Source: Trichocoleus sp. FACHB-46 (GTDB lineage Bacteria > Cyanobacteriota > Cyanobacteriia > FACHB-46). Taken from it: a stretch of DNA of 64,000 nt. The translations under genes and the position numbers were made by a program. The stretch covers positions 186,001 through 250,000 of the forward strand of contig NZ_JACJOD010000008.1 in NCBI RefSeq assembly GCF_014695385.1, in the 5' to 3' direction. Of this stretch, positions 1-64,000 are shown piece after piece; position 1 is the first letter of the stretch, and every line of letters begins with the position of its first letter. Under the pieces are notes generated by a model, which saw only the letters and a program-made list of their open reading frames with translations, had not been told where the DNA came from and searched no databases.

Positions 1-496
1 AGCGGTCTAGCTGCGCTTCTGGAAGCGGATAGGTGCCTTCAAATTCCAGCGAGTTTTGCGTTGCAATCACCCAGAACAACGACGGTAACGGCATGCTTTC
101 GCCATCTAGGGTCACCTGTTGTTCTTCCATCGCTTCTAGCAGAGCGGCTTGAGTTTTGGGTGGCGTACGGTTGACTTCGTCTGCCAGCAAGATTTCGGTA
201 AAAACTGGCCCCTTCTTCAGCACAAAACTGCGCGTGTTCAGGTCGAAAATATTCGTCCCCAAGATGTCGGACGGCAAAATGTCGGGGGTGAGCTGAATGC
301 GGCGGAAATCGGCTTGGACCAGTTGGGCCAACACTTTGACTAAAAGGGTTTTGCCTGTACCGGGTACGCCTTCTAGGATTACATGGCCGTTGGCGAGTAA
401 AGCGATGAGCAGTTGTCGCACCAGAGCAGGCTGACCCACAATAACTTGGCTCAGAGCCTGACCTAGGCGAGTGATTACCGCATGCGTTTCTGTCAT
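1..496 (-). CDS. MoxR-family AAA+ ATPase (partial, C-terminus off the left edge)
   Basis: Translating the minus strand from an ATG at 494-496 gives about 165 residues in frame to the window edge. A Walker A motif (GVPGTGKT) lies near residue 43 and a Walker B-like [17 protein letters not shown] near residue 107. Sensor-type [21 protein letters not shown] follows, the hallmark of MoxR proteins. MoxR ATPases act as chaperones that mature or insert metal cofactors or membrane complexes, usually with VWA or DUF58 partners. It is the last visible gene of a minus-strand series DUF4129, DUF4350, small protein, MoxR, separated from the small gene by 7 bp, so co-transcription is likely. The family assignment is secure; the substrate is unknown. 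Confidence 0.93.
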
Positions 497-503
497 AGGT
501 GAT

Positions 504-743
504 TTAATAGCGAGGCAGATGATGGCGAACAGTCTGAATTTTTTCTAACCAAGTCAGCAAGTCGCGATCGCTGACTCGTTGACCGCGCGATCGCAGTTGT
601 AGCATGTCTGCTAGTTCTGTGGCAGGTCGTCCGGTTTGTTGGGTCCAGGCGGTGAGCAGAGTTTCCGGGTCTAATAATTGGTTGCCCAACCCTAAAGCTC
701 GTTGCACTTGTAATTGCTCTTCTTTACGAATCGTGTCAATCAC
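504..743 (-). CDS. Small conserved-context protein in the MoxR operon (79 aa)
   Basis: A 79-residue frame with a GTG start at 741-743 fills the gap between the DUF4350 gene (12 bp upstream) and the MoxR gene (7 bp downstream) on the same strand. The product is soluble and mostly helical, with no signal peptide or membrane segment. I do not recognise a family. Its tight packing in the operon and plausible codon use argue that it is real, perhaps a small adaptor of the MoxR/DUF4350/DUF4129 membrane system. The ribosome binding site before the GTG is weak, so the exact start is uncertain. Confidence 0.6.
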
Positions 744-755
744 AAACTCGCTGGA

Positions 756-1658
756 TTACGCCTTGTAGAGGGCTCCTGCCAAAGCTTCGATATAGGCCTT
801 GCTGTTATCCACAGCGGGAGTCGTGACTGGAATCGGCTGACCAAAGCGGCGATTGTGTGCCCAAATGCCTAAGAGCAGCAATACTCCCACTTGAATGAAT
901 CCAGGCAAGAGAGCAGTGTTGGCTAAATAAGCTAGAAAGCTGCGCGATCGCTTTTCTGAACCTGAACCTGAACCTGTAGCATCAGCAGGGTCACGATAGC
1001 CGTGCAGATATTCATCGACCCAAATTGACTGTTTGGGCTGAGTCACCAGTTGAGCTAGAAATTCATAGTTGCCGCGATCGTCTTGATAGGCGTTGGCTGC
1101 AAGATGGGGTGTAGTGGCCCAAACGACTCGACCTTGACCCAAAGATTCTTGCCAAACCACGGCCCCAAAGCGATCGCCCAGGACTAGGCTGGTGGTGCCC
1201 TGCTTCGGTAAGTAATGCCGTCGTCGAGTTTCCACTCGCACGTTGCCGACTTCACTGGTTTGCCAGGTGCGGAAAGTTGCCTCGGTGACAGGAGCATGGG
1301 CACCTAAAACGACTAGCGTATTGCCTGCCTCTACCCAAGCTTTTTGGTTCTCGTCGAGGGACGCTACCTTCAGCCTGCTGTTAATTTGTAACAGCGTGAT
1401 CTTGCCCTGGTTCGCTGAGCTGGGTTGCTTTTGAGCTAATTGCTCAAACGGTTGCTGCCAACGCTGGATGGGAGTGCCGCGATCGCTCATGAAACTGTAC
1501 CAAGCACCGTAACCATCGGGAGCGCGGCTATAAGTTGAACCACTACGGGAAGCACTTTGAGTCGGAGCACTCAGCAAGGTGAGTAGAGCGATCGCTCCAA
1601 TGACCAAAGCCCCAAACCACATTTGTCGTCGAGAGAGATTTTGCGCAGGATTCATCAA
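756..1658 (-). CDS. DUF4350 domain-containing membrane protein
   Basis: The 300-residue product has one membrane segment near residues 14-32 (WFGALVIGAIALLTLLSAP) and a second near 248-266 (LLPGFIQVGVLLLLGIWA), enclosing a periplasmic or lumenal DUF4350 domain. Short motifs such as SRAPDGYGAWY and VDEYLHGY are typical of the family. DUF4350 proteins occur with DUF4129 and MoxR genes and are thought to form a membrane complex of unknown task. The ATG overlaps the stop of the upstream DUF4129 gene in ATGA, which indicates translational coupling. A Gly-Ser run (GSGSGSE) lies just before the second membrane segment. Confidence 0.85.
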   Translation of the reverse strand: MMNPAQNLSRRQMWFGALVIGAIALLTLLSAPTQSASRSGSTYSRAPDGYGAWYSFMSDRGTPIQRWQQPFEQLAQKQPSSANQGKITLLQINSRLKVASLDENQKAWVEAGNTLVVLGAHAPVTEATFRTWQTSEVGNVRVETRRRHYLPKQGTTSLVLGDRFGAVVWQESLGQGRVVWATTPHLAANAYQDDRGNYEFLAQLVTQPKQSIWVDEYLHGYRDPADATGSGSGSEKRSRSFLAYLANTALLPGFIQVGVLLLLGIWAHNRRFGQPIPVTTPAVDNSKAYIEALAGALYKA

Positions 1659-2314
1659 GAGCGTCTCCCAGCAGGCATGCGGTTCTCGATTTCTCGCCTC
1701 TCAATTTCTTGGTAGGCTGTTTGGCAACGATTTAACGTCTCGAGCGAAATCGCCATATTGTTAAACCGCATTTGTTCGTGCGTCGTAATCAATAGCTGGT
1801 AAAGCGGCGCTTGGGGAAAATGCTGCACCAACTGCCAATACTCCCCATCGGTGCGGCTAGCCTCCAAGGGCACTAAGTTGGATTCACTCAAGTGTTGCAG
1901 CAGCGCAAAATACAAGTCTTGGAAGGCTTCCGGGTAGTTGCCTCGACGATGCGAATCCTGCGATCGCTGAAACCATCCGGCGGCATCAAGTTGGCTAACT
2001 TGGGCGTTGATGTTTGAGTGGGCTTCTGGTCGCTGTAACCAGAAAAGCAACTTTAAGCTACGTAGGGATGGCAAAAATGTTTGTAACAGCTGCCAAGTTA
2101 GCCAAAGCAAACAAAATCCCACTAGCAGCCAAAAGACGACCCGGACAAGGAATTCGATCGCATCCGTTAGCCAACTGGGTAAAGTCTGCGGCGTTTGGTC
2201 ATTGGAGCTACTGAAGAGTTTATTCAGTTGCAGCTCAATCCACTCTCCCGGCTGCCGCAACAACTGCTGGGTCTGCCAGCCAATGTTAGTCTTCTCAAAG
2301 GAACCTGTTGGCAT
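1655..2314 (-). CDS. DUF4129 domain-containing protein
   Basis: The 219-residue product has a short N-terminal cytoplasmic part, one membrane segment near residues 55-80 (FLVRVVFWLLVGFCLLWLTW) and a C-terminal DUF4129 domain. The domain contains SHRRGNYPEAFQDLYFALL and EASRTDGEYWQLV, the R-T-x-x-E-Y/L signature of this transglutaminase-associated domain. It is the first gene of the minus-strand MoxR operon and its stop overlaps the DUF4350 start. DUF4129 normally sits at the C-terminus of membrane transglutaminases; here it stands alone, as is common in cyanobacteria. Confidence 0.82.
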   Translation of the reverse strand: MPTGSFEKTNIGWQTQQLLRQPGEWIELQLNKLFSSSNDQTPQTLPSWLTDAIEFLVRVVFWLLVGFCLLWLTWQLLQTFLPSLRSLKLLFWLQRPEAHSNINAQVSQLDAAGWFQRSQDSHRRGNYPEAFQDLYFALLQHLSESNLVPLEASRTDGEYWQLVQHFPQAPLYQLLITTHEQMRFNNMAISLETLNRCQTAYQEIERREIENRMPAGRRS

Positions 2315-2486
2315 GAATGCATACCATCTGGGAAGAAAGGGTACGGTTTTGCCCTATTATCAACGATTCCTGAGCTTTGGCCTATGGGTACCGTAGTGCT
2401 GTGGGGCAATCGCTCAATCGTGCTTGCGACTGATACAAATTCTTGCGATGCCCCGGACCCTGTTTAAGTAGATCTGTAAGCGTAAA

Positions 2487-2942
2487 ATGACCATTTATTT
2501 TTACAAGGTTGGCGACCCCTACGGCTGTTTTTCTAATTTTTCTGCCCATCCCATTTTTATTGATGATCAAAGCTGGTCCACTGTTGAGCATTATTACCAA
2601 TCCCAGAAGTTTTTTGGAACTGAACACGAAGCTCTGATCATGACCATTCGGGCCGTGAAAACGCCTGAAGAAGCCGCTGCTTTAGGTCGCGATCGCTGCC
2701 GAGTATTCCGGGAGGATTGGGAGCAAGTAAAAGCAGAAATTATGTATCAAGCAGTTTTAACTAAATTTTTGACGCATTTAGATATTCAATCTGTTTTGCT
2801 CTCCACTAATGAATTACTAATCGTAGAAGACTCACCCACAGATTACTATTGGGGCTGCGGCTCAGAGCGGACTGGGCAGAATCAGCTCGGCAAGATTTTG
2901 ATGCAAGTGCGCCAAGAAGTTCGACAGCAATTGGCTGAATAA
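2487..2942 (+). CDS. NADAR family protein (putative N-glycosidase on ADP-ribose/riboflavin intermediates)
   Basis: The 151-residue product spans the whole NADAR (YbiA-like) fold. Visible signatures are GCFSNFSAHPI, the STVEHYYQSQKF stretch that carries the active-site glutamate, RAVKTPEEAAALGR in the middle and YWGCGSERTGQNQLGKILMQVR at the end. Characterised members (YbiA/RibX) hydrolyse the N-glycosidic bond of early riboflavin pathway intermediates; others remove ADP-ribose from nucleic acids. The gene stands alone, divergent from the DUF4129 operon, so the context does not tell which substrate applies. Confidence 0.88.
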   Translation: MTIYFYKVGDPYGCFSNFSAHPIFIDDQSWSTVEHYYQSQKFFGTEHEALIMTIRAVKTPEEAAALGRDRCRVFREDWEQVKAEIMYQAVLTKFLTHLDIQSVLLSTNELLIVEDSPTDYYWGCGSERTGQNQLGKILMQVRQEVRQQLAE

Positions 2943-3166
2943 CTAACTTCAAGCTTAATGACAAGAAATAAATTGCTTCCCTAAAAGTCTCAATTAAATC
3001 TCTCTAGACGTGAAAGCCTCCAGGCAATTAGTTGATTTTTTCTAATTGACTTCTAGATACTTTTACTGATTCCAATATCAATTAGAAACAGGCAAAATGT
3101 TATAGGCCTTTTTGGCTTTTTAGGCCTACTCAGCTTTTAAGTAATTCACTAGAGAACATACAGGAA

Positions 3167-6100
3167 ATGCAGGATTTACGACCCACGGTAGATCGTTCAG
3201 GTCAAGAGGTTTTACTCCACAAAATTACCACCTGCATTCGGCAATCTCTCGAATTATCAGAAATTTTGACTGCGACCGTTAAAGAAATGCGGTCTTTCTT
3301 AAACACCGATCGCGTCATGATCTATCGCTTTCATCCCGATGAAAGTGGTGAAGTTATTGCTGAATCTATTGAGCGCGATCGCTTGCCTTCACTGTTAGGT
3401 CTCAACTTTCCGGCTGATGATATTCCGCCACGAGCCCGCGAGTTATTCCTCAAGGCTCGCCAGCGCTCTATCGTAGACCTCGCTTCCGAACAAATTGGTT
3501 CAAGCCCTTTAGATAACCCAGAGACAGGGTTGCCTCTCCAGGCAGAAGATATTCGTTATCGTCCTGTAGACCCTTGCCACATCGCTTACCTAACGGCAAT
3601 GGGCGTGAAATCTTCCTTGGTCGTGCCGATTTTGCATCAAGATGCCCGGACCCAGACTGGCGAACCGATGCTTTGGGGGTTATTGGTATCTCATCATGCC
3701 CAACCCCGAATTATTGCTGAGTCGGAGCTTCAGGTAGTACAGCAAGTGGCTGACCAAGTTTCGATTGCGATCGCCCAAGCAGAATTGCTGCGGCAAGCCA
3801 GGGCTCAAGCGGCAAAAGAATTCAGTATCAACCAAATCGCGACTCTACTCCATACCCTGCCAACTCTACAGCTACAAGCAGCTTTAGAGCGCACGGTAGC
3901 CATACTTCAAGGATCTGGTGGCAGACTCTACACCTTCGCACTCGATCCCACCCAAGCCACGATCGCAACCTGTGGAGTTCAACCGCAGATGCCAGGACAA
4001 GACCAGACCTGGATGATCGAACAAAGCCCCCTCTGGCAGCAGTACTTTAGACCTGCCGAATCAAAGGCCGAGTCTTGGCAGCAGTCGATTACTGACCTTT
4101 ATAAGGAACCAGAACTGCGAGTTTTAGCGCCAGCATTTCGGGGTACGCTCATTCGTGGCATCTTGGTGGTGCCGCTGCAATATCGCCAACAATTTTTGGG
4201 TTACCTCACGGTTTTTCGAGATGCGATCGATACCGCAACCCTGTGGGCAGGGCAGTTTGACTCGGATCAGCGACAATTTCAACCCCGCAACTCTTTTGAG
4301 GCTTGGCAAGAACTCAAGCAAGGCCAAGCCTTGCCTTGGACGCCAGAAGATTGGGAACTGGCTGCTGCCTTAGGGGAGCACTTCTCAATGGCCATCCAGC
4401 AGCAGCAGCTTTACCAACAAATACACGGGTTGAATGTCAGCCTGGAGTTGCAAGTTCAGCAGCGCACCCAAGAGCTAGAGCAAGCCTTAGAGTCTGCTCG
4501 TCTCCTGAGGCAGGTGAGTGACCAAATTCGTAGCACACTAAATTTGCCGACCATCCTGCAAACGATTGTGCGAGAAGTCCGCGGCCTGCTCGATACCGAT
4601 CGCGTGGTGATTTATCAATTCGTGCGGGGTTGGCAAGGGGAGATTGTGGTGGAAGAGGTGGCATCGGGGTGGCAGTCAATTTTGCATGAAAAATATGCAG
4701 ACGAATGTTTCCCGACCGAGCATGCCAGCTTGTACCAGCGCGGTCGGATTCGCGCGATCGATCATGTCAAGCAATCTAATTTGCATCCTTGTCATATCGA
4801 ATTTTTAGACAATCTACAGGTCCAAGCCAACTTGGTAGTGCCAATTCGTATGGGTGAGCAACTGTGGGGCTTGCTGATTGCCCATGAGTGCCGAGGGCCG
4901 CGCCAGTGGCAAGCCTTTGAAATGGAGCTGCTAGAACAGTTGGCCGACCAAGTGGCGATCGCGATTCAGCAAGCAGAATTATATGAGCAAAGCTGTGCGA
5001 CAGCGGCGATGGCAACCGCACAAGCTAAACAGATTGAACAAGCGGCTGAGCAACAAAAAACGTTGTTCGAGGTGATCACCAAGATTCGTGAATCGTTGGA
5101 TTTGCAAACGATTTTTCAGGCAACAGCCCGAGAAGTGCGCCAACTGCTTAACGTCGATCGCGTGGGGGTGTTTCGGTTTGAGCCAGAGTCTAGTTACCAA
5201 GATGGTGTCTTCGTTTCCGAAAGTGTGCTGCCTGGTTTTACCTCCGTACTAGACCGAAAAGTGCATGACCACTGTTTTGGCGAACAGTATGCCCCCTACT
5301 ATCGGCTCGGTCGAATTCAAGCGGTGGCTGATCTATACGCTGCCAACTTGAGCGATTGCCACCTGAAGATTTTGGAGCAGTTTCAGGTCAGAGCGAATTT
5401 GGTGGTGCCGCTGATTCAAAGTGATGAACTCTGGGGCTTGTTGTGTGTACATCAATGCTCTCAGCCTCATGCATGGACAACGTCTGAGATTGAGTTTGTA
5501 ACTCAAATTGCCGCGCAGTTGGGAGTGGCAATTCAACAAGCCGAATTGCTGACTCAAACCCAACACCAGACGGTGCAACTCGCTCAAACCCTGAACGAAC
5601 TGCAACAAACCCAGACGCAACTGATCCAGACTGAGAAAATGTCGAGTTTGGGGCAACTCGTGGCTGGAGTGGCGCACGAAATCAACAATCCCGTCAATTT
5701 TATTTATGGCAATGTCAACTATGTCAGCGAATACACCAAAGAATTGCTGACGCTGCTCCATCTTTATCAGCAACACTACCCCAGCCCTGAGCGGCCCATC
5801 CAAGAATATGCTGAATCAATCGAGCTAGACTTCTTAGCCACAGACTTGCCTAAAATGTTGGCTTCGATGAAAGTGGGAACCGATCGCATTCGTCAGATCG
5901 TGTTGTCACTGCGGAATTTTTCCCGCCTAGATCAGGCTGAGAAAAAACCTGTCGATGTCCATGAAGGCATTGATAGCACCTTGATGATTCTGCAACATCG
6001 CCTCAAGTTGGCGAATGATCCAACGGCAATTAGAGTCGTGAAGCAATATGGGTTGTTGCCCCTAGCGGAGTGCTACGCGGGCCAACTCAACCAAGTCTTC

Positions 6101-6475
6101 ATGAATATCATCAGCAATGCTATTGATGCGATCGAGAATGACAACCAGCAACGTCTAGCTCAAGGTCTGCCGTTCAATCCAGGGTTAATCAAAATTGAGA
6201 CAGAACTGATACAGTCTGCGTCTTATGCTTCTCAAATGCTGATCCGAATTAGTGACAATGGCCCTGGCATGTCAGAAGCGGTACGATCGCGAATTTTTGA
6301 TCCATTCTTCACCACCAAGGCTGTAGGCCAAGGTACAGGGCTAGGCCTATCGATCAGTTATCAGATCGTGGTAGAAAAACATGGCGGCATGCTCAAATGC
6401 ACGTCCCAAGTCGGCCAAGGAACTGAGTTTTTAATTGAGATTCCAATTCGCTCAGGCTGGACCATTCAACCGTAA
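3167..6475 (+). CDS. Multi-chromophore photoreceptor histidine kinase (knotless phytochrome GAF-PHY, two DXCF cyanobacteriochrome GAFs, HisKA, HATPase)
   Basis: The 1102-residue protein has no N-terminal PAS domain. GAF1 (about 20-205) carries the phytochrome DIP motif at 85-87 and a chromophore Cys-His at C137-H138. Residues about 215-415 look like a PHY domain: a tongue with LWAG near 359 and PRNSFEAW at 373-380. A coiled coil leads to GAF3 (about 445-605), with DECF at 512-515 and Cys-His at 542-543, and GAF4 (about 635-795), with DHCF at 701-704 and Cys-His at 731-732. These are the two-cysteine DXCF class. The kinase core has phospho-acceptor H837 in VAHEINNP and ATP-lid motifs SDNGPGM and GTGLGLS. 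The layout predicts a red/far-red sensor plus two blue- or violet-responsive sensors on one kinase; wavelengths are inference. No response regulator is adjacent. Confidence 0.92.
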
Positions 6476-6505
6476 TTGCTGATTGAAGCAAGAAATAAGG
6501 CGAAA

Positions 6506-8596
6506 TCAACGCTTCCACGTAGCAATAGATTTCTGAGCTTGAGCATAAGCAGGTGTGCCTGATGGAACGAGAGTCGCAGTTTGCAAGGCTGCCTGAATCC
6601 GCCCCCGTGACGCTCGCAGTTCCGCCATTCCTAAGATGATATTGCTCCATTCGCCCGTGAGTCGTTGGGCTTCCAAATACCCTGGTTGGCCTGCGGGGAT
6701 GCGTCTGACCAATGCGATCGCGCGACTGTAAGAAGACGCTTCCCCCCGCCGCAACGAACCCTGAGCTTGGTCAATTAGAGCTTGGTTAGTCTTTTGCTGC
6801 TGAGAGCTTTGTTGCCATCCCGAGATCGCTTGCTGAGCTTGACCATAAACGGCAGCATTATTCTTAGGCACCAAACGAGCGGTTTGTATCGCCTCGCCAA
6901 ACTGACCTTGCTTGGCTCGACCCTCCGCTAAGTCTAAAATCACTTGACTCCAGCGTTGAATATCTTGTTGGGCTTGGTCATAGAGCGGTTGACCTGGCTT
7001 GATTTTGCTGGCTTGAGCGATCGCTTGATTAAACCGAGAGGCTTGATTCGGTCGAATCGTTACCCTGGCTTTTTCCAATAAATCTTGATTAACCTGCTGT
7101 TCTGCCTGAGTTTTCAGATTACGGTACTGTTCGGTTTGCTGATTGGCAGGTACCTGATTAAGCAGGCGCAAGGCTTCTTGAGATTTATTTTGTTGCAGCG
7201 CTGTCTGAGCGGCAGGCAGCAGTTGTGTGGGTGGCACATCCGAGGCGGCAACTGTAGCAGGAGGACTAGGCGCAGCCTTGTCTGGGACGGGGGTGGGGCT
7301 CGCCACCGGAGCCGTTGCTGTCGCACCTGTGGTTGAAGTCGCCACCGTTGCCACAGGCGTAGGAGTGGACTTCGACGATTGGGTGGCTGTGGAGACAACA
7401 GCATTGTCGATGGGCTGACCTGTAAAGGCTGCTTTATTGCGAATGATCACACCTGAGCACAAAACAAATGCAATCAAACCGCCCCAAACCAGCAACCGTC
7501 GCCAAAATACGCTATCTGCCATTTCTGGTTCTGCTTCGGGATCTCGCATAGGGGATTGAGGGGATAGAGGACTAGATGGGGCGGGTTGTGTAGTAGAACT
7601 AGCTGGCCTACGAGTCAACCGTTCTAAAATCTGGTAGGGCGAGGAACGAGAAGAGGGGTCAGCCTTGCCAGAATCAGCCGTGCCAGAATCAGCCGTGCCA
7701 GAATCACCCGTAATAGGGAGAGTAGAGAGACCAATTCCCGCTTGGGGTGGTGCTTGCAAGGATAAATAGCCACGAGATGCATCTGAGTCGAGCGCAGCGA
7801 TTGTGTTAGCCGAGTCAGATGGGCGATCGAGGGTATTCCAGGTGCTTGCAGCCACCATTGAGTGAGGCAAGATGCCCTGCTGCCCTTTCCCTAGAGGCAC
7901 TAGCACTACCGCATGCTGAGCGGGTTGCCAATAGTGCTCAGTCAGTTCTGGGAGGCGATCGCGCAAAAAATAATCTAGATCGGCGAGGGTGTCACATTTA
8001 CCAAACCGCAGCCCCTCCAACAAGGCAGCCGTAAAGCACCCATGATGCAAGCTGGCAGTCTCGTACGAGAACTCACCCGGTTCGCAAGCCAGGATTGTGG
8101 CGACGCTGAGTTGACGGGCACATTCCAAGGTCTGAGTGCCCAGCGGTTGATCCGATGGCAGGCCTTGGCTCCGATTCATATCCAAGCATAACAAGGCTGT
8201 CTCGGCGGCAATGGCGTCCAATTGCCCCAGTAGCGATCGCACTGAGATGGCAGTACCAGGAATATCGGCTGGATCACCATCAATCGGCATTAAGTAGTCT
8301 TGTCCTTGGTAACAAACCCCATAGCCGCTAAAGAAACACCAAACCAAGTCACCGGGGTGCACCCACTGTTGGCAAAACTGATCAATCCAAGCTTGTAACA
8401 AACCTCCAGTGGGATAAGTGGAGCGATCTGCAACGGGTAACGAAGCATCGGTTAGCAATAGGCACTGTTCGGCTGGGAAGCCTGCTTCCTCCACTAAAAA
8501 ATCATGCAAAGCCTGGGCGTCCTGCTGGGCATACCTTAGAGGCTGCAAGAACTGATATTGATTGATACCAATTGCGATCGCCCAGTGTTTCACCAT
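6506..8596 (-). CDS. Caspase-fold (orthocaspase-like) membrane protein with substituted catalytic dyad
   Basis: The 696-residue product begins with a caspase p20-like domain (about 1-230): AIGINQYQFLQPLRYAQQDA, then FFSGYG where active caspases have SGHG, and LDMNRSQG where they have a D-x-C-R-S motif. The catalytic His is therefore Tyr92 and the Cys is Asn141, predicting a proteolytically dead protein. A Pro/Ser/Thr linker holds a short DNA-level repeat (7661-7715) encoding GTADS units. A single membrane segment (about 376-395) and a Thr/Pro-rich stretch follow. The C-terminus has two copies of a roughly 95-residue TPR-like helical repeat ending in WSQVILDLAEGRA or WSNIILGMAELRA. Pseudo-orthocaspases are known in cyanobacteria. 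Convergent with the photoreceptor kinase. Confidence 0.88.
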   Translation of the reverse strand: MVKHWAIAIGINQYQFLQPLRYAQQDAQALHDFLVEEAGFPAEQCLLLTDASLPVADRSTYPTGGLLQAWIDQFCQQWVHPGDLVWCFFSGYGVCYQGQDYLMPIDGDPADIPGTAISVRSLLGQLDAIAAETALLCLDMNRSQGLPSDQPLGTQTLECARQLSVATILACEPGEFSYETASLHHGCFTAALLEGLRFGKCDTLADLDYFLRDRLPELTEHYWQPAQHAVVLVPLGKGQQGILPHSMVAASTWNTLDRPSDSANTIAALDSDASRGYLSLQAPPQAGIGLSTLPITGDSGTADSGTADSGKADPSSRSSPYQILERLTRRPASSTTQPAPSSPLSPQSPMRDPEAEPEMADSVFWRRLLVWGGLIAFVLCSGVIIRNKAAFTGQPIDNAVVSTATQSSKSTPTPVATVATSTTGATATAPVASPTPVPDKAAPSPPATVAASDVPPTQLLPAAQTALQQNKSQEALRLLNQVPANQQTEQYRNLKTQAEQQVNQDLLEKARVTIRPNQASRFNQAIAQASKIKPGQPLYDQAQQDIQRWSQVILDLAEGRAKQGQFGEAIQTARLVPKNNAAVYGQAQQAISGWQQSSQQQKTNQALIDQAQGSLRRGEASSYSRAIALVRRIPAGQPGYLEAQRLTGEWSNIILGMAELRASRGRIQAALQTATLVPSGTPAYAQAQKSIATWKR

Positions 8597-9070
8597 GCTG
8601 AATGCCCTAGATTCTTACTAGATAGTGTGCCCAGAAGGCAGTTCAAGTAAATAGGAACCTTACGCTCTGTTTTTACTCAGCTCAAGTGGCATGTTGTTGG
8701 TTAAAAAGACAAGAAGTACGATAACTTTTTTATTGAAAACTTTTATTGAAAACTAAGTTATCTGACAAGTTTGTTGGGCTGACCCAGCGCACAACCCTAG
8801 AGAGGTGAAAAACAGTAATATCTGACTGCCTTCGTGAGGCATTAAATTCAGGTCAGAAACTGCAAACCTCAAGATAAAAACGCAACGTCTAAAATTCCGT
8901 CTATAGTCTAAGTTAATTCTGCTTCATTATGAATTAAATTTCTAATAACTAACTCATTTAAACTGCTTAAACCTGGCCCCGCTTAAGATGGTGTCCAGTT
9001 TAACCAAGTCTGAGTCATTAATATATTGAGTGGTCTTGCTGAGTGATCGCGTAAGGAGCTAGCAGCAAAC
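8597..9070. other. Divergent intergenic region, no gene seen
   Basis: This 474-bp stretch separates the divergent caspase-like gene and the secreted repeat-protein gene. It is AT-rich relative to the flanks and contains no HIP1 site or convincing small frame on either strand. It presumably carries both promoters, but I could not place a confident -10/-35 pair or a known operator. Confidence 0.5.
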
Positions 9071-10630
9071 ATGCGAGAGTTTTCCCCTTCCCACCTTCGT
9101 TTTTTACCACTCCCGCAACTTCTGAGCTTGGCAACCTGCTTAGGATTAGGGGGTAGCGTTTGGCTCACCCAAGCTGCGATCGCTCCTCAAGCGGCTCAAG
9201 CTTATACTGCCAGAGTAGATGTGGCCCTGGATCGCCGCACCGGGGAGAGTTATGAAACGCTTTTGCGCCGAGCGGAAATTGCCGCTAGAGCCGCGGCTCA
9301 GCGCAGTTTCGATCGCGACATTTTGACCAGTCAAGTGTCTGTCATCGTCTCAGCTCAAAGTGAAGGCTCAGTTGTGCCCGTACTAAATCTAGATGTCAGT
9401 CGTACTCAATGGCGCAGCCGTCCTGATCCACAACGTTGGGCAACCTACTTTCGCACTTCGCAAGCCTTGTTACGGCTAAATCAAGGCGTAGCTGAAGAGA
9501 CCGCACCCGCTCAAGCCGCTCCACCGCCACCTCCGGCTGTACCCTCGCAACCTGCTACCGTACCAGTAGCACCCACACCAGGAGCGCCAGGAACCAACAA
9601 CCCAGCAGGTAGCCGAGCGCCTGGTACACCAGCCGCACCAAATGGTGGAACCGGAACGGGCGCGGGCACTGGAACGGGTACAGGCACAGGTACTGGAACG
9701 GGTACAGGCACAGGTACTGCCGCTCCTGGCGCTACAGGTACCGGAGCGGGCTCGGGTGCAGGCACGACTGCACCTACTGGTGGCACAGGTACTGGAACTG
9801 GGACTACAGGTGGAACAGGCACGACTGCACCTGGCGGCACGACTGGCACAGGTACCGGAGCGGGCGTAGGTGCAGGCACTGTTGCACCTACTACCGGAAC
9901 TGGCACAGGTGTTGGAACAGGAGCAGGAACTGGAACCGACACAACCGTTCCTGGTGGTGTGACTGGGACTGGCACAGGTGTTGGAACGGGCGCAGGAACT
10001 GGAACTGACACAACCGTTCCTGGAACTGTTCCGGGCACTGGAACTGGAGCTAATACAGGCAACAGAACTGGGCCTAGCACTACTATTCCGGGTGGTGTGA
10101 CTGGGACTGGCACAGGTGTTGGAACGGGCGCAGGAACTGGAACCGACACAACCGTTCCTGGAACTGTCCCCGGAACTGGCACTGGAGTTAATACGGGCAC
10201 AGGTACTGGGACGGGTGCGGGTGCAGGCACTGTTGCACCTACTACCGGAACTGGCACAGGTGTTGGAACAGGTGCAGGACAGGGGGGCACTACTGGAACC
10301 GGAACGGGACCAGGTAGCGGCACTCAAATAACTCCGACTGGACCTGGTACTCTTTCCCCTGGAGCATCCACAACGCCTGGAAATCAAGGGCCAGTGATTA
10401 CGACTCCGAATGGTCAAACTGTTGCGCCTGGCGCTCAACCGTCTGGGATCGGAACACCAGGAATAAACAGAACGACAGCACCAGGCACTGGTACAACCAC
10501 AACGCCCAACAACACGCCCAACAACGGCTCTTTCACTATTACGACTCCCAATGGGCAAGTCATTACACCAGCTACACAGCCTAATCGAACCACAACTCCC
10601 AATCAGTCAACTGATGGGGTAAATCGTTAG
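9071..10630 (+). CDS. Secreted Gly/Thr-repeat low-complexity protein
   Basis: The 519-residue product starts with a signal-peptide-like segment ([15 protein letters not shown], cleavage probably after QAAQA near residue 43). A folded N-terminal region of about 100 residues follows ([20 protein letters not shown] through [13 protein letters not shown]). A Pro/Ala-rich hinge leads into about 230 residues of imperfect Gly-Thr repeats (units like [25 protein letters not shown] and GGVTGTG) encoded at roughly 9645-10345. The tail is Pro/Thr/Asn-rich with ITTPNGQ motifs repeated. Such repeats suggest an extracellular or envelope polymer-like protein. Low complexity makes length variation likely. 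No enzymatic motif is visible. Confidence 0.8.
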
Positions 10631-10751
10631 TTTGCAGCTAGCTGATAAATGAAAATTGCTTAATGAGCGGCAAAAAGCTTGGTTTAAATGGAGGCATCAT
10701 GCCCTAGAATAGGAGGGTTGTCTAAAAATTGCGATCGCCGCACGGACGAGC

Positions 10752-10931
10752 ATGGCTGTTCCTAAGAAGAAAACATCCAAGTCTAAGCGAGATATGCGTA
10801 AAGCGACCTGGAAGCGCAAAGCCGCGTTGCAGGCGCAAAAAGCTCTCTCTCTTGGCAAATCCATTTTGACCGGACGTTCTAAGGGCTTTGTCTATCCCAA
10901 TGACGAAGAAGGGGAAGATGAAGAGTCTTAA
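10752..10931 (+). CDS. rpmF: Large ribosomal subunit protein bL32
   Basis: A 59-codon frame begins [20 protein letters not shown], the conserved N-terminus of bL32. The C-terminus is acidic ([10 protein letters not shown]), as in other cyanobacteria. The zinc-binding cysteines found in some bL32 proteins are absent, which is normal for the cyanobacterial form. The gene is monocistronic and is followed within 35 bp by a strong intrinsic terminator. The start follows a HIP1 site; the ribosome binding site is not obvious. Confidence 0.95.
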
Positions 10932-10963
10932 GCTGCATTTTGATTGCAGACAGATTCGTGATG

Positions 10964-10987
10964 GGGGCAAGCGGTTGCCCCTTTTTT
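10964..10987 (+). terminator. Intrinsic terminator after rpmF
   Basis: A perfect 7-bp stem (GGGGCAA at 10964-10970, TTGCCCC at 10975-10981) with a four-base loop is followed directly by six T residues. Confidence 0.9.
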
Positions 10988-11106
10988 ATTGGACTTGTTT
11001 TTATGGCTTCTGACTGGGGAGATCGCTAGAAATCTGCTACACCGTAATAAAGAGGTAGGGCATAGCAACCCAACTCCTCTGATGCTGTTCTTGAGGATTT
11101 CGCCTT

Positions 11107-11703
11107 ATGTTAGGAAAATTTTTTCAAAAACCAGGCTCAGAGTATAGCGATCGCGTTCCTCCCGGTCAGCACCTCACCAATGGCTTTCCAGTATTGACCT
11201 ATGGCCAAACACCGGAAGTACATCGAGAGACATGGCAGTTTCGGGTGTGGGGCAGTGCCCAAGAAGTGACTTTCACTTGGGAAGACTTTATGGCCATGCC
11301 CCAAAGTAACTTCACGGCTGACTTCCACTGTGTCACCACTTGGTCAAAGTTGGATGTGCAGTGGACAGGGGTGAAGGTGTTGGACTTCATGAAACAGGTA
11401 GAGGTAGACCCCAAAGCCGCTCACATTATGGAGCATTGCTATGGCGGCTACACGACGAACATTGCAATAGAAGACTTTCTGCGAGAAGAAAACTTCTTTG
11501 CCCACACCTTGTTTGGTGAACCCTTGCCTGCTGATCATGGGGGGCCATTACGCTTGGTCGTGCCTCACCTCTATGCCTGGAAGAGTGCTAAATGGATTAA
11601 TGGTCTAGAGTTCCTAGACAAAGAGGAGTTGGGCTTCTGGGAACGCAACGGCTACCATAGGCGCGGCGAACCTTGGGCAGTGGAGCGTTATAGCGATCGC
11701 TAG
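11107..11703 (+). CDS. Sulfite-oxidase-like molybdopterin-dependent oxidoreductase
   Basis: The 198-residue product is a compact oxidoreductase molybdopterin-binding domain with no signal peptide. ADFHCVTTWSKLDVQWTGV contains the cysteine expected to ligate molybdenum. HGGPLRLVVPHLYAWKSAKWI is the conserved C-terminal cofactor motif of the sulfite oxidase/YedY superfamily. It lacks the dimerisation domain of true sulfite oxidases, so it belongs to the short bacterial group whose substrate is unknown. It is monocistronic between rpmF and a convergent aldehyde dehydrogenase. Confidence 0.88.
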   Translation: MLGKFFQKPGSEYSDRVPPGQHLTNGFPVLTYGQTPEVHRETWQFRVWGSAQEVTFTWEDFMAMPQSNFTADFHCVTTWSKLDVQWTGVKVLDFMKQVEVDPKAAHIMEHCYGGYTTNIAIEDFLREENFFAHTLFGEPLPADHGGPLRLVVPHLYAWKSAKWINGLEFLDKEELGFWERNGYHRRGEPWAVERYSDR

Positions 11704-11757
11704 TTGTAGCTTTTGCAACGACAGGAACTTGAGCACTGCCTTTAGCCTAAGTAAACT

Positions 11758-11781
11758 GGGGCAAGGTTTTCCCACTGCCCC
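11758..11781. terminator. Hairpin between convergent genes
   Basis: GGGGCA at 11758-11763 pairs with TGCCCC at 11776-11781 around a 12-base loop. It lies between the ends of the molybdoenzyme and aldehyde dehydrogenase genes, the right place for a bidirectional terminator. There is no clear T-run, so confidence is modest. Confidence 0.45.
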
Positions 11782-11827
11782 TCAACCAAATTGCTATCCA
11801 ACGTTTTGCTGGAAAGAATACGGTGAG

Positions 11828-13192
11828 TTATCGAATGATCTGCTTGATCCAGCGCAGCTTATCTTTGTAGGGGGCGTAGCGTAACTTCAAGTCTAGGAAG
11901 AAAGGCTTTTTCAAAATGCTGCGCTCATGGGAGAAGGTGTCGAAGCTAGCCTTACCGTGATAGCGGCCCATACCGCTAGGGCCAACTCCGCCAAAGGGTA
12001 AATTTGGGATGCCAACTTGCAAGATGGTGTCATTGATGCAAACCCCTCCGGAACTGGTAGCTTGCAAAACTTGAGCTTGGCGTTGTTGGTTTTGGGAGAA
12101 AAAGTATAGGGCTAAGGGTTTGGGACGCTGATTGATCTGCGCGATCGCCTCATTCAAGTCTTCATATTCTAGAACGGGCAGGATGGGACCAAAAATTTCC
12201 TCCTGCATCACAGGGTCTTGCCAACTGACGCCATCAATCACAGTAGGGGCAATGTAGTGCTCGGTGGGGTTACTGTCTCCGCCAACGACAACTTGCCCCG
12301 ATTGTAGGAGTGGGGCTAGGCGCTCAAAGTGCTTTTGATTGACGATTCTGCCGTAGTCGGGGCTGCTAGCTGGGTTGTCGCCGTAAAACGCTTGGATATT
12401 TTGAGCGATCGCCTGCAAGAGCTGAGGCTTGATTGAGCGATGGACTAACAAATAGTCGGGAGCAATACAAGTTTGGCCCGCGTTTGTGAACTTGCCCCAG
12501 GTAATTCTGCGAGCGGCCACATCAATCGGCACGTCGGCATCTACCAAGCAAGGACTTTTGCCGCCTAATTCCAGGGTAACGGGGGTGAGGTGTTCTGCTG
12601 CTGCTGCCATCACCCGCTTGCCAATCGCAGTGCCGCCCGTAAAGAAGATGTGGTCAAATCTTTCGGCTAACAGTTGCTGACTGGTTTCTACGCCACCTTC
12701 AATCACCGTAATGAAAGCTGGATCAAAGTGTTGGCGAATTAAGTTAGCGATGACTTGAGAAGTATGAGGAGTTAGCTCCGAGGGCTTGAGGATGGTGCAG
12801 TTTCCCGCTGCGATCGCCCCGATTAAAGGAGCGATGCATAACTGAAATGGGTAGTTCCAAGGGGCAATAATCAAAACCACGCCCAAAGGTTGCGGGCAAA
12901 TTTGAGCGGTAGCGGGCAAAACTGTGACGGGGGTTGCCACTTTGCGCGGTTTCGTCCAAGCGCGCAAATTTTTGATCGCGTAGTTCAGCTCATCTAGGAT
13001 GCCGATTTCGGTGAGATAGGCTTCAAAGACGGGTTTGTGTAAGTCTGCGTTTAATGCATCCACAATGCTGGTTTGCGCTTCCAGAATCGCTTGCTTCAGC
13101 CGCTTGAGTTGCTCCAACCGGAAATCAACCGACTGGGTTTGGCCAGACCTGAAAAAAGTGCGCTGCTTTTCTAAAGCGTCAGGAATTAGCAT
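11828..13192 (-). CDS. Aldehyde dehydrogenase, class 3 type
   Basis: The 454-residue product is the size of ALDH3-family enzymes, shorter than typical 490-500 residue ALDHs. Key motifs are PWNYPFQLC in the cofactor region, the general-base glutamate in LELGGKSPC and the nucleophilic cysteine in NAGQTCIAPDY. The C-terminal PFGGVGPSGMGRYHG motif is characteristic of class 3 and fatty aldehyde dehydrogenases. It oxidises aldehydes to acids with NAD(P)+; cyanobacterial relatives act on fatty aldehydes or apocarotenals. It lies 24 bp downstream of the hybrid kinase gene on the same strand and could be co-transcribed. Confidence 0.93.
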   Translation of the reverse strand: MLIPDALEKQRTFFRSGQTQSVDFRLEQLKRLKQAILEAQTSIVDALNADLHKPVFEAYLTEIGILDELNYAIKNLRAWTKPRKVATPVTVLPATAQICPQPLGVVLIIAPWNYPFQLCIAPLIGAIAAGNCTILKPSELTPHTSQVIANLIRQHFDPAFITVIEGGVETSQQLLAERFDHIFFTGGTAIGKRVMAAAAEHLTPVTLELGGKSPCLVDADVPIDVAARRITWGKFTNAGQTCIAPDYLLVHRSIKPQLLQAIAQNIQAFYGDNPASSPDYGRIVNQKHFERLAPLLQSGQVVVGGDSNPTEHYIAPTVIDGVSWQDPVMQEEIFGPILPVLEYEDLNEAIAQINQRPKPLALYFFSQNQQRQAQVLQATSSGGVCINDTILQVGIPNLPFGGVGPSGMGRYHGKASFDTFSHERSILKKPFFLDLKLRYAPYKDKLRWIKQIIR

Positions 13193-13215
13193 CAGGAATT
13201 GCCTGCATAACAGGA

Positions 13216-14361
13216 TTAAGGTTGTTTGGCTGGCAGACGGACGATAAAGGTACTACCTTTGCCTAACTCCGATTCTAGGTCAACAGTACCTTGATGAGTC
13301 TCAATAATGCGGCGTGACAAGTAAAGACCCAAGCCGCTGCCAGAACGTCGATGCTGACCTTGGCGAAAACGCTCAAACAGCATCGCTTGGTCTTCTGGCG
13401 AAATCCCAGTACCTGTGTCCTTGACTGTAATCACCGCCCAAGTTGGAGCCGAGGCAGTAGCCGTTCCGGGTGCTGGGGTAGAAGACAATCCGATAGTGAT
13501 AAATCCACTGTCTGTGAACTTAATGGCGTTGCCTACCAAGTTGGTCAAGACCCGATGGATCTCCAAGCGATCGCCCGAAACATGGGAGGCAACAGGATAG
13601 CCTAGGTGGTCACCTACATCCACTTTCAACGCGATGTTTTTGTCAGCAGCTAGCGGTGCCAGTTCTTGAGCAACTTCTGTAACTAGGTCTCGTAAATCTA
13701 CGGGGCTAAACGAAAAGCTTTTCCGCCCTGCTTCTAATCGGTACACCTCTAAGAGTGTGTTGACCATTTGCAGTAGGTTTTGATTGCTCCGAGCCATCGT
13801 CACGATCGCGTCGTTCATGTCTGGAGAGAGTTCTCCTAAAGCGCCTTGGCGAAACAAGCCCATCATGCGATCGGCGGCGACAAGAGGAGTGCGGAGGTCG
13901 TGGGCTAAGCGGGAAACAAAGTCTTCGCGCTGGCGGGCAATGTGATCGCGCTCGTCTACGCTGTGTTTTAGGCGGAGCAGCGATCGCACCCGAGCCAGCA
14001 GTTCGTCAAACTCTACAGGTTTGCGAATAAAATCATCAGCTCCTGTGTCCAAGCCTTTGGCCACGCTGGGCTGATCGTAGGCTGTGATCAGCAAGATAGG
14101 AATAAAAGGTAATTTCTGGTTGTCTCGAACCCGCCGTGTCACTTCATAGCCATCCATTCCGGGCATCATGACATCCAGCAAAATCAAGTCGGGAGGAAAT
14201 TCATCAATTTTGGCTAAAGCTGCCATACCGCTATCGGCAATGTCAACCTTGTAATCCTCTTCCTCTAAAATTGCCTGGATTAGAAATGAGTTGTCAGCGG
14301 AATCATCTACAACAAGAATTCGATCAACTCTTGGAGACTGGGCAAAAGGCGAATTGTTCAT
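13216..14361 (-). CDS. Receiver-histidine kinase hybrid
   Basis: The 381-residue protein has an N-terminal receiver domain (about 14-130). Its phosphorylation site is the Asp in LILLDVMMPGMDG and the conserved Lys is in FIRKPVEF. A HisKA domain has its phospho-acceptor His in SRLAHDLRTPL. A HATPase domain carries NLVGNAIKF, VKDTGTGISPEDQ and GSGLGLYLSRRI. There is no membrane or sensory domain, so it probably receives a phosphoryl group or signal through its receiver and relays it. It is soluble, and its partner is not encoded nearby. Confidence 0.92.
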   Translation of the reverse strand: MNNSPFAQSPRVDRILVVDDSADNSFLIQAILEEEDYKVDIADSGMAALAKIDEFPPDLILLDVMMPGMDGYEVTRRVRDNQKLPFIPILLITAYDQPSVAKGLDTGADDFIRKPVEFDELLARVRSLLRLKHSVDERDHIARQREDFVSRLAHDLRTPLVAADRMMGLFRQGALGELSPDMNDAIVTMARSNQNLLQMVNTLLEVYRLEAGRKSFSFSPVDLRDLVTEVAQELAPLAADKNIALKVDVGDHLGYPVASHVSGDRLEIHRVLTNLVGNAIKFTDSGFITIGLSSTPAPGTATASAPTWAVITVKDTGTGISPEDQAMLFERFRQGQHRRSGSGLGLYLSRRIIETHQGTVDLESELGKGSTFIVRLPAKQP

Positions 14362-14819
14362 GAAGTGTAGAAATGCAAATAATGAGAGTTATTAAAAATT
14401 AGTTAAATTCTCTCAATTGGCTAGAGAAACACCTCTTTCGAGAGGGGGATTCTGTTTAATTTAGCCACAAATGCAAGAGAATAACGTCTATCCAAGTAGA
14501 GAACTTGACTCTGACGCTTGAACCAATTCGATTCAACCGCAAAGTCTTCTCATCAGGAGCAAACTATTAAGATCTAACTTAAGTTAGATCCTGACGCCTC
14601 ACCCTATCCTGCTTTACTGACAGCGATCGCAGTTGCACAGGAGTCATGGACAGAAGTAGCAGCAGGCTCCTTGTTGTTATCCTACGGCAACGAGTGCTCT
14701 GAGCGATCCCTAAGCAATCGAGGGCCAATTCTAACGCAAAACAAGTTTGATGCTGCCGACTGAGGCTATCGCGATCGCCGCTTGCCCTGAGTCAATAAGC
14801 TGGCTTAGAACAAACTGGC
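14362..14819. other. Intergenic region between ureC and the hybrid kinase, with a perfect palindrome
   Basis: This 458-bp stretch holds the upstream region of the hybrid kinase and the downstream region of ureC, both on the minus strand. It contains a perfect 20-bp palindrome (14571-14590) and a tandem 15-bp duplication at the ureC end. I see no convincing gene. Confidence 0.5.
14571..14590. repeat. Perfect 20-bp palindrome
   Basis: GATCTAACTT at 14571-14580 is followed immediately by its exact reverse complement at 14581-14590. There is no spacer and no adjoining T-run on either strand. That fits a dimeric regulator site better than a terminator, although a weak ureC terminator is possible. 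Confidence 0.6.
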
Positions 14820-14829
14820 TTAGAACAAA
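14800..14829. repeat. Tandem 15-bp duplication across the ureC stop
   Basis: CTGGCTTAGAACAAA occurs twice head to tail at 14800-14814 and 14815-14829. The right-hand copy encodes the last residues and stop codon of ureC; the left-hand copy lies just beyond it. It looks like a small slippage duplication without effect on the protein. Confidence 0.75.
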
Positions 14830-16529
14830 AAGTAGCGCTGAGCCATTGGCAGGACCGTCGCAGGTTCACAAGTTAGCAACTCACCATCGGCTCGGACTTC
14901 GTAGGTTTCTGGATCAACTTCCATGTGCGGCAACAGGTCATTGAGCTTGAGGTCACGCTTGCTGAGTTGACGGGTATTAGAAACTGCTACAGCGGGTTTT
15001 TGCAGCTTGAGCTGAGCGGGAATGCCTTGCGCGAGAGCGGCTTGAGAGACAAAGGTGAGTGAAGTCGCTGCGATCGCCCCGCCAAAGCTGCCAAACATCG
15101 GACGCATGTGGACAGGTTGTGGAGTCGGGATGCTGGCATTGGCATCGCCCATTTGAGCCCAGGCAATCAGGCCACCTTTAACCACGACTTCTGGTTTGAC
15201 GCCGAAGAAAGCGGGCCGCCAGAGACAAAGATCGGCTAGCTTGCCTGCCTCAATTGACCCAACATGAGCCGCAACGCCGTGAGTAATAGCGGGATTGATC
15301 GTGTACTTGGCAATGTAACGCTTCGCCCGCAAATTATCGTTGCGATCGCTGTCGCCATCCAGGGGTCCCCGCTGCACTTTCATCTTGTGCGCCGTTTGCC
15401 AAGTGCGAATGATTACTTCCCCCACGCGACCCATTGCCTGGGAGTCGGAGGAAATCATGCTAAAGGCTCCCAAGTCATGCAAAATATCTTCAGCCGCGAT
15501 CGTTTCTCGGCGAATCCGCGATTCAGCAAAAGCAACGTCTTCGGGAATGCTGGGGTCGAGGTGATGACAGACCATCAACATATCCAAATGCTCGTCTAAG
15601 GTATTGAGCGTGTAGGGACGAGTGGGATTGGTGGAAGACGGTAGCACATTGGCTTCACCACACACTTTAATGATGTCTGGAGCGTGCCCACCCCCTGCGC
15701 CCTCGGTGTGGTAGGTGTGAATCACCCGATTTTGAAAGGCAGCGATCGTGTCTTCAACGCAGCCCGCTTCGTTGAGCGTGTCTGTATGGATGGCGACTTG
15801 CACATCATATTCATCCGCTACGCTCAGGCAAGTGTCGATGGTGGCAGGGGTGGTGCCCCAGTCTTCGTGCAGCTTTAGTCCCATCACCCCCGCTTCCACC
15901 TGTTCCCGCAAGCCTTCCGGTTTGCTGCTGTTACCTTTGCCCAGAAAGCCCAAATTCATCGGGAACGCATCAGCAGCTTGCAACATGCGATAGATGTTCC
16001 AAGGGCCAGGGGTGCAGGTGGTGGCGTTGGTTCCTGTCGCAGGTCCAGTGCCGCCGCCAATCATGGTTGTGATACCAGAGGCGATCGCGGTTTCAATTTG
16101 TTGGGGACAAATGAAATGAATGTGGCTGTCGATGCCGCCTGCGGTTAGGATCATGCCTTCTCCCGCGAGCACCTCGGTTCCGGGGCCGATGATGATGTCT
16201 ACGTGGTCTTGGATGTAGGGGTTGCCTGCTTTGCCAATTTTGGCGATACGCCCATCTTTGATGCCCACATCGGCTTTGACAATGCCCCACCAGTCCAGAA
16301 TTAGTGCGTTGGTAATGACTAAATCCACGGCTCCATCAGCATTAGTAATGGGAGATTGCCCCATGCCATCCCGAATGACTTTGCCACCTCCAAACTTAAC
16401 TTCGTCTCCGTAGTTGGTAAAGTCTCGCTCTACTTCAATGATCAGCTCTGTGTCCGCCAATCGCACGCGATCGCCCACTGTAGGCCCAAAGGTTTCGGCA
16501 TAAGCCCGACGATTCATGCGATAGCTCAT
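14820..16529 (-). CDS. ureC: Urease alpha subunit
   Basis: The 569-residue protein is full length and carries the dinickel site. It has the HxH in [10 protein letters not shown], the carbamylated lysine in [10 protein letters not shown], ligand histidines in [10 protein letters not shown] and [15 protein letters not shown], the Asp in [11 protein letters not shown] and the mobile-flap Cys-His in MVCHHLDPS. It hydrolyses urea to ammonia and carbamate in the cytoplasm together with UreA and UreB. It is separated from ureB, 1.3 kb upstream, by an inserted glycosyltransferase gene. That is unusual, because ureABC are normally contiguous when clustered. Confidence 0.98.
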
Positions 16530-16619
16530 AATTCTAATCCTTGAAGTTAAACATGAAATTTAAGCAAGCTAATTCTAGCTTTTGAGAATTTCAAAGATAG
16601 TCAAAATACTTTGCCATAA

Positions 16620-17717
16620 CTAATTTTTCAAAAACTCGTCATGCCACTGTTGAGCGACTTGATCCCAACCCCAAAATGGTTTTAATGCCATAACATTTTG
16701 GCGCATTGACTCTTGCTTCTCAGGATGTTTGAGTAAATCAATTACTGCTGCTGCAAAGGCTTTGTCAACATCTGGCTCCCCGCCACAGCCATCAATCTTA
16801 ATTCCCGACTGGATTGTTTCAGCAAGAGCTGCATAATTGGTAACAACCGGAACACAACCACAGGCTTGTGCTTTCAACCCTGAAATACAGAAAACTTCAG
16901 GAAAATGACAGGGATAAACATAAATTCCTGATTTGTACAGCTCCGAGATTAGTTGAGTATGTCCTATCCTGCCATGCTCATACACATTTTCTTGTTGTAG
17001 CAGTGGAAGTATTTGCTCTTTTTTACCTTTTAATTGTGGGAATCTCTCGATTAGTGGTGATTGAACTAAGGCATCATAGGTTTGCCAGCCATAAAAGAGA
17101 TGTAGTTCCGCGTCAGGAACTTCCTTTAGAATATCTGGCCACTGATTTAAAAGATGCTCAATGCCGCGCAAATAATCACTGATATAGATCAATCGCTTAG
17201 GGTTTCTGGGGGGCTGATCAACATTAAAATCAGGTAGATTAATGCCATTCTTGGTAATAAAAATCTTATCTTTAGGAATCCAATCTGGTAGAAGAGACTG
17301 ATGAAAATGAGACAACACAAATAATTTATCGAAGCTAGCTAAGAACTCACTATGCTTTATCTCATCCACCTGAGGCAGAATGTGAGGATTATCATGCATC
17401 CAAACGGCGGTTTTATTTGCCTGAGCTTTCATCAGCATGGGCTGGAGCCAATTTCGATGAAAAATTAAGACGTTAAAGTGATCGTGAGGATTAAATTTTT
17501 CAACTGCTTGGTAGAGCACACCATTATGCTCTCCCTCCATATCACCGCAGGAGTTGAAAACAGTTACTTGATATCCTAATTTTGCAAGTTCTTGCCCTAG
17601 ATAAATGACTGCTTCCTCACTACCGCCAACCCCGGTCTTCACAGAGGGAGGAGCCCAACTCTCAATGCGAATTGGCAAGTTGGAATAAATTACAAGCGAA
17701 TTGTCTGGCCATTTCAT
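16620..17717 (-). CDS. Glycosyltransferase (GT4-like) inserted between ureB and ureC
   Basis: The 365-residue product has the two-Rossmann layout of GT-B enzymes. The N-terminal motif TGVGGSEEAVIYLGQELAKLG matches the acceptor domain; KRLIYISDYLRGIEHLL begins the donor domain. The nucleotide-sugar region has FPEVFCISGLKAQACGCVPV, in which the second Glu of the usual E-x7-E is Lys. There is no signal peptide. The gene is AT-richer than its neighbours and has no HIP1 octamer across 1.1 kb, while flanking ure genes have several. This supports horizontal arrival inside the urease operon. Its acceptor and sugar are unknown. Confidence 0.85.
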   Translation of the reverse strand: MKWPDNSLVIYSNLPIRIESWAPPSVKTGVGGSEEAVIYLGQELAKLGYQVTVFNSCGDMEGEHNGVLYQAVEKFNPHDHFNVLIFHRNWLQPMLMKAQANKTAVWMHDNPHILPQVDEIKHSEFLASFDKLFVLSHFHQSLLPDWIPKDKIFITKNGINLPDFNVDQPPRNPKRLIYISDYLRGIEHLLNQWPDILKEVPDAELHLFYGWQTYDALVQSPLIERFPQLKGKKEQILPLLQQENVYEHGRIGHTQLISELYKSGIYVYPCHFPEVFCISGLKAQACGCVPVVTNYAALAETIQSGIKIDGCGGEPDVDKAFAAAVIDLLKHPEKQESMRQNVMALKPFWGWDQVAQQWHDEFLKN

Positions 17718-17843
17718 AGCAATGCTCTTACATGGTGATGATTAAGCAGGGGAATCGTTGCTGGTTTGATATACATCCTGTCTAAAGAGGAAAAGTTAAG
17801 CTTTTGCCTATCTCTCCCCTCCGTGAAAGAAAAGGGCTGGGAG

Positions 17844-18158
17844 TCAGGTTCTATCTAGCTGGCCGTTAATTTTGGCGTTAAAGCCGTAGACTTGGCGACT
17901 GCCCACGAAAGGGACAAGCTCTACTTCTCGCTCATCTCCGGGTTCAAAGCGCACAGCGGTTCCGGCGGGAATATTTAAGCGCATCCCTCTGGCCTGTTCG
18001 CGATCGCAACTCAGGGCAGGATTGACTTCATAAAAGTGGAAGTGAGACCCCACTTGGATGGGGCGATCGCCTGTGTTGGCGACTTTAAGCTTAATGGTAG
18101 GACGACCCGCGTTCAGCTCGATGTCTCCGTCTTCTACAAACAGTTCTCCTGGAATCAT
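17844..18158 (-). CDS. ureB: Urease beta subunit
   Basis: The 104-residue product starts [16 protein letters not shown] and contains [20 protein letters not shown] and [17 protein letters not shown], the standard UreB signature. It is a non-catalytic structural subunit of urease. ureB follows ureA by 31 bp with a good AAGGAGA-type ribosome binding site, so the two are co-translated in the ureD-ureA-ureB order. Confidence 0.98.
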
Positions 18159-18189
18159 CTTGCTCTCCTTTTGTTTCAGCGAACCCGAT

Positions 18190-18492
18190 TTAGCGAATGG
18201 GATTGTGGACCGTGACGAGTTTGGTGCCGTCGGGGAAGGTCGCTTCTACTTGCACTTCGTGAATCATTTCGGGTACGCCTTCCATGACCTCTTCTGTAGT
18301 CAGGAGGGTGGCCCCGTAGCTCATTAGATCAGCCACGCTGCGACCATCACGCGCTCCTTCTAAGATGGCGGCTGAGATGTAGGCAACTGCTTCCGGGTGG
18401 TTTAGCTTTAAGCCTCTGGCTTTGCGGCGTTCTGCGAGCAAAGCAGCAGTAAAAATCAGTAATTTATCTTTTTCCTGTGGTGACAGTTGCAT
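18190..18492 (-). CDS. ureA: Urease gamma subunit
   Basis: The 100-residue protein begins [20 protein letters not shown] and contains [19 protein letters not shown], the UreA signature. It forms the small structural subunit of urease. The start lies 12 bp after the ureD stop with an AAAGGAAA ribosome binding site. Confidence 0.98.
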
Positions 18493-18504
18493 GCGCTTTC
18501 CTTT

Positions 18505-19368
18505 TCAGATTTGCCAAACTCGCGGTGGACAAGCGGAACGGCCTAAGTAAAGTTGGCGTAGAAGTTGCCAGACTTGCATAAACCAGCTACGGGCAGCTTG
18601 GCTAGAAGGCCCGCGATAACGGCAGAGTAAGCCTTCGGTAAGGCTGGTGACTCCTGCTTCGCCAGGGTACGCACCTGCTTGCCACAGCGATCGCGCCTGG
18701 GTAATTAGCTCTAGTTCTACCGCTTTTCCTACTAAAGCAAAACTGGCAATCACCGGATGTCCTGCTAGGCCATGCGGACTGTTCACGATCACTGGACTGC
18801 CTGGAATCCATTGGGGGTCAATCCATAAGGGCTGGTCTTGCCGCCAAACTTCGGTGCGCGATCGCCAGTTGCCGCTGAGAAATTGTTCGCCCCTAGCGCT
18901 GCGGCCTAGGCGGGTAATTTCCCAGCCAATCCAGGTGGCGTTGGGTGCCAGTTCCACTCGGAGATTTTGTTGGTAGTTTGCGCCATCAAACACGATCGTT
19001 TCTTGCGGCAGCCATTCACAGCAAGCGCCCTCGGCAATTTGGACTTGAGCCGTTTGTTGCGCGACTAAGCCATTACTTCGATAAACCTTGGTGGCAGCGG
19101 CACTGGTGATTAAGGCATGGGCTTGGGGTTGCAGGCGGAGATTTAAGCTGAGGCGATCGTCCCCCACGACACCTCCGGCTGTGTGCAACAGGATGCAATG
19201 ACAAACCTCTGGCCCTTCCGGATAGAAGGGGCGTTGCAGCTTCAAGGGGGCTTGACTGCGGCTATAGCTGAGATGGGTAGCGCGATCGCGAAAGGCAAAT
19301 TCTAGCTCCAGGCTGCCCTGCCATCCTGCACTCAAATTCAATTGTCCTGTGGCAGCATCAGCAGTCAT
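18505..19368 (-). CDS. ureD: Urease accessory protein UreD
   Basis: The 287-residue protein shows UreD motifs: RSQAPLKLQRPFYPEG, HTAGGVVGDDRL, and EWLPQETIVFDGA. UreD (UreH) scaffolds apo-urease and forms the UreD-F-G activation complex that delivers nickel. It is the first gene of ureD-ureA-ureB. Its partners ureG and ureEF lie about 9 and 16 kb further upstream on the same strand. I see no NtcA-type motif in the 31 bp before it, so it may be read from upstream or from a promoter within the preceding kinase gene. Confidence 0.96.
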   Translation of the reverse strand: MTADAATGQLNLSAGWQGSLELEFAFRDRATHLSYSRSQAPLKLQRPFYPEGPEVCHCILLHTAGGVVGDDRLSLNLRLQPQAHALITSAAATKVYRSNGLVAQQTAQVQIAEGACCEWLPQETIVFDGANYQQNLRVELAPNATWIGWEITRLGRSARGEQFLSGNWRSRTEVWRQDQPLWIDPQWIPGSPVIVNSPHGLAGHPVIASFALVGKAVELELITQARSLWQAGAYPGEAGVTSLTEGLLCRYRGPSSQAARSWFMQVWQLLRQLYLGRSACPPRVWQI

Positions 19369-19399
19369 GAGGGGCCAAATCGAAACGGCTTAGCGAAAA

Positions 19400-21649
19400 T
19401 CATACCGCTATCGGCAAGGATGTGGCTGCCTGGGGTAGATCAATCGTCACTTCTGTACCTGCTCCAGGAGTCGAGATGACGTGAATTTGGCCTTGGTGCC
19501 GCTCCAAAATTTGATAAGCCACCGTCAAGCCCAGACCTGTACCTTTGCCCACAGGTTTGGTGGTAAAAAAGGGGTCAAATAGCTTCTCTTGGATTTCTGA
19601 CGGAATACCAGGGCCATTGTCGCGGATGCTCACCTGTACCTGATTATCGGGACACATTTGTGTCTGAATCAGAATTTGCTTGTCTGGGCGAGAGCAGCTT
19701 TCCAGGGCATCGATCGCATTGCTCAAGAGATTCATAAAAACTTGGTTAAGCTGTCGGGGATAGCACTCCACTGGCGGTAGCGGGCCGTATTGCTTAATCA
19801 CTTGAATCGAGCTAAAGTTATGCGCTTCCTCATTCAGGCGATGCTGCAAAATCAGCAAGGTGCTATCAATGCCTTCGTGAAGATTGGCTGGTTTCATCTC
19901 CGCTTCGTCCAGCCGCGAGAAGTTGCGTAAAGACAGAATAATTTGGCGAATGCGATCGGCTCCCGTTTCCATTGAAGTGAGAATCTTGGGCAGATCCGTG
20001 GTGATGAAATTAAACTCGATCGCGTCTTTGCGTTGTTGAATTTCTGGATCGTGGCCGTAGCGCTGGGTATATTGTTGCACCAGATCGAGTAAATCGCGGC
20101 TGTAACGGCTGATGTAAGGCAAGTTGCCGTAGATGAAATTGATCGGGTTGTTGATTTCGTGGGCGACTCCTGCCACCAACTGCCCCAAACTAGACATCTT
20201 CTCCGTTTGAATTAACTGGGCTTGGGCTTTTTGCAAATTGCGTAACGCGATGCTGAGTTGCTCAGCTTTGGCGGTGACTTCGGTGTTCAACCGCTGCAAT
20301 TCATCATGGGCTTGCTGCAACTGTTGATGTTGTTGTCGCACTTCTTCGGTGCGCTCTTGTACTCGTTCTTCGAGAGTTTGCCGCGCCAGTTCCAATTCTT
20401 CGGTGCGTTCGGCTACCCTGTGCTCTAGGTCATTAATCAAGGTTTTGAGCGAGCCAGCCATCTCCTGATAAGAACAGGCAAGTTGGCCGATTTCACCGCC
20501 TGCGGTCATGCCTGGAATGGGACTGCTTAAGTCTCCAGCGGCTAAAGTTTGGCTGCGTTCTGCTAGTTGCTTGATCGGTTGGCTGATTTGTTTGGCCAGA
20601 AAATGAGCGATCGCGATCGAGAGCAATGTTGCCAACCCTAACCCACCCCAAAGCAATTGGCTGAGGGCCGTAAGGGCTTGGCTAAAGTAACCAGAAACAA
20701 TCTGAATTTTGGCGATCGCCACAGGCCGATTGCTCGACATCAGTGGTGCATAAACTGTGTTGAGTCCTGATTGAGGCTCGATGCGATAGACAGATTGACC
20801 TTGGCGAATTTTGGGCAAAACTTCGGTGCTGAAATGATTGGCTTCCCAAACATCTAGCTTCAGATCGCTATGACTCGCGACGATAGGCTGACCTTGCAGC
20901 GAGAAAATCTTCAGCTTGGTGGTTGGTTGAGAAAACGTGAGAAATTTCTGTAACCAAACTGCATCCAGAACTTGTCCCACAATGAGCGTGCCAGGTGAAG
21001 CTCCCTTGCCATCACTTTGATAAATAGGCGCGACAGACAGCATCAACACTTGACGTTGCGGGCCTAGCTTTGCAGCAGAATTGCTCTGAGCTTGAGGCGC
21101 TACATCAGTCTGAATTAAGTCTTGGGTAGTTTTTCCAGTTTTAACCAAACGACTGATGCGCTCTTGCACCGCAGGCAACTGTAACTCTGCCCCCCGACTG
21201 CCTAAAACATCTCCAGCTTGACTTGTAACTTTTACCGCATCTACGTCCGTGGAGAAAACCAATTGATCGCTGACTTCCTTAGTGATCCAAGCTCGGTTGC
21301 GCTGTTGTACCGCATCGTACAAGTCAGTCCAGAAGGCATAACCTGCGGCTAAATCTTGTAATCCTTTTTCGCTAGCAGCCGTATAACCTCGAAAGGCTTG
21401 GACTTGATCATTCAACCGCACTTTCTCTAAATCCTTGAGTGGCTGATGCCCAAATTGCCAAGCAGCACCCACCAGAAAAATGACGGGAACTAGCGAGGCG
21501 CCAAAGGTAAACACCAAAATTTTGGGTTGGAGGTGATGCAGTCTCTCCACCCATTTGGATTCAGCTTGTTTGAGTCGAGAAAATAGCAATTTACTTAAAT
21601 GTGTTGAAGAATACGGCTGACAAATTGTTAATAAAATTCCACGACTCAC
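19400..21649 (-). CDS. Membrane sensor histidine kinase with extracytoplasmic CHASE4-like domain
   Basis: The 749-residue protein has a first membrane segment near residues 47-66 ([16 protein letters not shown]), then about 260 extracytoplasmic residues resembling CHASE4. A second membrane segment near 330-350 ([17 protein letters not shown]), a HAMP domain and a long coiled coil (about 400-490) follow. The kinase core has phospho-acceptor His in [11 protein letters not shown] and ATP motifs [21 protein letters not shown] and [13 protein letters not shown]. The core closely resembles that of the photoreceptor kinase at 3.2-6.5 kb. It sits between ureD and the SemiSWEET/urt genes on their strand, which suggests but does not prove a link to nitrogen or urea sensing. 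Confidence 0.9.
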
Positions 21650-21833
21650 ACCCTGTACCTACGCTTCACCCTATGGAGCATCTGACCACGTAAGTCCTTG
21701 ATGTTTCAGAACTTTCCGTCCACACTGTACTCCTACTGATCAGCCCGCAACTCACGAAAAAGGGTGAAAGCTAAGCCAAGCCTAAAGTCAAATCTTGGAA
21801 TGAGTCAAGGCCAATTCGGTAAGTTGATGGCTT

Positions 21834-22091
21834 TTAGGATTCGTAGCGAATTTTCAAAATCAAATTAATTGATGACAAAACAAAAGTAACCGAGTTAGCA
21901 ATAATCACAGGCAAAGACTGAATGTAGAGACCATAGATCAACCAAAGAAAAACTCCGGTGGAAAACGTAATCAGCATCCATAGCGAAACATCTTTGGCGG
22001 ATTTAGAGCGCCAAGTTTTGAGCAGTTGTGGCAGAAAAGCGGTAGTCGTTAAGGCGGCAGCTACGAGACCCAGCAATGTCACAGCATCCAT
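21834..22091 (-). CDS. SemiSWEET-type small transporter
   Basis: The 85-residue protein has three predicted membrane helices and the PQ-loop-like TTTAFLPQLLKTWRSKSAKDVS of bacterial SemiSWEETs, followed by NSVTFVLSSINLILK. SemiSWEETs dimerise to move small sugars. It lies 91 bp downstream of urtE on the same strand. Its substrate here is unknown; a role in urea metabolism is not implied by the family. Confidence 0.9.
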   Translation of the reverse strand: MDAVTLLGLVAAALTTTAFLPQLLKTWRSKSAKDVSLWMLITFSTGVFLWLIYGLYIQSLPVIIANSVTFVLSSINLILKIRYES

Positions 22092-22182
22092 CTAGCTTTT
22101 TCCCTCAAACACATGAATTCTTCCCATGCCTGATCATGCCAGCCTGAGGAGGATCTGCGTCTTCCAGATTAAGCAGCTTGGC

Positions 22183-22944
22183 TTACACGGCCAAAAATTG
22201 TTGAATTACGTCGTTGCTGAGTTCTTGGGTGGAGCCAGACGCGACAATGCCACCTTTTTGCATGGCGTAGTACCAATCGGCTTGACGGACAAAGTGGAGA
22301 TGTTGCTCAACTAGCAGCACCGAGATCCCCGTTTCCGCAATGATCCGCCGTACTGCCGCTTCGATTTCCAAAATGATGGAGGGTTGAATGCCTTCAGTGG
22401 GTTCATCTAAAACGAGTAAGCGGGGTTTGCCCATCAAGGCACGGGCGATCGCCAGTTGTTGTTGTTGACCACCACTTAAGTCTCCTCCTTGTCGGGAGAG
22501 CATGGTCTTCAGTACCGGAAACAGCTCAAAGATTTCGGCAGGGATTTCTGCCTGCTGCCGAGTTTTGCGATCGCTACAAGCTTCCAGACCTAACAACAAG
22601 TTCTCTTTCACGGTCAAGCGAGGAATGATCTCTCGACCTTGCGGCACATAACCAATACCGAGCCTAGCTCTTTGGTCGGGGGATTTGGAGTTAATCACAT
22701 TTCCCGCTAAATAAATGTTGCCGCTCCGGGGTTGCAGCAAACCCATTACGGTCTTGAGCAGGGTGGTTTTGCCCACACCATTGCGCCCAATCAAGCAAAC
22801 CATCTTGCCCACTGGAACACTAAGATCAACCTGGCGCAGAATGTGGCTCTCGCCGTAGTAGACGTTAAGGCCCGCAACCTGAAGCATGGGAGACGGAGTT
22901 GTGGCGATTTCTGGGGCGATCGCGGTGTTAGCTGAATTCATCAT
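22183..22944 (-). CDS. urtE: Urea ABC transporter ATP-binding protein UrtE
   Basis: The 253-residue ATPase belongs to the LivF-type branch: Walker A GRNGVGKTT, signature LSGGQQQQLAIARAL, Walker B LLVLDEPTEGIQPS and His switch LVEQH. It powers high-affinity urea uptake with UrtD. The start overlaps the urtD stop in ATGA. An internal ATG before LQVAGLNVYYGES (residue 20) is an alternative start matching the usual family N-terminus. Confidence 0.96.
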   Translation of the reverse strand: MMNSANTAIAPEIATTPSPMLQVAGLNVYYGESHILRQVDLSVPVGKMVCLIGRNGVGKTTLLKTVMGLLQPRSGNIYLAGNVINSKSPDQRARLGIGYVPQGREIIPRLTVKENLLLGLEACSDRKTRQQAEIPAEIFELFPVLKTMLSRQGGDLSGGQQQQLAIARALMGKPRLLVLDEPTEGIQPSIILEIEAAVRRIIAETGISVLLVEQHLHFVRQADWYYAMQKGGIVASGSTQELSNDVIQQFLAV

Positions 22945-23726
22945 GTGGCGCTGATCTCCTCTTTAACCGCTGCAGCAGGCATCTCTGACTGTTGACCTAG
23001 ATACACTTCAATCACACGCGGATCGCTTTGTACTTCTTCGATGGTACCTTCGCAGAGCACCGACCCCTCGTGCAGAACGGTGACCTGCCGAGCAATCTGG
23101 CGCACAAATTCCATGTCGTGCTCGATCACCAAAATCGAATGACTTTCAGCCAATGCCAACAGTAGATCCCCAATATTGGCAGTTTCTTCATCGGTCAGAC
23201 CTGCCACAGGCTCGTCTACTAACAACAAATCTGGCGATTGCGCCACGAGCATGCCAATTTCTAGACGCTGCTTTTCACCGTGGGAGAGCAACCCCGCTAA
23301 GCCATCGGCCTTGGTCGCTAAGCCAATGGTTTCTAGCAATCCGCCAATTCTACGCCGCTCTGCCGTAGAGGCTCGCCCCCACAAAGTCGAGAAGACAGAT
23401 TTGGCCCGACTGCCCGCGATCGCTAAGTTATCTCGCACCGAGAGGTTGAGATAGATGCGGGGAGTTTGGAACTTGCGACCCACACCGAAACGGGCAATCT
23501 GATGCTCCGAGAGCGATCGCAAGTTGCGGCCCTTAAATAGTACTCGCCCTTCAGTAGGCTTGACTTTACCTGTGATCACATCCAGAAAGGTGGTTTTACC
23601 TGCACCGTTGGGGCCAATCACCACTCGGAGTTCGCCAGTGTCCATGCTGAAGTTAAGCTGCTTCAGAGCTTTGAAGCCATCGAAGCTAACGGTAAGATTC
23701 TCAATTTCCAGAATTTTGCTGTTCAT
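22941..23726 (-). CDS. urtD: Urea ABC transporter ATP-binding protein UrtD
   Basis: The 261-residue LivG-type ATPase has Walker A GPNGAGKTT, signature LLSHGEKQRLEIGML and Walker B LLLVDEPVAGLTDEE. The signature is SHGEKQ rather than SGGQ, as is usual for UrtD proteins. It pairs with UrtE on the UrtBC permease. The order urtA-B-C-D-E on the minus strand matches other cyanobacteria. Confidence 0.97.
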   Translation of the reverse strand: MNSKILEIENLTVSFDGFKALKQLNFSMDTGELRVVIGPNGAGKTTFLDVITGKVKPTEGRVLFKGRNLRSLSEHQIARFGVGRKFQTPRIYLNLSVRDNLAIAGSRAKSVFSTLWGRASTAERRRIGGLLETIGLATKADGLAGLLSHGEKQRLEIGMLVAQSPDLLLVDEPVAGLTDEETANIGDLLLALAESHSILVIEHDMEFVRQIARQVTVLHEGSVLCEGTIEEVQSDPRVIEVYLGQQSEMPAAAVKEEISAT

Positions 23727-23785
23727 GGAAGGGTTGGGTGGGAGATAGGGAAGGGGGTTGGGGGGTAGGTCTAGATGGATAGCGC

Positions 23786-24961
23786 CTAATCATGTTTGCT
23801 AAGCTTTTGACGTTCTTGCTCAACGTCGGGATCGGTTTCGAGACTGGGATAGGTCATGACAGCGGGGCGGCGGCCTAAGAGCGATCGCAGTTGTTGCATC
23901 CCTTGGTGGCGCAACCAACCGACCAAACCGTTGGGCAGCACCATCACTACCAGGAGAAACAAAGCTCCTTGAAAAAAGAGCCAAATATCCGGAAAGCGTT
24001 CGCTCAATAAGCTTTTGCCATAGTTAACGAGGAGAGCACCCAGTACAGCACCGACTAGAGAAGCGCGTCCTCCTACGGCAACCCAAATCACCATCTCAAT
24101 CGAGAAGGCAATATCCATTGCTTTGGGTGAGATGATGCCCGTTTGCAGGGTAAACATAGCTCCCGCCAAGCCTGCCAGACCTGCGGAAACTGCAAAAACC
24201 AAAACCTTGAATCCGGTGGGATCATAGCCAGAGAAGCGCACCCGGCTCTCGTCATCTCGAATCGCCACCAACAAGTTACCAAAGCGCCCCGTGGTCAGCC
24301 AACGGCAAAGGGCGTAAGCGGCGACCAACAGTAAAACAGTGACGACATAGAAGATAAATTGGGTTTGGGGAGCGCTGACTGTAGCTCCAAACAAAGTGCG
24401 GAAGTCTGTGAGGCCGTTGGTGCCGTTGATGAACTTCTGTTGACCGTTGAAGAGATTGAAAAAGATGATTGTGGCGGCTTGAGTGAGGATCGAGAAATAC
24501 ACACCGCGAATGCGATTGCGGAAAACTAAATATCCCAGTACGGCTGCCAGCAACCCCGGAATCAGCACGATCGCGAATGCTGTAAAGGGAAATGAATAAA
24601 AGGGTTGCCAAAACACAGGAAGCTTGGTGACGCCATACAAGCTCATGAACTCTGGTAACTGGATGCTGGCATCCGGTGGAATCTGCAACTTCAAGTGCAT
24701 AGCTAAGGCATAACCGCCTAAGGCAAAAAATACACCATGCCCCAAGCTCAGTAAACCTGTGTAGCCCCAGATTAAGTCAATCCCTAAGGCTGCGATCGCC
24801 AGCGCTAAAAATCGCCCTAACAAATTCAACCGAAAACCAGTCAGTAAAAGCGGCATCACTAAAATGAGGCCCAGCGCGATCGCGCCCACAATGCCAATTT
24901 CCATCAGCAGTTTGCGATGCCTGCGCCAATCTATCCCTCGATTCCCAATTGCTGTCTCCAC
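23786..24961 (-). CDS. urtC: Urea ABC transporter permease UrtC
   Basis: The 391-residue LivM-type permease has about nine to ten membrane helices and the motifs DLIWGYTGLLSLGHGVFFALG and FVFAVSAGLAGLAGAMFTLQ. The first codon is GTG at 24959-24961; a later ATG at residue 20 before EIGIVGAIALG could also serve. The 59-bp gap to urtD is G-rich. UrtC forms the inner-membrane channel with UrtB. Confidence 0.95.
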   Translation of the reverse strand: METAIGNRGIDWRRHRKLLMEIGIVGAIALGLILVMPLLLTGFRLNLLGRFLALAIAALGIDLIWGYTGLLSLGHGVFFALGGYALAMHLKLQIPPDASIQLPEFMSLYGVTKLPVFWQPFYSFPFTAFAIVLIPGLLAAVLGYLVFRNRIRGVYFSILTQAATIIFFNLFNGQQKFINGTNGLTDFRTLFGATVSAPQTQFIFYVVTVLLLVAAYALCRWLTTGRFGNLLVAIRDDESRVRFSGYDPTGFKVLVFAVSAGLAGLAGAMFTLQTGIISPKAMDIAFSIEMVIWVAVGGRASLVGAVLGALLVNYGKSLLSERFPDIWLFFQGALFLLVVMVLPNGLVGWLRHQGMQQLRSLLGRRPAVMTYPSLETDPDVEQERQKLSKHD

Positions 24962-25028
24962 AACCCCAAGCCTCTCACGTCACCCAGCCAAACTCAATCC
25001 AGAATCTAAAATCGGCAATCCAAAGCTG

Positions 25029-26189
25029 CTATGCGTCCACCGTTCGTCCCTTCGGCGGAAACAGACCTGCCGGGCGCACTTGCAGAAACACCACAATCAA
25101 TGCAAAAACCATTACCTTGGCCATGCTGGTGCTAGAGAAGAATGTGAAAAAGTCAGCCAATGGGGGCACCGCCGTCAACAAAGGACGAAACGCATCGGAG
25201 CCGATCAGATAAGTTAAGGTGCCGATCGCCATTGCGGCCACAATGCTGCCGACCAACTTACCAACACCACCCACAACGACCACCATGAACGTATCCACAA
25301 TGTAATTCTGTCCAGTGTTAGGGCCCACGGAACCAAGTAAGCTCAGGGCACAGCCCGCCACACCCGCCAGCCCAGACCCCAGCGCAAAGGTGAGCGCATC
25401 TACCTTCTGAGTGGGAATGCCCAAGCAAGCACTCATGCTACGGTTCTGCGTCACAGCTCGAATTCGCAGCCCCCAAGGCGATCGCTGCAAGAACAGATAA
25501 ATGGCAACGACGCAGAAAATAGTCAAGGCCACAATAAAGAGGCGCACCGAGGACACTTGAAAGCTCCCCAACGAGAAACCACTGCGAAGCCACTTAGGCG
25601 CGGTGACATCTACGTTTTGTGCCCCAAACCAAGGTTTAGTTACAGCCAGCTTATAAGTTTGGCTGAGGATATTGCCTGTGACCGCAGAAATACCAAACGA
25701 GATCGGCAACAGTAGCGCGATCGCCCAACCCCGTAGACGGTGCCAATCCGCACGACGAGACAGCAGCCACATTCCACCGAAAAAGAAGAGGCAAAAGAGG
25801 GCTAGACCAATCACCAGCACCCAATTCACGCTCCGCACAAACTGCTGCAAGATCAGGCTCACGCCCCAGGTGGCTAGCAAAGTTTCTAGAGGACGGCCAT
25901 ATAAATACCGCACCACCCCTCGTTCCAAAATTAGCCCCATTAAAGCCGCGACCAAAAAGGCTAAAGGGAGAGCAAAGAGAATGTAAGTTTCTAGCCAGTC
26001 ACCCCCCAGGCTCTTGAACACATTCTGAACCACAAAGGTGGTGTAAGCCCCCAACATCATCAATTCCCCGTGGGCCATGTTGATCACGCCCATGAGGCCG
26101 AACACAATGGCGAGTCCCAGTGCTGCTAGCAACAACACCGAACCGATGCCAATGCCACCCAAAATCCCATCTACCAATCCCGTCAGCAA
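25029..26189 (-). CDS. urtB: Urea ABC transporter permease UrtB
   Basis: The permease is LivH-type with GLAIVFGLMGVINMAHGELMM, the diagnostic UrtB motif, and ALGSGLAGVAGCALSLLG. I place the start at a TTG at 26187-26189, giving about 386 residues. It is preceded at 7 nt by a perfect AGGAGG ribosome binding site, and the protein then begins LTGLVDGILGGIGIGSVLL like other UrtB proteins. A frame extends 15 codons further upstream to a TTG at 26234, but that start lies inside a strong hairpin and lacks a ribosome binding site. Confidence 0.94.
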   Translation of the reverse strand: MLTGLVDGILGGIGIGSVLLLAALGLAIVFGLMGVINMAHGELMMLGAYTTFVVQNVFKSLGGDWLETYILFALPLAFLVAALMGLILERGVVRYLYGRPLETLLATWGVSLILQQFVRSVNWVLVIGLALFCLFFFGGMWLLSRRADWHRLRGWAIALLLPISFGISAVTGNILSQTYKLAVTKPWFGAQNVDVTAPKWLRSGFSLGSFQVSSVRLFIVALTIFCVVAIYLFLQRSPWGLRIRAVTQNRSMSACLGIPTQKVDALTFALGSGLAGVAGCALSLLGSVGPNTGQNYIVDTFMVVVVGGVGKLVGSIVAAMAIGTLTYLIGSDAFRPLLTAVPPLADFFTFFSSTSMAKVMVFALIVVFLQVRPAGLFPPKGRTVDA

Positions 26190-26210
26190 ATCTCTCCCTC
26201 CTGCGAGCTG

Positions 26211-26251
26211 GGATTCTGGAAAAGAATTAACCAAATTCTTTTCCAGAATCC
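26211..26251 (-). promoter_or_regulatory. Perfect 18-bp hairpin between urtA and urtB
   Basis: The 18 bases at 26211-26228 are the exact reverse complement of 26234-26251, around a five-base loop. The structure sits between the urtA stop and the likely urtB start. There is no T-run after it on the minus strand, so it looks like an RNA stability or processing element that would raise urtA over the permease genes, rather than a full terminator. This role is inferred. Confidence 0.75.
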
Positions 26252-26293
26252 TTTAGCAAAGCGGCACGTAGTGCTATCTAAAATCCCAAATCT

Positions 26294-27640
26294 CTAAGTG
26301 GTCTTGTACTTGCCACCCTTGGCTGGGTCAGACCAATCACAAGCGAAGCCCTTGGTTTCAGCTACATACTGGTTCCAAGGCACAGGAGCTACGGCTTTGT
26401 CGGTAGAGGAGACAATCTCAAACAGACCATCGTCCCGCACCTCACCAATCCGCACCACTTTAGACAAGTGATGGTTGGCAGCCAAGCTGACCTGTCCTTG
26501 TGGAGCATCAAAGGTTTGGCCAACCGCAGCAACCCGTACCTTCTCCATGTCATCTGCTGTAGCGGCCTTCTCAACCGCTTGCTTCCAGATGTAAACCATG
26601 ATGTATGCTGCTTCCATCGGGTCGTTGGTGACGCGATCGCTGCCATACTTGGCTTTGAACGCCTCTACAAACTTCTTGTTGGCAGGAGTGTCTACGGTTT
26701 GGAAATAGTTCCAAGCGGCATAATGACCCTTGAGATATTCCGGTCCGATCGCCTTGACTTCTTCTTCCGCAATACTGACGGACATAGAGGGATATTTATC
26801 TGGCCCCATCCCAGCGCCCTGCAACTGCTTGAAGAAGGCCACGTTGCTGTCTCCGTTCAGCGTGTTGTAGATCACGCCGCCGTTAGGTAAAGCTTGCTTG
26901 ATTTTGGCAATGATCGGCGTGACTTCTGTACTGCCTAGAGGCAGGTAGTCTTCTCCGACAACCTTGGCACCTTTGGCTTCTAGCTGCGCTTTGATAATTG
27001 TGTTGGCGGTGCGAGGGAAAACATAGTCAGATCCCACCAAGAAGAATTCTTTGCCTTTGTTTTCCAGCAGCCAATCGACCGAGGGTTCAATCTGTTGGTT
27101 GGGAGCCGCTCCGGTGTAAAAAATGTTTTTGGAACATTCTTGCCCTTCATACTGCACTGGATACCAGAGCATATGATTCTTCTGCTCAAAGACAGGCAAA
27201 ACTGCTTTGCGGCTGGCAGAGGTCCAGCAGCCAAAGATAGTCGCGACCTTATCTTGGTCAATTAGTTTAGTTGCTTTCTCAGCGAAGGTAGGCCAATCAG
27301 AAGCACCATCTTCGACGATCGCTTCAATTTGTTTGCCTAAAACACCACCTGCTTGATTAATTTCTGTGATCGCTAATTGTTCAGCATCTACCACGCTCTT
27401 TTCACTAATGGCCATGGTGCCGCTTAGCGAATGGAGAATCCCAACCTTGATGGTGTTGCCGCTACCAGCGGCGGCAGGGGATGCTGCTGTCGTAGGGGAA
27501 GCACTCTCGCCTGCTTGAGGGGTGGGATTGTTGGCGCAAGCTTTTAGCAGAATGCTAGTACCAAAAGTGGCTGAGCCGTAAATCAGAAACTTGCGCCGCC
27601 CAAACTGCCTTGCCATGTTGTTATTATTCTCCTCACTCAA
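26294..27640 (-). CDS. urtA: Urea ABC transporter substrate-binding lipoprotein UrtA
   Basis: The 448-residue protein starts with a twin-arginine-like and lipobox signal ([13 protein letters not shown], then LLKAC, Cys near residue 35) and a Ser/Ala/Thr-rich linker. The binding domain begins [20 protein letters not shown], the UrtA hallmark of the Leu/Ile/Val-binding superfamily, and includes [20 protein letters not shown] and [20 protein letters not shown]. It captures urea in the periplasm. It is the first gene of urtABCDE, with an NtcA-type promoter upstream. Confidence 0.97.
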
Positions 27641-27679
27641 TCTGCTAACCGGTGTCGGAAGTTACATGATTAAAGTGAG

Positions 27680-27722
27680 ATATTATGGCGGAGCTTCTGA
27701 GGCTAATTGTATTAGCTTATAC
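27680..27722 (-). promoter_or_regulatory. NtcA-dependent promoter upstream of urtA
   Basis: On the minus strand GTA-N8-TAC occupies 27709-27722, an exact match to the NtcA consensus. It is followed 23 nt later by TAATAT (27680-27685), which fits the TAN3T -10 box. This is the canonical class II NtcA promoter layout, 40 bp upstream of the urtA start. NtcA control of urtA is established in other cyanobacteria, so nitrogen-starvation induction is very likely here. Confidence 0.85.
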
Positions 27723-27835
27723 AAAATTCCGATAGCAATAAATGTTCTTAGTCTCAAACCCTGAGCTTTGCGTGGGTTAAGTCAAAATAACCCCATGATT
27801 GAAAGTTCAAAGCGATCGCCAAACTCTACATACTT

Positions 27836-28429
27836 CTACATATTCTCTGTAATAAAATTAATCACCTGCTCTAACCCCGTCTGAGTTTTTAGATTGGTGA
27901 AAACAAATGGCTTCTGACCTCGCATTTTTGTGGCGTCTCGCTCCATGACGCCTAGGTCAGCCCCGACGAAGGGAGCCAAATCAATTTTGTTAATCACCAA
28001 TAAATCTGATTTGGTGATTCCTGGTCCTCCCTTGCGAGGAATCTTGTCTCCTGCAGCCACATCGATTACGTAAATGGTGAGATCAACTAATTCGGGGCTG
28101 AAGGTAGACGCGAGATTATCACCCCCGCTCTCCACGAACAGTAAATCTAAGCTCTGGAAGCGCTGCTCTAGTTGAGCGATCGCGGCTAAGTTGATCGAGG
28201 CATCTTCGCGAATTGCGGTGTGAGGGCACCCTCCGGTTTCTACCCCAATGATGCGCTCTTGCTCCAATGCCTGATGCTTGACCAAAAACTGCGCATCTTC
28301 TTGGGTGTAAATGTCATTGGTGACTACCGCAATATTGTATTGCTGACGTAGAGCTTTACATAGCGTCTCTACCAAAGCAGTTTTGCCAGAGCCTACTGGA
28401 CCTGCGATCCCAACCCGTAGTGTACTCAT
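27836..28429 (-). CDS. ureG: Urease accessory GTPase UreG
   Basis: The 197-residue SIMIBI GTPase has P-loop [12 protein letters not shown], the nickel-binding Cys-Pro-His in [29 protein letters not shown] and base-recognition NKIDLAP. It delivers nickel to the UreD-UreF-apo-urease complex using GTP. The gene stands alone, upstream of the urtA promoter region and about 9 kb from the structural subunits. Confidence 0.98.
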
Positions 28430-28708
28430 CTGGAATTCTCCTAGCCAGATTAAAATTATATTCTCTAGATAAATTAAATATTTGGTCTAAGTATTTTCTG
28501 TCGTTGCGAATTGTGACTGCACCCAGTCAGAAATGGCTGAAAAACTTCTGAGGAGCATTAAATTTTGCAGCACGAATTCTAATCTCAATCCTCCGGCATC
28601 AAAAATTTAAGATCAGGGCACATTTATGTGTATGAGAGCAAAATTTGGCCAATGTCGGTAACCGACCAAAACTTTAAGATAAGGTTAATTTGTATATTAG
28701 ATAACCAT

Positions 28709-31700
28709 ATGTATCAGTACCCCATCAAAGTGCTGTTGGTTGAAGATGACGAGGACGACTACGTGCTCACGCGATCGCTCCTCTCAGAAATTGAGGGTGA
28801 TAAGTTTACCCTGGAATGGGTCCAGACCTATGAAGCGGCGCTGACTGTGATGGGGCAGCATCGGCATAGTATTTATTTAATTGACTACCGCTTAGGGCTT
28901 CATGATGGCCTAGAGCTGTTGCAGGCGGCGATCGCTCAAGGTTGCCGCGCTCCCATTATCCTGCTCACCGGACAAGGTGATCAAGAAATTGATCTAGCGG
29001 CGATGCAAGCGGGTGCGGCGGACTATCTAGTTAAAGGTCGAATTGATGCTGCTTTATTAGAGCGAGCCATTCGTTACGCGATTGAACGGAAGCGCACCCT
29101 AGAAGCCCTCCGAGCCAGCGAGTCGCGTCTGGAAGGAATTTTAGCTTCCCTCGAAGATGTAGTTTGGTCGGTTTCGGCTACAACCTTTGAAACCATCTAT
29201 ATTAGTCCTGCGGCTGCCGCGCTCTACGGTCGTCCTGTAGCGGAGTTTTACCAAAATCCCCGGCTGTGGCTGGAAGTGGTGCATCCAGAGGATTTGGAGC
29301 AGGTCAAAGCCGCATCAGAGCATCTGCTCAAAGTGGGTTTCAAGAATTTAGAGTACCGAATTCTCCAGCCTACAGGCGGAGTGCGCTGGATTCATGACCG
29401 GGCGCATGTAGTCTACGACGGAGGCAGCCAAGGCGATCGCATTGATGGCATGGCCATTGACATTACCGAGGCCAAGCAAGCTGAAGCTTCCCTCAAGGCA
29501 ATTGTCCGCGAAAACAGCCAGTTGGCTTCTGCGATCGCCAATATGACGATTGGGGTGGTGATTACAGACCCCAACCTGCCCGAAAACCCAATTATTTTTG
29601 CCAATCCCGGATTTACCAAGATGACGGGCTACACCCCTGAGGAAGTCTTGGGCCGTAATTGTCGGTTCTTGCAAGGCGCTGACACCAATCCAGTTCATGT
29701 CGATGAGATGCGGCATGCGATCGCGACCCATCGCTCCATTACGCAGGTGTTGCTGAACTATCGCAAAGATGGCACCCCCTTCTGGAACGAACTCACCATC
29801 AACCCCGTGTTTGATGCTGATGGCAAACTGATCAACTTCATTGGCTTGCAAAATGATGTCACTGGCCGCAAGCAAGCCGAAGCAGCCTTGCGAGAAAGCC
29901 AAGAGCGCTACGCCTTGGCAGTTCAGGGGGCCAACGATGGCTTGTGGGATTGGAATCTGAAAACCAATGAAATTTACTTTTCCCCTCGGTGGAAATCGAT
30001 GTTGGGTCATCAAGAAGATGAAATTGGCAGTTGCCCGGAAGAGTGGCTGCATCGAGTTCATCCCGAGGATGTAGAGCGCTTGAAGGCTCAGATCGATCTG
30101 CACCTAGAAGGGCTGTCACCCCACTTTGAAAGCGAGCATCGGATGCAGCATCAAGATGGTTCCTATCGTTGGATGCTGAGCCGAGGACTAGCTGTGCGGG
30201 ATGCCGATGGCAAGATTTCGCGCATGGCGGGGTCTCAAACCGATGTCACCAGTCGCAAGCAAGTTGAAAAACAACTTCTGCATGACGCCTTCCATGATGT
30301 TTTGACAGGGCTTCCCAACCGCGCCCTATTTATGGATCGCTTGGGGCTGTCAATCGAGCGCTCGAAGCGACCAGGCAATAACTTGTTTGCCGTCCTCTTC
30401 CTAGATCTAGACCGCTTTAAGGTAATTAATGACAGCTTGGGCCACATGATTGGCGACCAACTGTTGATTTCGATCGCTCGTCGTCTGGAGGCTTGTTTGC
30501 GGGGAGGAGATACCGTGGCTCGCTTGGGTGGAGACGAGTTCACCATTCTGCTAGACGATATTAGCGATCTCGATGACGCGACTCGGATTGCCAACCGCAT
30601 TCATCACGCCCTCCAGTCTCCCTTCAATCTGCAAGGCCAGGAAGTTTTCACCTCGGTCAGTATTGGCATTGCTTTAAGTGAAACTGGGTATGACTGGCCG
30701 GAAGATTTGCTGCGAGATGCCGACACTGCCATGTATCGAGCCAAATCTCTGGGCCGCGCCTGCCACAAAGTGTTCGATCGCACCATGCACTTGCGAGCTG
30801 TAGAGTTGCTCCATCTAGAAACCGATTTGCGGCGGGCGATCGAGCGGCAAGAATTGCGGCTGCATTACCAACCCATTGTGTCGCTCACCACGGGTAGAAT
30901 TCATGGCTTTGAAGCCTTGATTCGCTGGCAGCATCCAGAGCGCGGTTTAATGTCGCCCGCCGAATTTATTCCGGTAGCTGAAGAAACAGGGTTGATTGTT
31001 CCCGTGGGGCTTTGGGTGTTGCGCGAAGCTTGTCAGCAAGCGCAAAAGTGGCAAAAACAGTTCTCTACCAGTTTCCCTCTCACCATGAGCGTGAATTTGT
31101 CTGGCAAGCAATTTTCGCAGCCCGACTTGATTGGGCAAATTGAGCAGATTTTGCAAGCCACCGCTTTGGATGCGCGGAGCTTGAAGCTGGAAATTACGGA
31201 AAGCGTGATGATGGAGAACGCTGAATCTGCCACTAAAATGCTGCTGAGGCTCAAAGCCTTGGGTGTGCAACTACACATTGATGACTTTGGCACTGGCTAC
31301 TCATCGCTGAGCTATCTGCATCGCTTTCCCATTGATCAACTCAAAATCGATCGCTCGTTTGTGAAGCGCCTGGGAGCCGATGATGAAAGTGCCGAAATTG
31401 TGCGGGCGATCGTGACCCTGGCGCATAACCTGGGTATCCATGTGACGGCAGAAGGAGTGGAAACCGCCGAACAACTGACGCAACTGCGGGCTTTGGAATG
31501 TGAATACGGCCAAGGTTATTTCTTCTTCCAACCCCTTACAGAGGCAGTCGTCGAGAAACTGATTTTGACAGAGCAGCAGTGGTCTGAAAGTTGTGAATGT
31601 CTAACTTCTGAGTTGGGACAAACCACCCACAGCGATCCAGCCTTGTGCCGATCGGTAAATTTAGCGTTGCCTGGAATCAATCCAGAAGCGCTACGAGTCA

Positions 31701-31732
31701 TCCCGGAAGCAGTGCCAAAGCCCTCTAGCTAA
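28709..31732 (+). CDS. Receiver-PAS-LOV-PAS-GGDEF-EAL protein (blue-light-type c-di-GMP enzyme)
   Basis: From ATG 28709 the protein is about 1007 residues; a frame 27 codons longer lacks homology to receivers. Order: receiver (LLVEDDEDDYVL, phospho-Asp in YLIDYRLG), PAS, PAS/LOV, PAS, GGDEF, EAL. The second PAS has a full LOV signature: GRNCRFLQG with the photoactive Cys at 318, NYRKDGTPFWNEL and FIGLQNDVT. GGDEF is intact (RLGGDEFTIL), with an RxxD inhibitory site five residues upstream (RGGD). EAL is intact (FEALIRW, DDFGTGYSSL, EGVET). It should both make and degrade cyclic di-GMP under phosphorylation and blue-light control; net activity is not predictable. It is the only plus-strand gene inside the urea locus. 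Confidence 0.93.
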   Translation: MYQYPIKVLLVEDDEDDYVLTRSLLSEIEGDKFTLEWVQTYEAALTVMGQHRHSIYLIDYRLGLHDGLELLQAAIAQGCRAPIILLTGQGDQEIDLAAMQAGAADYLVKGRIDAALLERAIRYAIERKRTLEALRASESRLEGILASLEDVVWSVSATTFETIYISPAAAALYGRPVAEFYQNPRLWLEVVHPEDLEQVKAASEHLLKVGFKNLEYRILQPTGGVRWIHDRAHVVYDGGSQGDRIDGMAIDITEAKQAEASLKAIVRENSQLASAIANMTIGVVITDPNLPENPIIFANPGFTKMTGYTPEEVLGRNCRFLQGADTNPVHVDEMRHAIATHRSITQVLLNYRKDGTPFWNELTINPVFDADGKLINFIGLQNDVTGRKQAEAALRESQERYALAVQGANDGLWDWNLKTNEIYFSPRWKSMLGHQEDEIGSCPEEWLHRVHPEDVERLKAQIDLHLEGLSPHFESEHRMQHQDGSYRWMLSRGLAVRDADGKISRMAGSQTDVTSRKQVEKQLLHDAFHDVLTGLPNRALFMDRLGLSIERSKRPGNNLFAVLFLDLDRFKVINDSLGHMIGDQLLISIARRLEACLRGGDTVARLGGDEFTILLDDISDLDDATRIANRIHHALQSPFNLQGQEVFTSVSIGIALSETGYDWPEDLLRDADTAMYRAKSLGRACHKVFDRTMHLRAVELLHLETDLRRAIERQELRLHYQPIVSLTTGRIHGFEALIRWQHPERGLMSPAEFIPVAEETGLIVPVGLWVLREACQQAQKWQKQFSTSFPLTMSVNLSGKQFSQPDLIGQIEQILQATALDARSLKLEITESVMMENAESATKMLLRLKALGVQLHIDDFGTGYSSLSYLHRFPIDQLKIDRSFVKRLGADDESAEIVRAIVTLAHNLGIHVTAEGVETAEQLTQLRALECEYGQGYFFFQPLTEAVVEKLILTEQQWSESCECLTSELGQTTHSDPALCRSVNLALPGINPEALRVIPEAVPKPSS

Positions 31733-31761
31733 CGCTGCTGGCCAATCCTAGCTGGTGCAGC

Positions 31762-32229
31762 TTAGTCTTCTGAGGGCAACTCGACAATTTCAAACCAATA
31801 TCGGCCCAAAATTTTCATCACTTCTACCAATGACTCAAAAGTAACAGGCTTAGTAATGTAAGAGTTGGCTCCTAAATCGTAGGTGCGATAAATATCCTCC
31901 TCGGCTTGAGAGGTCGTGAGAACTACAACGGGGATTTGGCGCAGTTCTGGATCAGCTTTAATCTCTTGCAACGCTTCTCGACCATCTTTGCGCGGCATAT
32001 TGAGGTCTAGCAAAATTAAACCCGGACGCGGCGACTGAGTTTGGGAGTCAAACTTACCCCGATGGTAAAGATAGTCCAGCAGTTCCTCTCCGTCTTGAAC
32101 AAAATGGAGATTATTTGCGAGGCGACATTCTTCTAGGGCTTCACGCGCCAGCATGCGATCGTCTTCATCATCGTCGGCCATCAAAATGGTGATGGGTTTA
32201 CCAGGGAGGTTGCTAGCGCCTTGCTTCAT
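31762..32229 (-). CDS. Rcp1-type single-domain response regulator
   Basis: The 155-residue protein is a stand-alone receiver with acidic pocket MADDDEDDRMLA, phospho-Asp in LILLDLNMPRKDG and Lys in YITKPVTF. It is the Rcp1 class that pairs with phytochrome-like kinases, and has no output domain. Its start overlaps the stop of the upstream kinase gene in ATGA, so the two are translationally coupled cognates. Confidence 0.95.
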   Translation of the reverse strand: MKQGASNLPGKPITILMADDDEDDRMLAREALEECRLANNLHFVQDGEELLDYLYHRGKFDSQTQSPRPGLILLDLNMPRKDGREALQEIKADPELRQIPVVVLTTSQAEEDIYRTYDLGANSYITKPVTFESLVEVMKILGRYWFEIVELPSED

Positions 32230-34727
32230 AGAGTTTGTTGAATCGGGAGCGTGACAATAAAGGTGGTGCCTTGGCCCAGGCTACTTTTAGCTGTGATACT
32301 ACCTCGGTGGCGTTCAGCAATTTTGCGACAAATGGCGAGTCCTACCCCGGTACCTTCATAGTCGCTGCGGCTATGCAGTCGCTGAAACACAGTAAAGATG
32401 CGATCGAGGTACTTTTCATCAAACCCAATGCCATTATCTGTGACGAAAATTTGACAGAACCGACTATCAGGAGCCTGAAGCGGGGTTGGTGAGTCGGCAG
32501 CCTCTAGGAGCTGAGCTGAAATGCTGACAATCGGACGGCGATCGCTTTGATGAAACTTTAGGGCGTTACTAATCAGATTTTGGAATAGTTGCCGCATCTG
32601 CAAGGGATCAGCTTCTATCGTCGGTAAATAGTCAGCTTCGATACATCCGCCAACTCGCTGGATCTGCACTTCGATATCCGATAAAACTTCTTGGACGATG
32701 GTGCCGAGGTCTACAGGAATGAAGGGCTGGGCTTTAGTCGTCACTCGTGAGAAGGCTAACAAGTCGTTGATCAGCGTTTGCATCCGCTGAGCGGCATTTT
32801 GCATTCGCTCTAGATAGTCTTTACCTTCGGGAGGCAGAGAATCAGCACATTTCAGCTTCAAGCGATCGCCAAACGCCTGGATTTTGCGGAGTGGCTCTTG
32901 GAGGTCGTGGGAAGCGACAGAGGCAAAATCTTGCAGCTCTCGGTTGCTTTGCTCCAACTTAGCTACCAGTGTTCCCAGTTCCTTTTCAGCTTTGCGGCGT
33001 TCACTAATTTCTTCCGCCAGTTCAGTGTTAATGGCGACGAGTTGCTGGGTACGCTCCTGCACTCGCTGCTCTAGCAGTTCATTGGCGCTTTTGATTTCCC
33101 AAAACTTCTGAGTGAGGCTCGCGGCCATCGACTGAAAATTTTGCACCAGCGAATCTAACTCGGTTACAGAGCTACGCGGCCACCGAGTCAACTCACTCTC
33201 CAGCAATCTGTAAGGCAAATTGGTTGTAACGTCAGCAAGTTTTGAGAGGGGATTGATTAAGCTCTGACTGATCAAGGTGGCAAAGATTAAGCCTGTTCCG
33301 GAAATGAGTAATAAGATGGTCAAATTTTGGGTATGGACTTGCTCAATCCGGTGAACTTGAGGTTTGGCAGGTAGTTCTACAATCAAGGTCCAAGGCAGTT
33401 GGGGGGCGATCGGAGTTTCTTGCACAAAGAATGAATTGCTCCACCGCACCATGACTAAAGGACTGCCAAGGACAGGAAACCACTGGTAAGTTCTAGGCCC
33501 AATCGCTTGCACTTCTCCTTGCTGCTTCCGATTGAACTGTGGTGTGGCGACTCGACTGGCATCCGTGCTAGCAACCACGCTCTGAGCCGCATCCACTAAG
33601 GTCACCTGGAGTCCTTGCTCGGTCACATGCGATCGAATCATGGCACCCACCCCAGTGTCAGCATCAATTTCACCCAAAACAAACCCAGAGAGAACCCCAC
33701 GCTGCTGAATGGGAGCACAGAGCCAAAGATGAATGCTGCCAGGGGTTTGCTGCTGAGCGCCAAGGGTGAAAAGCTGAGGCTGAGATGTAGCCTGAAGCTG
33801 GCTGAGCCGCAGCGTGGAGGGCAGAGCAGAATGGGTAGTGTCTACTTGAGCCGTAGCGCTGAGCGTGCTCAGAATCGGTATGCCTGCCCGATCTACTACC
33901 GACAAATTAACAAAGTCAGGGAAAATATCTTGCGTGAGTTCCAAGCTTTGCCGCAAAGCTGGAGTAGTCTCAAGGGGAGTGCGGGCAGCCAGTTGGGCTA
34001 GCTGTGTCACCGCTGTGAGGCGTTGGTTGTACCAAGCTCGGACCTCAACCACCAAATTAGTAGAAGCAACGCTTAATTCCGCAGCAGATGAGGTTCTGAT
34101 GTTATCCATGACTTGACGGCCATCTAGAACCATCAGCATCAGGGTGGGGAAGAAAACAAAGGCAACTAATAAGTTGAGGAGGGTTTGCTGGAGAGAGAGG
34201 GTGCTAATGGCTTGGGGGCGACCGACCCAGCGATGAATTGGTAAGTGAGTCAGTATCAAGTTGGCAATTAAGGCATTGAAAATACCATTGGCGGGCTGCT
34301 TCAGCAGAATGATGGTGGTTTGAATGGCATCCAACTGTAAGAGGTTGCCGTAAAACAACCAAACCAACGGCATGCCAATCAGTATCCAGAAGAGAGCGTC
34401 CAGTAAGACGATGTTTTGCCGCCGTCGATGAAAGAAGATGCCTACAAATAAAGCTTCAGCAGTAAACGTGACGATGGAATAGGGATGGTGCCAAAGGATA
34501 TAGGTGCAAAGACTAGCCACAAAAGCGGCAACAGTGCCCCAGATGGTGCCATATAGACAAACCACCATCCAAGTGGCAATGCTGCCAAACAAAAAGTCGA
34601 TATTGAAGAAAAAAGACCACCGCCAATAGTTGCCGAGGTAGCCAGCAATCACCAAAAAGAGGAGTCCCAGGATGCCTCGATAACGGATCGCCCATTGTTT
34701 CAAATAGGAAAGTTTGTGCAGATCCAT
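32226..34727 (-). CDS. Membrane histidine kinase, cognate of the Rcp1-type regulator
   Basis: The 833-residue kinase begins with about five to six membrane helices (residues 15-175) of a MASE-like sensory module. A further helix (LLNLLVAFVFFPTLMLMVL) precedes an extracytoplasmic Cache-like domain of about 240 residues. A last membrane helix near 465 leads to HAMP, a coiled coil and a kinase core. The core has phospho-acceptor His in ASVASHDLQEPLRKI, the HDLQEPLR type shared with cyanobacterial phytochromes, and ATP motifs NLISNALKF, VTDNGIGFDEKY and GTGVGLAICRKI. No chromophore-binding motif is visible, so the ligand is unknown. Confidence 0.92.
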   Translation of the reverse strand: MDLHKLSYLKQWAIRYRGILGLLFLVIAGYLGNYWRWSFFFNIDFLFGSIATWMVVCLYGTIWGTVAAFVASLCTYILWHHPYSIVTFTAEALFVGIFFHRRRQNIVLLDALFWILIGMPLVWLFYGNLLQLDAIQTTIILLKQPANGIFNALIANLILTHLPIHRWVGRPQAISTLSLQQTLLNLLVAFVFFPTLMLMVLDGRQVMDNIRTSSAAELSVASTNLVVEVRAWYNQRLTAVTQLAQLAARTPLETTPALRQSLELTQDIFPDFVNLSVVDRAGIPILSTLSATAQVDTTHSALPSTLRLSQLQATSQPQLFTLGAQQQTPGSIHLWLCAPIQQRGVLSGFVLGEIDADTGVGAMIRSHVTEQGLQVTLVDAAQSVVASTDASRVATPQFNRKQQGEVQAIGPRTYQWFPVLGSPLVMVRWSNSFFVQETPIAPQLPWTLIVELPAKPQVHRIEQVHTQNLTILLLISGTGLIFATLISQSLINPLSKLADVTTNLPYRLLESELTRWPRSSVTELDSLVQNFQSMAASLTQKFWEIKSANELLEQRVQERTQQLVAINTELAEEISERRKAEKELGTLVAKLEQSNRELQDFASVASHDLQEPLRKIQAFGDRLKLKCADSLPPEGKDYLERMQNAAQRMQTLINDLLAFSRVTTKAQPFIPVDLGTIVQEVLSDIEVQIQRVGGCIEADYLPTIEADPLQMRQLFQNLISNALKFHQSDRRPIVSISAQLLEAADSPTPLQAPDSRFCQIFVTDNGIGFDEKYLDRIFTVFQRLHSRSDYEGTGVGLAICRKIAERHRGSITAKSSLGQGTTFIVTLPIQQTL

Positions 34728-34913
34728 AGCTCCTACCTTGTCGTCCTACAGAGTTGAGGAGAGTCGGCAGCGTTAGCCCCAGCAGACAGCTACATCAGCT
34801 CATATCCACTTAGTAATTCCTAATCTTGTTGAATTTGTACCTAGTCTTAGCTAATCGTTACTAGTGATCACTATGAATTACTGGTTACACAAAGTTGTGA
34901 CTTGGAAGAACTT

Positions 34914-35600
34914 CTAGCTGCGAAAGAGACGGCTGTACTGCACTTCATGCGCCATGCTGGCGATCGCTAGGCCCCAGCCACAACTGCATAAATCTTCATC
35001 CTTCAAGACTAAAATTGCCCCTGTGGCATCACTCAAACAACTCTGTAGTTCCACTAAAAGTCGCTGACCCGCCGTTTGTCCTAAGGGAATTAGTTTGACG
35101 CCTGCATTCATCAGGTTGGTGGCCCAACTGTGGAGATAGCCTAAAACTGCTGCTTCGGGGTCAATCTGCCAACTGGCAGCGGCAATGCCAAAGGCGATCG
35201 CGAAATTACAAGGTTCCCCACAGGTCTGAATTACAGGTGCTAAGTTTGGCTGGAGTTCTTGAAGTAAGCGGCCTAAAGAGTAGCCCATCTGCCAGCTTTG
35301 TTGGCGCAGTTCTTCTGTTTCTCTGCTGGCTGAGAGCCAAGCGTTCCAATGACGCAGGGCAGGGCGATCGCCAGCTTGGGTGGCCTGATAGGCGCGGATC
35401 ATGAGCGCTGCTTCGAGGCGAATGGCACCCACTTGCAACTCCTGTTGTAGCCAGTGTTCTAGACTCAGTTTGTCTTTAATGATGCCTGCCTCTACGAGTG
35501 CTTCCAGACCTTCTGAGTAACTGTAGGCTCCTACAGGTAAAGCAGAACTAGCTAGTTGGAGCAAACTCAGTAGTGCTTGAGGTTGCAGACTAATGGGCAT
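34914..35600 (-). CDS. ureF: Urease accessory protein UreF
   Basis: UreF motifs are clear: [27 protein letters not shown] near the N-terminus and [20 protein letters not shown] in the middle. UreF bridges UreD and UreG and gates GTPase-driven nickel transfer. I prefer the ATG at 35598-35600 (MPISLQPQ, about 228 residues), which leaves an 11-bp overlap with ureE. A frame ten codons longer starting at 35630 would overlap ureE by 41 bp. Confidence 0.95.
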
Positions 35601-36042
35601 GGCTAGGTCCACTGTGCCCATAAGCGCCAACTTCTGGTTGAAAGGCTGCGATTTCTGCGCTCACCTGTAGTCCCAGATGCTCCAGCATCGATTGGAGGAC
35701 TGGATCGGGAGAGAGACGCAGATAATCCGCCGTGATTTCTAAAGCAACATGACGATTTCCTAGGTGGTAGGCTGCTCGCAGAAGCTCCAGAGAAGTCTGC
35801 GCTTTCACGGTCAAGACGGGTTCAGGCTTAGCGGCAATCCGCACCAAGACATCCCCAGTTTCGGCTTGCAGCAAATCTCCATGATGTAGCACTGTGCCGC
35901 GCGGCAACTGCAATCGCACGCTCTGCCCCGCTTCTGTAGCAAGTTGATAGCGGCTGCGGGCACGCTCCTCTGCGGTGAGGGCTAGGGTGAGATCAACGGC
36001 GATCGCAACATCAGCAGATAAACGGTGGGTCAACGTCAGCAT
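35590..36042 (-). CDS. ureE: Urease accessory nickel chaperone UreE
   Basis: The 150-residue protein has the UreE two-domain layout: an N-terminal peptide-binding domain with [21 protein letters not shown] and a C-terminal metal-binding domain with [16 protein letters not shown]. The C-terminal tail has only a few histidines ([10 protein letters not shown]) instead of the long His-rich tail of enterobacterial UreE, so nickel storage capacity should be small. It overlaps ureF. Confidence 0.95.
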
Positions 36043-36443
36043 GACTCAGAACAGTGTTTCCAGGAGATCAACCTCACTCCTGCTTACTATAAACCTCTAC
36101 GTTAATTGCTTTGAGCCGTTGCCCTCATTTTTTCGGGGTGGTACAAAGTCAACCGAAATCCTGCCAATTGGAATCCTGGCTGATCAGAAAATGCCGCCTC
36201 TATGACAGAGAACAGCATTTTAAGTCTTAAATTGATGCAGTTATCAACCAGGTTTATCTTAAGGATTTCTGAAGCAGGTGGAAGGGCTAAATTTTGGCTG
36301 GGAAGGGATTAAGACTTCAGGCCAGCCTCGATCCCCTCTCTAAAGATTGTTCATCTTCGGCGCTACATCTAAACCATCAACTGGGTGAACATTTGCCGTT
36401 CTGAAGTCATGCAGCAGAGGTGAGTTTTGTTGCTGCTCAAAAT
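36043..36443. other. Intergenic region upstream of ureE
   Basis: This 401-bp stretch holds the ureE upstream region and the 3' side of the DUF4168 gene. I found no exact GTA-N8-TAC in it, no terminator with a T-run and no convincing gene. Confidence 0.45.
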
Positions 36444-36983
36444 TTATCTAGATGGCTTTTGTAGCTCCAATAACTCCGCTTGAACTCGCTTCTCTAGATT
36501 TGGATCACTCTGAACATTCACGGTAATGGCGTTGAATTTGTCAATCGTCAGGCCGTTGCCCTCAACAATTTTTTTAGATTTGTTGCAGTACTCAACTGCA
36601 ATTCCGCGAACGTTTTGGGGCAATCCTTGTAAGCTCTTGGGTCTATGACAAGCGATCGCCGGAATGCCGCTAGAGCCGACAAGTTTTTTAATGTCTCTGT
36701 AAGAGACTTGGCGCACTTCTTCTACCGCCAACACAGCGCGAGCGTAACTTTTGAGTTCTGCTGCACTGGGTGCCGCTTGAGCCACAGCAGCCGTACTAAA
36801 CATTTGCTCTGGAGAGCGCTCTGATAAGCTAGGAACCCAGCCAGAAGCAAGGCCAACAGCGGCTAAGAAGCCAATCGCGAAGGACTGTGAAACCAGTTGC
36901 ATCCGAGGCTGTTGCAGTTTAGCAGTCAAGGTACGAAGCATTTGAGGGTGAAATGGCACGAGGGAACGGCAAGAGTTCATCAT
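36444..36983 (-). CDS. DUF4168 domain-containing secreted protein
   Basis: The 179-residue product has a hydrophobic signal segment (residues about 33-50, SFAIGFLAAVGLASGW) and probable cleavage near AQAAPSAAE. It then has one DUF4168 domain (LKSYARAVLAVEEVRQVSYRD to LEKRVQAELLELQ). The mature domain has two cysteines (IACHRP and VEYCNK) that may pair in the periplasm. The function of the family is unknown. The gene is monocistronic. Confidence 0.85.
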   Translation of the reverse strand: MMNSCRSLVPFHPQMLRTLTAKLQQPRMQLVSQSFAIGFLAAVGLASGWVPSLSERSPEQMFSTAAVAQAAPSAAELKSYARAVLAVEEVRQVSYRDIKKLVGSSGIPAIACHRPKSLQGLPQNVRGIAVEYCNKSKKIVEGNGLTIDKFNAITVNVQSDPNLEKRVQAELLELQKPSR

Positions 36984-37133
36984 AATCCGATGTGACAGAA
37001 CAAAAACTAGAACAATCCCGAATCTATTCTTGTTGAACTATTTTATATAGACTAAGTTCCAGGTGTGGGATAGACATTTGAGCAATGTTGCCTCCTCACA
37101 AACCAGACAATTAAACCCAATGGATGGCATCGC

Positions 37134-38117
37134 TTAGCGCTGGTAGATTTGACAAAGTTCAACCACTTTAGTTTGTAGAGTGGCAAGCTCTTCTGCGCCT
37201 TGCTTAAGGCTCAGTTCTAGTTCCAACAACAGGGGCAATGTTTGCTGGAGTTGCTGAGAGGACAGCCCGCGCACTTCTTGTTGGAGAAAATAAATCCGTT
37301 TGGGATTGCTGACTTCGGCGGCTTGAGCGATCGCCCGCTCATCGCGTTCCCCAGCTTCCTGCATCAATTTGACCCACAACCAAGTGCGAAACTGGCCGAT
37401 CAAAGTCGCTACAACCCGCAGCGCTGGTTCATTGTGACTGAGGAGACCTGCCACGAGTTCCAACGCTTCACCGACTTGGCCTTGGCGGATCGCAGCGGCC
37501 AATTGCAGACTGTTTTGAGTATTAACCACAACCAATCTGGCTACGACTTCTGCCTCTAGGGGTTGAGAGCGATCGCCCGCATAGAGCCGTAATTTTTCTA
37601 ATTCACTATAGAGTTGTCGGGAGTTGTTGCCAACCGACTCTGCCAAGAGCTCCATGCTGGGCTGCGTTAGCGCCACCCCTACTGTTTGAGCCACTTGGCG
37701 CACCTGCTGGAGCAGTTGATCTGTTTTCCAAGGCGGAATTGGCGAGAATTCCTTGATCTCGGCATATTTCTGGAGCAATTTGGTGGACTTGAGCCGTCCG
37801 TCTGGTTTGTTGCGGGCTGTCAGCAGCAAAACTGAGGCATCCGGGATGGCAGGCAAAGTGCGCTCTAGCTCTGCTAAAACGGTTTCTGGACATTGCTGTC
37901 CCAGGGTAGTGTTTTCGAGCCAAACTAATCGTTTCCCCATCCCAAACGGGGGTGTCATTGCTTGCGTGAGCGCCTGAAGAACGGCATTGCTCTGCTCTGC
38001 TGAAATCTTGTCGAAGTTAAAGCTGGTCCAATCTGGATCGAGGGTGCGATCGCGCAGGGTTGTAACAGCTTTTGCGATCGCAAAGTCATCTTCTCCCCAA
38101 TAGAGGTAAATTGGCAT
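37134..38117 (-). CDS. holA: DNA polymerase III subunit delta
   Basis: From ATG 38115-38117 the protein has about 327 residues and begins MPIYLYWGEDDFAIAKAV, the standard HolA N-terminus. A frame 17 codons longer is possible but starts within 20 bp of the divergent gene. Typical motifs are MGKRLVWLEN, LLLTARNKPDGRLKSTKLL and the helical C-terminus VVATLIGQFRTWLWVKLM. HolA opens the sliding clamp within the clamp loader. Divergent from the 2H-like gene. Confidence 0.95.
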   Translation of the reverse strand: MPIYLYWGEDDFAIAKAVTTLRDRTLDPDWTSFNFDKISAEQSNAVLQALTQAMTPPFGMGKRLVWLENTTLGQQCPETVLAELERTLPAIPDASVLLLTARNKPDGRLKSTKLLQKYAEIKEFSPIPPWKTDQLLQQVRQVAQTVGVALTQPSMELLAESVGNNSRQLYSELEKLRLYAGDRSQPLEAEVVARLVVVNTQNSLQLAAAIRQGQVGEALELVAGLLSHNEPALRVVATLIGQFRTWLWVKLMQEAGERDERAIAQAAEVSNPKRIYFLQQEVRGLSSQQLQQTLPLLLELELSLKQGAEELATLQTKVVELCQIYQR

Positions 38118-38150
38118 ACAGAGCACCTGAACGCGCGAGGCGATCGAGAG

Positions 38151-38939
38151 TTGGACGATAATTATCAAACTTATGTGAATCGAGTGCTACGGCTACCTCT
38201 GCCAGAGACTTATAAATCTCAATTGCAAAATATTCAAGAGTCTCCCAAGTTCCAACTGCAAGAAGTGGGAGGCGAGCGGCAGGCAGTAGCGTTTCCGGGT
38301 TACACCATAGTCACCCCACCAGAGGGCGAAGAAACTGAAAATCAGGCTTTCTACGCTAATTTGCAGGCGCTCCAAGCGCAACTCCAGCAGCAGCTTGATC
38401 CTAATCTATTCGTGCCTCTACCGCCGGACAGCTTCCACCTCACCGTGGCAGACCTGATTTGGGATCATGCCTATCGTGATGCAGCCAAAAACCCAGACTT
38501 TGAGCAGCAACTCTGCGATCGCATGGCTCAGAGTTTTCAGCAGTACCAACGGATGCACCCGCAATCCCACCCTGTACGCTTACAAGCGGTGGGCTTAATT
38601 GTGATGCCACGAGCGATTGGAGTTGGCTTGGTTCCCAAGGAAGAAGTCGCCTACGAGCAACTACTGCAACTCCGCCGAGCGATCTACCAAAATCCTGGCT
38701 TGATGGCTTTAGGAATCGAGCAGCAATATCACTTCACGGCCCATGTGACTCTAGGCTACTTCGGTAGCATTCCGCCTGAGCTAGACCGCGATCGCCTCAG
38801 CGAGCAATTCACCCAGTTGAATCAGCAGTGGATCACAGGTGTGCCTCAGGAGATGTGGGCCTACCGCGCCGAACTCCGAAAATTTGATAACATGACACGC
38901 TATTATCGAGAACCGGATTGGCCCAGCCTCGAAATTTAG
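38151..38939 (+). CDS. DUF1868 / 2H phosphoesterase-like protein
   Basis: The 262-residue protein carries two H-x-T motifs, FHLTVADLI near residue 100 and FTAHVTLGYF near 200. They are spaced as in the 2H phosphoesterase superfamily, to which DUF1868 belongs. Members act on 2',3'-cyclic phosphates in RNA or nucleotide derivatives; the substrate here is unknown. The start is a TTG at 38151, 33 bp from the divergent holA start, with a weak GAGAG ribosome binding site. Confidence 0.85.
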   Translation: MDDNYQTYVNRVLRLPLPETYKSQLQNIQESPKFQLQEVGGERQAVAFPGYTIVTPPEGEETENQAFYANLQALQAQLQQQLDPNLFVPLPPDSFHLTVADLIWDHAYRDAAKNPDFEQQLCDRMAQSFQQYQRMHPQSHPVRLQAVGLIVMPRAIGVGLVPKEEVAYEQLLQLRRAIYQNPGLMALGIEQQYHFTAHVTLGYFGSIPPELDRDRLSEQFTQLNQQWITGVPQEMWAYRAELRKFDNMTRYYREPDWPSLEI

Positions 38940-38971
38940 CCTTGTAATTTAGCCCTCTTACTGAGCTACCT

Positions 38972-39688
38972 ATGAATTTGCCCATGCATCCCATCATGCA
39001 GCAGAGCTTTGCGGTGATTGACCAGGAAATCGGGGATCACAGCTTTAGCGCGGCTGAATATGCGATCGTGCGACGGGTGATTCATAGTACGGCTGACTTC
39101 GACTTCAAGCAACTGCTCCGGTTTAGCCCCGGAGCCATTGCCACTGCGATCGCGGCTCTTCAACAGGGCTGCCCGATCATTACTGATGTCGGCATGGTGA
39201 AACAGGGTGTCGCTAATATGGTGGCGCAAACCTTCGGCAATCCATTGATCAGTGCGGTGGAGCAAGTGACAGAAGCTCTCCCTGGGAAAACTCGCACCGA
39301 AACTGGATTGCTTGAATGTTTGCAGCGGTTTCCCCAGGCGATCGTGGTGATTGGGAATGCCCCCACCGCCTTGCTAGCCCTCTGTCAGCAGCTACAGGCA
39401 CACCCAAGTACTGCTGATTTAGTGCCTGCTTTAGTGATTGGAGCCCCCGTTGGGTTTATTTCTGTCGTGGAGTCGAAAGCAGCGCTAGCCGCTACCTCCA
39501 TCCCGCAGATTCGCGTCGAGGGGCGCAAAGGTGGTTCCCCGGTCGCAGCAGCGATCTTAAATGCCTTGCTAGTGTTGGCTTGGGAGCAACAGCCTAAACC
39601 GCTAGAACCAAGCCACGTTCTGGAGGCACTAGAACCAAACTGCGATCGCGCCCTCTTGCCGACTCATTCGACTAATCAATCTCATTAA
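38972..39688 (+). CDS. cobH: Precorrin-8X methylmutase
   Basis: The 238-residue protein contains RRVIHSTADFDF with the catalytic histidine, ITDVGMVKQGV and GNAPTALLALCQQL, all signatures of CobH/CbiC. It moves a methyl group from C-11 to C-12 to give hydrogenobyrinate or cobyrinate. It is 11 bp upstream of cobL and co-transcribed with it. The symbol cbiC applies equally if the route is anaerobic. Confidence 0.96.
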   Translation: MNLPMHPIMQQSFAVIDQEIGDHSFSAAEYAIVRRVIHSTADFDFKQLLRFSPGAIATAIAALQQGCPIITDVGMVKQGVANMVAQTFGNPLISAVEQVTEALPGKTRTETGLLECLQRFPQAIVVIGNAPTALLALCQQLQAHPSTADLVPALVIGAPVGFISVVESKAALAATSIPQIRVEGRKGGSPVAAAILNALLVLAWEQQPKPLEPSHVLEALEPNCDRALLPTHSTNQSH

Positions 39689-39699
39689 TTAACGAGCCA

Positions 39700-40983
39700 A
39701 TGACTCCCATCCATGTAGTCGGAATCGGCTTAGATGGAGCCGCTGGTCTTAGTCCTGCCGTTCAGAAAATAGTGGCTGAAGCGACGCTGCTGGTCGGAAG
39801 CGATCGCCATTTAAGCTATTTTCCAGAACACTCAGGCGAAAAACTGAAGCTGGGAGATTTCACCCAAGCGATCGCGACAATCCGCCAACATTTAGCCGCA
39901 ACTGCAACCGCAACGCCTCTTCCTAGAATTGTGGTCTTGGCTTCAGGTGATCCCCTCTTTTTTGGCTTGGGACGGTTGCTGCTAGCCGAACTGCCAACCG
40001 AACAATTAACGTTTTATCCGCATCTCAGCTCTGTCCAACTTGCCTTTAATCGCGTCAAAATTCCCTGGCAAGATGCTCGCATTATTAGCGCCCACGGACG
40101 TTCCTTAGAGGAGCTAACTCAAGCCATTCAACAAGGTGTAGCCAAAATTGCTGTCTTAACAGACAACACTCATTCACCCGCCGCGATCGCCCAGCTGCTG
40201 CAAAGCCTCGACCTGCCCCAGCGCTATCAAGTTTGGGTGTGTGAGAACTTAGGTAGCCCTGAAGAACGAGTGCAAGCCTGGTCTCCAGAAGCGTTGCGAT
40301 TGGAAGCCTTTGCTCCCCTGAATGTCGTGATTCTACTGCGCTCCGGAAGCCATACAGAACCTTTAGACCTCAAAACTTTACCCCTGCTCGGCCTGCCAGA
40401 TTCAGCATTTATCAGCTTTAGCGATCGCCCCAACCTCATGACCAAGCGTGAGGTGCGGACTTTAGTGCTCGCCGAACTGGCACTCCAACCCGGACAGGTA
40501 ATTTGGGATATTGGGGCAGGCACAGGCTCTGTCTCCATTGAGATCGCCCGTCTCATCCCAGATGCCCAAATTTACGCCATCGAAAAAACTGCGATCGGAG
40601 TTAGCCTAGTGCAACAAAACCGCGATCGCTTTCAAGTAGCAAACATCGTCGGTGTTCATGGCACTGCGCCCGAAGCATTGCATTCACTTCCGGCTCCCGA
40701 TCGCATCTTTATCGGTGGCAGTGGCGGCAACCTGAGCCAGATTCTGGATGTCTGTGCAGCCCATTTAGCGCCTCAAGGTGTCTTGGTTCTAGCCTTAGCC
40801 ACCCTGGAGCACTTGACTCAAGCCCTGGCTTGGCTAGAGCAGCAAAACGCCCCAGCTCAACCGCCAGCTTGGCAGCATCACCTACTACAAGTTCAACTCT
40901 CGCGGTCAGTCCCCGTCGGTCCTCTCACCCGCTTCGCCCCTCTCAACCCAGTCACCTTAATCACTGTCAGTCGCATTGCTTAG
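39700..40983 (+). CDS. cobL: Precorrin-6Y C5,15-methyltransferase (decarboxylating), fused CbiE-CbiT
   Basis: The 427-residue protein has an N-terminal tetrapyrrole methylase domain (IHVVGIGLDGAAGL, VVLASGDPLFFGLGRLL), equal to CbiE. The C-terminal SAM methyltransferase domain (GQVIWDIGAGTGSVSIEIA) equals CbiT, with decarboxylase activity. The fusion is normal in cyanobacteria. It methylates C-5 and C-15 of the corrin ring. Its stop overlaps the end of the convergent protease gene by 4 bp. Confidence 0.96.
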   Translation: MTPIHVVGIGLDGAAGLSPAVQKIVAEATLLVGSDRHLSYFPEHSGEKLKLGDFTQAIATIRQHLAATATATPLPRIVVLASGDPLFFGLGRLLLAELPTEQLTFYPHLSSVQLAFNRVKIPWQDARIISAHGRSLEELTQAIQQGVAKIAVLTDNTHSPAAIAQLLQSLDLPQRYQVWVCENLGSPEERVQAWSPEALRLEAFAPLNVVILLRSGSHTEPLDLKTLPLLGLPDSAFISFSDRPNLMTKREVRTLVLAELALQPGQVIWDIGAGTGSVSIEIARLIPDAQIYAIEKTAIGVSLVQQNRDRFQVANIVGVHGTAPEALHSLPAPDRIFIGGSGGNLSQILDVCAAHLAPQGVLVLALATLEHLTQALAWLEQQNAPAQPPAWQHHLLQVQLSRSVPVGPLTRFAPLNPVTLITVSRIA

Positions 40984-41882
40984 TAGCGGTTGGCAATGAA
41001 GCCCCCAGCACCCAACCACCAAAGCCCCACCCCAGTTCCAACCAGAAACAATAGACCCATCACTCCTGCCAGTGGCTGCTGGCCTAACCCAGTCATCCAA
41101 GTTGGCCCCTTACCCGTATAAGCGATTGCCTGAGCCGCATCTAAGCTGGCAATGCCCCAAATCCACCCAGCATGTAAGCCACAAGCGAGTCCCAAACTAC
41201 CACCATCCACTTGGCGGGCCAGCACCAGCACCATGCCCATGAGCCAAAGTCCGGGTAATTGGGGAATATTCTCAGGCCCTTCCCAAACCAAGTGCAATAC
41301 CGCAAAAATTCCACTAGCGATCGCGCCTGCCAGCCAAAGCGAGTAGTCTTGCTGCAATTGATTCAGAAGAAACCCGCGAAAAATTAGTTCTTCAGTCACA
41401 CTCACCCAAAGCCCTAATACCAGCGTTGGTAGCCAGATGCGCCAACTCCAGCTGCTAGTTTTGCCAGCTTCAGAAACAGAATTTTGTCGTGAAATTTGAG
41501 AGGATAGCGGCCACTGAATCCAACCTAAAGCTACTTGGAACCCGAACAAAACTGCTAAGCCTAAAATACCTAAAATCAGCCCTAATCCTGAAGAGCCGAA
41601 GAAAGCAGCCGTTCTAGTTAAGCCATAACCTGAGAAAGGCACCCCTTGAATTCGAGCAAACCCCCAGAGAATTAGAGGGGCAATTAAATAAAGGGGAGCA
41701 AGTAAAGGTAATTTTTGTGAGGGAGTAATGGGTTGAGGAGGTTGCCACTTGAGCGCGATCGCTAGCGGAATTCCCAAGGGCAACCAAACCACGACCCAAA
41801 CGATAAAAAAAACAACTGCCTTAATGATTGCTGATGCTTCTATAAAAGACGAAATCATCAGGTGAGTTGCTTGATCTAACAT
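40980..41882 (-). CDS. CPBP family intramembrane glutamic protease
   Basis: The 300-residue protein has about eight membrane helices and the CPBP (Abi/CAAX protease) motifs EELIFRGFLLNQL and GIFAVLHLVWEG. These provide the catalytic Glu, Arg and His residues. Relatives process prenylated proteins or bacteriocin-related peptides, but targets of cyanobacterial members are mostly unknown. It stands alone. Confidence 0.88.
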   Translation of the reverse strand: MLDQATHLMISSFIEASAIIKAVVFFIVWVVVWLPLGIPLAIALKWQPPQPITPSQKLPLLAPLYLIAPLILWGFARIQGVPFSGYGLTRTAAFFGSSGLGLILGILGLAVLFGFQVALGWIQWPLSSQISRQNSVSEAGKTSSWSWRIWLPTLVLGLWVSVTEELIFRGFLLNQLQQDYSLWLAGAIASGIFAVLHLVWEGPENIPQLPGLWLMGMVLVLARQVDGGSLGLACGLHAGWIWGIASLDAAQAIAYTGKGPTWMTGLGQQPLAGVMGLLFLVGTGVGLWWLGAGGFIANRY

Positions 41883-42208
41883 AACTAGAGGGCACGACGA
41901 AGAGAAACAATAGAACTTGGGAGTTCAGCGTTAGTGAGGAGCAAGGGCATGACAGGTAAATGTCTCAATCCATCGTTAAAAAGATGTATTTTTTAAGCTC
42001 ATGAAGCTAACAGATTGGCAGAAATCTTAAATTTAATGACTTGTGCACTACCAATCCTGACGTTTCTCGATCCGCAACCCCAAGCCTGAGTGGCTTCATG
42101 TCATTGATTAATTGACACCTCAGACAGGGTTAAGCAGAAATTTACCTGTTAACTCCCGCGATCGCTCTATTAATTGTCTTCATGCCTGAAGCAAACTAGA
42201 AGAAGTAT
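41883..42208. other. Intergenic region, no gene seen
   Basis: This 326-bp region lies between the CPBP protease start and the end of the cyAbrB gene, both on the minus strand. It is rich in A+T. I saw no gene, terminator with T-run or known operator. Confidence 0.4.
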
Positions 42209-42634
42209 TTATTCCTCGTCTAGCTCATCATCATCGACTGCCCTACCACCATTGCGATCGGCATCTACCTGAATCAGATGAATGTGTTTGTAACCAAGTT
42301 TGATTTCAAACTCATCACCTGGCTTTAATCCCATTGCCTGGGTGTAAGTTGCACCAATGACAATTTGGCCATTTTTGTGCACACTAACGCGATAGGTCGG
42401 TTCTCTACCACGGCCATCCTTCGAACCTTCAGGGCTTAAAGGAATACCCCTAGCAGCCAGAAGTGCATCATAGAAATCAGTCAAATTAACCCGAGTCTGG
42501 TCATTTTTTGTGACCGTGTAGTAACCGCAGCGCTTTGCCGTTTCCCGCCGAGGTAAGTGAGAAAGTTCTTTTACTTTTTGCAGTAGCGCTTTGCCCGTCA
42601 ATGGGGCTGTTGGCGTTTCAGTTTCAGTCATCAC
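42209..42634 (-). CDS. cyAbrB-family transcriptional regulator
   Basis: The 141-residue protein matches the cyanobacterial AbrB-like family: KALLQKVKELSHLPRRETAKRC, then FYDALLAARG and the AbrB fold VHKNGQIVIGATYTQAMGLK. The C-terminus is acidic (DDDELDEE). cyAbrB proteins regulate carbon and nitrogen metabolism genes and are abundant in cyanobacteria. Two adjacent ATG codons are possible starts. Monocistronic. Confidence 0.93.
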   Translation of the reverse strand: MMTETETPTAPLTGKALLQKVKELSHLPRRETAKRCGYYTVTKNDQTRVNLTDFYDALLAARGIPLSPEGSKDGRGREPTYRVSVHKNGQIVIGATYTQAMGLKPGDEFEIKLGYKHIHLIQVDADRNGGRAVDDDELDEE

Positions 42635-43275
42635 TTTGCAAAATATCCTTTGCTCTCTAGGAGGGTAAATAAGAAATGCCAGTGTGTGGCTTTATAAAAA
42701 ATATATCCTCTAATCTATATGTTTTGACAAGACTTTTACTAATTAGTTTTATCACTAATATTTGGAGGTTCGCTTTACAGATTTTTGTGTCAATGCTTAA
42801 CCTTTGCTCAGCCAAAATTTCCGATGACGAGTATTTTAGAAGATTTTATAATTGGATGCACGATTTCAATGAGCTGTCAACCTGAGAAGTGTTTATACAA
42901 GTTATGATCCCGACTCCTGCTTCTCCTCTGGAAAACTCACTAGTCGCTCTAATTAGCAGGAAAGGACAGTTCGTCACAAACTTCTAAACTATGTTTTCTC
43001 AGGAAAATTTCATCTTTGCAATGTCGAATGCACATCGCCTAGAGCAGAAATTGCAAAGGTAAGGGTGCTCTACGGATCGTGATGCCGGTAAAGCACTGTT
43101 GGGGTCGCCTAGGTTAGAGAAGTTCAGGATTAAACTAGAGTTAGGGCAGGAAAGCTACTCATCAACAAAGTAGTGAACTGCAAGTGACGAAGCAGGCGGA
43201 AATCTTCTTGCCCAAACTCTAAATTTCAGTGATTTCTTACTTTACCCTGCAAATTTCAAGGCTTCGGTTTTAAGC
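42635..43275. other. Long AT-rich intergenic region upstream of sdhB
   Basis: About 640 bp separate the divergent cyAbrB and sdhB genes. A 69-codon frame at 42676-42885 has an atypical hydrophobic, AT-driven composition and no recognisable family, so I do not call it. Both promoters must lie here, but I could not place them confidently. Confidence 0.4.
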
Positions 43276-44313
43276 ATGCAAGTTCTCTTTAAAGTAGACC
43301 GACAGAGCCAAAATGCTCCAGCTTGGGTGCAGACTTACACTCTTGATGTTGATCCTGGCATGACAATTCTTGATTGCTTAAATCGCATCAAATGGGAGCA
43401 AGACGGTAGTTTAGCTTTTCGGAAAAACTGTCGCAATACAATTTGTGGCAGTTGCTCAATGCGAATTAATGGCCGTTCCGCATTGGCTTGTAAAGAAAAT
43501 GTGGGTCATGAATTAGCTCGACTGCAACAAATTGCCAGTACAGCAGCATTAAACTCCCAGCCTGCTGAGAGTTTGCCAGAAATTACGATCGCGCCGATGG
43601 GCAACATGCCTGTGGTGAAAGATTTAGTGGTCGATATGCAGAGCTTTTGGAGCAATTTGAAAGCTGTCGATCCCTACGTCAGTACTGCGGCTCGGCAAGT
43701 CCCAGAACGGGAGTTTTTGCAGACCCCGGCTGAGCGATCGCGCCTCAACCAAACGGGCAACTGCATTCTCTGTGGCGCTTGTTATTCCGAATGCAATGCC
43801 CGCACCGTCAATCCTGATTTTGTCGGCCCCCACGCCTTAGCCAAGGCTTACCGCACCCTGGCAGACTCTCGCGACGTCAAGACCGCTGAGCGCCTTGAAC
43901 AATACAATCAGGGGACAGAGGGCGTGTGGGGCTGTACTCGCTGCTTTTTCTGCAACTCGGTTTGCCCGATGGACGTGGCTCCAATGGACCAGATTGGGAA
44001 CATCAAGCGAGAGATTCTAGCCAACCCTTCTGTAGAAGATAGCCGCCCAATTCGGCACCGTCGCACCTTGGTTGATTTGGTGAAGCAAGGAGGCTGGGTA
44101 GATGAGCGCCAATTTGGTCTGCGGGTCGTAACCAACTCCTTCCGGGATCTCCGAGGTTTAGTCACGATGGGGAAACTGGGTTTGCGGATGGTGCAGCGAG
44201 GCAAGTTCCCCTTTACGTTCCACGCTTCTGCTGGGGCTCCCCAAGTGCGATCGCTGATTGAGTCAGTGCAAAATTTAGCGGTAGAGTCAAAGCAGGTTAA
44301 TTCCCAGCCTTAA
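43276..44313 (+). CDS. sdhB: Succinate dehydrogenase/fumarate reductase iron-sulfur subunit, extended E-type form
   Basis: The 345-residue protein has a plant-type [2Fe-2S] domain ([15 protein letters not shown] and ALAC) and a ferredoxin-type domain with [11 protein letters not shown]. The second cluster motif, [12 protein letters not shown], has four cysteines rather than the three of classical SdhB, which fits the class E succinate dehydrogenases described in archaea and cyanobacteria. A roughly 90-residue C-terminal extension follows. It feeds electrons from succinate to the plastoquinone pool. Its SdhA partner is not in the window, and the next gene is a HLIP 25 bp downstream. Confidence 0.93.
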
Positions 44314-44338
44314 TCTGCTGATTCATCACATTCTTGCT

Positions 44339-44542
44339 ATGAACGAAACAACTTCTACTCCCCCCCAGCCTACGGCCCCCCAAGCCACCCTAGGCGCTGA
44401 CAACCGCTTTGAGCCTGCCTTCGGCTGGACCTTCTATGCGGAGCAAATCAACGGGCGATTTGCCATGATCGGCTTTGTCGCCTTGCTAATTCTGGAATTC
44501 TTTACGCATCAAGATTTTTGGACTTGGTTGGGCTTGCGATGA
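44339..44542 (+). CDS. High-light-inducible protein (HLIP/SCP), single-helix chlorophyll-binding
   Basis: The 67-residue protein has a disordered N-terminus and the chlorophyll-binding helix [19 protein letters not shown], whose E-x-x-N-x-R motif is diagnostic of the LHC superfamily. HLIPs bind chlorophyll and carotenoid and protect photosystem assembly intermediates. It lies 25 bp after sdhB in the same direction, so co-transcription is likely. Confidence 0.95.
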
Positions 44543-44580
44543 GCGGGGCTCGCTTACCTCTGGCTGCTTTGAGGAATAGC

Positions 44581-45882
44581 TTAGGGATGGGCTAACTCCT
44601 CACGATTGGTTTTGAGTTGTGAGGCAATCAAAGGAACCTTAGGAGCTAAGAAAAAGCCGATCAGACTAGCAAATAACACCGGGGTCAAGGTGCTAACTCC
44701 GGTTAATTTTGCCAACAAGATCGTAGTACTGACCGGGGTGCGAGTGACAGCTGCATTCATGCCTGCCATCGTACAAATCATGGCTAAAACTGGATTGACA
44801 CCTGGAACTAACAGGGCGATCGCTTTGCCAATACAGGTGCCCGTAAAGAAAATAGGGATAATGAAGCCGCCCCGCCAGCCTCCTGTGACTGTAATGCTAA
44901 TAGCGGCCATTTTGGCGCAGGCTAAGGCTAAAAGGGCTGTTGCGGTGAATTCAGTGGTGATGACGACACTGAGTTCGTGGTGGCCAAAGAAGCGGGTGAG
45001 GGGAAACAAAGTGGCGATCGCACCCAGTCCCAAACCTGCAATAGTCGTGCGGACGTAGATCGGTCCTCCGAAGCGGGCAAAGAACTGGTCACACAGCCGA
45101 AAAATGGTGATTAGCAGCCATCCTGCTGCTGCGCCAATAGCGCCATACAAAATGGCTAAAGCAAAATCGTCAATTTGGTCCAGGTTGTACTGGGGAAACT
45201 CCCAAGTTGGGGCCAAGCCTAAATGGGTAATCCCGGCAAACACAATGTAGCTAGCGCAACTAGCCACGATCGCTGGTAAAACCGCTTCGTAATACTCCGC
45301 CACGTGTTGATGATGCAAGATTTCTAGGGCAAACATGGCACCACCCAGAGGCGCACCGAATAAAGCAGTAAAGCCAGAGGCCATGCCAACTAAGCTCATG
45401 GTGCGGAGGTTTTCGCCTTGTAGCTGCCAGCGATCGCCCAGCCACGTCCCGACTGACCCAGTTACTTGCACTAGCGGAGCTTCTGGACCCGCACTCCCCC
45501 CGCTGGCAATGCTTAAGAGAGAAGACAAGATCATGGCAGGATTACGGCGCATATCCAGGCGTCCGCCTTGAAAGTGAATATTGTCCACAATCACAGCAAT
45601 TTCACCTGGATTCCCTAGCCAGTAAATCACCAAACCAATTAGCAAACCCGCCAGAGGCATGATGAACAGAAGCACGGGACCTGTGAAGACCTCTAGGGCA
45701 TGGGTCAGGAGTTCTAAAACATTCCAGTAGAGTGCCGCAAAGAGGCCCCCAGCCGCACCCACTGTCATCCATAGCAGTACCCAGCGAGACATGGTCAGGG
45801 GGTTGCGCTCACTCAGTTGAGCCAGCCAAGGTACTGCCCAATATGGCTTGGTTGCCCCTGTCGATCGCCGCTGAAATGGCAC
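44581..45882 (-). CDS. ClC family chloride channel/transporter
   Basis: The 433-residue protein has about ten membrane helices and ClC motifs: GGSAGPEAPLVQVTGSVGTW (helix F region), LFGAPLGGAMFALEILHH and GGWRGGFIIPIFFTGTCIG. At the position of the gating glutamate in GREGP the sequence reads GSAGP, so that Glu is Ala with a Glu two residues later. No cytoplasmic CBS domains follow. It moves chloride or a related anion; channel or antiporter is not decidable from sequence. Confidence 0.9.
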   Translation of the reverse strand: MPFQRRSTGATKPYWAVPWLAQLSERNPLTMSRWVLLWMTVGAAGGLFAALYWNVLELLTHALEVFTGPVLLFIMPLAGLLIGLVIYWLGNPGEIAVIVDNIHFQGGRLDMRRNPAMILSSLLSIASGGSAGPEAPLVQVTGSVGTWLGDRWQLQGENLRTMSLVGMASGFTALFGAPLGGAMFALEILHHQHVAEYYEAVLPAIVASCASYIVFAGITHLGLAPTWEFPQYNLDQIDDFALAILYGAIGAAAGWLLITIFRLCDQFFARFGGPIYVRTTIAGLGLGAIATLFPLTRFFGHHELSVVITTEFTATALLALACAKMAAISITVTGGWRGGFIIPIFFTGTCIGKAIALLVPGVNPVLAMICTMAGMNAAVTRTPVSTTILLAKLTGVSTLTPVLFASLIGFFLAPKVPLIASQLKTNREELAHP

Positions 45883-45938
45883 CGCTACTTCCTCCTGAAG
45901 AAACGCTTAAAAATGTTCAGTAGTAACCAAAATAGCGT

Positions 45939-45972
45939 GAAGCGGGAGCAGTATGGTGACGGCTCCCGCTTC
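45939..45972. repeat. Perfect 11-bp inverted repeat between ycf66 and clc
   Basis: GAAGCGGGAGC at 45939-45949 pairs exactly with 45962-45972 around a 12-base loop. It lies downstream of ycf66 and just upstream of the ClC gene, both minus strand. Only a short T-rich stretch follows on the minus strand, so it may be a weak terminator for ycf66. Confidence 0.55.
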
Positions 45973-46073
45973 AGGGCTGGTTGATTAGATTTAATTTAGG
46001 GATGGAGGAACTTGGCTACTTAAGTTGGGTTACTCAGGTTGGCTGAGCCACAACCAGCCACTCAAGTTGCAGC

Positions 46074-46871
46074 TTAATCGAAGTTAGAGGAGTTATCTCC
46101 CTCATCATCTGGGAAGTTAATGGGTTGGTAATCTACATAATCGCTCGGCTCCGCGTCTACGTTCGAGCGTCTTGAAGCACCCGAATTTTGCGGAGGACGA
46201 GGTCTACGAGTTTTTGGACCCCCATTGGTATCTCGATTGGCAGGACGAGAGGAGCCGTTACTGTTGGGGCGCGTTGGCCTTCTAGCAGGGCGATCATCCA
46301 AATCTACTGAAGCGTCTGAAATGTCGCTGTCTTCAACGGGTCGGCTTTCTGGACGAGGGCGAGGTCTTCGGGAACGCTCTCCGGGACCCAGTCTCTCATC
46401 TCGGCTAGGACGAATGGGTTGACGACGAGGCAGATCCTCTTCGTACTCATCTTCACGGGTCGCATAGCTGTCTCTAGAGCCGCGAATGCGCCGCCGATTG
46501 GCCCACTCTTCGTCGAATTGCGTTACGTCATCCAACTCAGCTTGATACACCCGACTCACGGGTCGCTCATCATCCACAATCGGAGTACTGCGTTTCGCTT
46601 GCTCAGTCGCAACACCCCGTAACCGAATGCTCTCTACAGCAAAGAAAATGGTTGTCCCGGCTAATAAAAACTGACCAAATTGTAGAATTGGGTCTTGTCG
46701 CCAGCCCTGGAAAAAGAGAATACCACCGCAAAGGAGCCCCACGGCGGCAAAGAAAATATCATGATCGCGGGCTAGACCTGGACGTACTGAGCGCAGAAAA
46801 TAAAGCGCTGCTCCAGCGATAGCAAGAGCAATGCCCACCATGCTGCTCCAGCTAAGTCCGACGTTTACCAT
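46074..46871 (-). CDS. ycf66: Ycf66 family protein
   Basis: The 265-residue protein has an N-terminal membrane region with three helices (SMVGIALAIAGAALYFL, AAVGLLCGGILFF, FGQFLLAGTTIFFAVE), the conserved Ycf66 part. A long hydrophilic tail rich in Arg, Asp, Ser and Pro follows. The family is found in cyanobacteria and some plastids, and its role is unknown. It lies downstream of psbX on the same strand, a familiar cyanobacterial arrangement. Confidence 0.93.
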   Translation of the reverse strand: MVNVGLSWSSMVGIALAIAGAALYFLRSVRPGLARDHDIFFAAVGLLCGGILFFQGWRQDPILQFGQFLLAGTTIFFAVESIRLRGVATEQAKRSTPIVDDERPVSRVYQAELDDVTQFDEEWANRRRIRGSRDSYATREDEYEEDLPRRQPIRPSRDERLGPGERSRRPRPRPESRPVEDSDISDASVDLDDRPARRPTRPNSNGSSRPANRDTNGGPKTRRPRPPQNSGASRRSNVDAEPSDYVDYQPINFPDDEGDNSSNFD

Positions 46872-47219
46872 TGCCTTTCTCCTAAGTCAGTCCTATGTTA
46901 GCGAGTCTTGCTAAAAACCTCCGCCCTATGCTAGGTAAGCTGATTTTGGCTTGCCAGCGATCGCTGAGGGCTAACACTCGTAGGGTAGCGAACTTGTCTT
47001 GATTCTAGATTGGGTGCGATGTCGCACTAGGTTGCACTAATTATCTCTAAGGTAATCCATAGCTGAGCATAAAAAAACCTCAGTCTGTTAGCGTCAGACA
47101 ACTTAAAGTTGCCTCTAACAGGGCTGAGGTTGAAATAGGCTGGCTTGAACTGCTGAAGCAGTCTGAGGGAAGTTTCAAAAAATGCTTGAAATCTTAGCTT
47201 TACAAATGAGTTCAGCCAA
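46872..47219. other. Region between psbX and ycf66, with the psbX terminator
   Basis: This 348-bp stretch contains the psbX terminator at 47071-47131 and, left of it, the presumed ycf66 promoter. No gene was found. Confidence 0.5.
47071..47131 (-). terminator. Intrinsic terminator downstream of psbX
   Basis: A long stem pairs 47076-47091 with 47115-47131 (outer arms AACCTCAG and CTGAGGTT, inner CTGTTAG and CTAACAG). A smaller CAACTT/AAGTTG hairpin sits in the loop. Read on the minus strand it ends in seven T residues (complement of 47071-47077), so it terminates psbX transcription before ycf66. Confidence 0.85.
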
Positions 47220-47339
47220 TTAAGAGCGCTGAATTTTATCTTTCTGGCTGATGACGATCAGCCCTACGGTCGCGGGAATGACTACGATGGCAGCACCCCA
47301 AACCAGGCTCCATAAGAAATTAGCGAGTGAAGGAGTCAT
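47220..47339 (-). CDS. psbX: Photosystem II protein PsbX
   Basis: A 39-residue frame begins MTPSLANFLWSLVWGAAIVV and ends SQKDKIQRS, the conserved PsbX sequence with a single membrane helix. PsbX sits near the secondary quinone site of photosystem II in the thylakoid. A GGAGT ribosome binding site precedes the ATG, followed by a strong terminator. Confidence 0.97.
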   Translation of the reverse strand: MTPSLANFLWSLVWGAAIVVIPATVGLIVISQKDKIQRS

Positions 47340-47382
47340 AGAGAGTCCTCGTCCTTGATTACAACCATGAGTTAGTTTTCAT

Positions 47383-47401
47383 AATTGTAATGGTTTGTCA
47401 T
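47383..47401 (-). promoter_or_regulatory. Possible HLR1 (RpaB) site upstream of psbX
   Basis: On the minus strand ATGACAAACCATTACAATT resembles the two-repeat HLR1 box ([GT]TTACA, two repeats), with three mismatches. It lies about 45 bp upstream of the psbX start. RpaB controls many photosystem genes, so the site is plausible but unproven. Confidence 0.3.
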
Positions 47402-47544
47402 ACCTTAGAGAAGTCACGCGCCGCTTTTGGCACTTTGCTCTGAGCAGTTTAAGAATGTACTTAGAAGCAATTGGATCAGCTAGAAGCACTCTGGTAGAGG
47501 CGATCGCTGCCTCAGACGGGCTCACCTACAGGTAGAATTAAGGA

Positions 47545-47880
47545 GTGAATTTAGTTACAAAGCTTAAAAATCCTCTACTCAACTCCGCGCTTATGACTTC
47601 TGCTGCACTTGCCACCTGGACGCTTGGCCCTTTATTGGGGTTAATGATCTTTTTATTTATCTTTCGGATTGTTCTAACTTGGTATCCCCAAGTTAATTTG
47701 AACCAATTTCCCTTCAATGTAGTGGCTTGGCCCACCGAGCCTTTCCTGCTGCCTTTGAGAAAGCTTGTGCCCCCAATTGGGGGAGTAGATATTACCCCGA
47801 TTATTTGGGTGGGAATTTTTAGCTTGCTGCGCGAAATCTTATTGGGCCAGCAAGGACTCGTGACCATGCTGCTGCACTAG
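47545..47880 (+). CDS. YggT family membrane protein
   Basis: The 111-residue protein has two membrane segments (LGPLLGLMIFLFIFRIVLTW and ITPIIWVGIFSLLREILLG) and the YggT motif WPTEPFLLPLRKLVPPIGGVD. Plastid and cyanobacterial homologues (Ycf19/CCB3) take part in thylakoid nucleoid or cytochrome b6 heme maturation. The start is a GTG at 47545; an ATG 16 codons later (47593) is an alternative. Divergent from psbX. Confidence 0.9.
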   Translation: MNLVTKLKNPLLNSALMTSAALATWTLGPLLGLMIFLFIFRIVLTWYPQVNLNQFPFNVVAWPTEPFLLPLRKLVPPIGGVDITPIIWVGIFSLLREILLGQQGLVTMLLH

Positions 47881-48019
47881 TCATGGTTCTGTAAACCTAG
47901 ACCTCCGGAAAGTAGGGCGATCGCTGCTTCGGGATAGCTTGGTCGATACTTGGCATAGTCAACCGCCCTGTCCGAGAAACGGCTTAAGGGCTTGAGTGTA
48001 TGGAGTGGGGCGGTGTCCA

Positions 48020-49372
48020 TTACTTTGAGTTTTGCATTACATCAAGCACAAAGTTGGTGTAAACCTCGCCTCGGTTGAACTCTGGGGTTTCCAAAATTCG
48101 CTGATGGAAGCCGATGGTAGTGGGTAGGCCTGTCACAGCGCATTCCCGTAATGCCCGTTTCATGCGTCTAATGGCAGAGGGGCGATCGGGTGCCCAAACA
48201 ATCAACTTGCCAATCAAGGAGTCGTAGTAGGGCGGAATGTCATAGTCTGTATACACATGCGAATCCATCCGCACACCGGGTCCCCCTGGTGGCAAGTAAC
48301 CACTGATGCGACCTGGACTGGGGCGGAAGTTAAAGTCTGGATCTTCTGCGTTTACCCGACATTCGATCGCATGACCTTTGAGTACCACCTGCTCTTGGGT
48401 CAGTCTGAGTTTTTCCCCCTGAGCGATGCGAATTTGCTCCGCAATCAAATCGAGTCCAGTAATCATCTCTGTAACTGGATGCTCTACCTGAATGCGGGTA
48501 TTCATTTCCATGAAGTAGAAATTCCCCGTTTGATCTAGGAGAAATTCAACCGTACCCGCTCCCACGTAATTGATCGATTGAGCTACCCGAACCGCTGCCG
48601 CTCCCATCTTCTCGCGGAGTTCTTGGCTCAGGGCGGGACTTGGCGCTTCTTCTAACAACTTTTGGTGGCGGCGCTGAATGGAACAGTCGCGCTCGCCTAA
48701 ATGGATGACATTGCCAGAACTGTCAGCCAAAATTTGAAATTCAATATGGCGGGGTCGCTCAATAAATTTCTCTAGATAAACTCCACCGTTACCGAAGGCT
48801 GCCTCAGCTTCACCTTGGGCAGCCATGAACAGTTTGTTCAGCTCGCTTTCCTCAAGAACTAGTCGCATCCCCCGACCGCCACCTCCGGCAGTCGCCTTGA
48901 TCATGACGGGATAGCCAATTTTGCGAGCGATCGCTAAAGCTTCTTGGTCATCTGTCAGAAGTCCATCGCTACCTGGAACCGTAGGTACACCAGCGCGCTG
49001 AGCGGTCTCCTTGGCAGTAGATTTGTCGCCCATCAAACGAATCGCCTCGGGCGAAGGCCCAATGAAGGCAATTTGGTGATCCGCGCAGATCTCCGCAAAG
49101 CGGGCGTTCTCTGCTAAAAAGCCATAGCCTGGGTGGATGGCGGTGGCATTTCGAGTCAAAGCTGCCGCAATGATATTGGGGATGTTTAGGTAACTTTTGC
49201 CACTGGGTGGTTCGCCAATGCAAACAGCTTCATCTGCTAACTGCACATGGAGCGCATGGCGATCAACCGTAGAGTGAACCGCAACTGTCGCAATCCCCAT
49301 TTCTTCACAAGTCCGGAGAATGCGGAGGGCGATTTCCCCTCGATTTGCAATCAGAATTTTTGAAAAAAGCAT
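48020..49372 (-). CDS. accC: Biotin carboxylase subunit of acetyl-CoA carboxylase
   Basis: The 450-residue ATP-grasp enzyme starts [20 protein letters not shown]. It has the glycine-rich ATP lid [28 protein letters not shown], the [11 protein letters not shown] stretch and the catalytic [16 protein letters not shown]. It carboxylates the biotin on AccB in the first step of fatty acid synthesis. Monocistronic. YggT and accC are also near each other in other cyanobacteria. Confidence 0.98.
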
Positions 49373-49702
49373 CTTCCAGCTTTAAGGTCAATAAATGAGT
49401 AAAATAAAGCTTTCTGAGGCGCTCTGGAAGACACCTTGACGGCGAAACCAAACCCAGGAACTTACACGAAAACCTCAGACCGGAAACTGATCGTATCACG
49501 CTGGGGTAGCTTAACTAAAGCGAAGTGCGCCTAGAACTTCAAGATAGAGTTGCATTTCCTTCATCTGCACTGGGTTGCGATCGCCTCTGAAGAAAATATT
49601 TCAGAGTTCTTCAAAATTTTGATCCAAAAGTCAGTTTATGAGCTATTCTAGGTAACCGGAGGAAATCAAGGGCATTTGCACCTTGGCAGCCTCTAAAACC
49701 AC
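49373..49702. other. Intergenic region upstream of accC and tRNA-Leu
   Basis: This 330-bp region lies between the divergent accC and tRNA-Leu genes and presumably holds both promoters. No additional gene is visible. Confidence 0.45.
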
Positions 49703-49784
49703 GCGGATGTGGTGGAATTGGTAGACACGCACGCTTGAGGGGCGTGTGGCTCACGCCTTGCGAGTTCGAGTCTCGCCATCCGCA
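49703..49784 (+). tRNA. tRNA-Leu (GAG)
   Basis: The sequence folds as a class II tRNA. The acceptor arm GCGGATG pairs with CATCCGC and is followed by A. The D-loop GGAATTGGTAGACAC, the anticodon loop TTGAGGG with GAG, a long variable arm GTGGCTCACGC and the T-arm GCGAGTTCGAGTCTCGC are all present. It decodes CUC/CUU leucine codons. CCA is not encoded. Confidence 0.95.
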
Positions 49785-49895
49785 TATTTAACCATTCTGT
49801 GTTTTGGAGTTTCAGCTCTCTATTTCTTGATTCTTTGCCTCCTAAGCATTTCCTGTTTATGATCGGAGGAAGAATGAAAAGATTTGTAAAGAGCT

Positions 49896-50507
49896 TTGAC
49901 TTCCACTATTAAACCTAACAAAAGCATTACTCTACCAGCGCCCTGGTACGCTTTAGATCCTCTCTGGCAGGATGAGGGCGTGGGCATTCAACAAGGATTG
50001 CCGCATGCTCAGTTAGCTCCTGCTTGGCAGATGCTTTTGTTGGGAGACGGTTCTCCGACCAAACATCTACAGTTGCTAACGGGTGAGCCTACTGAAGTAG
50101 ATGTGATTGATATGTCCTTGATTGGTATGGACTCAGATGGAGCGCCCGCTCAAATCCAACTGATTCCAGGACCCCGTTTAAGGAGACAAGTTTGGTTGCG
50201 CACAGCTTCCGGGCAAAGACTGGCCTATGCGGCTTCTTGGTGGGAGGCGAGCCATGTAGACGAGTATCTGCAAAATCGCTCACTGCCGATTTGGGCGAGT
50301 TTGGCCCGCTTACGCACTGAGTTATATCGGGATGTGCAAGGAGTTTATTACGGTCATTCTGCAGTTTTAGAGTCTGCGTTTGAGCAAACGGGGCCTTTTT
50401 GGGGACGTCACTATTTGTTCTGGCATCATGGACAGCCGCTAACGCTGATCTATGAGGTGTTTTCGCCTTATTTACAGCGCTATTTGGGAGCGATGAAGCT
50501 GGACTAA
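49896..50507 (+). CDS. Chorismate lyase-like protein (DUF98)
   Basis: The 203-residue protein matches the cyanobacterial chorismate pyruvate-lyase family: PLWQDEGVGIQQGLPHAQLAP, WLRTASGQRLAYAASWW and LYRDVQGVYYGHS. These enzymes release 4-hydroxybenzoate from chorismate for plastoquinone head-group synthesis. The start appears to be TTG at 49896, since nearby upstream ATG codons are out of frame. It is downstream of tRNA-Leu in the same direction. Confidence 0.82.
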   Translation: MTSTIKPNKSITLPAPWYALDPLWQDEGVGIQQGLPHAQLAPAWQMLLLGDGSPTKHLQLLTGEPTEVDVIDMSLIGMDSDGAPAQIQLIPGPRLRRQVWLRTASGQRLAYAASWWEASHVDEYLQNRSLPIWASLARLRTELYRDVQGVYYGHSAVLESAFEQTGPFWGRHYLFWHHGQPLTLIYEVFSPYLQRYLGAMKLD

Positions 50508-50666
50508 CTCCGTCCGGCGGTCTTGATTTTCTTGGTTACTAAGAGACGGATAACCGCCCGAAATGCAGGGTTATCCTGCGTCTGCTCGGCAAGGAATGGG
50601 AACTCTGGGGGTTGAGTTTAGAACTAGTCCGCGTTCACAGCAATTCCCTCTCCAGTACTTGCCACC

Positions 50667-53153
50667 ATGACTCAAATGCCCCTCCAGTGTCAGAGCCTGC
50701 CAGATCAGGTTGATTCTCTGCTGCAACTGTTGCACCACGAACCGTCGCTCCGTACCCAGCAAGATATCACCGTCATTCAATCGTCCCTGAAAAAAGCGAT
50801 CGCTCCTAAATTCCAGATCGTGTTTGCGGGGGCGTTTAGTGCCGGGAAGTCGATGTTGATCAACGCCCTGCTAGAACGCGAGTTGCTCTACAGCGCTGAA
50901 GGCCACGCCACCGGAACCGAGTGCTATGTCGAATATGCCGAGCCAGATCAGGAGCGAGTGGTGCTCACGTTTCTCAGTGAAGCCGAGATTCGGGAGCAGG
51001 CTCAGGCACTCTGCCAACGCTTAGGGCTAACGGCAGCGATCGCTATTGATCAGCCGGAAGTAATGGGTCTGCTGCACCAAGGCTGTCAGGCAATTATTCA
51101 ACAGGAAGGTGGCGAAAGTAAGTCAGAGCGGGCCAAGCAAGCCAAAGCGTTGATTTTGCTGATGGAGGGGTTTATGGCAAACCGCGATCGCCTACACCCT
51201 ACCAATCACGCCACCTACTCAATGGAGCAGTTCAACTTCTCTAGCCTCAAAGAAGCCGCTAGTTTTGCTCGTCGGGGTAGCAATAGCTCAGTTCTGAGGC
51301 GGATCGAGTACTACTGCCATCACCCCTTGTTGCAAGATGGCAACGTCTTGGTAGACATGCCCGGAATTGATGCTCCGGTGAAAAAAGATGCCGAGCTGAC
51401 CTACCGCAAAATTGAAGACTCCGATACGTCAGCCGTGGTTTGTGTCCTAAAACCTGCGGCGGCGGGAGACATGACCACGGAAGAAACCGAACTGCTAGAA
51501 AAGATGCGGAGTAATATCGGCATTCGCGATCGCGTCTTCTATGTGTTTAACCGCATTGATGAAACTTGGTACAACAGCCAACTGCGGCAACGGCTGGATG
51601 ATTTGGTGTATGCCCAATTCCAAGATTCAAGCAGAGTTTACAAAACCAGTGGTTTGCTGGGCTTTTATGGCAGCCAGATTAAGCAAACTAGGGTTGGCGA
51701 TCGCTTTGGCCTCGATTCTGTCTTTGCGGAGAGCATCAAGGGCTTGGATGGGCAGGAAGAAACGCCGCAGTTTGTGAATGAATTCAACCGTTACTGCGCC
51801 AACTCTGGCAAGCTGGCCTCCAGTCGCTTCCGCATTTCGGTCAACAGCTACGAAACACCCAACGAAAACTACGTGCGGATTCTGCAAGAGTCGGGCGCGC
51901 CTCTGGTGGAGCAGTTGATTCAAGACAGCGGCATTGAGGAATTCCGCACAGCGATCACCCGCTACCTCACCGAGGAAAAGCGCCCGCAACTGTTCGCTAA
52001 CCTAGCCGATGATTTGCAACCGCTCTGTATTAATCTCCGCAATCACTATCTCGCAGCTCGGCGGGAGCTAGACAGCCAACCCCGCGCGATCGATGCGATG
52101 AAAGCTCGTGAACTGGAGCATCTGGGGCATGAGTTGAAGCAAATTGGAGCCGATTTTTCTCAAGCGATCGCCCAAGAAGTAAATGCGATCGCCGGAGATG
52201 TCACCAATGCGACGTTTGAGGCAGCGTTCATCAGGCTCAAAGCCCGCATGGTCAGCCGTCTGGATGAGTTGCTAAATACGTTCTCGGTGGCAGATGCTTA
52301 CAGTCGCGCCACGCTCAGCCATCCTCGCAATGCCACAGCCCCTCTGATGGCGATTTTGGTGGAGGCGTTCTACTATTTGGCAAATGAGCTAGAAACCGTT
52401 TTAGTCGAGGCATCTCAAGCGGTAGTGGTTGCCTTTTTCCAATACTTGACGGAGCAGGTTCGCAAATCAGACTACTACCGCAAGCTCTATCGCTTACTAG
52501 GCAATGATGGCGGCATTGAGGCCCAACTGAAGCATCTAGAAGCGCAAGTCCGACACGCGATCGCGAACCAAGCTCGGATTGAGTGCGATCGCTATGTGCG
52601 CGAAACTCCGCAGTTTTTTGGTGATTCGCCGTTCTTTTTCCAACTGCGCCAAACGTTGCAACAAACTTCTCAAGGGTATGACTGCGAAAGTATGGCTGAG
52701 GCAGAACCCGCAATTCGCCAATTGCTGAAGCTAGATTTTGAGCCGAAGGTGTCGGCCACAATCCGCCGCAATTTCCGCCAAACGCTCAACCAAACGCTGA
52801 AAACTCACCTGTTGCCCATGGCGGAGCAACAAGCGGATGCAATTTTCCAGCAATATGACCATGCTCGCGCTTATTTGGAGCAAACGCTGGAGAAGGAAGC
52901 GGAAGAAAAAATCCTCCGCAATCAACGTCTCCTCACAGAAGTTGATCACAATATTGCCACTTATAACCAAGCAGTTGAAGCGATCAATAGCTGTTTACAA
53001 GCAATGCAATTACGCGATCGCCAACTCCCTTTTATCTCTACTCCTGATCTAGATCAAACGGTTCCTGCTGCTTACAACTCAGAAACTTTTGATTTTGGTT
53101 CAAGTAATGGGACTCAAACTAGTGTGACTGAGACCAACGCTAATTTGGCTTAA
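50667..53153 (+). CDS. Bacterial dynamin-like GTPase
   Basis: The 828-residue protein has a G-domain with P-loop GAFSAGKS (residues 55-62), switch region GTECYVEY, DMPGID for Walker B/G3 and VFNRID at G4. About 400 residues of alpha-helical and coiled-coil sequence follow, as in bacterial dynamin-like proteins (BDLP) that remodel membranes. No clear membrane-spanning helix is present, so membrane contact would be through the helical stalk tip. It stands before the accessory KGK/gas vesicle region and is followed by a palindromic repeat element. Confidence 0.88.
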   Translation: MTQMPLQCQSLPDQVDSLLQLLHHEPSLRTQQDITVIQSSLKKAIAPKFQIVFAGAFSAGKSMLINALLERELLYSAEGHATGTECYVEYAEPDQERVVLTFLSEAEIREQAQALCQRLGLTAAIAIDQPEVMGLLHQGCQAIIQQEGGESKSERAKQAKALILLMEGFMANRDRLHPTNHATYSMEQFNFSSLKEAASFARRGSNSSVLRRIEYYCHHPLLQDGNVLVDMPGIDAPVKKDAELTYRKIEDSDTSAVVCVLKPAAAGDMTTEETELLEKMRSNIGIRDRVFYVFNRIDETWYNSQLRQRLDDLVYAQFQDSSRVYKTSGLLGFYGSQIKQTRVGDRFGLDSVFAESIKGLDGQEETPQFVNEFNRYCANSGKLASSRFRISVNSYETPNENYVRILQESGAPLVEQLIQDSGIEEFRTAITRYLTEEKRPQLFANLADDLQPLCINLRNHYLAARRELDSQPRAIDAMKARELEHLGHELKQIGADFSQAIAQEVNAIAGDVTNATFEAAFIRLKARMVSRLDELLNTFSVADAYSRATLSHPRNATAPLMAILVEAFYYLANELETVLVEASQAVVVAFFQYLTEQVRKSDYYRKLYRLLGNDGGIEAQLKHLEAQVRHAIANQARIECDRYVRETPQFFGDSPFFFQLRQTLQQTSQGYDCESMAEAEPAIRQLLKLDFEPKVSATIRRNFRQTLNQTLKTHLLPMAEQQADAIFQQYDHARAYLEQTLEKEAEEKILRNQRLLTEVDHNIATYNQAVEAINSCLQAMQLRDRQLPFISTPDLDQTVPAAYNSETFDFGSSNGTQTSVTETNANLA

Positions 53154-53161
53154 GTGTAGAA

Positions 53162-53262
53162 GGCCCCACTAGCCCCCCAAATTTGGGGGGACTGGATTCT
53201 TAACTTTCTCAAAGGAAAAACTAGATTCTTAGCTTCCCCCAGAATTGGGGAATTGAGGGGCC
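53162..53262. repeat. REP/MITE-like palindromic element
   Basis: The ends GGCCCC (53162-53167) and GGGGCC (53257-53262) are an exact inverted repeat. Inside are an 18-bp perfect palindrome of six C, AAATTT, six G (53173-53190), a second C/G hairpin (TTCCCCC to GGGGAA, 53234-53252) and two near-direct copies of GATTCTTA. This is the familiar look of small non-coding repeat elements of cyanobacteria. It follows the dynamin-like gene by 8 bp. Confidence 0.75.
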
Positions 53263-53348
53263 AGTGCAGAGTCTCTAAAAGTACAGTCAAGACCACTTAA
53301 AGCAACATCCGACACCCGTCTCCAAGAACTTTAGGAGTTAAGAGCTAC

Positions 53349-53678
53349 ATGGAAAACCAAGATTTTCTATCTGAGTTTGGTAATGAAGATGTGATTGCAT
53401 TTGGTTCTGTTTTGCATAAAACAGGTAAATTCAAAAATGTCGTAAAAAACACATTCATGGATCGAAATTGGGTGCCAATAAAATTTAATACCAATCTAGG
53501 AGTTTCTTCAGAAAAGTGGCTTGAAGAAGGTGTATCTTGCGAAATTTTGAGACTTGGCGATAAATCTTGGCAGAAGGGAAAAATCAAAATCAGAGTCAGT
53601 GTAGAATTCTGCCCCGATGAGCCTGAAATAACAGAATCACCACTCGATGATATTCGGCAAGCGATCGCAGAACATTAA
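53349..53678 (+). CDS. KGK family protein, copy 1
   Basis: The 109-residue protein is a compact KGK-family member. Residues about 58-85 read GVSCEIL, then SWQKGKIKIRVSVEFCPDE, which holds the Lys-Gly-Lys motif that names the family. The C-terminus ends with SPLDDIRQAI, shared by all five copies here. The N-terminal half is more variable. Function is unknown for the whole family, which is largely confined to cyanobacteria. It opens a tandem array of five related genes. Confidence 0.85.
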   Translation: MENQDFLSEFGNEDVIAFGSVLHKTGKFKNVVKNTFMDRNWVPIKFNTNLGVSSEKWLEEGVSCEILRLGDKSWQKGKIKIRVSVEFCPDEPEITESPLDDIRQAIAEH

Positions 53679-53694
53679 TAGACAAATTCAGAAT

Positions 53695-54081
53695 ATGAGT
53701 AACTGGTACGACCTAAAAACCTTTGACAGCAAAGATATTGTTTCTTTTGAATCTCAAATCTTCAAAACAGAGAAACTTATTGAAGCCGTCAACAAGTCTT
53801 TCAATTCAAGTAATACAGGCTATTATCTAAGCGAAACTCTGGGACAACAAAAAATCCCCATCAATGTCCGAAGCTTTAGCCAGTCTTATCAAGAGGAATG
53901 CAATGAATGGTGGTTTAGTGAAGGGGGAGATTGTGAAGTTCTTAGACCTGGGCCTTAAGGCTGGCAAAAGGGAAAAATTAGAATCAGAGTGAGAGTAGAT
54001 TTAGAGTTTTGCCCGGATGAGCCAGAAACTGATCAAACAGAGTCACCGCTTGATGATATTCGTCAAATGATTAATGAATAG
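53695..54081 (+). pseudogene. KGK family protein, copy 2, with an in-frame TAA
   Basis: The frame from ATG 53695 encodes a KGK N-terminus ending CEVLRPGP before a TAA at 53956-53958. The same frame continues GWQKGKIRIRVRVDLEFCPDE and SPLDDIRQMINE to a TAG at 54081. In sister copies the stop position holds Lys or Gln, so a single base change from AAA or CAA explains it. The downstream 40 codons are well preserved, so the mutation is recent or the stop is read through. Without readthrough the product (87 residues) lacks the KGK motif. Confidence 0.8.
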
Positions 54082-54155
54082 TTACGGCAAGCTGAATAAT
54101 GTGCGCCCGATGAAGACTATATTTTTCTCAATGTCCATCTAACCCAGAAATATCC

Positions 54156-54536
54156 ATGAGTAATGATTTTCGAGAGCTTAACCCTCAATCTCTTGATAAA
54201 GATGCTGCCTTACTATTTTCTAACTCGATGTTTAAATTGGGGGAATTCCTGTCAAAGGTGCAAGAAACATTTCCTGTTCCTGGTCATCAAGCTTTATCCG
54301 CAGCATTAACCTCCAAGGGAGGTATACCAGGAAGTTGGCCAGACTGGTTTAAGTAAGGAGTAGATTGTGAGATCTTAAGACCTGACGCTAAAGGATGGAA
54401 AAAAGGAAAGCTCAGAATCAGAATAGCAGTAGAGTTTTCTCCTGATGAATCAGAAGAGGCGATTGAAAATGTTGATTTATTGAATGGCAAGGCAGAATTA
54501 CCCCTGGATGATATTCGCCAGATGCAATCTCATTAA
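54156..54536 (+). pseudogene. KGK family protein, copy 3, with an in-frame TAA
   Basis: The frame opens at ATG 54156 and reaches a TAA at 54354-54356 after SWPDWFK. It then continues in frame as GVDCEILRPDAKGWKKGKL, the KGK core, to LPLDDIRQMQSH and a TAA at 54536. Sister copies have Glu or Lys at the stop position (EG or KG before the CEIL motif), so one base change (GAA or AAA to TAA) is enough. Its linker before LPLDDIRQ is longer than in other copies. Confidence 0.8.
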
Positions 54537-54564
54537 TTTACATAAACAAATCTGAGAAAAAAGA

Positions 54565-54870
54565 ATGAATAGTCAATTCCAAGTCTTATCTAATAGCGAA
54601 GTAATTTCTGTAGAGGAAGCTGATCAGATAGTAGTCTCGCATACGACATTCAAGGTTGGTGAATTTCTTGAGCTTTTGAAACGAGATTACTTGTACTCTG
54701 ATGAGGCTGAAGAGTGGCTAGGTAAAGGTATTAGTTGTGAGATTTTGAGTCCCTCTAAAGGTTGGCGCAAGGGAAAAGTTAAGATTAGTTTAGCCTTCTG
54801 CCCTGATGAAACAGATTCACTTTTAGATGATATTCGTCAACAAATCTCAGAAGAGGGCGAGCGCGATTAA
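54565..54870 (+). CDS. KGK family protein, copy 4
   Basis: The 101-residue protein is an intact KGK member: EEWLGKGISCEILSPSKGW, then RKGKVKISLAFCPDE and LLDDIRQQISEE. The N-terminal half contains TFKVGEFLELLKR, similar to copies 1 and 3 (LGEFL, GKFKN). It is followed after 3 bp by copy 5, so the two are probably co-translated. Function unknown. Confidence 0.85.
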   Translation: MNSQFQVLSNSEVISVEEADQIVVSHTTFKVGEFLELLKRDYLYSDEAEEWLGKGISCEILSPSKGWRKGKVKISLAFCPDETDSLLDDIRQQISEEGERD

Positions 54871-54873
54871 CTT

Positions 54874-55206
54874 ATGGAAAACAGCGAGAAAAACAAATTT
54901 CAAGCTTTGAAATATGATGAAGTACTTTCGATTTACTCCGAAGAGATTTCAGAATATTTAGAATTGCCGCGTACCCTTAGAGCAATTGAATTTATCGAAG
55001 CGATCGCCGAGAAATCCTTACCTTCCGATCAAGCAATTAGTGTCTTTGCTGAAGGCATGGAATGTGAAGCCCTCAAGTTTGATGGACAGGGTTGGCGTAA
55101 AGGCAAGATCAGAGTCAGCCTAGAATTTCTTCCTGATGAAATAAAGTCACCCCTGGATGATATTCGTCAGGCGATTCCTAACGATGTTTGGCAGGACCAT
55201 TCGTGA
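54874..55206 (+). CDS. KGK family protein, copy 5
   Basis: The 110-residue protein is the most divergent intact KGK copy: GMECEALKFDGQGWRKGKI, RVSLEFLPDE and SPLDDIRQAIPND. It starts 3 bp after copy 4 and ends 25 bp before the HNH gene. Function unknown. Five copies in 1.9 kb point to repeated local duplication. Confidence 0.85.
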   Translation: MENSEKNKFQALKYDEVLSIYSEEISEYLELPRTLRAIEFIEAIAEKSLPSDQAISVFAEGMECEALKFDGQGWRKGKIRVSLEFLPDEIKSPLDDIRQAIPNDVWQDHS

Positions 55207-55230
55207 GCAACAAGCCGTAAGCACAACATC

Positions 55231-55476
55231 ATGAGCAAAACTCCTCGCATTCGGATTCCGCCAGAAGTTCGCAAATATGTGTTTGAGCGCGATCGCTATC
55301 AATGCCGAAGCTGTGGGCAGACTCAATTAGAGGTGCATCTCAGTATTGACCACATTATTCCACTGGCGCGAGGCGGGGCTAACGACATTAGCAACCTGCA
55401 AACGCTCTGTCTGCCTTGCAATCGTCAGAAACAGCATTATCTCGATCCGCGATTCCAGCGCCACTTCAACCTCTAG
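55231..55476 (+). CDS. HNH endonuclease family protein
   Basis: The 81-residue protein is a minimal HNH domain. It has zinc ligands in CRSCG and CLPCN, the catalytic DHIIPLARGG and NDISNLQTLC. Such stand-alone HNH proteins are small nucleases of largely unknown target in cyanobacteria. It lies directly after the KGK array and ends 20 bp before the start of the MazG/KGK-like gene. Confidence 0.9.
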   Translation: MSKTPRIRIPPEVRKYVFERDRYQCRSCGQTQLEVHLSIDHIIPLARGGANDISNLQTLCLPCNRQKQHYLDPRFQRHFNL

Positions 55477-55496
55477 ATACTCCAGCAGAGACAGCC

Positions 55497-57095
55497 ATGA
55501 TCCAACCTCAATCTTCTCTAGTGGTACCGATGCTAGCTCCTGAGGCAATCGAGTGCCTAGAAGGAGAGTTGGTGGCTGAAACCGAGGAGTTTGACCCCGC
55601 ATTTGACTTTGCCGCGATCGCCAAAACGGTTTTGAAGTTGAGCGAGCCAACCGCTATTGAGGGCAACTCGCAGCCACTAGTCTTAGCTCAGCCAGTTGCT
55701 CAGCCCGTTTTAGAAGCGATGCAGCAATTGGTGGCAATTGTAGCCAAGTTGCGATCGCCCCAGAGTGGCTGGCCGAGCGACTTAGAGCCAACGGCTGAAA
55801 ACTTAATTCCCTACGTCACAGAAGAAGCCTACGAAGTCTTGGAAGCGCTACAAACCAGCTCTCTAGGTTCGGATTCTGTGCCAGTGGTGTCTCCTGCAAC
55901 TGCGACCCTACCAGACTATTTCTTGATTGAAGACTTAATTCCGCAGTGGCTTTGGTACATTGCCAAAAGCTCCTACGACTTAATGCGCCTGCTCTGTGGC
56001 GTTGAGGCGAAAGTGTTTCAGCCTGGGCAAGGTTGGCAAACGGGAGCTTTGCGTCTCGTGGCGCTGCTAACACTGAAGTTACCCCATGCAGAATGGGCCT
56101 TAGATTTAGCCACCAATCAGCCGCCTGCCAACAATCTGACTCAGCAAGCCCTGATTCAGACTGAGGGCGAAAATTTCTGCAATCAACCCACTTGGGCACA
56201 GTGCTTTACCCAGCAGTTGCTCCAGCAAATGCAGACCGTGACACCAGAAATGCAGCGTTTTACTGAGCCTACCGCAGTCGATTGTCTCCAACCCGGACAA
56301 GCTTGGCAGTCGGGCACCTTACAGTTGCAGTTTGCGTTTGAATTTACCGAGGGCACAACCCTCACTGATCTCGCAGCCCCCAACGGAATATCAGCATTTG
56401 AAACAGCCTTAAAAGTCAAGCTAACCGAGCCAGCAATCGCGCAAGCCTACTTTCAGACTCAGCTACAACCCCTGAGTGTAGCGATCGCTCAGGCAACTGC
56501 TGCGCCTGAAGCCGATCCAGCCTCTACTGATCTCTCTGCTGTGCTGCTACCGAGTGTTGTGGCAACTGCTGAGGCGATCGCCAAGATGATACCCAATGCC
56601 ACTGAGCTAACACCGGATGGGCCGCTTCAGCCAGAAATTTGTGTGGATAGCTGGCTCCCTCAATTGCTGTGGCAGCTCACCAGCAGCGCTTATCAGACAA
56701 TGCACCTTGTAGGCGGCATACCAGCGGAGGTACTGCAACCTAATGAGCTTTGGCTGACGGGGACTCTACGGTTGTTTGCCGTACTCGAAATTAGCGCTCC
56801 TCACTTAAACTGGCTATTCGATTTGTCAACTGGACAAGTACTCAAAGCCCTTCCCAATGCTTTGGCGGCCCAAACCTTAATTCGAGTTACTTCCGGCGCA
56901 GGTGGAAAAGAATTACAACCCGTAGCTACATTCCTCGCCCAACTACTTCAGCCGATTGAGGCGAATACACCACTCCTGCAACAGCTATTGCAGGGCACTC
57001 CCACCGCCCTACAACCACCTGTAAGTGATGCTTGGTCTGCTGGACGCCTGCAACTCAAAATTGGTCTTGAGCTGATTTCAGCTTCCGTCACCTAG
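55497..57095 (+). CDS. Large repeat protein with MazG-like segment and four KGK-like motifs
   Basis: I place the start at ATG 55497 (532 residues), because a frame 27 codons longer would overlap the HNH gene. Residues about 76-160 resemble MazG NTP pyrophosphohydrolases: VAKLRSPQSGWPSD, then LIPYVTEEAYEVLEAL with the EExxE at 109-113 and IEDLIPQWLWYIA. Four segments share a W-x-x-G-x-L-x-L core: VFQPGQGWQTGALRL (173), CLQPGQAWQSGTLQL (264), VLQPNELWLTGTLRL (412) and LQPPVSDAWSAGRLQL (505). Segments 1 and 3 align with each other, as do 2 and 4, so the protein contains an internal duplication. The core matches the KGK family's W-x-K-G-K-I-x-I with lysines lost. Both assignments are inference. 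Confidence 0.75.
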   Translation: MIQPQSSLVVPMLAPEAIECLEGELVAETEEFDPAFDFAAIAKTVLKLSEPTAIEGNSQPLVLAQPVAQPVLEAMQQLVAIVAKLRSPQSGWPSDLEPTAENLIPYVTEEAYEVLEALQTSSLGSDSVPVVSPATATLPDYFLIEDLIPQWLWYIAKSSYDLMRLLCGVEAKVFQPGQGWQTGALRLVALLTLKLPHAEWALDLATNQPPANNLTQQALIQTEGENFCNQPTWAQCFTQQLLQQMQTVTPEMQRFTEPTAVDCLQPGQAWQSGTLQLQFAFEFTEGTTLTDLAAPNGISAFETALKVKLTEPAIAQAYFQTQLQPLSVAIAQATAAPEADPASTDLSAVLLPSVVATAEAIAKMIPNATELTPDGPLQPEICVDSWLPQLLWQLTSSAYQTMHLVGGIPAEVLQPNELWLTGTLRLFAVLEISAPHLNWLFDLSTGQVLKALPNALAAQTLIRVTSGAGGKELQPVATFLAQLLQPIEANTPLLQQLLQGTPTALQPPVSDAWSAGRLQLKIGLELISASVT

Positions 57096-57185
57096 GGGAT
57101 TAAAGTGGATAAATAAAGCAGGAAAATGCCGCCTTTGTTCACCACGTCCTGCCTGAAGTAACCTGGCTGCTTCAAGCTCGCCTAG

Positions 57186-57863
57186 ATGCCGATGTACACC
57201 TATGCTTTCCTCAATACACCCACAAGTGCCATCGAACTACCGTCTGGAATTGTGAGTGCTTTGGAGCTAGTGACTTGCGATCGCCTCTCTGCCCTAATCG
57301 AACCTGAGTTGTCTTTCGAAACGCTACAAGATCATGACGCTCAGTTAGTCCAAGCAGTTTTGACCCACGATCGCGTGATTCGAGAATTGTTTGAGCAAAC
57401 CGCTTTATTGCCCCTGCGGTTTGGCACTCGGTTTTTATCCACTGAAGGATTGCTAGCCCATTTGCAAACCCACACCCAGGAATATCTAGAGAAGTTAGCC
57501 AGGGTGACTGGCAAAGCTGAATACACCCTGAAGTTAACTCCCTTAGTCTTAGAAATCGAAGCCACCTTGCCAACAGAGGCACAGGGGCGAGAATATTTTT
57601 TAGCCAAAAAACGTCGTTTCCAAAGTCAGTATGAGCAGCAACAGCAACAGACGGCTGAGTGGCAAACTTTAGTGCAAGCGATCGCCCAAATCTATCCGGG
57701 GCCAGTCTTGGGGGAAGCTCAAGATGGCAGCCAACGAGTATATCTGTTGGTAAGCGCTCAGGAAGGCCCCCAACTTTACGAACACTTGCAAACTTGGCAA
57801 ATTCAATGCCCTCATTGGGAACTGACTTTAAGTGAAGCGCTCCCTCCCTATCATTTCGTTTAG
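57186..57863 (+). CDS. gvpF: Gas vesicle protein GvpF/GvpL family
   Basis: The 225-residue protein matches GvpL/GvpF: YTYAFLNTP at the start, VLTHDRVIRELFEQTALLPLRFGT in the N-domain and EYTLKLTPLV, then REYFLAKKRRFQSQYEQQ in the C-domain. GvpF is a minor vesicle assembly protein that contacts GvpA. It lies 91 bp after the MazG/KGK-like gene and converges with the ArsA gene, separated by 8 bp. Whether F or L is the better letter cannot be decided from sequence alone. Confidence 0.9.
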   Translation: MPMYTYAFLNTPTSAIELPSGIVSALELVTCDRLSALIEPELSFETLQDHDAQLVQAVLTHDRVIRELFEQTALLPLRFGTRFLSTEGLLAHLQTHTQEYLEKLARVTGKAEYTLKLTPLVLEIEATLPTEAQGREYFLAKKRRFQSQYEQQQQQTAEWQTLVQAIAQIYPGPVLGEAQDGSQRVYLLVSAQEGPQLYEHLQTWQIQCPHWELTLSEALPPYHFV

Positions 57864-57871
57864 CTTGAGCT

Positions 57872-59740
57872 TTAGAACAACAGCTCCGCTGCACCTTGAA
57901 TCCGAGCGAGGGGACTAACTGAGCGGGGCAAGACTGGCAGATGAATCATGGTGTGTTGGGGCAAGGCATCAGCAGTCAGTTGGAGTTCTGGTGCAAAGCG
58001 GTTGTGAACCACGTAGCGTTGAGGCACCCCCATCTCCGCCAAGGACTGAGCTAAACGCTGGCCCTCCGCCACAATGGCCGATTGCGCTTGTAACACCAAA
58101 ATAAACTCGGTGTATTTCGGGTCTTGGAGCCGTTTTTGTGCTTGCATCACTCGTTGCCGTAGCGATCGCAGACGACCCATAAACTCAGTTCGCCCTAACA
58201 CATCTTGATACTTAATCCACAGCTTAAAAATCCAGGCTAGCCAATCTCCCAGAGCGGTCGGCATTTCTAGAAAGCGGAGTAAATGCCCAGTAGGAGCGGT
58301 ATCCAAAATAATCAAATCTTGTTCTTGCCGCTCCAGCAAATCGATTACCGTGATTAGCGACAACATCTCATCAATGCCTGGTAACGCTTGAGCGGCAATC
58401 CGTCGCCATGCTTCGGGGCCGTAGGCAATACTCAACGTGCGATCGCCCTCTGAACTATCTCCACTCATCATCTCCGCCAGTTCCCACAGGTACTCCTCCC
58501 GGAACTGCTCTAAGACTTGACTAGCATCAATCTCTTGTCCAGTTAAGTTCTGGGTCAGAGCAGTCGGTTGGTGCCCTAACGGTTGTCCAAAGGCATCACC
58601 TAACGAATGGGCGGGGTCTATGGAAATCACTCGCACTTGGCGATCAGGATGTTGTTCAGCCATGCCCCAAGCGATCGCGGCGGCGACTGTGGTTTTACCG
58701 ACTCCCCCTTTGCCCCCAACGAGTAAAAGTTGCCGACCTGCCGCCATAAAATCCTCGAAACCGGGAGAAACTTTGGTAGGCCATTGCACAATGACTGGCG
58801 GAGTGGAAACCACAACTTCTAAAGGCGCGATTTGAGGCACCAGATGATCGAGTGCGACTGAGCCGACAGGTTCCCCAAGTTGCTGAGGCACGGTAAAAAT
58901 CGGCTGCTCACCCAGCGTTTGAAACTTGCCTAAAATCTCCTGCTGCTCATAGTAGCGATCGCCACCCTCAAGCGGTGTGAGAATGTGATTCACCAGCAAT
59001 CCACCCAAGGGAATTTGCAGTTGGTTCAGTGCTTCTAGAAACCGCCGAGTTTCCAAAAAGCTCATGGGTTCCGCGATCGCCACTACCAAACAAGCAGTGC
59101 AGTCAGGGTTTTGCAAAAGCTGTCGCCCAGTGAGTAGCTCTGCCTTCATCTCGTGGAGAAAAGCATCGGCATCATCGGCAGTGTAGCGTCCGGTAAAGCT
59201 TTGGCTGAGAACTCGATGTTTTTCTTGAAATAGTTCTAGGGCTGCCAGCAACTCATCTAAGAAATCCACTAACTTAAACAAGTTAATCGTGTGGCCGCTA
59301 GGTGCCATATCCACCACCACGCGATCGGCTTCTCCTTCTCGTAGTAGGCGTTGAATTTCCAGAATGCCCATCAACTCATCAAGGCCAGGCCAACTTAAGT
59401 TCCAAACAGGAGATAAATCTTCTCCCTGGACAAAACTACCCCGCTCTACCAGGAGCTCCAGGACTCGACCATACCGAGCTTTGAAGTTTTGCAGGAGGGC
59501 AGCCGCATCCAGCGATCGCACTTGTAAGTTGGGTAAATCGGCTAAGGCATGGGATGTATTACTGGTTTCTACTTGCAGCACATCGCCTAAGGAATGAGCT
59601 GGATCAGTGGAAACTAAAAGGATTTGTTGGTCAGGAAACTGTTTGGCCCAGCGGCGAGCGAAACCGCAAGAAAGCGTGGTTTTACCGACACCCCCCTTGC
59701 CGCTAAAGAGAGCGAGTTGCAGGGAATCATACTGATGCAT
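57872..59740 (-). CDS. Duplicated ArsA/Get3-family ATPase in the gas vesicle cluster
   Basis: The 622-residue protein has two ArsA-type ATPase halves. Each has the deviant Walker A motif GKGGVGKTT (near residues 15 and 342), a switch II motif (DMAPSGHT, DTAPTGHL) and a VSTDPAHSLGD/ISIDPAHSLGD motif. ArsA relatives either pump arsenite with ArsB or, as Get3/TRC40, ferry hydrophobic tail-anchored proteins. No arsenic genes are nearby, while gvp genes lie on both sides, so a chaperone role for hydrophobic GvpA is a reasonable inference. Its start is 81 bp from the likely divergent AAA+ start. Confidence 0.88.
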   Translation of the reverse strand: MHQYDSLQLALFSGKGGVGKTTLSCGFARRWAKQFPDQQILLVSTDPAHSLGDVLQVETSNTSHALADLPNLQVRSLDAAALLQNFKARYGRVLELLVERGSFVQGEDLSPVWNLSWPGLDELMGILEIQRLLREGEADRVVVDMAPSGHTINLFKLVDFLDELLAALELFQEKHRVLSQSFTGRYTADDADAFLHEMKAELLTGRQLLQNPDCTACLVVAIAEPMSFLETRRFLEALNQLQIPLGGLLVNHILTPLEGGDRYYEQQEILGKFQTLGEQPIFTVPQQLGEPVGSVALDHLVPQIAPLEVVVSTPPVIVQWPTKVSPGFEDFMAAGRQLLLVGGKGGVGKTTVAAAIAWGMAEQHPDRQVRVISIDPAHSLGDAFGQPLGHQPTALTQNLTGQEIDASQVLEQFREEYLWELAEMMSGDSSEGDRTLSIAYGPEAWRRIAAQALPGIDEMLSLITVIDLLERQEQDLIILDTAPTGHLLRFLEMPTALGDWLAWIFKLWIKYQDVLGRTEFMGRLRSLRQRVMQAQKRLQDPKYTEFILVLQAQSAIVAEGQRLAQSLAEMGVPQRYVVHNRFAPELQLTADALPQHTMIHLPVLPRSVSPLARIQGAAELLF

Positions 59741-59821
59741 AGGCTCGTAAAGATTGTTACACCTGAATCAATGGGCCTGGAACCGATCGCTATCTCGCAT
59801 CACCTCACTGGCAGCACAAGC

Positions 59822-61648
59822 ATGGACAACTTATTCAAAGGGTTCGAGCAACTGATAGAACTCGCCAAAGCCCTAGAAGAAAAGGCAGAACAGGGAGAAA
59901 TCAAAACAGATATTCAGTTTCGCTCCCGCAGTTTAAGTAGTATTCCCCGCCAAGGAAACATCCCCTCAGGTATGGGTGTGCGTCGTGGGCCTGTCACTTC
60001 TCCTAGCGCTGATGCAACATCTGCCCCACCCCCCGAAGTCACCGTCACGCCACCGACCCGCGATTCTAAAACTCCACCATTACAAACCGTGGGTGGATTA
60101 GCACCTGTCCTCAAAGAACTGCGAGAACTGGTAGAAATTCCCCTCAAGCGTCCAGAATTATTACAACGATTAGGCTTAGAACCCACCAAGGGAGTTTTGT
60201 TAGTAGGGCCACCGGGAACAGGCAAAACTCTAACTGCCCGCGCCTTAGCTGAGGACTTAGGAGTCAACTACATTGCGATCGTTGGCCCGGAAGTCATGGG
60301 CAAATACTACGGGGAAGCCGAAGGTCGATTGCGAGCCATTTTTGAAAAAGCCGCCAAATCAGCCCCTTGCTTGGTATTTATTGACGAAATTGATAGCCTT
60401 GCTCCCGATCGCAGCAAAGTCGAAGGGGAAGTTGAAAAGCGTCTGGTCGCGCAACTATTGGGCCTCATGGATGGCTTCGCCAAAGCCGAAGGTGTAATTG
60501 TCCTCGCTGCCACCAACCGCCCCGATCATCTTGACCCAGCGCTACGCCGTCCCGGTCGCTTCGATCGCGAAGTCCAATTCCGAGTGCCCGATCGCGATGG
60601 CAGATTGGAGATTTTGCAGATTCTCACCCAGTCCATGCCCTTAGATTCAGTGGACTTAGGGGCGATCGCAGACCTGGCAGTGGGTTTAGTCGGTGCAGAC
60701 CTAAAAGCTCTTTGCCAAAAGGCTGCCTATAGTGCCTTGCGTCGCTTAGTCCCGTCTTTGGACGAACCCCTGCCCGAAGAAATGACCCTGACGCAGCAGG
60801 ACTTCTTGCAAGCCATCAAAGAAGTCAAACCCGCCGTTCTACGCTCAGTAGAGATTGAGTCACCGGACGTAGCTTGGGATGACATTGGCGGCTTGGACGA
60901 CCTCAAGCAAACGCTGCAAGAATCCGTGGAAGGGGCACTGCTTTACCCAGAACTCTACCAACAAACAGGAGCCAAAGCGCCCCGTGGCATTCTGCTTTGG
61001 GGACCACCAGGCACAGGTAAAACTCTTCTTGCTAAAGCCTTAGCTTCTCAAGCCAGAGCCAACTTCATCGCCGTTAATGGCCCAGAGCTGCTGAGCCGTT
61101 GGGTCGGTGCTGCAGAACAAGCAGTGCGGGAATTATTTGGCAAAGCTCGTCAAGCGGCTCCTTGTGTTGTATTTGTCGATGAGATTGACACCCTGGCTCC
61201 AGCACGAGGCCGCTTCAGCGGAGATTCTGGTGTGAGCGATCGCGTTGTTGGTCAACTGTTGACGGAACTAGATGGTTTGCAAGGCTGCCCCAACGTGTTG
61301 CTGATTGGAGCGACCAACCGCCCGGATGCCCTCGACCCTGCCCTCCTACGAGCGGGACGCTTAGATTTGCAACTCAAAATCGATCTACCGGATCAAGCCA
61401 GTCGCCTCGCCATTCTGCAAGTACATAACCAAGATCGCCCCTTAAAAGGCGTAGACCTAGCATCTTGGGCCGCACAAACAGAAGGCTGGAACGGTGCAGA
61501 TTTGGCCCTTCTGAGTAATCAAGCCGCTTTAGAAGCTGTTCGACATTACCGAGCCACAGGACTTGCTGATCCTACCCAAATTCGGATTAGTAACGATGAG
61601 TTTGCCGCTGCTTATCAAGCTCTCGCCACCCAAAGACAAACCCCATAA
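59822..61648 (+). CDS. CDC48-like double AAA+ ATPase in the gas vesicle cluster
   Basis: From ATG 59822 the protein has about 608 residues. It starts with a helical segment (LFKGFEQLIELAKALEEKAE) and a Pro/Ser/Thr-rich linker, with no CDC48 N-domain. Two AAA domains follow, each with Walker A GPPGTGKT, Walker B VFIDEIDSLAP or VFVDEIDTLAP and arginine-finger regions. This is the D1-D2 layout of CDC48/p97 unfoldases. Earlier in-frame ATGs exist (59771, 59735), but the last would overlap the divergent ArsA start. The first N-terminal residues resemble the short leader seen in some gas vesicle GvpH/Hsp20-like proteins. Function here is inferred from context. Confidence 0.86.
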   Translation: MDNLFKGFEQLIELAKALEEKAEQGEIKTDIQFRSRSLSSIPRQGNIPSGMGVRRGPVTSPSADATSAPPPEVTVTPPTRDSKTPPLQTVGGLAPVLKELRELVEIPLKRPELLQRLGLEPTKGVLLVGPPGTGKTLTARALAEDLGVNYIAIVGPEVMGKYYGEAEGRLRAIFEKAAKSAPCLVFIDEIDSLAPDRSKVEGEVEKRLVAQLLGLMDGFAKAEGVIVLAATNRPDHLDPALRRPGRFDREVQFRVPDRDGRLEILQILTQSMPLDSVDLGAIADLAVGLVGADLKALCQKAAYSALRRLVPSLDEPLPEEMTLTQQDFLQAIKEVKPAVLRSVEIESPDVAWDDIGGLDDLKQTLQESVEGALLYPELYQQTGAKAPRGILLWGPPGTGKTLLAKALASQARANFIAVNGPELLSRWVGAAEQAVRELFGKARQAAPCVVFVDEIDTLAPARGRFSGDSGVSDRVVGQLLTELDGLQGCPNVLLIGATNRPDALDPALLRAGRLDLQLKIDLPDQASRLAILQVHNQDRPLKGVDLASWAAQTEGWNGADLALLSNQAALEAVRHYRATGLADPTQIRISNDEFAAAYQALATQRQTP

Positions 61649-62017
61649 CTCCTCACGCCAACTCCATATCTCTTTCCCCTAAGCTCTCAGGTGCATGGAG
61701 TGCAGCTTTCTCTAAAAAAGCAGGTTCCTATAGGCAGCATTTTAATGATGAAGTGCTGCTTATTTTTGAGGTGGGAGCGATCGCATCCCTGAATCAATTC
61801 ATTGCAAAAGCTTTTCCGAGCTTCACGCACTGTCCTCAGTACTTCTCTCAACAGCAAAAATTGCTGAGGCAGATTTTCCGTGTTTATGCTGGCCTTTTTA
61901 ATACTTCAAATACCTATTCTAGCCTTGTACCCACATCCCAATCAAACCCTTGCTATGAGAAGGCTGTGGTGTTTCAGGCCCCAAAAAATTATCAACTAAT
62001 ACACCTAGGAAATCATC
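61649..62017. other. Region upstream of gvpA
   Basis: About 370 bp contain a probable terminator for the AAA+ gene (61734-61767) and, further right, the expected gvpA promoter. A 91-codon frame (61753-62028) that runs into gvpA has no family resemblance and is judged spurious. Confidence 0.5.
61734..61767 (+). terminator. Probable terminator after the AAA+ gene
   Basis: GCAGCA at 61734-61739 pairs with TGCTGC at 61754-61759 around an A/T-rich 14-base loop. TTATTTTT follows directly. This would isolate gvpA from the upstream gene. Confidence 0.55.
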
Positions 62018-62236
62018 ATGGCTGTTGAAAAAGTAAACTCCTCCTCTAGCTTGGCTGAAGTAATTGACCGCATCCTCGACAAAGGCATTGTAATCGATGC
62101 TTGGGTTCGCGTTTCTCTAGTAGGCATTGAACTGTTGGCAATCGAAGCACGGGTAGTCATCGCTTCTGTAGAAACCTACCTAAAGTATGCCGAAGCTGTT
62201 GGTTTGACCACTCAGGCTGCTGTTCCTGCTTCTTAG
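62018..62236 (+). CDS. gvpA: Gas vesicle structural protein GvpA
   Basis: The 72-residue protein is a standard Gvp[40 protein letters not shown] and [15 protein letters not shown]. It polymerises into the ribbed shell of gas vesicles. Only one copy is in the window. It is followed by a GC-rich hairpin and gvpC. Confidence 0.99.
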
Positions 62237-62246
62237 TAACTAGCTT

Positions 62247-62267
62247 GGGGGGTCTTGCCGACTCCCC
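62247..62267 (+). terminator. Hairpin between gvpA and gvpC (attenuator)
   Basis: GGGGGGTC at 62247-62254 pairs with GACTCCCC at 62260-62267 with one G-T wobble and a five-base loop. A T-rich but broken stretch follows. It would give partial termination, matching the known excess of gvpA over gvpC transcript in cyanobacteria. Confidence 0.65.
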
Positions 62268-62329
62268 ATTCTTTCATTTCACCCACTTTTATTTCAGTTG
62301 CTCTCTCGGCTTGTAGAAGGAAACTCGCG

Positions 62330-63436
62330 ATGGTTGCTCTGAGACATTTATGGCAAGAACAGCGGCGGCAGCGTCAGCAGCAACTAGCTCAGCGTCAGCA
62401 ACAAGTTCAGGCGACTTTAGCGGCAACGCGGCAACAACGCCAAGTAAAAGCAGATCAGCTGCACCACAACCTCGCTACATTCCGCGCTGACCTAACTGAA
62501 GAGAGCGAGCTTTGGCAAGCCAATCAACATTTGTTCCGCCTGCAATTACAACAATCAGTCCAGGCGTTGCAACAAGAAACCCAAAATTTTTTGGCTTACA
62601 GTCGCTTAGAGCGTCAAATCCAAGCTGAGGAGATAGCTGAACAATTAGATACTTTTGTACAGCAGCTCCAACAGCAGACGGCTGATTTCTTATCACTGAC
62701 TGCCATAGAGCGATCGCTGATGGCTGAGCAATTAGCCCAAGAACTACGCCAATTCCACTCCAAGCTAAATGCCAGTGTTACCCTGCTGCGCCAAGAGATC
62801 CAAACACGAGTTTCTACGCTGCAACAAGAAACTCAAGCGCTCTTATCAACCAGTCAGCATGAACGAGTCTTGATGCGAACCCAACAAGCAAAAGAACTCA
62901 CTACCTTTGTCGAGAAACTCAGTGCTGATGTGCAGAGCTATTTGTGGGAGTTGGAGCTACTGCGAGAAGACCGAGCCCAACAACTACAACAAACACTTAG
63001 TCAAAGTAGAAGCGATCGCCAAGCCCGTGTCGCAGCTCTATTCCAAAGCTTCGCCACCTTTCGCACTGAACTACAGCAATATTGCACCCACTTGCGAACT
63101 TCTGTTTGGGGCGCAGATTTAGAAAATCAATTAACTCAAAGCCAAACCTCTCCCCCATCCCCTCTCCTACAGGAGAGGGGGGCCACAGACGGGCAGAGGT
63201 CAAATTCAGAGCCTACTAGCGCTCCAATTCCCCCTGCTCAACCCACACCTGTAGACATCGAAAAAGAAGTTTACAACTACATCCATCAAGTTCAAGGAGC
63301 TCGTTTAGCAGAATTAGAAACTGCTTTAACGATTAATCGAATTCAGGCCGTCGATGTGCTCCGCTCCTTAATCACCAAAGGTTTAATTACGCAGCGCGAT
63401 CGCGTCTATTACACCCAAGAGGAATTTAACCTGTGA
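62330..63436 (+). CDS. gvpC: Gas vesicle reinforcing protein GvpC, with C-terminal winged-helix-like domain
   Basis: I choose ATG 62330, preceded by GAAGGA, giving about 368 residues; a frame 25 codons longer starts inside the gvpA 3' hairpin. Residues about 10-255 are helical, Gln/Glu/Leu-rich imperfect repeats of about 33 residues (patterns such as [24 protein letters not shown]), the GvpC hallmark. A short Ser/Pro linker carries a palindromic repeat at DNA level. The last about 65 residues ([20 protein letters not shown] to [15 protein letters not shown]) resemble a winged-helix fold. GvpC braces the GvpA shell from outside. Confidence 0.9.
63159..63180 (+). repeat. Palindromic repeat inside gvpC
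   Basis: CCCCTCTCCT at 63159-63168 is perfectly complementary to 63171-63180 across a two-base loop, within a longer C-rich then G-rich stretch. In frame it encodes [11 protein letters not shown], a peptide often seen where a cyanobacterial dispersed repeat has landed in a gene. It separates the helical repeats from the C-terminal domain without breaking the frame. Confidence 0.8.
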
Positions 63437-64000
63437 GTACTGTCCTACAAGCCCGCCCCCGTCGATTTGTCAGCACTCCCGCCGTCGAGCGTGTGGCTGC
63501 TAGAGCTTTGCGCTACCTGCAATCTGGATTTTCCGTGCATCTGCGTGGCCCTGCTGGCACAGGTAAAACCACTCTCGCTTTACACTTGGCTGATCTTTTG
63601 ACTCGGCCCATTATGTTGGTCTTTGGCGATGACGAGTTCAAAACTTCAGACTTAATTGGCAACCAATTGGGTTATACCCGCAAAAAAGTTGTAGACAACT
63701 TCATCCACAGCGTCGTCAAAGTTGAGGATGAACTCAAGCAAAACTGGGTAGACTCGCGCCTCACCTTGGCTTGCCGTGAAGGTTTCACCTTGGTCTACGA
63801 CGAGTTCAACCGCTCTCGTCCCGAAGTCAACAACGTTTTACTCTCCGCTTTAGAAGAAAAAATTTTGGCTTTGCCACCCAGCGGCAATCGTCCCGAATAT
63901 GTGCGAGTGAATCCTCAATTCCGGGCCATCTTCACCTCCAATCCAGAAGAATACTGCGGGGTGCATTCTACCCAAGATGCCTTGATGGATCGTTTGGTCA
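63433..64000 (+). CDS. gvpN: Gas vesicle protein GvpN (partial, C-terminus off the right edge)
   Basis: A GTG at 63433 overlaps the gvpC stop in GTGA. The 189 visible residues begin [20 protein letters not shown] and hold Walker [10 protein letters not shown], Walker [19 protein letters not shown] and [16 protein letters not shown]. GvpN is the MoxR-related AAA+ ATPase that promotes vesicle growth. The overlap points to translational coupling with gvpC. Confidence 0.96.

Follow-up and report, generated by a model that had tools for sequence, protein, structure and literature searches.

The gene at positions 3167-6475 (+ strand) of the window, the 64,000-nucleotide stretch of DNA analysed here, is predicted from its sequence to join a red/far-red sensor and two sensors of a usually blue-sensing class on one signalling enzyme. 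The product is likely to be a soluble, phycocyanobilin (PCB)-binding, multi-colour sensor histidine kinase in which a knotless red/far-red phytochrome precedes two independently acquired dual-cysteine cyanobacteriochrome (CBCR) modules. Sensor kinases of this general kind, with several light sensors, are already known, and the novelty lies only in how known modules are arranged. What is unusual is the pair of putative blue-type sensors, of separate ancestry, behind a red/far-red unit.

Gene and domain architecture

The open reading frame is intact, running for 1102 residues from an ATG start with zero internal stops; the matching frame on the reverse strand contains many stops. Pfam recognises HATPase_c, three GAF domains and a PHY domain that clears its cut-off, with HisKA below its own, and the overall order is GAF1-PHY-GAF3-GAF4-histidine kinase. 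All features described below lie on the + strand unless marked otherwise. An earlier note on this DNA had named a DIP motif and Cys-His in GAF1, a PHY-like tongue and cysteines 514, 542, 703 and 731, had placed GAF3 and GAF4 in the DXCF class, and had proposed a single histidine kinase output. Every one of these motifs is confirmed in place: DIP at 85-87, Cys137-His138, the tongue's LWAG at 359 and PRNSFEAW at 373, and the four cysteines. The DXCF assignment agrees with the sequence of both domains (DECF with C514/C542; DHCF with C703/C731), and the output carries HEINNP at 837 together with the HATPase_c boxes. These motifs are not chance occurrences, since the cysteines are spaced by 28 residues as in TePixJ and the residues are kept in both sister species.

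The gene is present in all three genomes of the genus with the same gene order, flanked by genes at 2487-2942 and 6506-8596. The full-length orthologues in the two sister species show 84.9-85.0% protein identity (dS about 1.1, overall dN/dS 0.08). Conservation is highest in GAF3 and GAF4, with 90-93% identity and dN/dS of 0.03-0.06, all of these ratios being approximate because the dS values are high. DECF, DHCF and both of their Cys-His pairs are unchanged in both species. The gene is under purifying selection.

Several neighbouring genes deserve mention. The gene at 6506-8596 (- strand) is convergent with the kinase gene and stays at the same position in the two sister species, with an identity of about 71% that is below that of the genes beside it; its product looks caspase-like on reading the sequence. 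At 507-1655 (- strand), an uncharacterised gene whose counterpart in one sister species (G001) encodes 397 aa has an in-frame TGA at 756-758 that interrupts it. The remainder is open and 82% identical to that counterpart, and the interruption reflects either recent decay into a pseudogene or an error in sequencing. The protein encoded at 9071-10630 (+ strand) contains a long Gly/Thr-rich low-complexity stretch and varies in length across the three species (519, 535 and 654 aa), with a 187-aa part that is 86-87% identical.

The genome itself encodes a single Fe_bilin_red bilin reductase, which NCBIfam identifies as PcyA (362.6 bits against a threshold of 206), so that PCB should be available as the expected chromophore. 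It also encodes six PHY-family proteins (L001-L006; G000 contigs C22, C8, C11, C33 and C76). Two of these have near-full-length PHY matches, and four, including the product studied here, have the short second-half match of knotless forms.

The knotless phytochrome module

GAF1 (aa 12-213; 3200-3805) is a knotless-phytochrome bilin-binding GAF domain by Pfam and by its match to 6oza/6ozb (E about 1e-69), with about 60% identity and an rmsd of about 2 Å to 6ozb. The domain begins at aa 12, and the open reading frame has no N-terminal PAS domain. Within GAF1 lie the DIP motif, Asp85-Ile86-Pro87 (3419-3427), and the canonical chromophore pair Cys137-His138 (3575-3580). Asp85 occurs in 88 of 88 knotless homologues, and C137 and H138 in 87 of 88.

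The PHY domain follows directly (aa 214-428; 3806-4450). When excised, it scores 46.7 bits against the PF00360 cut-off of 27; the match is confined to the latter half of the Pfam model, and the overall PHY sequence score is low. Its tongue (aa 353-387; 4223-4327; LWAG ... PRNSFEAW) is well conserved, with W360, S376 and F377 in 87 of 88 homologues and R374 in 74 of 88. An AlphaFold model of aa 1-432, built from the 88 homologues, reached a pLDDT of 85.5 and shows the tongue arms as strands 354-361 and 379-387 of a hairpin. When this model was compared with the PDB by Foldseek, Cph2 (4bwi) and SyB-Cph1 (8w26) made up the top three matches. The best solved relative by sequence is the SyB-Cph1 GAF-PHY structure (8w26; E 6e-91, 309 bits, aa 10-435), and the others are 6oza/6ozb and 4bwi. 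Over the whole GAF1-PHY module the rmsd to solved structures is 6-8 Å, which probably reflects the inter-domain angle, because GAF1 taken by itself superposes on 6ozb to about 2 Å.

Sequence and fold thus bear out the proposal in the earlier note that residues 20-415 form a PAS-less phytochrome. That note had named the absence of a PHY fold after GAF1 as fatal to its reading; examined with AlphaFold and Foldseek, the region has the PHY fold. The module displays the sequence and fold features of knotless (group II, Cph2-like) phytochromes: a PAS-less GAF-PHY unit, Cys-His with DIP, and a tongue with WxG and PRxSF. In All2699, such a GAF1-PHY is red/far-red, and its tongue contacts the chromophore pocket via an Asp-Arg pair, D87-R380 (PMC6696110). 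By analogy, GAF1-PHY is predicted to act as a red/far-red switch, with Asp85 and Arg374 the likely counterparts of that pair.

The cyanobacteriochrome modules

Two further GAF domains separate the phytochrome from the kinase. GAF3 (aa 440-612; 4484-5002) is a Pfam GAF domain of the second-cysteine CBCR type, with DECF starting at aa 512 (4700-4711), second cysteine Cys514, and canonical Cys542-His543 (4790-4795). GAF4 (aa 629-800; 5051-5566), likewise found by Pfam, adjoins the kinase and is a DHCF-type CBCR, with DHCF starting at aa 701 (5267-5278), second cysteine Cys703, and canonical Cys731-His732 (5357-5362). In both domains the second cysteine precedes the canonical one by 28 residues, equal to the spacing of C494 and C522 in TePixJ (PMC6955287). 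The DXCF motif, whose chemistry is described in PMC11284453, predicts a short-wavelength, Cys-ligated dark state in each. We also looked for the WXDXXL motif of the XRG (red/green) class (PMC11284453) in GAF3 and GAF4. Neither has it, the Trp position being Tyr510 and Val699 respectively, and Phe stands at the Leu position or close to it. The XRG residues of that study are not transferable to colour prediction here. TePixJ Gln526, which moves near the bilin on photoconversion (PMC6955287), maps by alignment to Phe546 in GAF3 and Ile735 in GAF4.

Solved CBCR GAF domains fit a GAF3-GAF4 model well (for example, TePixJ 4glq with a TMt of 0.92 and an rmsd of 1.3 Å), and a continuous helix runs between the two domains (model residues 152-211). 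Each GAF is modelled confidently; their relative orientation is untrustworthy at a pTM of 0.51.

GAF3 and GAF4 share 42.7% identity, and each is 60-65% identical to domains in other proteins. A 146-row GAF tree places GAF3 in a clade of 44 rows (support 100/95) whose members have the second cysteine and mostly stand directly behind a knotless phytochrome. GAF4 lies elsewhere, with GAF4 of one sampled homologue (L058) as its neighbour (100/89). An AU test on a smaller tree, in which the six domains of the genus were constrained to group together, cost 143.8 lnL units (p-AU 3e-124). The 146-row tree contains several long branches, a non-CBCR row (L026, from a 1717 aa ORF) and mis-aligned GAF1 rows (L029, L033), and the conclusions on ancestry are drawn from the smaller tree and from those inner clades of the large one that have support. 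These comparisons reject a common ancestry: GAF3 and GAF4 are not duplicates but descend from two cyanobacteriochrome lineages.

Within the GAF3 clade the cysteine is nearly always kept, and the motif Asp, present here, is often replaced (by S, P, E, L, K and so on). Motifs such as SECF, PECF, PGCF and EECF are seen across this lineage (L027-L061, L158-L175), where the Asp is mostly gone and the second cysteine kept, and a dual-cysteine photocycle may operate there without need for the Asp. The nearest characterised reference to GAF3 is RcaE (green/red), a weak placement at 69/27 in a small tree.

Histidine kinase output and partner

The histidine kinase core (aa 806-1095; 5582-6451) comprises DHp and HATPase_c (7.2e-22), with NQVFMN at 975, DNGPGM at 1030, DPFFTTK at 1045 and GTGLGLS at 1056. 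HisKA scores 19.5 against a Pfam cut-off of 26.9; nonetheless, HEINNP is present, and its His837 (5675-5677) is the predicted phospho-acceptor, in an H-box that aligns in all true homologues.

A neighbouring response regulator was considered as partner and rejected. Single-query phmmer, which could miss weak matches, found no receiver-domain gene in the roughly 4.5 kb flanking each side of the kinase gene in any of the genus's three species, and found receiver matches near the gene in six of 58 loci. A gene for a receiver-kinase hybrid lies further away in the window, at 13216-14361. The partner regulator is presumably encoded elsewhere in the genome.

Frequency among knotless-phytochrome proteins

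How common this arrangement is was gauged from 92 distinct knotless-phytochrome proteins, which were fetched as homologues and are a sample biased towards the query and no census. The largest group (43 of 92) has the phytochrome, then one second-cysteine GAF and the kinase, so that a kinase carrying a phytochrome plus one dual-cysteine-type GAF is commonplace among filamentous cyanobacteria. In 35 of the 92 the sole CBCR is a second-cysteine GAF with a residue other than Asp. Less frequent are XRG + XRG (16/92), XRG alone (12/92), and XRG + DXCF in either order with nothing further (5/92); six proteins have no CBCR after the phytochrome, and three have other mixtures. Exactly DXCF + DXCF occurs in three of 92, all from this genus within the sample. 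It has four near relatives there: two with DXCF + DXCF + XRG (L025, L026) and two with a pair of second-cysteine GAFs, at least one of which departs from DXCF (L058, L149). In this sample, the doubled DXCF form is rare. The first two relatives are knotless-phytochrome kinases of about 1300 aa with four predicted bilin sites.

Across many cyanobacteria, a fixed chassis of knotless phytochrome and kinase holds intervening GAF domains that vary in number and colour class. This natural series of 0, 1, 2 or 3 extra colour modules, in which the doubled DXCF form is seldom found, can probe how serial sensors control one kinase and what their order does.

Proposed mechanism and alternative readings

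We infer chromophore attachment, colours, cross-talk between modules and the sign of kinase control along the following lines. PCB would probably be attached through the canonical cysteine in GAF3 and in GAF4. In the dark, a reversible second thioether from the DXCF cysteine to bilin C10, predicted for both domains and usually accompanied by PCB-to-PVB isomerisation, would give the short-wavelength state. Illumination would isomerise each bilin, and in the DXCF modules the second thioether would break to yield a longer-wavelength state. The changes would travel along the helices linking GAF1-PHY, GAF3, GAF4 and DHp. Because all modules stand in series on one helical spine, their photostates may jointly set the autokinase/phosphatase activity at His837. 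Cph2 and IflA as precedents make it plausible that one protein integrates several colours.

Two departures from this scheme would alter its parts list. One would make the region after GAF1 another GAF without PHY identity and GAF1 a lone CBCR. The low overall PHY sequence score and the half-length Pfam match lean that way, but the domain scores above the cut-off, the tongue motifs are kept in almost all of the 88 homologues, and the tongue hairpin and the matches to 4bwi and 8w26 rule out a loss of PHY identity; we regard such a reading as very improbable. The other would derive GAF3 and GAF4 from a recent tandem duplication, with the second copy redundant or only extending dynamic range. Both domains do have DXCF, Cys-His and the equal cysteine spacing. 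Against this, each is closer to domains elsewhere than to its partner, they sit in separate supported clades, and the tree and AU test rule the duplication out, leaving it hardly credible.

The colours are less secure. The literature searched yielded no published spectra for the GAF3 or GAF4 lineage. Rockwell 2015, as represented where it is cited in PMC5240096, describes DXCF lineages with predictable photocycles. Blue- or violet-type colours are a prediction from motifs for both domains and less certain for GAF3, whose second cysteine may act unlike that of TePixJ, since most members of its lineage have no motif Asp. It is possible, if unlikely, that the predicted light sensing holds for GAF1 and GAF4 and that GAF3 has drifted into a single-cysteine red/orange/green photocycle or a structural role. 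The frequent loss of the Asp with the cysteine kept, the weak grouping with RcaE and Phe546 in place of TePixJ Gln526 would fit such drift; yet almost all of the lineage retains the second cysteine, and the present GAF3 combines a complete DXCF with Cys-His and ranks among the two most strongly constrained domains (dN/dS 0.03-0.04). The reading with two dual-cysteine modules is preferred. A bolder version of it, which we hold only tentatively, makes the protein a spectral comparator in its own right, with conditional logic, that reads three distinct colour pairs (six photostates), each of which could shift the others; the different lineages of GAF3 and GAF4 would imply that their photocycles differ.

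Comparison with known systems

The closest solved GAF-PHY is that of SyB-Cph1 (8w26, 2lb5), the comparison being with the solved 429-residue chain, which is GAF-PHY only. IflA of Fremyella diplosiphon reportedly has two photosensory domains with blue, green, red and far-red responses, one domain affecting the other. By this description, the present protein has three photosensory units rather than two. A paper citing IflA (PMC4853435) states that its adjacent sensory domains interact. Cph2 of Synechocystis PCC 6803, termed a four-colour sensor, combines a knotless GAF-PHY with a blue/green CBCR (PMC5812497). It too has a knotless phytochrome and a CBCR in one protein and is the top fold match (4bwi), but it has one CBCR and a GGDEF/EAL (c-di-GMP) output with no histidine kinase.

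All2699 of Nostoc/Anabaena PCC 7120 shares the order of knotless phytochrome with tongue, CBCR GAF and histidine kinase. Its GAF1 converts from 638 to 685 nm, and its GAF3 binds PCB and converts from 645 to 595 nm (PMC6696110). It has one CBCR GAF, as judged from the three GAFs reported, and this is red/orange, whereas the present protein has two, both DXCF. In Anabaena and Nostoc, the homologues of about 922 aa in the sample have an XRG GAF. The Nostoc four-module kinases (L007-L023, L150-L157) share the chassis of knotless phytochrome, two CBCR GAFs and kinase, as well as the length, at about 50-55% identity; in most, the two CBCR GAFs are XRG + XRG or XRG + DXCF, from other lineages.
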